A stretch of DNA of 64,000 nucleotides from Arabidopsis thaliana. Taxonomy: Eukaryota; Streptophyta; Magnoliopsida; Brassicales; Brassicaceae. The stretch spans positions 7,192,001 through 7,256,000 of the forward strand of contig NC_003076.8 in the NCBI RefSeq assembly GCF_000001735.4, in the 5' to 3' direction. The position numbers and the translations under genes are program-made. Numbering within the stretch: position 1 is the stretch's first letter; each line of letters starts with the position of its first letter. Of this stretch, positions 1-64,000 are shown in pieces. The notes beneath the pieces were generated by a model. It saw nothing but the letters and a program-made list of their open reading frames with translations. It searched no databases and was not told where the DNA came from.

Positions 1-206
1 ACATCGAATCACCTAACATTATTTTGTCCAAATCCAAATTGTTTCTAAATTCTCTAACAATAATAAAAAAAACGTAACGAGAGAAGTAAATTGATAAGAC
101 ATTGAAACGAAAAGAAAGGAATATGGAGCGAAAAAATAATTAAGAAAAGAAAGAAAACAGTGGGACCTACCTATAAAACCTCTTGCGTCTTGCGTCTGCG
201 GCTTTC

Positions 207-214
207 TTTATAAG
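207..214 (+). promoter_or_regulatory. AGO9: Putative TATA box of AGO9
   Basis: TTTATAAG lies about 30 bases before a CT-rich leader that begins near 235-245, which is the usual plant spacing. The transcription start is inferred from that spacing only. The leader then appears to be split by an intron of about 1.1 kb before the ATG at 1472: likely donor AG/GTTTGT near 353-354, acceptor CAG ending at 1469. Confidence 0.45.
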
Positions 215-1471
215 CGACACACCTATATTTTAGTGAATCACCAAAACAAACAAACCCTTTCTTCTTCCTCTCATAATCCCTCTCTCTCTTCTTCTCTCTC
301 GCTCGCTGCTCTGTTTAGGGTTTTTCTCGTTCGTCTCTTCTATAAGTACTAGGTTTGTTTTTTACTCAAAAATCGTTCAATGTATGTTCGATTTTGAAGC
401 TTTCATGCATGATTCCTGTTCATTTCGTCGATTTTGGTGGTTTTTTTCTCTTTTTTTTAGCGATTTCTGCGCTGTTAGTGTTCATCTGTATTTTTCGTCG
501 TCGTCGTTTGGTGTTAAACAAGTGATTTTTGTTGTTTCATGAGTTTCTCTGGATTTTTTGGTCATGGTAGTGTTTGTTTATGTTGAATCTCACTGTTTTT
601 TTTCTCTTTGAAGCTGCGTTCGTTGTTACATGATTTTCGTCTTCTTCTTCCTCTGAGTAATCGCTGTTTATTTTTCTACTCTGGATTTTTTGTTTTTTTG
701 GTCTTCTCTTTGACCTCTGTTAAGAAATCTGGAAAAATAAATGTTGGCGTGTGTTTTTTACTAAAAAATTTGTTTGCATTTTCCCGAGAAAAATCTTCTG
801 GGTTTCTTTTGCTGCTTTGTGTTCTTTGTCTCTACCTTCATTTTTTTATTCGCTTTATCCAACAGATCTCTCTCTCTCTCTCTCCCTCTCGCTTTTTAGG
901 TGACCATTTTTTTTTTGTCATATATGATCATGTCACGTACATCTCTTCTTCACCATTTTTTTTTTCTGTCATAGATCTTCCTTATGCGGCTTTGAAGCAT
1001 GACGCGAATGATTTTGTTTGCTTTTGAGTAATCTGAGTCTAGTTTGTGATGGTGACGAATCTGTTCTTTAGATCTGTAGATTTCATCTCTAGTACTTGTT
1101 CAAGTGTGGGTTGATCAGTGTTTTTGCGTGAATGCTTTTGTTTATGCCATCTTTCTGTTTGTTCCTGAATCATGTTTTATATGCTGTGATTTAATGGTTT
1201 TAAGTAACTGTGTGAAGATCGCTTTGCTTTTATCAAGATGACACCTGACTCCATGAGTTTTTCTATGTGACGTTTGCTTTGTCCTGTGATTTAATAGTTC
1301 TCAGCTCTACTGGCTTAGATTTTCGGGTCAGAATTATTTTCATACTAAAAATTTGTGATAAATCTGGCTTCAACAATGGTTTCTTTGTAGCGTTTATGCT
1401 TTCCCATTGCTTTAAACAGATTATATTTTGGTGCTGTTCTTTTCTGACCTTCTGATATTTGTATCCCAGAG

Positions 1472-4400
1472 ATGGATTCTGATGAACCGAATGGGAGTGG
1501 ATTACCACCTCCACCACCTTTCGTTCCAGCAAATCTTGTCCCTGAAGTGGAGCCTGTAAAAAAGAACATTCTTCTCCCAATGGCTCGGCCTCGAGGCAGC
1601 GGCTCCAAAGGACAGAAGATTCCTCTTCTTACTAATCACTTTGGAGTCAAGTTCAACAAACCAAGCGGTTACTTCTTTCATTACAGTGTATGTATACTGT
1701 GACCTCTAATAATCCTCTATTTGTATCAGTGCGTTTCCTGTTTTATCTCTATGATACATGATGGATTTGTTTCTTTAAAATTTGCTACAGGTTGCTATCA
1801 ATTATGAAGATGGCCGTCCAGTGGAGGCTAAAGGTATCGGCCGAAAGATTCTTGACAAAGTTCAGGAGACCTATCAAAGTGATTTGGGTGCCAAATACTT
1901 TGCTTATGATGGCGAGAAGACTCTCTTCACTGTTGGTGCTCTTCCCAGCAACAAACTTGACTTCTCTGTTGTTCTTGAAGAAATACCTTCTAGCAGGTGT
2001 GATTATGACTTCTTTTGATTTTTTTTTCCCTGTGAAATTTCTCGACTGTTTCCTTTTCTTCAAAGTCTAATATGCTTTGATATCCTCTTTATCTGCAGAA
2101 ATCACGCTGGAAATGATACAAATGATGCTGATAGAAAAAGATCAAGGCGTCCCAACCAAACTAAGAAATTCATGGTTGAGATAAGTTATGCTGCAAAGAT
2201 CCCCATGCAGGCTATTGCAAGCGCTCTTCAAGGGAAGGAGACAGAGAATCTTCAAGACGCTCTGAGAGTGCTGGATATTATTTTGCGCCAGAGTGCAGCT
2301 AGGCAGTAAGTTAAATATTCTGGGTATTTGTATTTCAAATAAATTCTCTGCTTGATCTTTAATGTCATGTTCTCATATCTGTTCGCAGAGGTTGCCTCCT
2401 TGTTCGCCAGTCCTTTTTCCACAATGACGTAAAGAACTTTGTACCTATTGGTGGAGGTGTCAGTGGTTGCAGAGGGTTCCATTCAAGTTTCAGAACTACT
2501 CAGGGAGGCTTATCCCTGAATATTGGTAATTCTTTTCCAGATCTAATGTGTATTAGATTCTTCCTTGACATTCGGCTGCTAAACTTTGATTTTTTTGCTT
2601 TGGCATTTCTTCAGACACTTCAACTACGATGATAGTACAACCTGGACCTGTAGTTGATTTCCTGCTTGCTAACCAGAACAAGAAAGATCCATACGGAATG
2701 GACTGGAACAAGGTACATCATTTTCTTTTATGTTGTACTATTTCACTGATGTATTTTATCTGATTTTATCTCATCAGGCTCGACGTGTCCTCAAGAATCT
2801 GAGAGTTCAAATTACTCTTTCCAATAGAGAATACAAGATAAGTGGACTAAGTGAACACAGCTGCAAAGATCAACTGTATGTCAAATTTCTTTGATCACAA
2901 GTTTATATGCTTTTGAGTTTATTCTAAGATATTGGTCTTTGATTGATAGATTTACATGGAGGAAACCTAACGACAAGGGAGAATTTGAGGAGGTTGAGAT
3001 CACAGTGCTCAATTACTATAAAGAGCGTAACATTGAAGTGCGTTATTCAGGTGACTTCCCTTGCATCAATGTTGGTAAGCCGAAGCGTCCCACTTACTTC
3101 CCCATTGAGGTAAATAAAATGAATTGTTGTTTTTCTGTTTTCCACATATTTTTTTGTAACGGATTATGACAATCGTTTTGGTTTTCATGTTTGCAGTTCT
3201 GTAATCTTGTGTCTCTACAGCGATACACAAAATCGCTTACCAATTTTCAGAGGGCTGCCCTAGTTGAAAAGTCTAGGCAGAAGCCACCTGAAAGGATGGC
3301 CTCGCTAACCAAAGTAGTTCTTGTTTCCATAGTTCTTCTTCCCATTATCCTTGACGCTTTTTCTGTTTCTTATGTTTTATGTTCTGATTTATCTTGCAGG
3401 GTCTGAAGGACAGCAATTACAATGCCGACCCGGTATTGCAAGATAGTGGTGTTAGCATTATCACCAATTTTACCCAAGTTGAAGGCCGTATCTTACCAAC
3501 ACCAATGGTGACTTTCGTTGATTCTCTTGCTTTCCTTGCTGTATTTTTTCCTTTTTGCTTGTGGATGTTTTATTGTTGATTATCTTTGTCCTTGTTTACA
3601 GCTGAAAGTGGGCAAGGGAGAAAACCTTTCCCCAATCAAAGGAAAATGGAACTTTATGCGTAAGGTGCTTAGATTTTCTATCTTTTGCCCTAGTTTGAAT
3701 ATTGTAACCTCGACTAGTACTGATTGAATTCTAATGCAGACACTCGCTGAGCCAACGACGGTTACTAGATGGGCTGTTGTGAACTTCTCTGCTCGCTGTG
3801 ATACAAATACACTTATTCGTGACTTGATTAAATGTGGACGGGAGAAAGGAATTGTAAGCCTTCTTTAGGTTCATTGGTTACTATACAAACGAATCATATG
3901 CACAACTCCTTTTAATTCGTCCCTTTTGTTTTTCCCTTTTATCCCAGAATGTAGAGCCTCCATTCAAGGATGTCATCAACGAGAATCCTCAGTTTAGGAA
4001 TGCACCAGCTACTGTGAGAGTAGAGAATATGTTTGAGCAGATAAAATCCAAACTCCCAAAGCCGCCTCTGTTCCTTCTTTGCATACTCGCTGAAAGGAAA
4101 AACTCTGATGTTTATGGTACATCACATCACACTTTACATTCTTGAATATGGCCTGTTTTCCCCCTTGAATGTAAATGTTTAACTTTTCATGTGTCTGAAA
4201 TTTTTTAGGCCCTTGGAAAAAAAAGAATCTTGTTGATCTTGGAATTGTGACTCAGTGCATTGCTCCCACCAGACTGAACGATCAGTATCTCACCAATGTT
4301 CTCCTGAAGATAAATGCCAAGGTAGCTGGAGGTTGTAAATTCATTCAATTCGAATTTCAAGACTGATTGTAAAGACTTTACAAGCTTACAAGCTTACAGC

Positions 4401-6113
4401 TGAAATGATTTATAATTCGTATATGTAGCTTGGTGGATTGAATTCGTTGTTAGCTATGGAGCGCTCACCAGCAATGCCAAAAGTAACGCAAGTTCCTACC
4501 ATCATTGTTGGGATGGATGTATCCCATGGTTCCCCTGGCCAGTCTGATATACCATCAATTGCTGCTGTAATACTGATTTTGTTTTGTTAATTTTTCGTGT
4601 GATCTCATTTAGTGTTGTGTGTTCATTCTTGGCAACAACTCTGGTAACTTGGTGTTTGTTGGAAATCGTAGGTTGTGAGCTCAAGACAATGGCCACTCAT
4701 CTCAAAATATAAGGCATGTGTACGCACACAATCACGCAAAATGGAAATGATTGATAATCTCTTCAAACCCGTCAATGGCAAAGACGAAGGAATGTTCAGG
4801 TAAAATTCATAGGCAGCGTTTTTGTCATCTTAATTCTATTTTAGGGCCTTGTGAATGGTACAATATTCTTTTATACTTGTACAAAAAGGTATGTCAGCAT
4901 CAGTGTAATTAGAGATTTCCTACTGTTTACAGGGAACTCTTGTTAGACTTTTACTACAGTTCAGAGAATAGGAAACCAGAGCACATCATTATTTTCAGGT
5001 ATACTTAAATCTATTAAGGTATCATGTAAAATAATATACTCCAATTTGTTAACTCACTGTTACTAATATACATGTAGGGATGGTGTAAGCGAGTCTCAGT
5101 TCAATCAAGTTCTTAATATTGAATTGGATCAGATGATGCAGGTATGGATTATAGTTCTAGAGCTTCAGAGCTTTTAGTGACACAAAGACGTTTTATTTAG
5201 TATATCTTGGATATCTTTGGGCCTGCCTGATCTCTTTTTTTGTTACTTTATTAGGCATGCAAGTTTCTTGATGATACGTGGCATCCGAAGTTTACAGTGA
5301 TAGTTGCCCAGAAGAACCACCACACAAAGTTCTTCCAGTCTCGAGGCCCTGATAATGTTCCTCCAGGTAAAATCCATTTGACAAATGCATGATTTTCTGT
5401 TGGTCATTATTTTGTGTTTAAAATGACCTGAAACCTGGCTTTTGCCTGCAGGAACAATCATTGACAGCCAGATCTGTCACCCACGCAACTTTGATTTCTA
5501 TCTCTGCGCCCATGCTGGCATGATTGTAAGTTATAGCTCCTGCAGAAATACTTTGACCACTTAGTTACTATATAAATCCAACTTAACAGTTTTCTATATT
5601 GATTTTGGATGTGTTAGGGAACTACAAGGCCAACACATTACCATGTTCTGTATGACGAGATTGGGTTTGCCACAGACGACCTCCAAGAACTTGTGCATTC
5701 TCTGTCCTATGTGTAAGAATTATATCACTTTTAACTCTTAATCTGATAGGTATCTTTGTGGAATTATATCACTTTTGACAATAATCTTCAAATTGTTTGC
5801 TTTGATTCTTGTAGCTACCAGAGGAGCACCACTGCGATCTCAGTCGGTTAGTCTCACATCTTTTATGCGTTGCTGCTGATAGCTACAACATTATGTGCAA
5901 TATCTCAATTCTCAAGTTTCTTTATGTTTGTTTGCAGTTGCACCTGTATGTTACGCTCATTTGGCAGCTGCACAGATGGGAACTGTGATGAAGTATGAAG
6001 AGTTGTCTGAGACTTCTTCGAGCCATGGAGGAATCACCACACCTGGAGCAGTCCCTGTGCCACCTATGCCGCAGCTGCACAATAATGTTTCAACCTCCAT
6101 GTTCTTCTGTTGA
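1472..6113 (+). CDS. AGO9: ARGONAUTE 9 (AGO4-clade small-RNA effector)
   Basis: Coding exons: 1472-1687, 1791-1996, 2099-2305, 2389-2525, 2615-2712, 2778-2875, 2950-3109, 3197-3313, 3400-3507, 3602-3664, 3740-3853, 3948-4116, 4209-4321, 4429-4566, 4672-4799, 4933-4998, 5078-5141, 5255-5366, 5452-5525, 5618-5712, 5815-5846, 5938-6113. They sum to 2691 bases, or 896 residues, the length I recall for AGO9. A proline-rich N-terminus is followed by the N domain, PAZ (about 260-375), MID and PIWI (about 550-860). The slicer tetrad is present: D632 in VGMDVSHG, E692 in FRELL, D714 in FRDGVSE and a His in THYHV (803-807). The protein ends in the AGO4-type MFFC. Family knowledge: AGO9 binds mainly 24-nt siRNAs that silence transposons and acts in ovules, where it restricts germ-cell fate. 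AGO4 and AGO8 are the nearest alternatives; the N-terminal sequence fits AGO9. The 3' UTR probably ends near 6330. Confidence 0.97.
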
Positions 6114-6339
6114 TGGAACATGGTCCAGTCCACACGATAGCTGAGTTTATATGCTTTTGATGGAGAACCAACGAACTTTTGTTTACTCTTCTCTGGGTTT
6201 GGTTCCTCTTTTGTTTTTCGTCGACCCTTTAACATTGAGGAGATACTCTTTATATTCTGTCGGTTTTTGTGGGCGCTGTTGGTTGATACTTTATTATGCT
6301 TAATCAGATTTGGTATTTTAAGGCATTGAGTTCTCTTCT

Positions 6340-7190
6340 TTTTTTAACGTCGATCTGATGTTGTGGCTGAATTACATATAGGCAGTGTGATTTGCATCAT
6401 ATAGTTAGATTTGGAACATATCGATGAACTACAACATCTGCTAGGTTTAAAAGAAAACATTTTGCCCAGAAAATTTGCAACTTTAGGTACTTATAACCTT
6501 CAGGGTGTGTTAGTTAAGTAACCCTTCAGGAATATTGGTAAAACCGTAAAACCCAAATTTCGCTCTTTTCGTGAGTGTTAAGCAAATTCATGGTAATCAT
6601 CAGACTTTTTTTTTTTTGTCGGCAATCATCAGAGTTATCAATATCTAAAAGAAAGAATCAGGAATATTTGTGTAAATAAGAACTCTTTGAAAAAATATTC
6701 TGCGTAGGCCAAATATATAAGATGCAAGAAGACAAAAATTTACAAACAAGAAAATGTACTATCTATATAAAATTGTCAAATAAAACATCTCTTATTGTTT
6801 CTACAGATACTACAAATCACATCATTTTTTTTTTGTTTTTTTTTCTTCTAAAATTGAGTAAATTAGAAAATGAAATATATACAAAAAAGAAAAAGATTAC
6901 AACTTTTAGGGAGAGGGCGAAACTCTTGTGTAGATGAACGCCTCTTCAGTCAAAGCTCTTGTTTGTATTGCAGAGATCATCCTGCATCCATCCAAAATCC
7001 ACAAAAATAATCCCACAAAAGAAAAATACCACCAAGGAAATTATCCTTTAAAATTCAGAGTGATTGCTTCACTTGGTTGGTCACTTCCCCCAGAAGAAAG
7101 AGATACACAAAACTTTAGGTCAAGATTTAAGGATCATTTGCTCTGCGGCATCAACACATATCTCTGCTTCTTCTTCACTTCACATCCTCA
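6340..7190. other. Convergent intergenic region between AGO9 and LARP1a
   Basis: This AT-rich stretch lies between two genes that converge. Its right part (roughly 6930-7190) is probably the 3' UTR of the minus-strand gene. The short frames inside it have no similarity that I recognise, and I see no RNA gene or repeat. Confidence 0.6.
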
Positions 7191-10100
7191 TCAGTGAGAC
7201 TTGTTTTCTTTTTGGTTGGTGATTGTTTCCTTTGCTCGGAAATCGTCTATGCTACGGAATTCTTCCTTCAGTAGTTTCTCTAGCTCAGGGTGCTTTGTTA
7301 TCGGTTCTTCTTTGCCTCGATAATGGTGGAATGCCCTACACAAGAGAGAGATGATTAGGTCCTATTCAACACAACCAACCAAACAAACAAACTTTTTCTA
7401 TTATCAAAAGGAGAGCATTGAGGCTATGTGAACATCTTTTAACCTAGATTATTACTACAAGCCCTTTTTTTTTATGTAAGTTCTCTAGAGACATTAACGA
7501 AAATCACAGTTCCATAACAGGAATTCAGTAGCAACAATATTGTTTAACCATTATCATAATAATAGAGCCCTTACCAATATTTCTCCAAGCCATACAGATT
7601 TCCCTTGTGGTAGAAGTCAAGCGATAGCTTCTCAAAGTCCTTGTAAAGGTCCTCATCAAAGTGCTTCTCCAGACCATAACTTAAGAAGCAAGGCAGACCA
7701 ATATTAGTTGGATTAGATTTTTTTACACTGAGAGCTTATCCGCAGTGAAAAAGATGGAACATATAAGCAAATCTAAGACGTATGCATTACCTATAAAACC
7801 TAAAGAGACACTCCAGCCCATAATCGTAATTGCCAGCTGCATCCTCAAGAGCAAACTTCTGAAAGTCATCATACATAGAGAGAACAAATGTGTCTCTGAG
7901 GAAATACGACCAAAATCGGTACAAATGGTTCATTTCCTGCAAAAAGAACAGCCAGAATTCAGATACAATTCCAGAAACTAGGGTTTCTGATCTCTAACTA
8001 GATTAAAGTATGAGTTGAGTAATTTATATGTAAAAACAGATGAGTTGAGCATGTAACAGCTATTGCGGGTTTCTTTTGTTATACATGATGAGAAATCATC
8101 GAAAGGAGGTTAACATGAAACTGACCTCACTGCATCCGCTACCTAGCTTCTTTCTTTCGTTTAAGCAGCGCTTGCGATACTTCAAGTACCTATAGGTAGA
8201 TTTAAAAGGAATAAGAACAGAGACCTTCAAGATACGATCTTATCCTCCAAAAAATAATGCTCCATACAATAACCATAGACTCACTTTTCTTGTTTAAACC
8301 CATTCTCTTCCAACAGTTGGTGGCTCGGATGTTGAAAAGGTGGAAATGATTTTGGCAAAGAGCCCACAGGTGGACTGCTTCCAGAAAGTGTACATTGTGG
8401 AGATGAACTCAATTTCGAAAGCCTAGGGCTGTTAAAATACAATAAAAACAGAATATTAAGGACAAGTGATAAACAAAAAAATAAGAAAAAGTTGGGAATA
8501 TAAAGGATTGCTAAGATACTGACCCATGACTGTCTGGTGGTGTAGAACCAAAGAAAAATCCAATGGAGCTACTAGGCGGACTTTCTGATATATTTCCATT
8601 GTTCCTTATGTTACTCGAGAAGAACCTCCGTGCATGGGCTGTATGATGTTTGTGCGTTCCCTTATTTTGCTTCCTCCGTGAAGTAATGATTCCATGCTCT
8701 TCCCCTCCATCATTTGCTGCGGAATTTTCGCCCAACTTAGTGTTCAATCCTTCCCCAGATTTGATTTTCCCATCTTTGGTATCCAAATGGGAGTTGTTCT
8801 TCCTACGGCCAGATCGTTTTTTTTTAAGCTCCTGTTTCATAGGTAAAGATTAGAAATTGGACTCCAAAGAGGTAAATCATATTATGATAGGAAAATATTC
8901 CTTACCTGCTCAAAGTAGTAAAGACCATCGTTGATTGTGGAGGCAAGCTCCTTAGGAATATTTTTTGCTTCCGTCCCACCGATTCCAGCGCCATCACTTT
9001 TACCACTATTCTGTCCAGCATATAACGGAACATGAATAATTGATTTCACCAAACATAGAGTTCAAGGAAATATATAAAAAGTTCTGTGTAATACCTGGGT
9101 AACAATTACAAGTTTCTGAATATCTTGATCATCAACAGCCATATCATCGTCTTCATACTCAATGCTACAAAATGTCAAATAAACCTAAGCATCAACTGCA
9201 GTACTTTATATATGCAGTTTAAGATTCATATAAAAAAAAGAAGGCATATTGGAAACAAAAGGACAGAAAGCAAATAGCAGGACTAATTAAGTGGTGCACG
9301 CACTACCTTTTGGACATGGACAGTCCACTCTTTCTCGGGCTTCTGTGCTCCAGATCTAGTTCCTCGTCAAGCAAGAAAGTGTTTGAAAAATCGTTTGACA
9401 AGTCCTCCACATTTCTTTTTTCGTCTGCTGATGATTTCAGGTTACCACTTTTATAATTATTGGTTCTTGATGACTGAGCTCCCTGTACCACACAACGGAA
9501 AAACTATGACTGGAGCAAAAACTAAAATTTCATTGGCTTGGCAGTCTTACAGAATTTCTCTACCAAAAGAAATTTTTTTTTACCTCTGAAGAGAAATCGG
9601 ACACGGTAGGCTTTGAAGAACCCTTTGAAGGGTTTCCAAAATTATCCCCGCTTGTTATACTTTTTGGGGAATCTTTGTCACCGTCTCCAATTGTCTCCGC
9701 AGAGGTTGACTTTTTAGATGCAGGAATCCAGTCAGACCACTTGTCACGCTTGCGTATCTGGTCACCCTGTAAAAGTACCAGCATTTCAAATTAGGATCCA
9801 ACAGATAAGAAGTACCAGCATTTTATACTGTTTTAAAAAACAAGTAGGCCTTACACCTGTGGAAACCAAGCATGCTCTAAGTTAAGTTAGAATAATCAAA
9901 GAGGCTTCTTTAAACTATTATTCAGAGACAAAGTTCTAACCCATTCTTTTGGTGATAGCCTCACCACAATAGAAATACACAATACAACCGAAGAAAACAT
10001 AGTGTTCAAGGAAACAATTTTTTAATACAAAAGCTAATCTGAACCCAAGAATTAGTAAAACCCCATTCACAAAAGCAAGAGTTTAGCATTTAAACCAGAA

Positions 10101-11879
10101 AAGAAGGAAGGTGGTCTGACCTGCACTTCAACAGAATTAGAAAACCCCAACGCATAGACTATAAAATCAACATCCATAGTCATTGCTTTAACCTGCAATT
10201 CAAGAGTAAAAGAAAACTTAAAAAACAACACACTTGTGTAAAAACACAGATGACAGAATAGATTAATGAAAAAGAAAGCAAGTCAAGCTCATGTTACTAA
10301 TTTTACCCTTTTGAAGCCAGCTATAATTTTTGTGGGAACCCATCCTTCTTCATCCATCAAAGAAATGAGGTAATGATCATTCTCAAGGTTTTCATCACTG
10401 AAAAGGGAATAAATAAACGGAAGGTAATATGAAATTTCAAGAGCCACAATAAAGGATAAGCTGAACATAATTATAATCACAAAAAAATTGATGTAGAGAA
10501 GCATAACTTGCCTGAAATAATACTCTACTTGTTTTAAGACTCTATCCCTTAAGTCGAGTTTTTCTGGAGATAGTATTGGAGGACCCTGGTTTACAGGGTA
10601 TGGAGCAAAGCGTGGAGGATAAGGACCTCTTATAGCTCCAGGGGGTGGACCCGGCAAGTAGTATACAGGCCCTGTGTCAAATGAAGAAACAAAAACAGCA
10701 CTCATGCATCAAAAACCGACAGTTATCCTTTATCCTAATGCTAAATATATTCAAGAGCAACAGAATTAAATTTTTATCAACTACTCTCAGCCAGTCCCTT
10801 TAAACACATTGACAAAGAATCAATATCTTACCAGGAAAGCCTGGACCTGGACCAACCAGGAACCCAGGAGCTGGACCCATAAATGGAGGTCTCCCGAAAT
10901 TTCTTGGTCCAGCACCTTGTGGCATGTTTCTGGGGTCAAAACCCCTCTGATGCGGCCAAGGCTTTCCAGGATCCCCTTGAGGAGCTGGCAACACAGGTGG
11001 AAGAGGGGAAGCTTGAACTTGCTTCTCATTGCCAGACTCAGTAACAGGAGGCACAGGAACCGGGTAGGGAGGATAAGGTGCATATGGAAAATCTGGACCA
11101 GCAGCATGTGGCAGAGGCACCATAGGTGGAAAAGGAGGTGGATGATACGGTACAGCATGCACGAGATAAGGAGGAGGAGGAGGACCATTCTGGTTGCTCC
11201 TCGGACCTGGTTTTGAATGACGGCCAGATGGATTCTTGTGTCCAGGATTAGCCTTTCCACCACCCTTAGATTTCGCTTGACCAGTTACGGCCTAAACAAC
11301 AAAACAAAAGAGCTTTTATGAGCAAAGCTAAGGCTACAAATTCAATGCTAAACAAAAGACTTTCCAATCACACTATAAACCTTTCAAGCCAAGTAAAAGA
11401 AAATCACGACAAATAAATAAACGTCATAATCATCATGCATCAAATTCGATCAAAGATTCAATATCACCAACTTAAACCAATCACGAACACAACTGATATC
11501 CAGTATCAGATAACTCTCAGCTCTACCAAGTACCACGCACCATTACAATCGGAAAATTAATACTCAATTAAAGCATAATCAAACAACATTGACAAATCAA
11601 CGGAAAGAAGTCGGTTGTTTGACTAACCGGAGTAGGGATTGGGATAGACGTCGGAATGTTTTTAGACGGCGGAGCAGGTGCAGGCGCCGGAGGATTCTTA
11701 GGACGCGGTTGTTGGGCAGCGTCGGCGAGTGCAGGCCACGAATGAGCTCCCATTACAGGAGCGTCAATAGTCTCAACAGGAGAAGTCGTTGTTTTCCACG
11801 GAGACTTAGTCCCAATACCACCTTCACGGGTGATCAATTCTCGATCATCGGCCACTGATCCTTCAGTCTCCGCCATCAT
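7191..11879 (-). CDS. LARP1A: La-related protein 1a
   Basis: Exons in coding order: 11879-11628, 11291-10832, 10671-10512, 10397-10307, 10192-10121, 9766-9584, 9482-9307, 9164-9095, 9010-8906, 8831-8524, 8428-8285, 8189-8126, 7936-7791, 7679-7575, 7335-7191. Total 2481 bases, 826 residues from the first of two adjacent ATGs; the second, at 11876, would give MAETEG. A long Pro/Gly-rich region (about 85-270) precedes a La motif (about 277-340, with EYYFSDENL and [11 protein letters not shown]). A Ser/Lys-rich linker and a C-terminal DM15/LARP1 region (about 665-800, with [16 protein letters not shown]) follow. The DM15 region of LARP1 proteins binds the mRNA cap and TOP leaders. In Arabidopsis LARP1 acts with XRN4 in heat-induced mRNA decay and in TOR-dependent translation. 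The third intron has a GC donor (see findings). Confidence 0.96.
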
Positions 11880-12087
11880 TAGAAACTTGGAAAGATAAAC
11901 AGAATCAAAACAAGGAAGCGATTCAATTGGATCAAAAACAGAACGAGGATTGAAGGATCAGATGGAGAAGACGCAATGTGAGGAAGAGAGGTTGAAGAAG
12001 GAGGCAAGTGTGTGTGTGTGTTTTGGTGGCGACACTCTTTAAGGGAGGAATAAGCGAGGATGAAACAAACAGTGAAACGTATAACCC

Positions 12088-12099
12088 CAAAAACCCTAG
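12088..12099 (-). promoter_or_regulatory. Telo-box-like motif in the LARP1a promoter or leader
   Basis: The + strand reads AAAACCCTAG about 210 bases upstream of the LARP1a start codon. Telo-boxes (AAACCCTAA/G) are common near the starts of plant genes for ribosomal proteins and translation factors. Whether it works here is inference. Confidence 0.35.
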
Positions 12100-12109
12100 T
12101 TACTTTCCT

Positions 12110-13580
12110 CTTTTTTTATATGTATATGTTTATTTTATATAGCAATTTCCTATTTTTCCTATTTGAAATTTGACAAAAAATAAGAATAATATTCATGATT
12201 TGTTTAATTACTAGTATTACAAATATCCTCTAATCTGGTCTTTATCCTTCGTAATTAAAAACATTCAATTTATTTCTTTTTAATTTTTGTTTTGAGAAAA
12301 CATCATTTATGTAGGGTTTTAAAAAAATTTAAATTAACTTTATAAACTTATTTTCGTTAGACCTATTTATAACGCGTTTATTTATTAACCTTAGTTTATG
12401 TCCTTAAATAGATGTGTTAGAATTTGTGTAGCAATTCTAAGTTATTTTGTACTTTTAATGTGATCTAACAAACTTTTGTTACAACTAAGGATTAGTAGTT
12501 GGTAAAAGAGAACGAAGATAACTAGTTATCGCTCTTATAATCTCTTTATTGTTTTATTGTTTAATTCGTTTAAGTTATTTAATTATAATATTTAGTCTTT
12601 TAAAAATACGTGAAAAATTATCTGAATTGTTAATATACATATAATAATTTTTATATATATGATGGATATTAACGATGATTTCTGAGGTGAAAACTATTAT
12701 CTTAATTTTTTTTTTGGGTGAGGCTATTATCTTAATTCTTCAATATGTGAACCTACGAAGAATAAAGTAATTGATGAAGATTTGAATGAATTTTTGTCTC
12801 TGAAAATGACATTTGAAGGTGTCTGTGGAAGATTTAGTGTCCACTAGATAAGATTTCTAAACAAAAGGTCAATATATTGATGAAAATTGAAGTGATTGAA
12901 ATCAAGTTTTTCCAATGATAGTACACTCGTTTGAAGAAAATATGAGGTTGAATCAAAACCTTAGTTCAAAGTAAATGATAAAGCAAAAGCTGAAATCTTA
13001 CAATTTGAAAGTGACCAATATACAATGCGAGAAAGCAAAAGAAAAAACAATGACTCAACCTATAAGGAAAGTGCATGACAATCACTCATGGCTTAGTGAA
13101 TAGTGACCATCGCCTTTTACAAGTTTACATTGGCTTTGAAACCCTCCAAACTTTTCGAAACAATCTTTCGACCAATAACTAGTTTACGGGACTAACCAAT
13201 ACAAATCTTGGAAAATGATGATTCTTTGACCATCTCTATTCTAACCCCACCTATTGGAGTTTAAGGCCTTTTCATCGTCACGATACGCATACTATGATCA
13301 CTGGCTCTAGCAAGATGTTAAGGCACACAAATCGGTGGCAAGGAGGTGACTGGCCCTTGTGTCATTATCCTTCTCAAAGGCATTGAACCAACTTTTTATT
13401 CACATTTGTTTATTATATACTAAAAGAAATAAACAAAAAAAAAGTGGATAATTATAAACTTTTGGACGCCAAGTCACTCGTTTATCCATTTGGTACGGAT
13501 TTTAATGATATCTCTCTCTCAAGAGCCCCTTTTATGCAAAATCTCTTTTTCGCTACCAATGGCATTATTCGTAATTAACT
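12110..13580. other. Intergenic region between divergent LARP1a and AKINbeta1
   Basis: The part at 12110-12740 is plain AT-rich sequence. The part at 12740-13400 is less AT-rich and reads in places like decayed coding sequence, but stops fall in every frame and I could not identify a family. The part at 13500-13717 is the CT-rich promoter and leader of AKINbeta1. Confidence 0.5.
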
Positions 13581-13717
13581 TCTAACTTGAGGGGCGTTTC
13601 ATTATCTCCTCCTCGTCGTCCTCCCTCCATTTTTCTTCACGTCTGGTTTTCTCTCTCTTTTCCTCTATCTCTCTCCTCTCTTTGTCTCTCTCGCTTCTGT
13701 GATTTGGGCTTTTTCAG

Positions 13718-16239
13718 ATGGGAAATGCGAACGGCAAAGACGAAGACGCCGCCGCCGGTAGCGGTGGTGCAGATGTTACCTCGTCCTCGGCGAGATCTAA
13801 TGGCGGCGATCCTTCTGCACGCAGTCGTCACCGTCGTCCTTCTTCAGACTCTATGAGCAGTTCTCCTCCCGGAAGTCCTGCTCGATCTCCATCTCCTTTC
13901 TTATTCGCTCCTCAGGTTCCCTCTCTCGAATATCTCTCTCTGTTTAATCGTTGAATTTGATTTCTGGTTTTGAATTGAATCGATTGAAACATTCGCCCAA
14001 AGAGATAATAGTAAGAGAATCTTTTTGATTTGTTTCGTTGAGTAAGAGAATGTTCGTTCACTTGACTTTTCATTTGTTTCACTAATTGTGAGACACTTTC
14101 TTCATTTAGATAGGATCCAAGTACAAAATCTCCAGCCTTTTTTTTATGAGTGAACTCTACTTGTTCACTTGATTTGTGTTATCCTGTTGGTTCTTGAGAA
14201 TTTGTAATGTAGATTCTTGTTCTTAAAGCTTTTTTCTGAGTTGGGTTTAGAGATTCTGTACTAGAGAATCTCTTTTATTTTTGTGTTATCTTGGTTCAGG
14301 TATCTTGAAATAATGCATAATGTGGAAAAGTTTCTACCTTTCTTTAAGATGTTGTTTTGGTTTCCTAGCTATTTTTTCTTTATTTTCCAGCCGGTCTCTA
14401 GTCATTTACTGGTCGCTCATGATTCTTGATGTCCCTTAGTGAGTCTTTGTGTAATTTATCTTTGTTTCATTGTGAAGAGGGCAACTTTGCAGACTAAGTA
14501 CGTTTGTGAATGAAATCTTTTGTATAAAGGAATTAGACTTGACTTGGTTTTGTTTGGTTCTTGAGAAGTCAAAAACTCTGGTAAATGACAAGGTAGCTAG
14601 TTACTCTTCCTTAGTTTTGGTGGAGAGAGAGAGAGAGGCTTAGATCACCTTATTGCTATGTCTTTTCCTTTTGGTGAGTTAAAATCTTGTTAATCATACT
14701 AGAGAATCTGCTTTAGAGAAGGTCTTATTTGTCTTCTGATTATGCCTCCATGCCTGGTGTGGAAAAGCGTATGGCAGTCAAATAGGATGATTATTGTCTC
14801 TCTAGGTTTTTATGCTGATTTTGACTTTCCTGCTGCTCTCTGGTCATTTACCAGTTACTGATACTGTTCTGTTGATTTGCATGTCGCATTGTGAGTCTTT
14901 TGTGTAATGTCTTTTGCTTTCATTTTTAAGAGGAGGGAGGGCAAGCTTGTTCTTTTCTTCGCCCTTTTTGAATTTAAACACGCAGAGCTTTTACTTGAAC
15001 GAATTACAGATTTTGGATGTTTCGTCATTCTTCTCATTGTTCTTAATATGTGAATAATTCATAAGATAAGTGAAGGACAACCTTCTAAAATTGACCTTGT
15101 TATCAGGTTTTTGTGGGAATAGTGAAATATCTTTTGCTAATAAGGTCTTGTCTGTACTCTGTATGCGAGTAAATTTCTGAGTCTACTGTTGCTATATTCA
15201 TTTTCGACTCCTTTTCTTTTCAGCCCACATTGTTATTCCACGTTACATCTTACAACATTTGCTCACCTATGCGTCACCTCTTCCATTGTTTAGGCTTAAC
15301 ATGTGTACCTAATGGCTGCATTTCGTGTCGGATGGTAGATATAATGTTTTGACATTCGCAAATTCTTCTTGCACATTGGTTTGTAAGATCTCACGGCTCA
15401 GTGTTTATGTGGATATTCTCAGGTTCCCGTGGCTCCATTGCAGAGAGCAAACGCCCCTCCTCCTAATAACATCCAATGGAACCAATCACAGAGAGTTTTT
15501 GATAATCCCCCAGAGCAAGGAATCCCTACCATCATTACATGGAACCAAGGAGGTAATGATGTGGCGGTGGAAGGATCATGGGACAATTGGAGATCAAGGT
15601 ATAATTGACTTTGTTTCTCGTGGACCCTCTCTCGAGATTTCGTGATATATGTTAAAAACAATATGTTTACATTCACCAGGAAGAAGCTGCAGAAATCAGG
15701 GAAAGACCACTCGATTCTCTTTGTCCTTCCATCTGGCATATACCACTACAAGGTGATTGTGGACGGTGAATCCAAATACATCCCAGATTTACCCTTTGTA
15801 GCAGACGAAGTTGGCAATGTCTGTAACATTCTCGATGTTCATGTAAGTTACTTTCCCACCTCTTTTTTTCTCATGTTAAATCTATCAATCAGCTTAACAG
15901 TATCTGCAATCATTATGCATGCAGAACTTTGTGCCAGAAAACCCAGAAAGCATAGTGGAGTTTGAGGCGCCACCATCACCTGATCATAGCTACGGTCAAA
16001 CCCTACCAGCCGCAGAAGATTACGCGAAAGAGCCACTGGCGGTGCCACCTCAGCTTCATCTAACACTTCTTGGCACTACTGAAGAGACAGCCATAGCCAC
16101 AAAGCCTCAACATGTGGTGCTTAACCATGTGTTCATAGAGCAAGGATGGACTCCTCAATCCATAGTAGCTTTGGGTTTAACCCACAGGTTCGAGTCTAAG
16201 TACATAACTGTTGTCCTCTACAAACCGCTCACACGGTAA
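13718..16239 (+). CDS. AKINBETA1: SnRK1 kinase regulatory subunit beta-1
   Basis: Exons 13718-13915, 15423-15598, 15680-15842, 15925-16239; 852 bases, 283 residues, the usual length. The start MGNANGK is a classic N-myristoylation signal, so the protein can anchor the complex at membranes. A Ser/Pro-rich variable region is followed by a glycogen-binding-like KIS/CBM48 domain (about 101-180, with EGSWDNWRSR and YHYKVIVDGE). The C-terminal ASC domain (about 200-283, ending in ITVVLYKPLTR) links the alpha and gamma subunits. SnRK1 is the plant counterpart of yeast SNF1 and animal AMPK and controls metabolism under low energy. The first intron is long (1507 bases) and carries an internal imperfect duplication. 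The frame stops at TAA at 16237; splicing at the GT just before this stop could give other C-termini, but I cannot test that. Confidence 0.96.
14231..14945 (+). repeat. Imperfect direct duplication inside AKINbeta1 intron 1
   Basis: Two diverged copies, about 14231-14500 and 14671-14945, share a series of landmarks in the same order. These are ACTAGAGAATCT, GTGGAAAAG, a CTCTRGTCATTTAC segment, GTGAGTCTTT..GTGTAAT, and a GAGGG..GGCAA segment. The copies lie about 440 bases apart. They contain no coding frame. Confidence 0.6.
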
Positions 16240-16899
16240 CCCTAAAAATTCAGTGCCACATTGTTCTCTCTCTTTCTTTCTTTTTCATCTCTCAATTATG
16301 TGAAAACATGTTCTTTGTTCATAGTGACTAGTGAGTGCCCAACATTTGAGTTTATTAACCTCTTTCTTACCTGGTTTGTGGTGCTTGTGTACAAAGCTTC
16401 TCTCATTGTAACGATTGTTGTTTTATTTTCTGCAAAAACTGTAAAATACATTCGCTAATAATGGCTATAACAAGCTTATCTGCTAGCAACCAAACACATA
16501 AATCCTGTTTTTTTTCTTCTTCTGACAAAACGTTTGCGAAAGTGACAAATTTTTGAAAATAATCTTTCTTTTTGGTATTGGAAAAGGCTAACCAGTTTGA
16601 AAGTGTACTCATAATAAATCCACGTCGTCTATTTGATTGAAAATTTTAATTTGGATAAGAAAAAGATAAAAGAGAAATAAGGTGAGAAAAAGTGAGCCAC
16701 ACGATGGAGTATGGCGGAAGAAGCATCGACCGAGTAATTGAGACGCTCTGTTTCCAATTACTACTCTCTCGAGCTCCTCCGCTCTGCATTGTCGCCGAGA
16801 GTTCCTTTCTTGTCCGACAAACTACTTCTTCTCCTTCGATAAGCCAATTCTGCGCCATAGATTTTTGAAATCTACTGCCGGAAAGGCTGCATGCGATTT

Positions 16900-19830
16900 C
16901 AACTCCCTTTTCCCGGGACAATTCGCAGGTGTGTATTCCTGAAGCTCCGTTGTACTATACTACTATTCCATGTTTCACTTCGAACGAAGAATCAATCATT
17001 CGGTAAATTGGATAATTTGGTCACTTGTTCATGACCTGTACATAATCAAATGTGTAGGAGGACGATGATGAATTTGTAGCATGAACTATCGACGTCATGA
17101 TTCTAGAAATTTATGTTGGAATTAAAGGGCCCAATGAGAAACATACCCAACAATTTATGCTGTTGCTGAAAAGCTTTGCCATCGCATTGTGGATTTCAGC
17201 TGTTTTTGCCTTGTCTTTATCACATTTGACGCCATAGTACTATTTGTGTGTATTCTCGTATTTTACAGTTTCTTTGTCCCTTTTGCATTAGTTTCTGTGA
17301 ATTGAGAAAAGAAACACTCTGTTGCCTGCACTGTTGGGTTCTTTGGAGATAGAATTCTAACATTGACATTACATTTTCATGAAACAGCTTGTGAAGAAGA
17401 TCAAGAGGTGAACTCTGAGTGATGAGTGAGCCAAAGGTCAGGCGTTGGGTTGGCAAATATGAGGTTGGAAGATTGATCGGTGAATGTAATTTTGGGAAAC
17501 TGCGGAGTGCTGTTGACACAGAGACAGGAGACCCTGTGGCTTTGATGATCCTTGATAAAGACAAGGTTCTGAAGCATAAGATGGCTGAACAAGTAATTCG
17601 CTTTCCTAATCGGCATTTAGTTTTTTCATGCCTCCTTTCTTGTCCATTGATATGCCCATGTTACATTTCTTGAAGTAAAACGTGGTTTCTAAAAGCGAGA
17701 TTCACAGATAGATCCGTCTTCTGTCCAGAAGTATGATGTGGGTCTTTCCCGTTTGCTTTTACAGATAAAGAGAGAAATTTCTATTATGAAGCTGATCAAC
17801 CATCCAAATGTAGTGCAGCTTTATGAGGTCTAATTCCATGCCCCAATTTTTTTTCTACGTGTCTCTATTTTCCTTTGATTAACTAGAAATTAACAGCTCC
17901 CTGGAGTCTAAGCAAATATGTTGAAAACTAACATTTAATGAAATGATTGATATCATTCCAGGTTTTGGCGAGCAAGGCGAAGATATATATTGTCCTAGAG
18001 TTCATCAGTGGTGGAAAGCTTTTTGACAAGATTGTGAGTTTTCCCTTTACCTCCCAAGGGCTTTAACTTGTATCTAATGCATCCTTTGGTATTTGAATCA
18101 TGAACCAAATGCCCCATGCTCAGCTAAGAAGTTCCTGTATCTTACAGATTAGATAATATATTATTTTGACTTTTATCCAATCCATTAAATTTAAACTTGT
18201 GAAGAAAAATGATGGGCGCATGAATGAAGACGAAGCACAGAGATATTTCCAGCAGCTTATCAATGCAGTTGATTACTGCCACAGCAGGGGAGTGTACCAC
18301 AGAGACTTAAAGGTACAAGGAACATTTTTGGTAACTCTTAGGCCAAGTTTGCAGTGTAGGTTCTTTTAAGTGCAGCTAGTTAGTGCCTAAATTTTTTTCT
18401 TCTTTATTTTCTCAATGCAGCCAGAAAATTTGCTTCTTGATGCGCAAGAGAATTTGAAAGTCGCTGAATTTGGATTGATTGCCTTGTCCCAACAAGCCGG
18501 GGTAACTACGGAATTTTATTTTCTTAGCATCATTTGTTTGCCTGAGTTCCTACTGAGTTGTCCTTGTCTTATTCTAATGAATGTGCCTGAAGTTCAGTAA
18601 TGATGATATCAGTGATTATATTCACAAAAATTTAACAAGGTCCGTAACACTGATCTTTCTAGATTCTCACCTTATCAGAATTACTTGGTTTTGGCAGGGA
18701 GATGGCCTTCGTCACACTGCATGTGGAAATCCAGATTATGCTGCTCCTGAGGTATTCTTAGTCATGTGGCTTGTTATGCGGTTGTCGAACCATGTCTTTA
18801 ATAGCTTCCTTGTTGCCTTTGTCCCAAGGTTCTTAATGATCAAGGCTATGATGGGGCAAAGGCAGACTTGTGGTCCTGTGGAGTGATACTCTTTGTACTA
18901 CTTGCTGGGTATTTGCCTTTCGAGGATTCTAGTCTCACGACGCTGTACAAAAAGGTAAGAAGTTTGTAATATATATCTCCAGGCTTCTTCTCACTATCAT
19001 CTGTGATTCCTGTTTCTAAGTTGCATTTTTATTTTCAGATCTCATCTGCTGATTTTAGTTGTCCTCCTTGGCTCTCTTCTGGTGTTAAGAATTTGATCGT
19101 CCGAATCTTGGATCCAAACCCTATGACTGTAAGACATTTCGCTTTACTACTCAAGATTTAAATTTATCCTTCTTTTGTTTTCTTCTGTGGAGCCCCACAA
19201 TCTCAATTTGCTTTTTTTTCTTTTTCTTTCTAAGATCATTAGGCGGGTTAGGGGTTACTAGGAATCTGGTGGAAATTTTATGCCTGAGCGCTAATGGAAA
19301 ATTTGAAGAGATCATTCAACATAGACATAGTGGCATTCATATAGTGTTGGTCTAATCTCTAAAGTGTAAATTTAATCGTTCCAAGTAATGGACAGACCAG
19401 AAATCATAATTGGGAATCATAAACTCTGCAATTCTTGCTGACTCTTTCCTTTCCTTTCCATTCCTGAAATGAGCTACTCGTAGTAGATTATCACTTTTCA
19501 AAAATGTTAAAAAGTTGTATACCCCTCCTGTAATTGTTAGTCCCGTGGATAAGCGCATGTTAGAGTCATACAAAGTGGATGCTTTATCTGTATCTTGCAT
19601 GTAGAATTTGAATATCACTCAGAACATCTGCGGATAAATAAACGCCAACGCCACTCGTCCTTGATTTCAAAAGTGGAACTAATTCACTGTGTTAACATGC
19701 CAGCGTATAACAATTCCAGAGATTTTGGAAGATGTGTGGTTCAAGAAAGATTACAAGCCAGCTGTATTTGAAGAGAAGAAAGAAGCAAATTTGGCTGATG
19801 TGGAAGCTGTTTTCAAAGATTCTGAAGTGA
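16900..19830 (+). repeat. Left copy of a CIPK tandem duplication
   Basis: Similar to 25520-28640 through the leader intron, coding exons 1-9 and parts of the introns. Matching examples are the sequence just before each ATG (AGATCAAGAGGTGAAC), the intron before the kinase start (GTGGATTT..CAGCTGTTTTT) and the intron-6 end (CAAGGTTCTTAATGATCAAGG). All nine exon lengths are identical in the two copies. The similarity stops within intron 9. Confidence 0.85.
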
Positions 19831-21700
19831 GTCATTTTATCTATTCTGAGATCTGTTTGATGATTGAGTTGAAGGATTTAGTAGCTGGAAATAATCACCT
19901 AGACTAACCGAACCTTTTAGGCATAGAGCATCTGATTCAATAATATCAAAGTCTTTGATCCTAATATGAAAACATGTTTGAGATAACGTACGCCTTTGCT
20001 TCACAGGAAGGGAGAGTGCAACTGAGGTCATTTCCTTGTGTGATATGTTCAGGTGGTACTACTTGTGGTGATGTTCGTTCAAGGACCAAACTGATGAACG
20101 GCTTGATAGAAAGAGGGAGGCCTCAAGAAGCTCATTCCATTTTCAACACACTTATTGAGGAAGGCCACAAGCCAAGCCTCATCACATACACCACGCTTGT
20201 AACTGCATTGACCCGTCAAAAGCACTTCCACTCTCTCCTCTCCCTCATCTCCAAAGTCGAGAAAAACGGCCTTAAACCTGACACCATTCTCTTCAACGCC
20301 ATCATCAACGCCTCTTCCGAGTCTGGAAATCTCGATCAAGCAATGAAGATTTTCGAAAAAATGAAGGAAAGTGGATGTAAACCCACAGCAAGTACATTTA
20401 ATACTCTCATCAAAGGATATGGCAAAATTGGTAAGCTGGAGGAATCATCAAGACTCCTGGATATGATGTTACGGGATGAGATGCTCCAACCAAATGACAG
20501 AACATGTAACATACTTGTCCAGGCTTGGTGTAACCAGAGGAAGATTGAAGAAGCATGGAACATTGTATATAAGATGCAATCTTATGGGGTAAAACCTGAT
20601 GTAGTTACGTTTAACACATTGGCAAAAGCGTATGCGCGGATCGGGTCAACATGTACAGCTGAGGATATGATCATACCAAGGATGTTACACAATAAAGTTA
20701 AACCGAATGTACGTACCTGCGGTACCATTGTGAATGGCTACTGTGAAGAGGGCAAGATGGAAGAAGCTTTGAGGTTTTTCTATAGAATGAAGGAACTTGG
20801 AGTTCATCCTAATCTGTTTGTTTTTAACTCTCTAATCAAAGGCTTCCTTAACATCAACGACATGGATGGAGTTGGTGAGGTGCGCTTTATAGTTTATAAA
20901 CTTTCAATAATTTTTCACTCACTTTCGTTTTTTTAATTTTAACTATGGGCAAGTTAATATAATAGGTGGTGGATCTGATGGAAGAATTTGGAGTAAAACC
21001 TGATGTGGTAACGTTTAGCACTCTAATGAATGCATGGAGTTCTGTAGGAGATATGAAAAGATGCGAAGAGATCTATACAGATATGTTGGAAGGAGGAATA
21101 GATCCTGATATTCATGCATTTAGTATCCTTGCCAAAGGGTATGCTCGAGCTGGGGAGCCCGAAAAAGCGGAGCAAATCTTGAATCAGATGAGAAAATTTG
21201 GTGTTCGCCCAAATGTAGTGATCTACACACAGATCATAAGCGGTTGGTGCAGTGCTGGTGAAATGAAGAAAGCGATGCAGGTATATAAGAAAATGTGTGG
21301 AATCGTTGGTTTATCGCCTAACTTGACTACTTACGAGACTCTTATATGGGGATTTGGGGAAGCGAAGCAGCCATGGAAAGCAGAAGAGCTTCTGAAAGAC
21401 ATGGAAGGGAAGAATGTTGTTCCCACAAGGAAAACTATGCAACTCATAGCTGATGGATGGAAATCTATTGGTGTCTCTAATAGTAATGATGCCAATACAT
21501 TGGGCTCTTCCTTCTCAACTTCCTCTAAACTCAATATCCCAAATAATATCGCCTCGTCGAGAAGTCCATTGTTCTTAAAAGGAATGCCTGAAAAACCAAA
21601 GCTATGTATCAAGTCTCAGTTTGGTTTGAGGCAGACTCTTTTGGTGGTGTTGTGCAGAGACCAGATTGGGGAAGCCGGGAGATTTTGTAAGTTCATGTAG
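17422..21700 (+). CDS. CIPK-type pseudokinase fused to a PPR array (AT5G21222-like)
   Basis: Exons 17422-17592, 17765-17827, 17962-18033, 18205-18312, 18421-18501, 18698-18751, 18829-18954, 19039-19128, 19704-19826, 20007-20879, 20966-21700; 2496 bases, 831 residues, matching the PPR protein entry I recall for this locus. Residues 1-296 are a CIPK catalytic domain; from 297 on there are about 12 P-type PPR motifs and a Ser/Asn-rich tail. Seen in the kinase: Met42 replaces the VAIK lysine, the glycine loop is GECNFG, and DFG reads EFG (E154). The HRD (134-136), APE and activation-loop HTACG are kept. The NAF and PPI domains of CIPKs are absent. Known of the families: CIPKs are calcium-sensor-regulated kinases; P-type PPR proteins bind organelle RNA. 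Inference: a pseudokinase-PPR protein. The kinase at the N-terminus leaves no obvious transit peptide. Two separate transcripts are possible, but both halves share one open, phase-matched frame. Confidence 0.9.
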
Positions 21701-21759
21701 AATTTGTTTTGCTGTAGAGATGGAGCTAAATTAAAGGGTAAGAAAAGCTGATCAAAGAT

Positions 21760-22730
21760 TGGTGTCGATCGATTTTTAAGATTTATTTTTCTGTACAGAT
21801 ATACTTTTTCAGTTAAATGAAAAATATGGTGTTTAACAAGCAAGACAATGAGATGGATAATGTTAGATTGTATTTTTTTGTTTCTTAATCGAAAAGTTGG
21901 TGCTAATTGTGTCCCAAAAACTTGATTATGTGATATTTGAGGCAATTTCTCTTTATAAAACTATATAATCTCTATAGAATAAATTATAATAATTTGACCC
22001 GCGGGTGAATACGATGATCTGATGACCTATAAGGTAGTCCGGTTCGCTATCTGGATCGGGTTAACATTGACCCTATATAAACCAAGCATCCACCAACAAA
22101 CTTAGTTGACTAAAGAGTCTCTGGACCTAGAGGTCAAGAGTCCAATTTTCGTTTGGGAGATGGTCACATTACATCTTTTGGTCTCTCTAGCATCAGGGAG
22201 TGTACGAAATTAGGTTTACAACCTCTTTGATCATTTAAAAAACTTTTAGACAACAATAGATTTAGAGGCTACTTACATTTGTTTCTAAAGAATTTCCAAT
22301 TTTGATGATCCTAATGGAAAAAAGGTTTGAAGGTTAGGGACTTACGGTTTACAAACTAAGAAACAAAATGGTTTGTAAATTTTATTGATACATATAACTA
22401 CTATATTTTTCATGTAAAATAACAATAACGTTGGCGATGTTGCAAAATCGTTTTCGTTGGTCAATTCTCTTACTGGTATTTTAAACGCGGCCAAATTTTA
22501 GGGCATTGCTTTAAGATAAACAACAACTAACAAAAATTTACAGAATAAAATCAGATGCCCAAAAAAGAGAGCAAAATATGAGTTCATACTTCACATAACA
22601 CTAAAAGGCTTAACCAAACAAACAAGGGAAATAAGCAAAATGATGTCCTAAAGAACGCAACCAGAATCAAGTCATAATGTAACTTCACTGTAGAAATCAT
22701 AAATCTTGTTTCTTTTTGTGGGCTTAAGAT
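21760..22730. other. Convergent intergenic region between the fusion gene and CAM6
   Basis: AT-rich sequence. The right part (about 22500-22740) should be the CAM6 3' UTR. The segment at 21990-22210 is less AT-rich and may be a decayed element, but I see no ends, frame or target duplication. Confidence 0.5.
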
Positions 22731-22739
22731 AAAATTCTC

Positions 22740-23950
22740 TCACTTAGCCATCATGACTTTGACGAATTCTTCATAGTTAATCTGACCATCGCCATCAACA
22801 TCCGCTTCTCGGATCATCTCATCAACTTCCTCATCGGATAGCTTCTCACCGAGATTTGTCATGACATGTCGAAGCTCTGCTGCAGATATGAAACCATTCT
22901 GGTCTTTATCAAAAACCCTAAAAGCTTCCTTGAGCTCTTCCTCTGAATCAGTGTCCTTCATTTTCCTTGCCATCAGGTTCAGGAACTCCGGGAAATCAAT
23001 GGTCCCGTTCCCATCTGCATCAACTTCATTGATCATGTCTTGAAGCTCAGCTTCTGTTGGGTTTTGCCCCAGAGACCTCATCACGGTTCCGAGCTCCTTG
23101 GTGGTGATACAACCTGCAACCAGATTCAGGTATAATAAGCTTTTAGAGACAGACTTATATCCACAGTCAACAAACAAAAGCCATTGTATTTCTTATTTCG
23201 ACTGATGAAGATCTGGTAAGTAAAAAAGAGAATGATTTTTTTTCATTCAACAAAGTCCTACTAAGTTAACAAAGAAACTCCATTCATACAAACTAAAAAT
23301 AATCACTCTTCCAAGTCCTACCTAAAGTGTTAGGGTAAAAGAAATATTCTGTGTTTATTCCGTCTTTCCTTATGTGTGTGTACTAGCAAATCTAGAATCA
23401 TGTGTATTAAAAAGACACAATATTCTTCTCCAAATCTCTTTACATGGTATCAAAGCCAGAATCAAAACCCTAGCCACTTCGTTCTATTGAACCCACATCT
23501 CACCGTGCAAAGGCCAATAATGCACAACAGAATTTTGCAAGTTTTTCACCAATCAAAGCAGAATACATTCCTGATATCTACAACATCAATCCTTTTTTCA
23601 ACAATTAAACTACTCAAAATCTCAACATATGGATAAATTTCCCAAAACATTTCATTGCTGCATCACGAGACTGAACCAGAACAAGAACAAAACACAGCGT
23701 GAGTCATGAATCGCTATCGAATTAGCCAAAAGCTAGATCGTTCACAAGTGAAACAAACACGAATCATACAGAAAACTGAAGAAGATCATAAATCTGTCAA
23801 ACAAATTCCAGAACTCGTATACGGACGGAGTAATCATCGGGGAAAAAACGCAAAGATCTGGGAAAGAAACATACCATCACCATCCTTATCGAAGAGGCTA
23901 AAGGCTTCCTTGAACTCTGAGATCTGGTCATCGGTGAGCTGATCCGCCAT
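22740..23950 (-). CDS. CAM6: Calmodulin 6
   Basis: Two exons, 23950-23875 and 23113-22740, joined in the first EF-hand at the Gly25/Gly26 border where plant calmodulin genes carry their intron; 450 bases, 149 residues. Four EF-hand loops are complete: DKDGDGCITTKE (21-32), [12 protein letters not shown] (57-68), [12 protein letters not shown] (94-105) and [12 protein letters not shown] (130-141). Met-rich helices and the MMAK end are typical of true calmodulin. It binds Ca2+ and then regulates many targets in cytosol and nucleus. CAM6, CAM7 and the CAM2/3/5 group differ by very few residues, so the isoform name rests on gene position and memory. A TTTTATAAG element at 24041-24050 (read on the minus strand) is a plausible TATA box. 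Confidence 0.97.
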
Positions 23951-24040
23951 TTTCCTTCTTACCTTTTTTTAGAAATCCCAGATTTTTTTTTTGCTACTGA
24001 ATATATTATTTGCCTCTCTAATAATAATTCAGCAAGAGAG

Positions 24041-24050
24041 CTTATAAAAG
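24041..24050 (-). promoter_or_regulatory. CAM6: Putative CAM6 TATA box
   Basis: The minus strand reads TTTTATAAGC about 95 bases upstream of the CAM6 ATG, which suggests a start near 24010-24015. A GGCCCA motif (plus strand 24073-24080 region, TTGGGCC) lies just upstream and resembles the site II elements of growth-related plant promoters. Confidence 0.4.
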
Positions 24051-24089
24051 AGAGAGAGCCCAACAACTTATGGTTGGGCCTCTAAAGAT

Positions 24090-25300
24090 TTACTAGCTAA
24101 TTCAGTAATTCTTATGATTTTTTTGTCTTTTTAGTTTAGTTTTTTAAGACAATTATAAAGAAAACTATAACCTTTGCAGTTAATTTAGACATATATACTA
24201 GGTAATAAATCTATCAAATTAACAATTATTAATTTTTTTTGACTATTTTCAAAACTGATTTAGTAGAATATTTTACAGTATATCAATTAAACTTTTGACA
24301 TTATTTTTTTCATTTAAATATTTAATTATAAAAAGTTTTTAAACTAGGATAGATATTTAAGGATATTAATTAATTTGGAAAATTAAAAAAAAACTTATAA
24401 TATGTTGAAAAAAATAATATATGGATACATATGAAATGATTAGAGTATCCTCTAAATTTACGTTACAGAAACGGATATGTATAAGCAAAAATTTTACATG
24501 AATACACTTTTTTGTAGAAATAGTTAAACTTGAATCGATTTTACATGTTTTGTTTTAATTTAAATGGATACTTAATAAAAAAGTTAGTCAATATCTCTAC
24601 ATTTTTTCCAAGTAAACTGTTTTTAAATTTTTTTAGTTTTTATATTAAAAACAAAAAGAGTGTTCGATCATTTATATGAGTCTTATTATTCCACACCTCT
24701 AGAATATATATGTACTCGCTACAAATGAGTCTAATGAGCTTTTGCCGTTGATGATTTGTTCAATGTTCTAATAATTGTCATCAGTCTATAACCATTGACA
24801 CTACACAAAACGGTTGCAATGTATGACTTTTGTTGAACTTTGTAGTGACTAGTAAGTAAGTGAGAGTGAAGAAGCAACGGTTTTTCTTTCTTACAAAAAA
24901 CTCATATATACTTCAGAGTTAAGACTTAAAAATATATAATAGTGGATAAAATCAGTTACAACTATTTTTTTTTTTAAATGGTCTGTAACAAAAACATAAG
25001 AATTCATCGATTACTTAGAAACAACTCAAATGAGAAAGAAAAAAAAACACCTATTGATTAGGTCCATATCTAGTCAAAATCTGAATACTCAAATATTTTG
25101 TCATTACATTAATTAACCCAAAATAATTGACCAAAAAAGGCAAAAAACATAATTTTATTTCTTAAGAAAATTGAGGAGCTTAACAAAGGAAAGAAACGTA
25201 TAATTGTCCCATACGAAAAAAAAAAATTAAAAAACAAGTGTCCATTAAAGTGAGAGAGTCCCTACACGAAATTAAATAAGTTTTTGTCTGTTAGCTACAA
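24090..25300. other. Divergent intergenic region between CAM6 and CIPK26
   Basis: Very AT-rich, with homopolymer runs of A and T and no open frame worth reporting. It must hold the upstream regions of both genes. I recognise no element inside it. Confidence 0.6.
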
Positions 25301-25519
25301 ATTTCTCTACAATCATCGTATCTCTTTCGTCGCATCTCTATCTCTTGTTGCTCCTTGTATTAGCCCATCATTTTTTTATTTCTCCTGCGAATTCTCCGCC
25401 ATAGATTTTCTTTTGAATTTCTCCTGCTAACTCTTGAGCTCCCCAAAGGCGGCTACATCGGTTTTGTCACCTCTACTCGCTCACTTTTCTCCGTCCAATT
25501 TTGCAGGTTTGTTGGTCGA

Positions 25520-28500
25520 TTCTCCATGTTTTTGCTTCGAATTCGATGAGTAATTCGGTAACTTAGAGAGTTGCTTACGCTTTTGGTTTATGTGTAAAGT
25601 GTGCATAATCTCTATATTATATGATGGTGATGATGATTAGTTCTGTAGCTAACTCGAGAATCTCGCTTCAATTGTGTATCAGTACAAATATTGGTTTAGT
25701 GGAGAATTTTGGATTTGTAGATGCTTGCTTGAACAATATATGATTTATCTAAGTCATGATTCTAGAGATTTAGGCTGTTTTTGGAGTAATTAAAAAGGAT
25801 GATCGGAATTTCCGGAGAAAATCTCCGCTGCTAGATTTGTCATTGCCTTGTGGATTTTCAGCTGTTTTTACGCTTTGTCTTTATTGAATTCTGTGGCATA
25901 TTACTGTTCTTTTCTTGACGGTTTCTTTCACTTTTTTTGCATTTAGTTTCCGTGAATTGAGCAAAGAAACACTATCTTGCCTGTTGTTGTGTTGGATTCT
26001 TTTCATGGAATCATTCTTATATGCGAGATTACATTTTCCAAAAACAGCTTTTGAAGATCAAGAGGTGAACATTCGGAGTGATGAATCGGCCAAAGGTTCA
26101 GCGTCGTGTTGGAAAGTATGAGGTTGGAAAGACGCTTGGACAAGGCACTTTTGCGAAAGTTCGGTGTGCTGTTAATACTGAGACAGGAGAACGCGTGGCT
26201 CTCAAAATACTTGATAAGGAGAAGGTTCTTAAGCATAAGATGGCTGAACAGGTAACTCTCTTTCCTAATAAGATAATATACTAGATGCATCTTCAGTCCA
26301 AAAGTATGATGTGTGTCTTTCCTGATTGTTTTTACAGATAAGGAGAGAAATTTGTACTATGAAGCTGATAAACCATCCAAATGTAGTGCGGCTGTATGAG
26401 GTATATCTCCATTTTTCTATTTGTGTCTCTATTTTTCTTTGGCTTGCTTTAGAGCTCTTTGTATGTGAAGCCAATGTGCTGAAGCTAACTTTTAAGGAAA
26501 TGATTGATACCGTTCCAGGTTTTGGCGAGCAAGACTAAGATATATATTGTTCTAGAGTTCGGCACTGGTGGAGAGCTTTTTGACAAAATTGTGAGTTTTC
26601 CTTAATCCCTCCCAATGGATTTATAATTGTTACTTGATCCATCTATTGTTGTTTGAACATGTATGCTAAGCTCTGGTCAATCTTGATAGATGTTCCTGTT
26701 TCTTGCAATTGAAACGTTCTCTTATCTCTGATGTAGATTTAACCTTTGTAGATTTAACCTTTGCATTATGTGTAAACTTGTGAAGGTACATGATGGGCGC
26801 TTGAAAGAAGAGAATGCACGGAAATATTTTCAGCAGCTTATTAATGCAGTTGATTACTGCCATAGCAGGGGAGTGTACCACCGGGACTTAAAGGTATGAT
26901 ATTTTTTGGTTTATGCCCAAGTTTGCAGTATGTTTCTTTAATGTGCAGATAATTGATACTTACAATTTCACTGCAGCCGGAAAACTTGCTTCTAGATGCT
27001 CAAGGAAATCTGAAAGTCTCTGATTTTGGATTGAGTGCGTTGTCCCGACAAGTCAGGGTAATCACTGAGTCTTATTTTTCTTTCTTAGCATCCTTTTGTT
27101 TACCTGAATTCTCACTGATTTGTCCTTGTCCTATTCTAATGAAGAAACCTGTAGTTCAACGACGATGTGTCTCATTGACTGTTTATACATATATTTAATA
27201 AGCTCTGAATACTGACCATTCTAGATTCTCAGCTTATCAAACTTATTTGGTCTTGGCAGGGTGATGGTCTTCTTCACACTGCATGCGGAACTCCAAACTA
27301 TGCTGCTCCTGAGGTATGCTTAGGCATGTGTCTTGTATGTCATGCGGTTGTTGCACCATGTTATGTTACTAATAGCTTCGTTGTTGCTCTTGTCACAAGG
27401 TTCTTAATGATCAAGGTTATGACGGGGCAACCGCAGACTTGTGGTCCTGTGGAGTGATACTCTTTGTACTACTTGCTGGCTACTTGCCTTTCGAGGATTC
27501 TAATCTCATGACGCTGTATAAAAAGGTAAGAAGTTTTGTCATTTTTTCAAAGCTTCTTCTTTCACCATTATCGGTGATTACTGTTTCTATGTTAACACTT
27601 TCGTCATTTCTCAGATAATAGCTGGTGAATATCATTGTCCTCCTTGGCTCTCTCCTGGTGCTAAGAACTTGATTGTCCGAATCTTGGATCCAAACCCTAT
27701 GACTGTAAGATATTTCAGTTTATTAATGCTTTCAAGATTTAAATCTATTCTTCTTTTGTTTTCTTCAGTCGAACCCCAACAATCTTGTCTTGTTTTTATT
27801 CTTAGACACTTAGGTAGGTTAGGGCTTACCAGGGTAACATATATGGGAAGATTTGATTGTCTAAGCCCTAACGGCCTAACCCACCAAAGTGGCATTCTAT
27901 TGTTTGTCTTGTTCTATTTTTAGCATTAGGTTTAATATCAAATATACTTCTTCATATTTAGGCATCATTTACTATTTTGTAAATTGAGTCACAACGTGTA
28001 AGCAGAATTATTGACTTGTTTAAAGTAACTGTACGTTTCTGTGTCATATAAATTAATAATTTCCATTCTAGCTGACATTTTCTTTTAGGGATATCTACCT
28101 GCAATGAGCTTCTGCTGGTAGATTTTATCATAATCTTTCTAAATTGCTCAAAAGTTTATGATTCTCCTGTATTTTTTAGTTATATACATAGCGGATTATG
28201 ATAGATATTCAGTTATGATTTGGTGAAGATTGTTTGATTAGTATCTTAATCATGATATATAACTAAGGGCTTATTTATGTGTTTTCTTATTCTGGGTTTT
28301 GGGGGGGTTTCCTATTTCTTAAGCTCTTGAATTCTTTGTGTAATCACTTTTATCTACTTTTTATATCAAAGTCTTTCTATATTTCCTCTTCGACTCTTTA
28401 TTACTTTTTTTTGTGTCTTGCATGTTAAACTTAAACTCATTCAAAACATCTGCGACTAAAGCCGCTCGTCCTTGATTTCAACGGTGGAACTAATTGACTG

Positions 28501-28640
28501 TGTGTTAACGTGCCAGCGTATCACAATTCCAGAGGTTCTGGGAGATGCGTGGTTCAAGAAAAATTACAAGCCAGCTGTTTTCGAGGAGAAGGAAGAAGCC
28601 AACTTGGATGATGTGGACGCTGTTTTCAAAGATTCAGAAG
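25520..28640 (+). repeat. Right copy of a CIPK tandem duplication
   Basis: Counterpart of 16900-19830. It covers the leader intron and coding exons 1-9 of CIPK26 and ends within intron 9. Intron 8 (27705-28516) has diverged the most between the copies. Confidence 0.85.
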
Positions 28641-29743
28641 TGAGTCTTATTTATTTTGTCTGCGATCTATAAGATAAATGAACTGTTTTTCCTTTTTTCA
28701 AGTTACTTGAATAAATGTACATAACAGTCTGTAATTTATTAACAGGAGCATCATGTCACAGAAAAGAAAGAGGAGCAACCAACTTCAATGAATGCCTTTG
28801 AGTTGATATCAATGTCGAGAGCTCTGGATCTCGGGAATTTGTTTGAAGAAGAAGAGGTATGTCTCTTAGACTTAACATACTTATTTGCTTGAATCCTTGA
28901 GCAAACACTTGTTTTTCCACATTATATTTTCAGTAATGAAGTCTATACCGTTTAACTTGCAGGGATTCAAGCGAGAAACGAGATTTGCTGCTAAAGGTGC
29001 TGCTAATGATTTAGTCCAAAAGATTGAAGAAGCTTCTAAGCCGCTTGGTTTCGATATTCAAAAGAAAAACTATAAGGTAATGCGATCGTGTGAAACCTTA
29101 ACAGCTATTGGCATCGTCTTTTCCTTTTTCTTAGATGGCTTCCTGTTAGAGTTAAGAATCACAAACACATGATAAAAAGACTCACTCCCTTGGTATAAAT
29201 CGATAAACTCGAACCTCACCAACAAGTTCACTTATAGACGGATTACCTATTAGGGTAGAAATGAAGGTCCTAATTAACATATTATCACCCTCATTGCTCA
29301 CTTCGTTACGGTGTGGAAGTTTCCTTTTACTGAAGCGCTACTTATGTACACAGATGAGACTTGAAAACGTGACTGCTGGAAGGAAAGGAAACCTAAGAGT
29401 TGCAACTGAGGTACATTATGCACTCCTGACTCTTTTTCTGTTATGAAGTTAGTATCTGAATCCAAATTGTCATGGAACTAAAGAAGTGACCGTATCTTAT
29501 AATGTTTTGTAGATATTTCAAGTATCACCGTCTCTTCATATGATCGAAGTCCGGAAAACGAAAGGGGATACACTAGAATTCCATAAGGTAATCATTTTTC
29601 AAGTTTTCGACTAATATGTTCACTTGAGGACCGATTCTTATATCTCTGTTCATCTACTTTCTTTACAGTTCTACAAGAAGCTCTCAACCTCACTTAACGA
29701 TGTGGTTTGGAAATCTGGCGAGAGCTCTGGTCTAAGCAAATAA
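26081..29743 (+). CDS. CIPK26: CBL-interacting protein kinase 26
   Basis: Exons 26081-26251, 26338-26400, 26519-26590, 26786-26893, 26977-27057, 27260-27313, 27400-27525, 27615-27704, 28517-28639, 28746-28856, 28963-29076, 29354-29410, 29513-29587, 29669-29743; 1320 bases, 439 residues, typical of the family. The kinase is complete: glycine loop [12 protein letters not shown] lysine K42, HRD, DFG with D154, activation segment [13 protein letters not shown]. The NAF motif starts at 312 (NAFELISMS) and binds calcineurin B-like calcium sensors; the PPI region that binds PP2C phosphatases follows. A noncoding leader exon seems to end near 25507, with the acceptor just before 26048. CIPK26 is reported to act in abscisic acid signalling and on the NADPH oxidase RBOHF. 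The start follows the upstream GTG triplet at 26078, which is not used. Confidence 0.96.
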
Positions 29744-30056
29744 GAAAAAAGACTGATGATTCAAGTCCTTGCTTTGACTATCTTTTATTTAGCTTTTTGC
29801 TGATACTTTCTTTCAAGACTCAATTCTTTTAAATATTAGAGACAAAAAGCCATGAGATTGATGACTCTGTAGATATCGAAGCATGTGCAGTAAGTTTATG
29901 CTGTTCATATAATTGCAAACTTCGATTGTGTTGTGTCACAAACATTTTGTCTAACTGGGTTTACTTACTACTATTAATGCTCAAAGATGCTGTAAGAACG
30001 TTGAAGTAAGCTGAAAACGACATCGTTTCTAAATCTAACACCAAAAGATAAAAAAT

Positions 30057-30128
30057 CGCCGTTGCCGGGGATCGAACCCGGGTCACCCGCGTGACAGGCG
30101 GGAATACTTACCACTATACTACAACGAC
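30057..30128 (-). tRNA. tRNA-Asp (GTC)
   Basis: On the minus strand a 72-base cloverleaf begins GTCGTTG and ends CAACGGCG. The acceptor stem pairs GTCGTTG with CAACGGC, including one T-G pair. The D arm reads AGTATAGTGGTAAGTAT, the anticodon GTC is at 30095-30093, and the T arm contains GGTTCGATCCC. The CCA end is not encoded, as usual in eukaryotes. The + strand between 30029 and 30056, downstream of the tRNA, has only short T runs on the transcribed strand. Confidence 0.97.
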
Positions 30129-30293
30129 CTTGTTGATAAAGAATCATAACTAATACTATATAGCTGTGTCTTATTATAGTGGACCTGCATTATTTATTTA
30201 TCCGCTTAGATTTCTATGGTTGATACAATTTTGGTATCCGTTATCAATTAAAATTCGAAATATTTGTGTGTTTGGTGTGTAAACCTTGGAGCT

Positions 30294-31400
30294 ATGGCTT
30301 CCTTATCGACGATAACTCAACCATCTTTAGTCCACATTCCCGGTGAATCAGTCCTCCATCACGTACCAAGCACGTGCTCTTTCCCATGGAAGCCAACTAT
30401 CAACACGAAGCGGATTATCTGTTCGCCGGCTAGGAACTCCAGCGAAGTATCGGCGGAGGCAGAAACCGAAGGTGGATCTAGCACCGCCGTTGATGAAGCA
30501 CCGAAAGAGTCTCCATCTTTAATATCCGCTCTCAACGTCGAACGCGCGCTACGTGGCCTTCGTAATCCCTCTCTCACTCTCTCTGCATCTCATTTCCATT
30601 TTTTTAAATTATTGGTTTGAATCTTGAAAGAATAAGAAGATGAATAAGAAAAATTGATGGTGGTTTGGATTAGAATGCAGCAATTACAGATGTTGATCAT
30701 TATGGACGGCTTGGGATTTTCAGAAATTGTTCTTATGATCAGGTCTGTTTTAATGTGTCCTCATTTTCATTCTCTTTAGATTCAATTTTAGATTATAAGA
30801 AATTTAGATACATGTTGAGATTGAAGGACTCGGTATGAAGTTTATATTGGTATTTATCAGGTTACAATTGGTTACAAAGAAAGAGTTAAAGAGTTGAAGG
30901 AACAAGGACTAGATGAAGAACAACTCAAGACCAAGATGGATCTTATCAAAGTCAGTATCATCACCTAACAACCGAACCTTTTGAATTGTATAATCTTATA
31001 TATCATCTTGTGAGTATCATGTAGTTATTATATATATAAAGGAAGTTGAGGATGATTTTTTAGGAGTCATATACGATATTGTCGACCGTGGAAGAGAGAA
31101 GAATGTACGATTGGAGTCTAGCAAGAAGCGAAAAAGCAGAACGGTACGTGTGGCCATTTGAGGTTGACATCATGGAACCATCCAGGGAAGAGCCACCTCC
31201 TCAGGTACGTATGTTGAGAATGCTATAAAGTTCATGTAGTTTGGTTCGGCTTTGTATATTAAGTCGGGTTCTAATATAATAAAATGTTTGGGAGAAATGG
31301 ACAGGAACCGGAAGATGTAGGACCAACGAGGATTTTGGGATACTTCATTGGAGCATGGCTTGTCCTTGGTGTTGCTCTTTCGGTTGCGTTCAATCGTTAG
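30294..31400 (+). CDS. NDHU: NDH complex subunit NdhU (CRRL), DnaJ-like
   Basis: Exons 30294-30561, 30681-30742, 30861-30950, 31064-31204, 31305-31400; 657 bases, 218 residues. The first 50 or so residues are rich in Ser/Thr/Pro with few acids, as in a chloroplast transit peptide. A J-domain-like segment follows (about 90-160, HYGRLGIFRNCSYDQVTIGY to RMYDWSLARSEK). It has no HPD tripeptide, as expected for the CRRL family. One hydrophobic helix (about 197-216, ILGYFIGAWLVLGVALSVAF) lies at the C-terminus. NdhU is a stroma-facing subunit of subcomplex E of the chloroplast NAD(P)H dehydrogenase-like complex, near the ferredoxin-binding site, and works in cyclic electron flow around photosystem I. 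The identity rests on remembered sequence. Confidence 0.93.
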
Positions 31401-31629
31401 CCAAATTTCGTTTCTTTATAGCTCTTCTTTTCATATCTTCTTCCTCACTTCAAATCCGATGTTTATTTACCCGATTAGATTTGATGATGATGTTCAAGCT
31501 ACAACAATATAACGTATCTTTGTATGTGGGTATTTACGTATCTCGTTTCCACGTTGTAATGCATAGAATCTAAATACCAAATCTGAATTATATTTTTTGG
31601 ACAATAAAATTTTCATTAGGCATGGACAC

Positions 31630-34600
31630 ATCATTTATCATTTACTGTTTAAAGCATCAGAACATGAATTTTCAATAGTCTTGTCTATTTTGTTTGTAAC
31701 ATCATTTCAATTTTTGTTGACATACAATTTGTGTTGATCACAAATATGGCCAAACATTTGCTGATGGGCGTGCCAAGCACTTAATGTTTGTAAGAAACAA
31801 AAATAGAAAAATCGTGGGAATAGAAGAGATGCAAATGTTTTAAAATCTTAAACCGGAAAGAGAGATAAGGTCTGGTTCTCAAACAAACGTCGTCGGGAGT
31901 TCAGGATCAAAAATTCAATCTATATATTAATCAACAATTAAAAAGTGTTTACGTTGACGTTAAAAATATATATATAAGTTCTTGACTCAGTACTAGCTAA
32001 TTAATAAGTCAATAAGATACAAATAAAAAAACGTAGTACAGTGTATTTTAGTAACGTCAATTAGCTTACACGACCTCTTTGACTTCAGAATGATATAGTA
32101 GCGATCAAGCTTTTTACTTTTGAATTACGAACTAGGATACTGTTTGCAATCGCAAACATTGAACTTTCTTAAAAATTAAAAATATCAAACAAATAATTTT
32201 AAATTTTCCAATAAAAAATCTGAATTCATATTTTCCAAGATATAAAAAATGCAATTTAACAAATATTTTATCCGTTATATATGAAGTTAGTGGATTTTAT
32301 TTGTTTTTAAGATTTAATATTTACTATCAAATGTGTATTTTAGCGGAAAATCATAAATATGTATTTTAAAATATTCAAAAATAACAAATCTGTAAAACTC
32401 ATAATTAATTGCAAACTTTCTTCTTTTTGCTAAGTATGTACTTCCTCCATTTTAATAGATGTGTAGTTAAATTACTTTATTGGGACAACATTCCGGAATT
32501 ACTTAATCAATTCGGGCGGGATTTGGGAAATGCCCTCCTAAAATCTTTATATTTTAGTGTTTGAGTCGGTCAGAAACCTTTTATTTTCCCTTTTAAAAAC
32601 CCAAGTCAGCGAATTAATTCATATGATAAAGTAAATTTGCCTGCCCCCACGATTATTGTAAAACAATAATAAACCCCACAATAATTGAATAGAGAGACTA
32701 ATGTCGTCAATTCATTAACGTTTACTTTCTATATTTATTTATTTTATCATCATTGACGTTTACTTTATGCATGAGAAATAGTAGTATATGAGGAGATACT
32801 AAATAGTAGTATATGAGGAGTAATAAAGTTACTCAAAAATTTCAATTTATGGTTTTCTACTGGAACAACACAATTTTTATTCTATAATCTATAGTATAGT
32901 CAATCAACATGTAACTATTTTACATATTCTTCAAACTCTAATATGTTTTGTCCTTTTTCTGTGTAGTAATTAAATAACGTATAGGAGAATCAGTGTTTTT
33001 CTAACTTTTATCTTAAACCCTATTTTTAGTTATGTCAACCATCGTATATTCACAGATTCTGATAGTTAAAGCATTTTGATTCATTCATGGATAATGTAAG
33101 TTGTATCGTTTCAATAACATTTCAAACTGGATTGAGGGTTTAAAGAAACAACGACTAATTTTTTTCATTTCAATCGACTAAAATTTTCTTATAAGCGGTA
33201 TCTTGAATTTATTAATATGCTCGTACTAATTATAATTAAGTAATGTACTTCTTCTAGAAGTCAAGAAGTTGTGAACACGATTGTATTGGATGTTGTCTTC
33301 TTCTGAATCAATAGTGTAGTTTGACCCAATATTAAAAATTTGCGTTGTCCGAATCCGGGAATTCTTTATTTAAAAAGACATTTCACTGCATATTACCAAT
33401 GTTTACTGATCTTTTTAACCAACACTGAATATGATTTCAGAGTTTTAAGACAAACGTTAAACCTAACTTTCAACTTTCTAACGAATCAAATGTTGTTTTT
33501 TGGTCTAATTATAAATAATTGAAAGGAGAAAAAAACGAGGGGTTTCTTCATTTGCTTTAGCCTTTAAGAGTTGTTTCTCAAATAAACTTCTAAGAAGCAT
33601 TTTCTCATGTTTTCTACATTAGCCTCTTTGTATACGAAAGTATAAATTTCAATTGTAATTTTCAAAGATTGTTCATCTTCTTTTTTTTTGGTAAGGAAAA
33701 ATTGTTCATCTTAGTTGGGTTTTTATTTTATTTGTTTTACTATTTCTAGGTATACGCTTATCTTTTTAACGTTTTATCTCAAAACATTTTAGTCTCGTTT
33801 AATTTTGGACAATTGTTATGAATATTTCTACGAATGTCTCAGTACATCTACGTATATAAATGAGATATGTATCGTGGTCAAAAAGAGAAAACTTGAAACT
33901 ATGTAAATTATGAACTCATCTTTATACATTTAAACAATCTACTCTCCCTAAACCAGAGTGATTCTCAGTTCTCATCAATAATTAATGATTACATATCCCT
34001 AACATTATCAACCATAGCTAAAATTTCGGGATGGGAATGACATAATCATCTATCAACCTCAATTATTTTGTTTACTTTTTGCTGTCCAAAAGTTTTCATC
34101 AAATAGTTTATAGGATAAAATAAAGGTGTAAACTCCATGTTTTTGTTTAAATTTTGTAAAATAAAAAAAGAAGAAGAAGGAATTAGATGTCATTCCAACC
34201 CTATGAAGCAATTCTTAAACCGTCTAATTTAAACGAAATTACTAATTACTGAGCTATGATGGTAGAAAACTCAGTTATACTTGGCTGTTTTGAAGAAGAA
34301 GAAGAAAAAAACAATAACGACGTCATCTCTCTATAATGCCGTAAGCATACAGACCAACTTCCTTACACCATTAATTTCTTAGATTTTTCTGCTTTCTCAT
34401 TTTTTTTCTTTTCTTTTTCGGTACGGGACAGATTTTGAGGATCCTTTAACCATTCTTTTAAGAATGGTTGAATCTTTTTCTTTTTTCCTCCTTTAGTTAT
34501 CTTCATATAACTCAAGTGTTGACAAATTTTAGGAGACATTTTAAAAATCCAATATCTTCGTTTAAAATAACATTTAATTTTTAAAAGACGTTATTAAAAG

Positions 34601-34690
34601 TAATTGCATTTTCAACGGCCGAATGAAATTAAAAAATTCATCACAATTAAACAATTAATAATAAAAATAATCCAAAATCTGTAACCTCAG
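31630..34690. other. Gene-free region between NdhU and CKX7
   Basis: About 3 kb of AT-rich DNA without a credible gene. It contains a 20-bp direct duplication (32776-32820) and a short CTTCCTCCATTTTAATAGAT segment (about 32441-32461) that resembles ends of some plant DNA transposons. No second end was found. The right end is the CKX7 promoter. Confidence 0.55.
32776..32820 (+). repeat. Short tandem direct repeat, 25-bp period
   Basis: The 20-base segment at 32776-32795 is repeated exactly at 32801-32820, with ATACT between the copies. It reads like a recent slippage or filler duplication. Confidence 0.85.
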
Positions 34691-34694
34691 TCGC

Positions 34695-34702
34695 TATTTA
34701 TA
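34695..34702 (+). promoter_or_regulatory. CKX7: Putative CKX7 TATA box
   Basis: TATTTATA lies 140 bases upstream of the ATG and about 30 bases before an A/C-rich leader starting near 34730. Confidence 0.45.
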
Positions 34703-34763
34703 GCTAAGCCACAAGCTTCTCTCACCACAGACAAACAAAAAAAGGTTTGGTTCCAAAAGCTAA

Positions 34764-38052
<3,289 letters not shown>

Positions 38053-38229
38053 CCCCTCATATTTTTACTTTTTTTACTTTTCTTATTTTTACTTTTGTAT
38101 TCTTGAGTTTTGTGGTCTTTATGTAATTTTTTCTGTATTTTTCTTTTTTCCCAAGAAAAAAATCAGCTGGTTTTTTATAAAAGGTGGCCTACGAGTCATG
38201 TCCAATTATGAATAACAAAATCACAAGAA

Positions 38230-41200
38230 AAACGTCCTTGTTTGGTTATCTTGAAATGTAATTTAAAATTTGTTATATTATGAATTAAGTAATTAATTAG
38301 TCAATTTATTTTCAACCGGTCTGTTAGGTGAAGATTATCTAAAATCTTGAATGAAATAAAACTTTATATGATAGAAAAAGAGAGGTAAGAGACATGGGAA
38401 AAAATTGGAGTTCCAAAGAGTTACGTTATTTGGATTGGGGAACTCATCGCTGAACGAAATCTTCTTTTTGGTCAAAATAAATCACACATTACATATGTAC
38501 TAGATAATATTCTTGCACATTATTATATGTGGATTTTGCTTGTATATTATTGGGTTAATTTGTTTGTTCTTCTTTCATCTCTTCAATCATAGTTAATATT
38601 GTATCATTTGTATCCAAAATGCGTGGAATTGATAGACATAGAAAAGATTGTTTTTCACATGCTGTCCCAATAATTAATCCAAAAACTATAAATGGATCAA
38701 TCAAATCAATCATCCATCATCCATATTGGAGCCAGTCCATGATACTATTGTGATTATGACACTATTTTGGATAATTCCTACTAAATTCTTATGTCCTATC
38801 GACTATTCGATTTGGACCATTTGGAATAACTTATGCACTTGGAGATATAAAACAATTTATCTTTTCCAAATTATTCTAACAATTGTGACATGTCGTAGAC
38901 TTTCCAGTCAAAGTTCAAATTCATATATTGAGTACTGTTGTAACATGTATAATTCGGTGATGGGATAGCGAAATTTAGCAAATTTAAACTGATGAACATA
39001 ATATTAATATATAAAGATGTCGACGGCAAGCAAATTAGATGATGTATGTCCATATCGATGCAATGTTATATAGCACGCGAGAGATATTGATGTATATATG
39101 AACGTGACAAATAATAACAACCGAAATCAATAAAAGAGATACCACTAATTTGGAAAGTATGAAATGATTTATTCAAGTTCGGTTAAATTGGTATACACTT
39201 AACCACCTAAAAGAGAAAAGTGGGGAAGGTCTCTAAGCACCAACAATGGGGAAGAGACTAATTATAACATGAACCGGAAAAAGAAAAAATTAGTTAATCG
39301 AGGTTGACTTTATGTGAACATTTTTGAATACATATCTTCTTGTTTCAAAATCGTTTATATTTGAGATTTTTATTTTTGATATGTAGTAAAAATAATAAAT
39401 TTCACACATTAAAGAACGGGAAATGGATGCGTTGATCAGTCGCGGTAAGGTTTACTTTTGACTTGTTAACCACTCCATATTATCTTTTTTGTTTGCCAAT
39501 CTTCGAGAGAAAGAAAAGTTAATTAATAAGAGTTGTAGATTTAGGGCATCAGATTCTTCTCTTCTTTCTACCACAAAAGAGTCAAGGAAAAAGGTTTTGA
39601 GCTTCACCAACCTTTCTACATATATTATCAAAAAAGAAAACAATTCTACACATATATATATTTTTCTTTACTTATCTTTTGTTGTTGTAGATAATCATGT
39701 ATATTTTTCGTGTACATTGTTCCTCTTAAGAGATTCTGATTCTTTTGTCTTCTATTTTTTTTGTTTCTTTTTGGGAGAAATCTCACATGCCCATAAAGAT
39801 AACGTACGTAAAGCTAGCTAGTTTGAAGATATCAAAGGAAATGATTTCAATTATTTTTGTTTGTGTCTGTCTGTATAAAGATCAGCTAAAGGAACTTTCC
39901 TCTGTACATATTTGAAGATAATTAATGTTAACAAGATAGGTATAGAATCGAAACCAGGCATAGAAAGATCAGTAAACCTCAAATGCATGGTCTTACAGAG
40001 TTACGTACATATGAAACAAGGTTAGTATATATGTTAATCTCTCTTGGTCGCAAAGATAACAAGATATATATATATTTCGATCATTTGTCCATTAAAAATA
40101 GGTATACATCGTATAGCATATAGATATTCTCAAACTAGGTTCCACTAAAAAATAAGAATATTTTTTGCTGAAAGAAGCTAATATTTTTTGCTGTAATAAC
40201 ACCCTTTCTTAATATTATAGAGAACTACAATCTCTGTTCAACAAAGAAAGTGCCCTTTTAAATGAAAGAATGTGAAAGCTTGTCGCATACCAGTGGATAA
40301 ATCTGCGTACAGAAAAAACTAAAAAGAAAAGATTTTCAAAATTTTGGGTTCCGAACCAAAATCTACTCGATTTCCCCAAACCCTCAACAAATACATATAA
40401 TGATTTACTTTTTCATCTAGCAACTTTTCTTTACTCGTTGCTTTTCTGTTTGTTTCTCTTTCACAAAAGATGAGATTCTAATTTTTTTATATATTTGTTC
40501 ACAGCTTTAGATAATGCAATTATAAGATGATGATTTCATCGAAACCATAGAACAAAAAAAACAATGGGCTAAGAATTTCCCATGCAAGATCATCCTAGTA
40601 CGTTCTGCTAAACGTGCCATGCATGCACGGACGTGTTTATCAGCTTTTAATTGCTTTATTTACAGCTTATGGGTCACTACAAGCCAAAGGCGTTCTTACT
40701 ATTTTATAGCTTCGTTTTGTCCAAATCGAGGAAAGGTATTAGGCAATATTAACTTGAATAATTGATAGGTACACAATCTATTATATCAGGTTTAACATAA
40801 TTGGTCTAGTAGGTATCTTATGATTAGTCTAAAGTTCTAATTATAATTTTTTATCGAAAAAATGGCATAAAACTAATAAATGATAAACTTACGTACGTAC
40901 GTCGATAAAAATGTAAGTAGGCCTCCAAGCTTCAACGACGTATTATATTTATATGGCCAACAGAAAAAAAAATGTTATTGAGATCAATAGTTTCACAAAA
41001 ATATTTTGCTTGTACATCCATAAAATTTCAATACCGGTTCTGATTATGGACATAGGCCGTCCGAAGTTTTTTGTTACTAAGAAATAATGGTATTAAGATC
41101 ATGTACGAACCATATTTTTAATGAATATATATGCATGCTACACATTACTAATGGTATAACCTTTTTTCTTGAACTAATTATAATTTGAGATTTTTAAGAA

Positions 41201-43250
41201 GTACTCTTCATCTTGAAGACAACTAATGTTTGATTTTAAATCCTGATACTATTAAAGTATTAATTAACCCCAAAAAAAACCAAAAATCCTGATACCAGTG
41301 GGGGTAATGGGAGACCAAAATTCAAACTTGAATATATAAAATAATGGTTTGGTGAAATAGATCTTCATACAGTTGTCATGGCTGATGAATTTAGTTTTTC
41401 ATTCGCGAGAATTAATTTGTGAGGGTTGGTTTTATGGAATTACGTTCCGTTTGACACGTGAATGGAGATGCTTTATGCATGTGAATTTTAACTTGCTTTA
41501 GGTAAATTAATTAACCAAAAGAATATCTATGATTCCCCGATAAATGAAAAGAAAGAAAGATAAAGTTTTAGTGCCCAAGAAATGAAAATTTCAAAGAGAA
41601 AAAGTGAAATGAAAATGTGAAGACTTTAAAATAAAAAGAATAGAGCACAATCGAACAACGATGAGAAGACAATTATCATAAAGATACTTTTGATTTACGT
41701 CCTCGGACTTGCCGTTACTATTATATAAATTCATGTCTATTGTGATCATAGCAACTATATAAGAAAAAGTAAAGAAGGTTTTCCCAAATTTAAAATCGAT
41801 ATCTGCATACTGCGTTATTTACTATTCATGCAAACTAGTTCGTCGGTTGTCATATTTTAAAGTGTTAGAATTAACAAATGAATTTGAATTATTATAAATA
41901 ACATTAGCTTTTAAAAAGGGATATAATCGTATTAGATGTTTAATTTAAACAACAATTCTTTGATTAGAAAAAGAAAACAGATTTGAATTAGTTGTCCTAA
42001 ATATAAAATATATATAACCATTGTTATGAAAAAGATAGGAAACTAAAGAAGGAATATATTTGGTAGTCATTGATCTTTTGCTTAACCACTTATCTTCCAG
42101 ACCGGGCTGGTCCGCACCATCCCTTGTGTCCACAGCATTAACTCCTATATTGCTTCCTCCACTAGTCTACTCTATTCGCTCCGTTTTATCTACCAAATAC
42201 CAACATTTCTTCATTCAAAAACAAAACATATTTTTAACCCATTACAATAAAACAAACTAACCCATGTCGGTATGGTTATATGATTATTCGTTTCAGTAAA
42301 GTAATTAAAGAACATTTTATATCATTCTCAAATCGAAATAGCATTCACACAAAACTCTCAATCGAAAACTTTACTGCTACAAAGATACAAAACGAAGTAG
42401 TGTATATGTTGAATATAGAACGGTCCACTAGAAAACGATGTCATATAGAGTTCAATTACAGCTATTCTTTTAGGAAGGACCATTCCACATTCAATTTTGA
42501 TTCACATACTTTTCAGTTTTCATATCTCTATCTCTCCACAACTACATTACAATGATGTGATGTGATATGCCCAACACGGTATGTTTTAGTATGTATCTAC
42601 TGTGCTCTACATATATAGACAAACACACACACATACATTGTTCGTAAATTTTAATTCGACTCTAGAGTTATGAACTTTTTCTCAATTTTTGTTTCCACCC
42701 AATGTCATACTTGACCATGTTAGGTGACACTCAAAATCATTTTGTGACAAATCTATACGAGTTCTTCGTAGATTCAATAAGAAACTTTTATAGAGCTGCG
42801 GATATTTATTACGATGTGATTTTTATATGTGCAAAAAAAAAAGATGACTCATGAGGATATTTTACACGAAAAACTTATATTTTCTCAAAACAATCCAGAT
42901 TTTGGAATGCCATCTACTTGCACAATTGTTGCCATTGTGGATTTTGGATTTAACAAACATCCAAAGTCCTATATATGTGAGTTGGTCCCTACCCTCCGAG
43001 TCCAAATTCAGTTCTTATTTATATCTCAATATAGGAGAAAGAAAAAAATAAGAAACTGAAAAGACCCAATTGTATGGTACACTCAAAACCTTATAGTGTA
43101 AGAATTAAAACCCCATAAATTAATAAAAATAACTGTTTAAAATTGTTTTTTATCACGTAATATCTCTATTATTTAATAAATTATTATAGTCGAGATGCTA
43201 TTAATTTATAAAGGTTTTACTGTGGATATATATTAATCTTTGAGTTTTGT
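38230..43250. other. Left part of an 8-kb gene-poor block
   Basis: AT-rich DNA with only short frames, none with a codon pattern or motif I recognise. A less AT-rich patch at 42090-42150 may be a fragment of decayed coding DNA. No tRNA, rRNA or snoRNA was seen. Confidence 0.55.
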
Positions 43251-43377
43251 TGGATACAAAGACAAATGATTTTTTTTTTTTGTTAAACTACAAAGATAAA
43301 TGATACCAAACTTTAAAGAGACACAAAGTAAAAGAAAAAGAAAAAAATAAGTACCTTGATAGTTGATACCACACTAT

Positions 43378-43540
43378 AAACAAGTTGATATCAGAGACAA
43401 GAATCTATAATTATTTATAGTATCAATCTGCAATGAAATCTACATTTTTGTTTTTATTAAGGTGAATGAAATCTACTGGTGAGGAAAAGTTCCATGTGAC
43501 CTGCTGAGCAGAATTTGTAGTCTCTGATATCAACTTGTTT
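43378..43540. repeat. Perfect 21-bp inverted repeat around a 121-base loop
   Basis: The left arm at 43378-43398 (core AAGTTGATATCAGAGAC) is the exact reverse complement of the right arm at 43520-43540 (core GTCTCTGATATCAACTT). The arms do not extend further on either side. The loop is AT-rich and noncoding. Confidence 0.9.
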
Positions 43541-44157
43541 ATTTCTCGTTAGTCCTCATCATTCATAACTGTATATTGATATTATTGATATTAAGGCGAA
43601 ACCTGAGCCAAGTCGCGGGCTTTTTTCTTTTAAATGTACTTTTGTTAAGTTGTATGTAGGTATTGAATGTTATTTGTCATGATTCATCAATGCATTTGTT
43701 AATTTTTTTAAGTAAGATCTATATAGCTTTCACAAGTTTTGGAAGCTATTTTTTTGTATTACGAACATTATTTTAGACGAGTCATTAAGAAAAAAAAGTG
43801 AAAAGAGTTAAAAATCACCAGATGTTAATTCTGGTGAGGTTAAAGTCATTGTAGATTCTTAAGAATATATTATATGGAGTTATCATCTTTGATTTTAGTC
43901 TTCCACATGCATACTTGATTCATATGTTGAAAAAGCATAAAGAGCTAAAATCTATGTTTGTTTGTTTTTCAAAACTTGAAAATTAAAACTTAGATTGTTG
44001 GATAATCGAATAACCATACCAGAGAGATAAATTTAATTAGACCTTAAAAGACAAAAATGACATCTTAGTTGTACCAAAATCTCTAAACCGATTGAATATA
44101 ATCAATCTTTTTTTAATTGGCTTCATCAACCCATCAATTTATTCATTATCAACACAA

Positions 44158-44282
44158 TATCATCATCATCATTACCCTCTCATAATATCATACTATCATC
44201 ACCATCATCATCATACTATCGTCTTCATCACCATATCAACATACCATAGTCATGATAGATATCATCATGATGATAACATTAT
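44158..44282. repeat. ATC/CAT-rich imperfect microsatellite
   Basis: Clusters of ATC triplets (for example 44159-44174 and 44196-44217) are mixed with ATACTATC and CATAGTC variants. It directly adjoins the 28-bp minisatellite on its right. Confidence 0.85.
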
Positions 44283-44580
44283 CATAAACTTGTAATTTTC
44301 ATGCCAAAAACATAAACTCTTAATTTCTTTGCCAAAAAAGTAATCCCGTAATTTTCCCGCCAAAAAAGGAAATCCGTAATTTTCCCACCAAAAACATAAA
44401 TCCGTAATTTTTCCGCAAAAAAAAACTAAACCTTTAATTTTCCCGCAAAAAACGTATATCCGTAACTTTGCCGCCAAATTAATGTAAATCCATAATTTTC
44501 CCGCCAAAAACGTAAATCTGTAATTAGCTTGCCAAAAACATAAACCCGTAATTTTCCTAATATAAATGTAAATCCGTTAA
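44283..44580. repeat. 28-bp minisatellite with TTCCCGCCAA motifs, about 10.6 copies
   Basis: Diverged copies each carry a CRTAAATCCGTAATTTT half followed by a CCCGCCAAAAA half. Most copies are 26-32 bases long, through changes in the A run. Three copies hold an exact TTSSCGSSAA match (44354-44363, 44468-44477, 44498-44507). The minus-strand frame through it is only the repeat being translated. Confidence 0.9.
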
Positions 44581-44759
44581 CCAGTCATAAAGCTTCCAAA
44601 AACGCACCAATTTCTAAACCAGTCGTTCAAAAAGTTTTATAACGCTTGAAACCACAACCGTCTGATTCCGTAAACTCATGCAGTCACAAACGTAGGCACT
44701 TCGTTTCAACCAGTCAAGCTTTTAGATAAGTTTTCTTAGTCATTGGCATTCGATTGTTT

Positions 44760-45190
44760 ATCCAGTATCGGTTCGTATCTATTCGGTTATTGGTTCTTTC
44801 AGTTATAAAGTTTAGTATGCATTCGGTTATTTTAAAATTTTGGTTCGGTTTGAGTTCGGATTCGGTTCGGTTCCGGTTCTTTCGGTTTTAAAAATTATAT
44901 CTATTCGGTTATTGTTTTAAAATATTTTTGGATATTTTGGTTATTTTGATATTTTCATATATTTTTGGTTACTTTCGACTATTTTTACTATTATATATCT
45001 ATTTTTAATTATTAGGTTTAAAAATAACTAATAATTTTAAAAATATAATTATATTTCGGATAGTTTCGGTTATCCAAAATATTTTGGTCTGTATCCATTC
45101 GGTTTCAGTTATAGAATTTAATATCCATGCGGTTATTTTCAAATTATTTGTTCGGTTCGGTTTAGTTTTTTCATCGGTTTTGGTTTGGTA
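44760..45190. repeat. GGTT(C/A)-rich low-complexity tract
   Basis: CGGTT, GGTTCGG and GGTTATT units recur throughout, with a TATTTTTGGTTAT..TATTTT centre. It is of the CGGTTCGGTT type often seen in plant spacer DNA and in the subterminal parts of mobile elements. I found no terminal structure. Confidence 0.7.
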
Positions 45191-45494
45191 CAGCGCTGCG
45201 GTTTATTTTCCGAGGTCTAAGTTTTCTAGATTATGAAGTTTAGACCCATATTTTTATACAGATTTTAGTTTTGAAAATAGTTTGGTTGGCTAGGCCCATG
45301 TCTAATTTTAATTTTGTTAAGTTAATAGGATGACATGGAAAAATAGTAAGTTTTTATTGGTTAATGTAAATGAGGTGTATTAATCGAAATGTTCTGATTG
45401 ACTGTTGATTTTAATGAGGTGTCAAGCTGTGGTTAACTGAAAAAGCTGAGGTGTCAGCACATGAGAGACTTGTAGTGTTTTTATGGTGTTGATT

Positions 45495-45520
45495 ATAAAT
45501 ATATATATATATATATACTT
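45495..45520. repeat. AT microsatellite
   Basis: A run of TA dinucleotides. A second one lies at about 45837-45856. Confidence 0.85.
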
Positions 45521-46238
45521 AAAATTATCAAACACAAAACATTTTCTTTTCAAAAGTACCAAACAGCTGATTGAGTACATTACCAATGAAGAAGAAAAAT
45601 GATCTGAAAGTGAGTAGTACATTTTCTTGAAACATGAGCCCATGGGCTCTAGAAGTAATGGAAATAGAAAATTAGCACAATGGGCCTGGAATCCTCATGA
45701 GCCCATCTTAGTTGGAGAAGGCCTTGGCTTATGCTGTTCTATATATTTATCAAACAGAAAATCTTCAAATTCGTTACAATATTTTCTTATAGACGAATTT
45801 ACTCTTCATTTAGTTGTTAATCAATTCTTCCGCACTATATATATATATATATATTTTATAAATAGATTCTCAACAAAACTAAATTTTAAACCCAAAATAC
45901 TATATTCTAACTTTATTTAATAAACTAAACGCCAAAATTTCATAATTCTTTTGCAAAAAATTAGAATTTAACGCCTACATAAATACATAGAACTCGTTTC
46001 TAAATAAAAAAAATATAACCATTCTTCAGAAAATAAAACTATTTCCTTATAGAAAAAGGAACCAATAATGAGAGGAGTTGACTACTAAGGTCAATTCCGT
46101 ATGGGATCCACTGAAAAAAATACATCTCTCGTCACGAAAAAGTATAAATATATCTTTCCTTTTTTCTGATTTTAGCCCAATTGTTTTTTTTGTTCTTTCG
46201 TCTTCATAAACAAAACCCTCTCTAGCTGCAACCACACG

Positions 46239-48338
46239 ATGAATTCTTCCGATTTCCCCAACGATTCTCGAGAAAATCGTCGAATCAACACCGATGGAGA
46301 AGCGATCGATGCACTTTTCATGGCGACGGAGGAAGCTGTGACTCGTGATTTCCTATCAGGGTTTCAAAATCAAGACGTGGAGATGGAAGAAAGAAAAAGC
46401 ACCGAAGCAGACGTTGTTAAAACTGGTTCAGATTATTGGCGTGATTATGAAGTTAAGAGAAATTTTAAAGCTGCGAAACATTTTGCTCTTGAATTGCATT
46501 CAGATCTCAAGATTGTTGAAAAAACGGAGGAAGAGGTAGAAGAAGAAGTAATAAGAGATGAAGATAAAAGTGAGTTTCGAAAAGCTAAAGAATCGATCAA
46601 GAAGAGAAGACAAGAGATCTCTACAACAAGTGATATGGAGATAGATCTGAATGTACGAAGGAAAGCTCCTTCGCTTGTGGAGCTGAGTGCGAGAGTTCTT
46701 GCTCAGAATTTTTTAGCTATCAAGTCTTTGAAACTTGTTCCTGATCACTTGAGGAAGAAGCTCTCGTATCTTGTTAGTGGTTTAGGTGAATTCGATACAC
46801 GTCTTATGGAGCTTTTGATTGAAGATTCTCCGAGTGAGATTTGCGCTAAGAACTGTGTCCAATTAGTGGAGGATGACTTGGTAAAGATCTTCTGTGACTG
46901 TGATAGAGTTAGCTTGAAGGTATATTAGAATCCATTTGTTATAGAAGAAGTACTTTTGGTAGCAATCTTTGTTTGTGAAAGTTTCAATCTTTTGCAGGTG
47001 TTGATTCTTGATCTTTGCGGAAGATCGATGACGGATTATACGATAAACCAGTTCTTTAAACGCGCGCCTAACGGATTCCCGTCATTGACTACGTTATCTC
47101 TTCAAGGAGCGTTCTGTTTAACAGACAATGCATTGTTGTTGATATCGAAATCATCTCCTCTGCTTCAGTATATTAACCTCACTGAATGCTCTCTTCTCAC
47201 TTATCGTGCATTGAGGATTCTTGCTGATAAGTTTGGTTCAACTCTTAGAGGGCTTAGTATTGGTGGATGTCAAGGGATTAAAAAGCATAAAGGGTTTAGT
47301 AGCAGCCTGTATAAGTTCGAGAAATTGAACTATCTTTCGGTTGCGGGACTCGTTAGTGTTAATGATGGTGTTGTCAGAAGTTTCTTTATGTTCCGTAGTT
47401 CGATTCTCACTGATCTATCTCTCGCTAATTGCAAGTAAGTTACTCTTTTTAGGCCTTGATATACCAAATTCATTACCAAGTTTTATGCTGAAAACTAATG
47501 TTTTTTTTGCTTTCTCTATAATGGTAACTAGTGAGGTGACTGATGAATGCATGTGGCATATTGGGAGATATTGTAAGAAGCTAGAAGCTCTTGACATCAC
47601 AGACTTGGATAAATTGACTGATAAGTCATTAGAGTTTATTACTGAGGGTTGCAGATATTTGAAATCACTCAAACTTACAAGTAACAGATTTAGGTTCGTA
47701 CAAGTCTCCCAATTTGTTCTTTTTGTACATAACATCCGTTGAGTGTTCTGAATATCATCAATGTATGGGATTACTTTGACAGTGACGAATGTATTGCCGC
47801 GTTTCTTGAAGTCTCGGGAGGTTCTCTTAGAGAACTCTGCCTAAACAAAGTCCGAGATGTGAGTGTTTTTAGTACCTAAAGTCTTGTTCATGTTCAAGTT
47901 GGTTTTCGAAAGTGTTTGAGGAGTTTTGTTTTTAACAGGTTGGTCCAGAGACTGCTTTTTCGCTTGCCAAAGTTTGTAAGATGTTACAATTCTTGGACCT
48001 CTCGTGGTGTCGGAGACTCAAAGAAGATGACCTAAGACGGATTTTGCGTTGTTGCTCGTCACTTCAATCACTCAAGCTATTTGGATGGACGCAGGTATGA
48101 TATTATAGAGAAACCTGTAATTCAGGTTACACTGGTGCCTTTTTTTGTTTATGTTGAATTGAACCTTGGGGTGATCTGTGTCAAAAGTACTTAAATGACA
48201 GTATTATCGTTGTAGGTGGAGGATACATATCTTGAAGAACTTTCAAGATCAGACGTTCATATTACCGGATTGAAACTGACTTCACTCTATGCTCACCTTG
48301 ATAACTTTTACCCAAGTGTAGGTGCCAAGTTCTTCTGA
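46239..48338 (+). CDS. RNI-like leucine-rich-repeat protein (AT5G21900-like)
   Basis: Exons 46239-46919, 46998-47434, 47532-47693, 47783-47858, 47939-48094, 48216-48338; 1635 bases, 544 residues. Residues 1-227 are charged, with acidic and Lys-rich stretches (about 95-135) that could form a coiled coil or carry nuclear signals (IKKRRQ). From about 228 there are leucine-rich repeats of the cysteine-containing F-box/RAD7 kind, such as LTTLSLQGAFCLTDNALLLI, LEALDITDLDKLTDKSLEFI and LQFLDLSWCRRLKEDDL. No F-box is visible. The layout (charged N-terminus plus AMN1/RAD7-type repeats) recalls the RAD7 family of nucleotide-excision-repair and ubiquitin-ligase adaptors, but that function is inference. 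The first ATG of the frame is used and lies about 35 bases into a typical leader. Confidence 0.9.
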
Positions 48339-48788
48339 TGAGTAGACAACTGGCGTTTGTATATATAGCTTTGAATTGATGACCTTTCTTCATTGTTAGA
48401 CCAAATTATAGCTGTTGTACAGGTTCATAGTAAAGAAAAAAAGATAGTGATATATGAACAATGTTACAATGTCTTTTAGAATCAGCTTTTTGTAAAAAGA
48501 TTGAACTAATAGAAAGAGAAGAAAAGTTTTAAGCATATGATCCCTTGGAATATTTTTAGCAGTGTGTGGTCACAACTGTTCACCAGAAACGAAAGAATCT
48601 TCTTTCTCTCTTCTCTTTTTGAGTAAATAGCTAAACCATACCATCTAAACGGCTTTTTGAAACAATCCTGCAACTTGTGTTCAGATTCTTACCAAGAAAC
48701 AAGCCATTTTAGTTCAGATGAACACCAACCGGGGATTGTAAAGAAAGTTACCAGTTGTTTTTATATATTTTGTACTGGCATTTTTCTG

Positions 48789-49127
48789 ATGGAAACGGGA
48801 TCATCCAGCCCGATGATGGGGAGGTTTACTACTTCCAGGAAGCTTTTGGCCATAAGCTTGTCGGTACTAGCCGTGCTCTCACCACTCTACATCGACAGAT
48901 TATCAGAGGAAGATCTAGAAGAGGAAGAAGAACTCTTCAGCTTTATGTTTTCCTTCTCTCTGCTTCTCCTCTTGTTGATTTTAGCCATAGCCTTGTCCTT
49001 GTACAGTGACCCGAGCTTGACCAGGTTTGATCCTTACTGGATTCACAGGCTATGTGGTTCGTTTGGTGGATTGCTTGTCATCCTCATCCTTCTTGTTTTC
49101 GTCTTGATATGCAAAGCCTCTGGTTAG
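48789..49127 (+). CDS. Small three-helix membrane protein, unknown function
   Basis: Single exon, 112 residues, starting METGSSSPMMGRF. Three hydrophobic stretches: about 17-35 (LLAISLSVLAVLSPLYI), about 49-71 (LFSFMFSFSLLLLLLILAIA) and about 90-109 (GGLLVILILLVFVLIC). An acidic patch, RLSEEDLEEEEE, lies between the first two. I believe it corresponds to AT5G21910, described only as an unknown or transmembrane protein. The frame is open upstream to 48657, but without an ATG before 48789. Its function is unknown to me. The membrane helices make a chance frame unlikely, though U-rich DNA can mimic helices. Confidence 0.65.
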   Translation: METGSSSPMMGRFTTSRKLLAISLSVLAVLSPLYIDRLSEEDLEEEEELFSFMFSFSLLLLLLILAIALSLYSDPSLTRFDPYWIHRLCGSFGGLLVILILLVFVLICKASG

Positions 49128-49349
49128 AATCTGAGCGAAAGTTGTTTTGATGCCACAAATGAAGAAGAAAAGCTCATCTCTTGCAAAATTTTTACAATAT
49201 TTCTGTATGTCAGGAACACAACTCTTTTATTCATTTTCTAAAGAAAATTTATACAAAACTCAGAAATCCAAAGATACAGAGTAATAAAATTACTCGAAAG
49301 GTAGATTTTACATTTGAAGCGCAGAAAAGAGTAGATATTTTAGACAGGT

Positions 49350-50765
49350 TCAGGTCATAGAAGCTGAGCTCGGTCTGTGGTCTTTGTGGCTGCTCAACCT
49401 TCTCCTTCTCACCCACTTTGTCTCACTAGAAGCTGGAGAAACGGCTCCATCAGCTGACGGGAGTTCGCAAGGAAGTGCCATAGCCGAGCTGGTGAAGGCG
49501 TTGAGAACAAGGAACGCCAAAATGGGAGACAAATCTAATCCTCCAAGAGGCGGTATGAATCCCCGGAAAATGTTCAAGTATGGATCACATAAAGTGCTGA
49601 AACAATGGTAACGCATATACACATAAATAGGAATCAACTAGGGTTCCTGGGCAGATCAATCAGGGTTTAACCAATCTTTAATCCATTTAAGAGTTGGACA
49701 AAAAAGTAGTAGACAGAGTTTATCCAAAATAAATTTCCTCTAAATCAAGTAAAAAGACTACCTTCAACAATCACGAATAGGACTTCTATGATCTAGATTT
49801 TGTTTTCATGGATTGATCGAAAACTTTTAAACCTGGATAAGATATAAAATCATTGTGGCATTTGAAGGCAACGTTTTACCTGAGGGGGTTAACAATGGCA
49901 GGAGGAGCACTCGGGAACCAGGTGAGTACTAGACGGACGACAAGGATGGTGTTATATATGTTGAGGAAATTGATCAAACCATTAGCAACCACCAATCCTG
50001 CAACTGAATCTCCAGGCAGAACCGCTGCAAATCCGTGATTAGACATCGCAAACCTCACCCTTGTAGTGTTTCTCAAACGAATCTGCAATGCAACAAAATG
50101 ATCTTCATCTTTAAGACATAAAGAACCCAAAACCAGAAGCAAAGGCACACAAAATCATAACCGGACTTATCCAGAAGCCAAGTTTCATCTTTACAAGAAA
50201 AGAACCAAAAAAGATCCCAACTTGAGGACATATATAACTCAGGGTTATCAATGTGAGAAGGTTTTCCAATAAATGCTAAATGATCTAGACAACAATCTAC
50301 TGGCTGTTAAAGAATGACCCATTTTGTATAAATAGAAACCACAAAGATTCACCCATTACAGTAACAATCAGAGCCAAGGCAAGTTCATGAGAAACACACA
50401 ATCATCTTCTTAACTTAATCCATAACATTCTTTAGCATAAGCAGGCTAAGAGAAGTTACCTCGTCGCACAAAATGTGAAATTCGGAAGATAGGCGAACCG
50501 CTTCCTGAAAGAGAGGGTTCTTAGAGGCGAGCGAATGGAGGAATCCTTTAAATTTCTCAGTAGCAGAAATCAGAGACTGATGAAAGTCTTGAATCAATTT
50601 GACGGAGTCTGCAACTGGTGGTAGAAGAAGCAAATTGGGTTTGTTCGAACGCACAAGAGGTGTTTGCGTAAATGCCGAAGAGAGCGATACGAAAAAGTTC
50701 GGTATCGGTCCTGAAGGATTGGATTTCAAGCTTTTCATAGCTGGTTCATTCGCACTCGCCTCCAT
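49350..50765 (-). CDS. YLMG2: YLMG2, YGGT-family chloroplast membrane protein
   Basis: Exons in coding order 50765-50460, 50082-49880, 49596-49350; 756 bases, 251 residues. The N-terminal 100 residues are plant-specific and resemble a plastid-targeting and linker region. A YGGT domain follows from about 140: a hydrophobic stretch INFLNIYNTILVVRLVLTWF, then LCDPYLNIFRGFIPPLGGLDLSPILAFLVLNAF. The C-terminus is Arg/Ser-rich. YGGT proteins such as bacterial YlmG and plant YLMG1 are linked to division and nucleoid distribution in plastids, and CCB3 is a relative needed for cytochrome b6 assembly. That YLMG2 does the same is family inference. It shares a 363-base divergent promoter with the copper ATPase. 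Confidence 0.92.
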
Positions 50766-51128
50766 TGTTGCAAAGCTCTAGATGTGTTGTAGAAGAAGAA
50801 AGCTTGAGAAGATAAAGTTACCTCCAAACAAAAAACAATATTTCAGGAAGATGACACGTGGCATCGCTGTGTCCCGGGGGCTGTAATCCTCTAGCTGAGT
50901 TAGAAGGTCTTACCTATTAAAACTTTGCGTTTTATGTCTCTCTCTGATTTTTCTGGTGACAGCCTGGCTTTTTAAAAATTCCACAAAAATGGCTAATGTT
51001 CGGATATATTCCAAATCCGACGTGTCAACGTTTAGCGATACTCTTTTTAACGAACCATACACCAGTCCACCACTAGTTTCTTACTTGTATACATCGCGTG
51101 ACTATCGTCGTCTGTCTCGCCGGAGAAA
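50766..51128. promoter_or_regulatory. Divergent promoter of YLMG2 and PAA2
   Basis: 363 bases separate the two start codons. A G-box-type GACACGTGGC lies at 50853-50862, nearer YLMG2. No other credible promoter space exists for YLMG2. Confidence 0.6.
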
Positions 51129-54100
51129 ATGGCGAGCAATCTTCTCCGATTTCCTCTTCCTCCGCCATCGAGTCTTCATATTCGTCCAAGTAAGTTCCTC
51201 GTGAACCGATGCTTTCCAAGACTGCGCCGTTCTCGTATCCGGCGGCACTGTTCGCGACCTTTTTTTTTAGTATCAAACTCGGTCGAGATAAGTACTCAAT
51301 CATTTGAATCTACTGAATCTTCAATCGAATCTGTGAAATCCATTACGAGCGACACGCCTATTCTCCTCGATGTGAGTGGGATGATGTGTGGTGGCTGCGT
51401 CGCCCGAGTTAAATCGGTTTTGATGTCTGATGATCGAGTCGCGTCTGCTGTGGTTAACATGCTGACTGAAACCGCGGCTGTGAAGTTTAAACCGGAGGTT
51501 GAGGTGACGGCGGATACGGCAGAGAGTTTAGCTAAGAGATTGACAGAGAGTGGTTTTGAGGCTAAGAGGAGAGTCTCGGGTATGGGAGTGGCGGAGAATG
51601 TGAAGAAGTGGAAGGAGATGGTAAGTAAGAAAGAGGACTTGCTTGTTAAGAGCAGGAACCGTGTGGCGTTTGCGTGGACATTGGTGGCTCTGTGTTGCGG
51701 GTCTCACACTTCGCATATTCTTCATTCCTTGGGAATTCACATTGCTCATGGTACATTGATTATAATGCAAAAAAAATTGTGATGCTAGATGTCATTTGTT
51801 GGATAAGAGATGTAGTTTATGACTTTCTCTTGCACCTGATGTTACTAGGAGGGATTTGGGATTTGCTACACAACTCTTACGTGAAAGGTGGTTTGGCCGT
51901 TGGAGCTTTGTTGGGACCAGGAAGAGGTTTGCTTTTGTTTAAACTTTTAGTTCGAATCTATGATTCTTACCAGCTAATGCATAATAAGTTTAGTAATTAG
52001 TATCATAAGAGAGAGATGACAAAGTAGTCGTTCTTAGGCTATTGTTTAGACTTAGATAAGTGCTAGTGTTCTACTCTGATTATATAGGTGAGCTTTGTTG
52101 AATCAGTTCTTCTTATGGATAATGGTTAGCTTAATTGAGTCGTCGTTGTCATAAGAGAGAAACTCTGAATTTTCAAACTTCTTAAGTGATAGTGATGGTT
52201 CCTACTATTCTTTGCGACTTTCATAACAAAGTGGTGGTAGTGATATTTGAGGCTGTTCGGAAACACAAATGACTGAAACAGATAGATGTATATTGTAGAA
52301 TTGCTGTTTGATGGCATAAAAGCTTTCGGGAAAAGATCACCTAATATGAACTCGTTAGTTGGATTGGGATCCATGGCTGCATTTTCCATCAGTTTGGTGA
52401 GTTTTTGTACCCTGTAATTTATATTTGACTGGTGAGTATCCTATTCTGAAAACCTGCAGTTTCTGCATTCTGAATTTTGCAGATCTCACTAGTTAATCCA
52501 GAACTGGAGTGGGATGCTTCCTTCTTCGATGAACCGGTGAGTTTCTCTAGCAGATCCACAAGAGGATGAAAGCTTTTTATTATTACTTCCACTACATGCA
52601 AAATACAGTTTCAATAGTAAATTTCTGATTGATAGCTCTTGTCATTTAGTATGCAGGTCATGCTGCTTGGCTTTGTGCTCCTTGGTCGTTCTTTGGAAGA
52701 AAGAGCAAAGCTTCAAGCATCTACCGATATGAATGAACTATTGGTATGTTAGACATTTCTTGATTCTCCTCCCAAGATTAACTTGTAGGCTTTTTCCTCC
52801 CTTTTTTTTGACTTGAAACGTATTTTTGCAGTCACTCATCTCCACTCAATCAAGACTTGTGATTACTTCATCAGACAATAACACCCCAGTGGATTCTGTA
52901 CTTTCCTCTGATTCAATTTGCATCAATGTGTCAGTTGATGATATCCGAGTTGGAGACTCGCTATTGGTTTTGCCTGGTGAGACATTTCCTGTCGATGTAA
53001 GTGTTTCTGTCTTTCTGACATCTTACGATTTCCCTAGTTGCTTATCCATGCTGAATTGTCTGATCATAGCAAAAGATAATAGTGTGGGTTTCCGAAAAGA
53101 GTTATGAAAATCTATCTAAATGGTTGGTAACCATCATTCTGCAATTTTAGGAGTTCTATTTCAATTTATCAGTGCTGAGAAAAAAACATGTGGATCTTTC
53201 AGTTCTTTTTGAGATTCAGTTTAATTGCACATTCTTCTCTGCACGTGATAATGGATATTATTTTTTCTTGCTCAAGATAGCTTGGTTATAATCCTTGTGA
53301 CTGGTTAATGAGTAGTTCTGATTCTAGTAGTGATATTATGTTAAATTAATCACTTTCTTCATAGGGGAGTGTCCTAGCTGGAAGAAGTGTTGTAGATGAA
53401 TCTATGCTGACAGGAGAGTCACTTCCGGTGTTTAAAGAAGAAGGCTGCTCAGTTTCAGCGGGAACAATTAACTGGGTAAGTATACGCAACCTAAACAAAA
53501 GTTTATTTTTTTAAAAGGCTACTTATGTAACTAACTGTGCTCAGTTACTAAGTTAGATTTACATACACTGATCATGAATCTTTTTGAATAACTGAATCTC
53601 ACTTTACCTATTTCAGGATGGCCCTCTACGGATCAAAGCTTCTTCTACTGGTTCCAACTCAACGATATCTAAAATTGTCAGAATGGTTAGTGTCTATGAA
53701 TCTAGAGCCAATGAAATGTAATGAAAGTTACATTGTGTGTGGCCAGTAATCTATGTAATTTGTAGCCGACTTTCCTCCTCGAAAACAGAAAAAGAAAAGA
53801 CAGCAACAAATAGAAATATCATGAATGAGTCACAATCCTACAAATAGAACTCATTTACAAGTTTGTAGCTGAACCTAATTTCATACGGGAAAGTATGAAT
53901 GAAATCATGTCAGAACCCTCAGTTCCTCTGTAGTGCGTCTTTAATTCATCACACCCTTTCTTTTCTGAATTTTAAGGTTGAGGATGCACAAGGTAATGCA
54001 GCTCCTGTACAGAGGCTGGCAGATGCAATAGCTGGACCCTTCGTCTATACTATAATGTCTTTATCTGCAATGACGTTTGCCTTCTGGTATGGTCCTCTTT

Positions 54101-56721
54101 TCATATTTCTAACGGAAATAACATGAAATTTCTTTTAAGAGTCATATATTTATTTAGCAAGGCTATGTTTATTTAGTTATAGTATAAAGTAGAAATGTAG
54201 AAGTATCATATGTCAATTACCTGTTCTGGATCAAGTGAAAGACCCATGTTTTCTTGCTTCAGGTATTATGTCGGTTCACACATATTCCCAGATGTTTTAC
54301 TCAATGATATTGCTGGACCTGATGGAGATGCTTTGGCCTTAAGCTTAAAACTGGCTGTGGATGTCTTGGTGAGTGAGACATGCATCTCAAAGCTATATCT
54401 TTCATGTGAAAATATCATGGACTAGCCGGACTTAACGAGGGAGGAAAATGGTGATTGTGGGGAAAATGTGAATTCACGAAGTGAATGTAGGATTAAATTC
54501 GGGTAGAAAGAAATTTTGGAGAAAGAAAATATTGAGCAGATAATCAACTCGTTTTTTTGTGTGTATCAGGTAGTTTCCTGCCCCTGTGCACTGGGCCTTG
54601 CAACACCAACTGCCATATTAATTGGCACCTCTCTTGGTATGTTATCCAGCGTATTATTTCTCTTCCGCATAAAAATCTGCAAACGTAGCTGAGAAGAGTA
54701 ACCTAATTTGCGTGCAAAGTTTTCCAATTATTAGGAAGATTCGAAACTGACACTGAAGCTACCATTGTTCCTGTTCTGTGCTTCCCTGCTGACTAGTGAC
54801 TAACCTGATTTATGAAAAAATATTTTTTGGTTTTAAAGTTCTGTCGTTGATGGCGACTTTAGTTCATACATGAAATTACTAAATATGGCCTAGAAATCAT
54901 GAAGAATCTCCCTTCTAGTTTCTGTGGTGTCGTACGTGCAGTCCTTCTGGTAATCTTTCATGTTAATAGGGGTAGTTAAGCATTATAATACCTTGTAATA
55001 AGCAACAATAAATTCGAGATTATTGAAACTTTCAGCCTAAATATGTCCAGGAGCAAAGCGGGGATATCTTATCAGAGGAGGAGATGTTTTAGAACGTCTG
55101 GCATCCATAGATTGTGTGGCTTTAGACAAGGTATTGCGAATCATTTGGGCTTCACCCATCTCTCTCGCTACTATCTCTTTTTTATATGAAGATGGAAAAT
55201 TCTAGAAAATAAGATAAGTGTATGGGCAGTTCCTGTTACCCCTAACCCCTCAAAGTTGAACAAATCGAGTTATTGTTTCAGACAGGTACTCTTACTGAAG
55301 GAAGACCTGTCGTCTCTGGTGTTGCTTCTCTAGGATACGAAGAACAAGAAGTTCTTAAAATGGCTGCTGCGGTGGAGAAGACAGCAACACACCCAATAGC
55401 AAAGGCTATTGTAAACGAGGCTGAATCTCTGAATTTGAAAACTCCAGAAACAAGAGGCCAATTGACAGAACCAGGCTTTGGTACTTTGGCAGAAATAGAC
55501 GGACGTTTTGTTGCAGTGGGTTCACTTGAGTGGGTTTCTGATCGTTTCCTCAAAAAGAACGACTCCTCGGACATGGTGAAGCTGGAAAGTTTATTGGATC
55601 ATAAATTATCAAACACATCATCAACGTCTAGATACTCAAAGACTGTTGTTTACGTTGGCCGTGAAGGAGAAGGGATCATTGGTGCTATTGCAATATCCGA
55701 TTGCTTACGCCAAGATGCTGAATTTACTGTAGCCAGGCTGCAGGAGAAGGGCATCAAAACAGTCCTCTTATCAGGGGACAGGGAAGGGGCAGTGGCAACT
55801 GTGGCAAAGAATGTGGGGATTAAGAGTGAATCAACCAATTATTCCTTGTCTCCTGAAAAGAAATTTGAGTTTATATCTAATCTTCAATCCTCTGGACATC
55901 GTGTTGCTATGGTAAGAATCTTCAATCAATGAAGTTAATCCTAGAAACGGTACCACACCAACTTTGTCGTACATGGATCTTCCCCTCAAAAAATCATGGC
56001 ATTGGTGTGTCAAAAAATCATGGCATTGGTGTGTTATAGAGAATGGAATTAGTAAGGCTAACGGCATATTTTGTGTTTTTCAAAGGTGGGTGATGGCATA
56101 AACGATGCTCCCTCGTTGGCTCAAGCTGATGTTGGAATAGCTCTAAAGATCGAGGCACAAGAAAACGCTGCATCAAATGCAGCATCAGTCATACTTGTCC
56201 GCAACAAACTTTCACATGTAAATGCTTCAGGAGCCACTTTTCCTCATTCAAGGGACCATAACCAAACCTGAGAATTTCTCAACTTCAAAATCTAAGCTAT
56301 ATAATAAGCTCATCACTTGTGGTTTTTTTTTTTTTTGTGTGGTTATAGGTTGTGGATGCACTGAGTCTTGCACAAGCAACTATGTCGAAAGTATATCAGA
56401 ATCTAGCGTGGGCAATTGCGTATAATGTCATCTCAATCCCTATAGCTGCAGGTGTCTTGCTTCCTCAGTATGATTTCGCCATGACACCTTCGTTATCTGG
56501 TAAGCGGCCCCTATACGATTCCAGTTAATTAGTTACAAAACAGTTTGTTCCACTTCCATTCTAGTAGATTCATACAATCCGATCATATATCATATATCAT
56601 ATGGTTACTTACCATTAATTTGATTTCAGGTGGACTAATGGCATTGAGCTCGATCTTTGTCGTTTCAAATTCATTACTTCTGCAGCTCCATAAGTCTGAA
56701 ACAAGTAAAAATAGCTTGTGA
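51129..56721 (+). CDS. PAA2: Thylakoid copper-transporting P1B-ATPase PAA2/HMA8
   Basis: Exons 51129-51750, 51849-51926, 52299-52396, 52483-52536, 52657-52743, 52832-52996, 53365-53475, 53617-53685, 53977-54086, 54263-54368, 54570-54636, 55051-55130, 55282-55911, 56086-56217, 56349-56499, 56630-56721; 2652 bases, 883 residues. The Arg/Ser-rich start is a chloroplast transit peptide. A heavy-metal domain carries CGGC (C87-C90). P-type ATPase signatures follow: TGES (384-387), the copper site CPC (504-506), phosphorylated Asp D548 in DKTGT, THP (585-587) and GDGIND (761-766). PAA2 moves Cu+ across the thylakoid membrane to supply plastocyanin; PAA1/HMA6 does so at the envelope. At exon 2 the acceptor at 51848 (TAG/GAGGG) was preferred over the one three bases on because it gives the expected length. 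Confidence 0.97.
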
Positions 56722-56879
56722 TCGGCTCCACATCTATTTTGGAGTCCAAGCAGAAGAATGAAGGTTTTGTATATTCTGCTCTTTTGGAGTTTGTTTGTTA
56801 TTTAGCAGTATAGCGATTATGAACCTTGTATTGTTATTCATGAATCTGAGGTTATATCATAATTATACGTAAATATAGA

Positions 56880-57440
56880 TAATCTTAACTTAAGCATATA
56901 CTATTCCCTTCTAGGTTTCTTTGAAACTCCACGACAACATCTCACCAGCAAAATTCACTTCCAGTCTGGTGGTAACAAATCAGTTCCATAAAAAGGAGAA
57001 AAGTATGGATAAAGGCCAAATCACTTACTTTCCAAAGTTAGCTTAAAAAGAGTGGACACAAATGCATCTTCAAGTAAATGTACTTGGTGGATCAGACTCA
57101 ACCCACTTATCACTAAACAACAACCTTATTAATTACTACTTCTCAATAATAAACAAATATAGATAACTTCATATGGTTTTAGGCTTCTAGGCATTTATCA
57201 TTTATAACTTGGATAAGAACACATAAAGAAGAATGTTGGACTTTCCACACAGATAACAGATTTCGATATGACAAAGATTTTTGAAAAGATGTAATTGATA
57301 GAACAAAAAACCAAAATGGAAAAAAAAGATGTGGATGATCCATTCAAAAGTTTTGAAACTCTTCTATACACATACATTCTCCGGATGTGGTTGTTACTAA
57401 CTTCAAAATATAAAAATTTAACAAAACAATTGTTATCATC
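56880..57440. other. Convergent spacer between PAA2 and the OXS3-like gene
   Basis: AT-rich. The left edge is the PAA2 3' UTR and the right part the 3' UTR of the minus-strand gene. Nothing else seen. Confidence 0.6.
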
Positions 57441-57445
57441 ATTTC

Positions 57446-58353
57446 CTACGAGTCATTAAACCCAATCCCACTCGCCGTCGCCGGAAAACACCTCGGAAAA
57501 TCAGCCACCGAAAACGATCTCCAGGCACAAAAACCCAACGACGACTGAGACGAAGTCAAATTACCAAAAGACCCTTGACTCCTAGGATACAACGGAGGAA
57601 GCTTCTTCATCTGATGTTGATGATGATGTAGCTGCCTCGGAGGAGATCCAGAAGTCGTCGGACTTGATCCCGGCGACGAGTCACCTCCGGAAGAAGATCC
57701 TTCTCCGGTCATCACACCAGCCGCAACAGCCATAGCTAGCGTCAAAGCGCTTCTGCTAGAACTCATAACGTGTTTCTTCGAGATCCCACCACGTGGAGTC
57801 GTCTTGTTATTTTCCCAAATCTGATGGCAGAGGAGATTCCTCCTCCTCCTACTGTAAGGATTCTCCGGCTTCGCTAAATCTTTCATCGACGAAGAAGAAG
57901 TCAACGCCGAAGCTGCCTCCGCCGTTAAATTAGTAAAAGACTTTGACTTTCCACTGTAATACTTCGATATCCCTTTCCTACACATTCACACAACAAAATC
58001 AGAAACCAAAACTGATACCGAATTTAGAAGTTTTAAGTCTTAAAAATCGTTACTTTAACAAAAACAGAGAGAAAGAATCAGATTTCTCACCTAACAGGTA
58101 AGACTTGTTCGAGAGATTCCATCATTTCAAGAGGACCTTTATACGGAGACTCAACTTCATTCTCTCCGGCGTCATCTCCACCGTCCTCCGACGATTTCTC
58201 ACCGTCGTCGCTATTCCTCCCAATGGAAGAAGAAGCAGAAGATGAAGGAGAAGAGGAAGAGTCAGACGGAGACGGAGACGGAGAAAACCAAGTATGCATC
58301 ACCGGAGATTCATCAGAATTATCTCCGGATAAATAAGATTCAACACAATCCAT
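57446..58353 (-). CDS. OXIDATIVE STRESS 3-like protein (AT5G21940-like)
   Basis: Exons 58353-58091 and 57977-57446; 795 bases, 264 residues. The protein is Ser-rich with acidic runs (GRNSDDGEKSSEDGGDD). A basic middle (RRRRNLLCHQIWENN) precedes a conserved C-terminal block with SFGNLTSSQSSLGFCAWRSF and SVADFPRCF. That block is the hallmark of the plant OXS3/O3L family, nuclear proteins that raise tolerance to oxidative and heavy-metal stress; some dampen abscisic-acid-responsive genes through histone H2A.X. A His/Gln-rich stretch (HHHQHQ) lies before the block. The family call rests on the C-terminal motif as I remember it. No enzyme domain is visible. Confidence 0.8.
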
Positions 58354-58449
58354 CGCTATTAGAAAAATCTTGGAACTTTTTGTCTGATAAGAGAATACAG
58401 ATACAGGAGGGAAGAAGGAGAAGAGAAAGATGAGATCTTTATAATGTGA

Positions 58450-61400
58450 TCTTCTTGTCTATGTGCTCTGGTGGTTTTCCTTACTACATTAAATACTAAT
58501 AAAACAAAAAAGAGAATTTATTATTATAATAATTATCACGTTGTTTTATTACTTGTATCATTAACATTTTAAAAATGGAAGAAGATAAGTAAAAGTTTTG
58601 AAGAGGGGACAGAAGAAACTGTTGCTTAACCTTATCCTCATCCACGCACTCTGCATGCAATTCTCACCTTGTTTTTATTTATTTATAGTTTGGTCTTCAA
58701 ACTTTTCTTTTTTCACATTTTAAACCCCATAACTGTTAGCATCATCCTTCTATGTCTAAGGTTTGTGTTGATTGTATTTTGATGAGATATGCTTGGAACA
58801 GTTTAGAATCTTTAGATATATATCATGAAAGAGGTTAATGTTCTTTTATTTTCCTACAAAAAAATATTAAATATAATAACTTTGATTGGTAGACTATTAA
58901 ATAAATGAAAAAATAGATAAAAGAATAAATATAAAAGAGATCAAAAGTGAAATCATATTTTTTATATAAAATAAATGATAAGATTTATCTATATATTTTT
59001 AAATTTAGGAGAAATTGTTTTTTTGGTCCTTTTTTTTAAAAACCATAACAATAATCTTTTTTATTTAACATTTTAATACAAGAGTTTTGTGACTATTTAG
59101 AGAGATCGAACAAGTATGAGGACCATTTAGTAAACTATGCCTCGTAAATGAATAATATTATCTTATTCGATTACTTTAAAGTTCGCGGGAAGATAGAACC
59201 ATGGGACATCGACACGTGGCGATTTGGTGACCGTTGCGGCTGGATAGGAACTAACTAGGATGAATGTGACGTGGCGATGACGAGGTGGTCATCTCTTTTC
59301 TTTTTTCTTTGTAAAATAAGAAACGGTGAGACTTATCCACACATCAAACGTGGGACCCACCAAAATATTATTCCAGCCGACAGTATTTCCTCTTCCGCTG
59401 AATTTTTATTTTACTTTTCTTTTTAAAAATTATTAATTCCTTCCAGCCGAATAATTTGTTTCAAAATTATGGGTAAAGGTTTGTTTCACATTTAATTATC
59501 AAATTGTATGTCCTTCTTCTTACCAGTTACCACTTTTGGAAGATTTATGTTTATCTTCTTCTAGATTCGGTTCATTATTTTATGTTCTAATTACATTTCT
59601 GAAGATTTTTGTCATTATTATTACTTTTGTAGGTGGAACTCAAAATCTCATCAAATAATGGCAATACACCGAATTATGCTTCTTTGGCAAGTTATCAATG
59701 AATAAAATTCTATTTATCGGGTCTTGTTTATACTTCAAGCTTAGTTTATTTCAAAATTTGTGTGGAAAAAATGATAGGAAATGCATGAACTTCATTGTAA
59801 TATAAATTTGAAAATTCTTCTAGTCAAACAAACCCTTTCTCTATCGCAAATTATTCTTCTTTGAAAGAATCAAGAGGACATAAACAAAGAACCAAAAGAA
59901 GACAAAAAATACTTTGGCAAAACAAAAGAAAGAAGAAGAGTCGCTAGGGTTGGTTGCGTAAAGCATTTTCAAATTCGAAACCGCGTATCAACATAGGATC
60001 TCATCAGGATCAGGATCATTGTCGATGGGGGTCCTCCTTTATAGACCCACTCTCATTTCGCTTTTCGCTTTTCAATAAATATTTTCAAATATATCGTCGT
60101 GTCGGAACCACTTACCCCACTCATTGTTGTTGCTCCCACCTTCTTGTCCGTCCGTTCACGTGGCGTTGCCTAACCCCATTCATTCCGTTTGTTATCCATA
60201 ATTCAATTCCTTGTTTATATACCTAACATTTTTTTGGTTGCACAATCAACGGTGGACTGTGCCAACTTCATTCATCTTCAACATCAACTTCAGAGGGAAG
60301 CTCTTGGCCAACACTATAATAATATGAACTTTAGCTTTGCCTATTTCGTCCCTTATCTCTTAAATTTTGTCACATGTTTTCGCTCACCAATGCATCTGTC
60401 TATGATGCTAATGCTATACTGTCTCAAGAAAATATGTTTGGAGGAATGTTCTTGTAAACAAAAACAAGGGTCGAGAGGAATTCATGCTTTTTGAGAGTTG
60501 TAGATGAAGTCATTCAATGACAATGAACGACATCCCCGTGACATGTCAGAAATAAACTTCTAGCCTCTGCTTTGTTCATCAAAGCCTTCAACCCAAGCGT
60601 GCTTTCGTTTGGTGGTTCAGTCTGAAGGGCGTTGAAACGTAGCTCTCCCGTTCGATGAGGGCTAATTTACCCTACTCTGGTCCTTAGTCCATGGACACGT
60701 ACAAAGCCCGAAATTCGCGGATAAAAATAAAAACAAAAGCCTTCTATCGTCATAAATCAACTTCACGTATCTAAAGTTCCATTCTAGCTAGCCAAGGGTT
60801 GGTCTAATATAATTTAAAGCCTTAAAGCCAAAGAAATTTATGGACCCTTATCTTAACTATAAATTCTAGAAAGGGTGTATATGAAATGCTTTTTAGCTAG
60901 CCCTGGTGAAAGCAATCAAGCCAAAGTATTTTTTCTTTTCTAAGTATTAATCAAGCCGAAGTAGTCGAAGCTTTTTTGTTTATTTAAATTGGCAATGAAC
61001 CTTATGAGTTTGGACAATTCTGTCCTACCCACTTGGATAGGTATTGGGCTTCGGTATCCAATATTGGGTTTATGAAAACATTCTTAAAAAAACAGTTGCG
61101 CTCGTCACATAATTGATTTTTTTTTTTGATAATTAGTTAGGCGATTTGGAATTGTAGAGTTGACATTTACCTAAAGATGCATTTTCCAATATCTCAAGAA
61201 GAGTTGTAGTTAATCTTCGAAGGGAGGAATTATAGACGGTTCAGAAGACCCAAAAATGGCTAAAGTAAACTTGTGGATTGTTTCTTGTTAAATAAGCAAG
61301 CTTAGAGGCTCCTCTACGGCGGGTTTTGCTTTTGCCCGAACCTATCAGTACTGTACGTAATATATCTGAAACAAACGTAAAACAAAGTTTTTGATGGTTG

Positions 61401-62060
61401 AGCAAAGTTTGCTTTATGTGGTACTTGTTTTTCGAAACCTCAAAGGCTCAAACCATTTTATCCGAAATATGTGAAATAGCAGATCATTTAATTTAAAACA
61501 TTTTTTTTTGGCTAACCATGCTTAATATCGAAGTTGAAGATTTTGAATCATGATCCTTCAACTCAAAGGGCGCATTCCTCGATTATAGACCATTAATGTG
61601 ATAAGTTGTCTTAAAATTATATTTCAAATATATTAGAATTACTATATATTAAATCAGAAAGCAAAACAAAAACCATTTCCAATATTTCATTCAAAAACTA
61701 AGTATTTGTTAGTTGCTGAATTAAATCCGAGATTTTTTTTTTATTAACATGTAAAACCTAAGTTACATTCTTGTTATTAGTCTTATATATCCTGCTAAAA
61801 CTACATGCTATAACAGAGCGGTAGTTCAAGAGATATGTGTTTGATTTACGCGTTTATGTTGAATTCATTTTATGGACATTGTCTCATCAACCATCTTGAA
61901 CTAATTTGACTTATCAAAAATGAACTAATTTGACATATGCATCATCAATAACAATGTTACAAATATTCTCAAATGTATCATGAACTGACATATGCATCAT
62001 AAATACTTCTAACATCGACGAAATCAGAAAAAAATTGTAATTTATAGTTTAATATGGATG
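58450..62060. other. Intergenic region upstream of the OXS3-like gene
   Basis: AT-rich with no credible gene. Three ACGTGGC elements stand at 59214-59220, 59270-59276 and 60158-60164. Frames at 59954-60494 are short and look like chance. The right end is the hydrolase 3' UTR. Confidence 0.55.
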
Positions 62061-62066
62061 TTACAT

Positions 62067-63866
62067 TTATGGTGATGGAGAAGGAGGTAATAAGAAAGAC
62101 ATGACAAAGCCATTGAATTCTTTGGACTTCTCCGTTTGAGGTATATGTGATGTCTTTTGTATAACTTTTAGCGTCGCCTTAGTCCCCAACATCCTGGTAA
62201 ATATACAAACAAACACACGAATATGAATAACTCGTTACTATACCAATTCCAAAATTCGTTCTCAAATCGCACTCTTGGTATTTGTAGCATAGGTATTGGT
62301 TACCCGATTAACTTTAGTTAGATCAAATAGAAAGAATATAATCAAGGGTCTTACTCTTTGAGGTCATGGGCCATTTTTAAAGGAAAAACTTGATCTTGCT
62401 CACCCCATATCAGCATTACATCCTGCATGATTCATATTGTTCATATACATATCTATAATCATTTAATTTTAATCAGTGATATCACTATAAACTTTGATGT
62501 AATATGTTAGTGTTATATAATGCAAAATACATATAAAATATTATTTAGAAACCCCACTAATTCAATAACTAATAAAAAGTGGTGATAGCGATTGGCGAAC
62601 CTGTTGAATTGGAGAAACGTTGGTTTTGTCATCCTTCCCAATACTCAGCCCCTCGAGAAGTTCTGCTTTTTCCTCTCTCTTTTCCGAATACATTTTCTGT
62701 CGTATTTCTCATTTTATAAAAATATGTATACATCAATCATGCAAGCTACACAATCTTCTTTCAATAACTAGTATGTAATTGTATTTATTAAAATTAGAAA
62801 TATGTGTCCTCCTTTGGGAGCTACAAGGCCACCCATTGCCCATTTTCTATGCAAGTCTATAAGTCCTCTAACCAAACGAAAATCACAACTTTCTTTGTCT
62901 TTCTTTAATCCATCTGTCTTTATAAAGATAAAGTAGTGGAGTGCATCTTTATACTCCCCATTTTCTTTCGTTTTCGTGTTATAATATTTGCAATAATTAA
63001 GTGTGGGTTTAAATATTTGTTTTTTCAAAAATATTTTTTGTTCAATATTTTCCATACAAAACTTGAAACAAAGAGACTGAATATAACCTTTATAGTTGTA
63101 GCTAGGTTTTCGAATTTCTTGAGTTTTTTTGTTTTAGGATTTAAAAACATTTTTTGAAATTCGGAGAAAAACTTTTTAAGATTTCATTAGTGGGTGATTT
63201 TCCTTAAAAAAGAGAAGAAAAAAAAGATACCTGGCAAAAGTCGTTCAAGACAAAATCTGGGACATAATCGAGTCTCTTAGAAGAAACCATCCCAGAGAAT
63301 CTCCTAAGATCTGTTGCAGAAGCAGGAAGCATCACCTCCTTGATACGGTGGCACTTAGCCCTAGCGATAAACGCCTCGTTGTCACTCCTCCGCAAATTAA
63401 CACCGGAGCTCGCAAGCACCACCTTCTCCACTTTCTCCGGAAACATTTTCGCCATATTATACGCCACAAACCCGCCGTAGCTCGTCCCAACGACACTGAA
63501 TCTCTCGACCTCGAGCTTCTCCATAAGCTTCCCCATGCACAACGCTTGAAACATCTCCGACCGGTTCTCACCGGAGGAAGAGGAGCCGCCGAAGAAGACT
63601 AGGTCGGGGACGTAGAGACGAAAGAAGTGAGAGAGTGGCTTGACCTGATGGCTCCATTGCCATACAGCGGAAGGTCCAAAACCATGGAGGAGGAGGAGCG
63701 ACGGTTTTTGTGTATTTTCCGATGATGAAGACGGTGGTGGTCCCCAGAACTGTATGGTGGTTTCGGAGTCGATGGATAGGGTTTGTAAGGAGAGACCAGC
63801 GGAGGAGAATCTCCGGCGGAGTAGTGCCTCAACGAATCTTGCGACGCTTAGAAACGAGGGAGCCAT
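62067..63866 (-). CDS. Alpha/beta-fold hydrolase (AT5G21950-like)
   Basis: Exons in coding order 63866-63231, 62696-62601, 62422-62355, 62193-62067; 927 bases, 308 residues. The alpha/beta-hydrolase core is complete: the HGFG oxyanion loop (61-64), nucleophile S129 in GTSYGG, acid D254 in GEQDQVF and base H283 in TSHIPQ. The order and spacing match a functional catalytic triad. Homologues include plant esterases and the epoxide-hydrolase-like group; the substrate is unknown. The frame runs on past the ATG without another Met, so MAPSFLSVARF at 63866 is the start. A minus-strand TATAAATG at 63980-63973 gives a start near 63945, so almost the whole gene with its core promoter is in the window. 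Confidence 0.92.
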
Positions 63867-63972
63867 ATTTTTGTAGAGTGCTAGAAAACGAAACAATAAG
63901 TAAGCTTTTTGAGTATTATTGGGGAAAGATAGGAGAACTAAAGAGAAAGAGATGTTTAGTTTGAAATTATTG

Positions 63973-63980
63973 CATTTATA
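63973..63980 (-). promoter_or_regulatory. Putative TATA box of the alpha/beta-hydrolase gene
   Basis: TATAAATG on the minus strand, 107 bases upstream of the ATG. It is the only TATA-like element between the ATG and the window end. Confidence 0.5.
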
Positions 63981-64000
63981 GACAGTTATAAAATAAATGC

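What the first reader, a model, noticed from the sequence alone, without database searches (positions are those of the whole stretch)
17422..21700. CIPK-derived pseudokinase fused in frame to a PPR array
Seen: nine exons of a CIPK catalytic domain run on, in phase, into two exons that encode about 12 P-type PPR motifs. The lysine codon of VAIK is ATG (17545-17547, Met42). The DFG aspartate codon is GAA (18466-18468, Glu154). The glycine loop is changed, yet HRD, APE and the activation-loop threonine remain. All 831 codons are open. Known: kinase-PPR chimeras are rare and PPR proteins usually start with an organelle transit peptide, missing here. Inference: either a new signalling-to-RNA adaptor, or a PPR gene that captured a broken kinase's promoter and 5' half.
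Basis: partly seen in the sequence, partly recalled or inferred. Interest (0 to 1): 0.85.

Follow-up and report, generated by a model that had tools for sequence, protein, structure and literature searches.

The report
Dead kinase fused to PPR protein
This is a known Arabidopsis gene (At5g21222, also called AtC401) in which the front part of a duplicated calcium-signalling kinase gene was joined, inside an intron, to an RNA-binding repeat protein; the join is shared by several mustard-family genera, while the kinase part has lost its catalytic residues in different ways in different lineages.

Summary
The window is chr5:7192001-7256000 of what I take to be Arabidopsis thaliana; the gene is the annotated At5g21222/AtC401, so the fusion is not new. 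Added here: (1) The kinase half is a tandem copy of CIPK26 (window 26081-29743). Exons, introns and 5' leader align; homology ends ~40 nt into intron 9. The PPR paralog At5g25630 has a phase-0 intron just before the homologous exon. So an intronic join swapped PPR exon 1 for CIPK exons 1-9, in frame, before the NAF domain. (2) Ten fused clusters from eight Brassicaceae genera top the homolog list. (3) 9 of 9 fused rows covering the sites lack VAIK Lys, DFG Asp or both, by different routes. (4) The N-lobe varies about twice, exon 6 three to five times as much as in CIPK26; exon 9 is conserved. (5) PPR code positions 5 and 35 are the two best conserved of 35, and match unfused At5g25630 22/22 in motifs 1-11. 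(6) Unfused eudicot relatives show no obvious transit peptide (by eye). Best reading: a non-organellar RNA-binding PPR protein carrying a catalytically dead CIPK lobe as scaffold or passenger. No transcript or protein evidence could be examined.

The parts
17422..21700 (+). At5g21222/AtC401 coding region, 11 exons, 831 aa pseudokinase-PPR fusion
   Evidence: spliced translation open throughout; eight homologs covering the whole query at 83-95% identity
17422..19826 (+). exons 1-9: CIPK26-derived kinase half, residues 1-296, K42M and D154E, no NAF domain
   Evidence: Pfam Pkinase 13-268, no PF03822; 234/296 aa and 761/888 exon nt identical to CIPK26; residue table
17545..17547 (+). VAIK lysine codon replaced by ATG (Met42)
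   Evidence: K in all 10 CIPK26/CIPK3 rows compared
18466..18468 (+). DFG aspartate codon replaced by GAA (Glu154); Asp in the A. lyrata and A. arenosa-type rows
17081..17421 (+). 5' leader region homologous to the leader of CIPK26 (about 25740-26080)
   Evidence: blastn 17172-17610 vs 25833-26269 at 75%, and a short match 17081-17113 vs 25740-25772; windowed alignment
19827..20006 (+). hybrid intron 9: first ~40 nt CIPK26-like, remainder without blastn match to CIPK26; fusion breakpoint somewhere in about 19867-20006
   Evidence: blastn homology to CIPK26 stops at 19867; the PPR paralog At5g25630 has a phase-0 intron at the same place
20007..21700 (+). exons 10-11: Cys-rich leader (CxxC-x5-C) and 12 P-type PPR motifs (residues 319-741) plus tail
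19974..19976 (+). in-frame ATG in intron 9 upstream of exon 10: possible internal start for a PPR-only product; reads Arg in relative P0125
20051..20052 (+). AG of a possible alternative 3' splice site inside exon 10; splicing to 20053 gives an out-of-frame end identical to that of Camelina kinase-only model P0176
26081..29743 (+). CIPK26 coding region, intact tandem relative of the kinase half
   Evidence: exons 1-9 at 26081-28639 with VALK, HRD and DFG; stop codon read by eye

Best explanation
A tandem copy of CIPK26 was joined to a relocated PPR gene of the AtC401 family by recombination inside introns of equal phase (CIPK intron 9 and PPR intron 1, both phase 0). The PPR gene thereby lost its own short first exon and promoter and took over the CIPK leader plus exons 1-9; the CIPK copy lost its NAF/regulatory half. 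This most likely happened once, before the eight sampled Brassicaceae genera diverged and after the split from Cleomaceae. The product most likely works as a sequence-specific RNA-binding PPR protein outside the organelles. Its kinase half cannot phosphorylate; it is kept as a folded lobe and linker (scaffold, partner surface, or merely the translated leader). Shown: anatomy, homology, breakpoint, conservation, residue losses. Inferred: RNA binding, cytosolic or nuclear location, absence of catalysis, promoter takeover, single origin.
For: Exons are 761/888 and introns 1-8 956/1360 identical to CIPK26, with homology ending within intron 9; phase-0 intron at the matching place in At5g25630. Ten fused clusters P0001-P0010 are the first 10 of 120 listed. 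In the tree of 22 kinase rows the fused rows plus the Noccaea hybrid form one group (82/87), with Tarenaya CIPK26 on the CIPK3 side (99/93). 9 of 9 fused rows with the region lack K42 and/or D154. Fused kinase halves differ more than PPR halves (At-Camelina 41/296 vs 29/535, p=7e-5) and more than CIPK26 kinase domains (41/296 vs 9/296, p=2e-6; one pair tested). Exon 9 mean pairwise difference is 0.090, against 0.300 for exon 1 and 0.052-0.077 for the PPR motifs. Code positions 5 and 35 rank 1st and 2nd of 35 in conservation; 22/22 match At5g25630 in motifs 1-11. A kinase-like fold is predicted, nearest to CIPK23/CIPK24 kinase domains.
Against: No transcript, ribosome or peptide data could be examined. 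Relatives are gene predictions: Capsella P0008 starts in exon 4, Thlaspi lacks exon 6, Cardamine lacks part of the PPR array. The C401-type PPR ortholog of Tarenaya was not seen (only the At5g25630 type), so the unfused state there rests on CIPK26. Several Brassicaceae genera (Eutrema, Arabis, Noccaea, Sinapis, Microthlaspi, Hirschfeldia) showed only At5g25630-type PPRs in the lists, so fusion there is not shown. The pairwise omega of the fused kinase vs CIPK26 is 0.31 and rejects 1 (LRT 30.9), but the branch model cannot separate the fused branch (0.71) from 1 (2dlnL 0.1) nor from CIPK26 (2dlnL 1.6). One-origin support is only 82/87, and in the exon 1-3 tree Brassica, Raphanus and Thlaspi fall on the CIPK26/CIPK3 side of an 86/95 split, so gene conversion with CIPK26 is likely. 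The excess of change before residue 183 reaches p<0.05 in 4 of 6 pairs tested (not Camelina 0.12, Cochlearia 0.47).
Confidence: 0.72

Rival explanations
1. The pseudokinase half is a selected regulatory module: it binds CIPK/CBL-pathway partners or an upstream kinase through its kept C-lobe, activation-loop Thr and linker, and switches the RNA-binding half on or off.
For: The frame is kept through both halves in the eight models that cover the whole query; mean pairwise difference relative to CIPK26 is 1.06 in the C-lobe and 0.53 in residues 269-296, against 2.13 in the N-lobe; predicted kinase-like fold.
Against: The activation segment (exon 6) is the most variable part (5.2 times CIPK26; 3.4 times with the alignment), absent from the Thlaspi model and altered in Raphanus and Cochlearia; the CBL-binding NAF domain is absent; the conserved linker is modelled with low confidence; no interaction data.
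Confidence: 0.2
2. Two products in practice: the PPR protein is made from an internal start (promoter in intron 8/9, ATG 19974), and the kinase exons are a decaying upstream leftover.
For: In-frame ATG 19974 with stops upstream in the intron; N-lobe and exon 6 relaxed, exon 9 and PPR conserved; Camelina P0176 is a kinase-only model whose end matches an acceptor inside exon 10; Capsella model X3 starts in exon 4.
Against: ATG 19974 reads Arg in relative P0125; exon 9, upstream of that ATG, is conserved almost like the PPR motifs; the phase-0 joint is kept in the fused models.
Confidence: 0.15
3. Gene-prediction artefact: two neighbouring genes merged in silico and copied by homology into other genomes.
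For: The same PPR family is merged with signal peptidase I in at least eight eudicot models, which shows how such merges can arise; no transcript was seen here.
Against: No CIPK 3' exons or NAF domain remain between the halves, the splice sites are canonical and phase-matched, and CIPK26 homology stops inside the 180-nt intron: the DNA itself is fused.
Confidence: 0.05

Closest known systems
At5g21222 / AtC401 (Oguchi et al. 2004, Gene 330:29; primary paper not held, seen only as reference entries)
   Same: It is this gene; one citing paper calls it a leaf-specific PPR gene 'with protein kinase activity' with circadian expression (PMC13291374, passages seen).
   Different: The catalytic residues are gone, so kinase activity is unlikely; origin and breakpoint are not in the passages I saw, and what the 2004 paper says on them is unknown to me.
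CIPK26 (recalled as At5g21326; window 26081-29743)
   Same: Same exon structure over exons 1-9 and 79% aa identity over 296 residues.
   Different: CIPK26 keeps VAIK Lys, DFG Asp and the regulatory half; the fusion has lost all three.
At5g25630 and unfused C401-type PPR proteins (Vitis, Populus, Ginkgo)
   Same: Same Cys-rich leader, 12 motifs, intron position in At5g25630, and 22/22 recognition residues of motifs 1-11 with At5g25630.
   Different: At5g25630 has a short 24-codon first exon instead of a kinase half; 51% aa identity over the PPR half.
CIPK23 and CIPK24 kinase-domain structures (4czt, 4d28)
   Same: Closest solved relatives by sequence and by fold.
   Different: Those come from active kinases (recalled); this one lacks K42 and D154.

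Membership tests
CIPK/SnRK3 kinase | SnRK3-type kinase domain sequence | tested here: met
   Pfam Pkinase 226 bits; CIPK23/24 top of PDB sequence search; groups next to CIPK26
CIPK/SnRK3 kinase | Catalytic Lys (VAIK) and Asp (DFG) | tested here: not met
   Met42 and Glu154
CIPK/SnRK3 kinase | NAF/FISL CBL-binding domain (PF03822) | tested here: not met
   No PF03822 in Pfam scan; listed for CIPK26-type relatives P0177-P0179
P-class PPR protein | Tandem 35-aa motifs | tested here: met
   12 motifs, residues 319-741, lengths 35-36; PF13041 314.8 bits
P-class PPR protein | Conserved RNA-recognition residues 5 and 35 | tested here: met
   Ranks 1 and 2 of 35 positions in conservation against eight unfused relatives
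P-class PPR protein | Organelle transit peptide (usual, not defining) | tested here: inconclusive
   By eye only: the N-terminus resembles that of CIPK26; unfused eudicot relatives show no obvious transit peptide; no predictor available
Pseudokinase | Kinase fold with loss of essential catalytic residues | tested here: met
   Residue table; model of cluster P0010 matches CIPK23/24, though CIPK rows were in its alignment
Pseudokinase | No phosphotransfer in vitro | not testable with these tools
   Needs purified protein

The most novel reading that the evidence does not exclude
A CIPK-derived pseudokinase has become a signal-sensing regulatory domain of a non-organellar PPR protein, so that this protein and its unfused paralog At5g25630 recognise the same RNA sequence but only the fused one is under calcium/CIPK-pathway control, a wiring unique to Brassicaceae.
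Probability: 0.15. Interest if true: 0.75.

Novelty: already known. Interest (0 to 1): 0.42.

Why it matters
The gene is annotated, yet the full-text search found only two papers holding the name At5g21222, and none of the passages I saw treats its kinase half as dead or explains its origin. It is a clean natural case of intron-phase-matched domain fusion with the donor type still next door and an unfused paralog with nearly the same predicted RNA code. That makes two questions directly testable: does a kinase lobe without catalysis add function to an RNA-binding protein, and what RNA does a seed-plant-wide PPR family without evident organelle targeting bind? Descriptions that call it a protein kinase are probably wrong about activity.

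Tried and rejected
Separate-gene reading: looked for a kept PPR first exon or conserved internal start in intron 9; found one in-frame ATG (19974) that reads Arg in relative P0125, so not favoured but kept as a rival.

Ancestral PPR site: at least eight eudicot models merge this PPR with signal peptidase I (S26 motif and PF10502; the Vitis model P0012 also ends in such a stretch, by eye). In A. thaliana the best signal-peptidase match (C3:8971009) has no PPR match in the 8.9 kb upstream, so the PPR gene has probably moved. Not pursued.

dN/dS: pairwise fused kinase vs CIPK26 gave dN 0.114, dS 0.366, omega 0.31, LRT against 1 of 30.9; pairs with CIPK9 did not converge (dS unbounded), and one branch-model run hit the boundary at 20. 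Exon 1 of CIPK9 and CIPK23 was picked with a wrong end; gapped columns were dropped (280 columns left). No claim of neutrality or positive selection rests on the branch model. Nucleotide sequences of other Brassicaceae were not available.

A bacterial promoter scan of intron 8-9 is irrelevant to plants and ignored.

Literature: the AtC401 paper is not held. 'AtC401' or 'PnC401' gave 12 papers, mostly unrelated by title; I opened three. Searches on kinase-PPR fusions and related terms listed 3, 0, 0, 0, 0, 1 and 1 papers; by title none concerns this gene and none was opened. 'At5g25630' gave four papers; only PMC10304202 was read, in one passage.

Rows dropped before counts: P0008 (no N-lobe), P0010 (A. 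thaliana type), P0176 and P0177 were left out of the fused-rate rows. P0176 and P0177 also have K42M; P0008 keeps D154 and cannot be scored for K42. The first 51 residues of P0007 were trimmed and CIPK rows cut near residue 325. Kinase-vs-PPR counts were tested in three pairs only.
Full report
What it is. The tool places the window at 7192001-7256000 of contig 5 of an unnamed 119.7 Mb, seven-contig genome. From that size, the near-identical A. suecica/A. thaliana-type cluster P0010 and the names sources give to relatives ('At5g21222'), I take it to be Arabidopsis thaliana chromosome 5 and the gene At5g21222. A 2026 paper equates At5g21222 with AtC401, a leaf-specific PPR gene 'with protein kinase activity' and circadian expression, citing Oguchi et al. 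2004 (PMC13291374, passages seen; the primary paper is not held). A grapevine paper names AT5G21222 and AT5G25630 as the two Arabidopsis orthologs of a PPR gene it calls PTCD1 (PMC10304202, passage seen).

Observation. The eleven exons give 831 open codons; every intron is GT-AG and phase 0. Pfam finds one protein kinase domain and a PPR array, but no NAF domain. Twelve motifs of 35-36 residues cover 319-741.

Origin. CIPK26 starts 8.7 kb downstream of this gene's start codon. Blastn aligns 17172-17610 (75%), 17709-19222 (77%) and 19583-19867 (80%) with it. Summed by element, exons are 761/888 (86%) and introns 1-8 956/1360 (70%) identical. The match includes the 5' leader and stops about 40 nt into intron 9. 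The PPR paralog At5g25630 has an intron after 24 codons, phase 0, directly before the exon homologous to exon 10, and a second one at the exon 10/11 position (by eye). So the joint is most simply CIPK intron 9 to PPR intron 1, both phase 0, which explains why the frame is intact and why the fusion stops just before the NAF domain.

Spread. Among 120 listed homologs the first ten clusters are fused: A. thaliana x arenosa, A. lyrata, Camelina, Brassica rapa, Cardamine, Raphanus, Thlaspi, Capsella, Cochlearia and A. suecica, eight genera in all; eight cover the whole query, while the Capsella model starts in exon 4 and the A. suecica one ends in intron 10. Among 120 listed hits to the PPR half (of 754), the other named Brassicaceae entries (for example Noccaea, Arabis, Eutrema, Sinapis, Microthlaspi, Hirschfeldia) are of the At5g25630 type at 53-55% identity; the one close kinase-less piece, P0125, reads through intron 9 on a 1.4 kb contig. 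So fusion is shown for eight genera and is open for the rest. The Musa kinase-PPR model P0058 carries a different, receptor-type kinase (by eye) and is probably a separate merge. Tarenaya (Cleomaceae) has an unfused CIPK26 and an At5g25630-type PPR; its C401-type PPR was not seen. In a tree of 22 kinase rows the fused rows with the Noccaea hybrid form one group (82/87), and Tarenaya CIPK26 groups with CIPK3 (99/93). The exon 1-3 tree puts Brassica, Raphanus and Thlaspi on the CIPK side (86/95), and Noccaea P0177 joins a fusion-like N-half (K42M, HGD) to a CIPK26-like C-half with a NAF domain; both point to exchange between the tandem neighbours.

Loss of catalysis. Of nine fused rows covering the region, K42 is Met in five (A. 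thaliana, A. arenosa-type, A. lyrata, Camelina, Cardamine), Ser in one (Cochlearia) and Lys in three (B. rapa, Raphanus, Thlaspi). D154 is Gly in four (those three and Cochlearia), Glu in A. thaliana only, and Asp in four. All nine lack at least one, and all nine have changed one or both of glycines 20 and 22; the ten CIPK26/CIPK3 rows keep all of these. Inactivation therefore came by at least two routes, probably after the fusion; if gene conversion gave Lys42 back to the Brassica line, the order differs but the two routes remain.

Constraint. Kinase halves differ more than PPR halves in the three pairs tested (A. lyrata 27/296 vs 18/535, p=7e-4; Camelina 41/296 vs 29/535, p=7e-5; B. rapa 61/296 vs 51/535, p=1e-5) and more than CIPK26 in the one pair tested (Camelina 41/296 vs 9/296, p=2e-6). 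Relative to CIPK26 rows the mean pairwise difference is 2.1 times in the N-lobe, 5.2 in exon 6 (3.4 with the alignment), 1.1 in the C-lobe and 0.5 in residues 269-296. In exon 9 it is 0.090, near that of the PPR motifs (0.052-0.077). The Brassica-tribe CIPK26 rows used as yardstick are themselves fast, which lowers these ratios. Of 178 columns invariant in ten CIPK rows, 104 are also kept in the fused rows, gaps allowed; the contrast of losses before and after residue 183 is not significant over all rows (54/120 vs 20/58, p=0.20) and weak for A. thaliana alone (17/120 vs 2/58, p=0.04). So the pattern is relaxed but not free evolution, with the linker next to the PPR array best kept.

PPR half. 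Against eight unfused relatives, positions 5 and 35 are the two most conserved of 35. In motifs 1-11 the fused protein shares 22/22 with At5g25630 and 20/22 with Ginkgo; Corchorus shows no excess (17/22, p=0.2); motif 12 differs between the two paralogs at position 35. By recalled code rules, motifs 2-11 predict G-N-Y-U-Y-N-U-G-A-A. Unfused eudicot relatives begin with short N-termini rich in charged residues and carry a CxxC-x5-C-like element, with no obvious transit peptide by eye; the Ginkgo model has a longer N-terminal extension that I did not judge. The family was probably not organellar before the fusion.

Structure. A 60-row alignment gives a kinase-like model of cluster P0010 (pLDDT mostly 70-94 over residues 11-270, low at 159-175 and from about 271 to 305), closest to CIPK23 and CIPK24 kinase domains (TM by target 0.82-0.90 in the first twelve rows). 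The alignment contained CIPKs, so this shows compatibility with the fold, not proof.

Verdict. Real, old and already annotated. Most likely a PPR RNA-binding protein with a dead CIPK lobe acquired by an intronic fusion. Whether the lobe does anything is the open question.

Noticed in passing
P0177 (Noccaea caerulescens, 440 aa): CIPK with fusion-type N-lobe (VTLM, HGD, LKLEKL) and CIPK26-type C-half with NAF: looks like a hybrid of the tandem neighbours or an assembly/model merge.
   Followed up: partly
P0011, P0014, P0015, P0016, P0020, P0024, P0123, P0153: Eight eudicot models merge the C401-type PPR with signal peptidase I; suggests the PPR gene ancestrally sat beside that gene and moved in the Brassicaceae line (no PPR match within 8.9 kb upstream of the A. 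thaliana copy).
   Followed up: partly
window 20061-21217 and family members: RNA-recognition residues of the PPR array are nearly invariant from Ginkgo to Arabidopsis and, in motifs 1-11, identical in the unfused paralog At5g25630.
   Followed up: yes
window 21680-21720: The family's C-terminal SCxxVFL-like tail is kept in Brassica, Thlaspi and Cochlearia models, but ends early as FCKFM in A. thaliana, A. lyrata, Camelina, Capsella and Cardamine; in A. thaliana a similar peptide continues in another frame (by eye).
   Followed up: partly
P0010 vs window residue 178: A 605-aa cluster with intron 10 retained (42 members) has PNYAAPE where the window has PDYAAPE, hinting at variation within the A. 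thaliana line.
   Followed up: no
window 22740-23177, minus strand: EF-hand protein open frame (calmodulin-like, by eye) between the fusion and CIPK26.
   Followed up: no
P0058 (Musa troglodytarum, 1186 aa): Receptor-type kinase plus C401-type PPR in one model, probably merged genes, as a PPR-only Musa model (P0037) exists.
   Followed up: no
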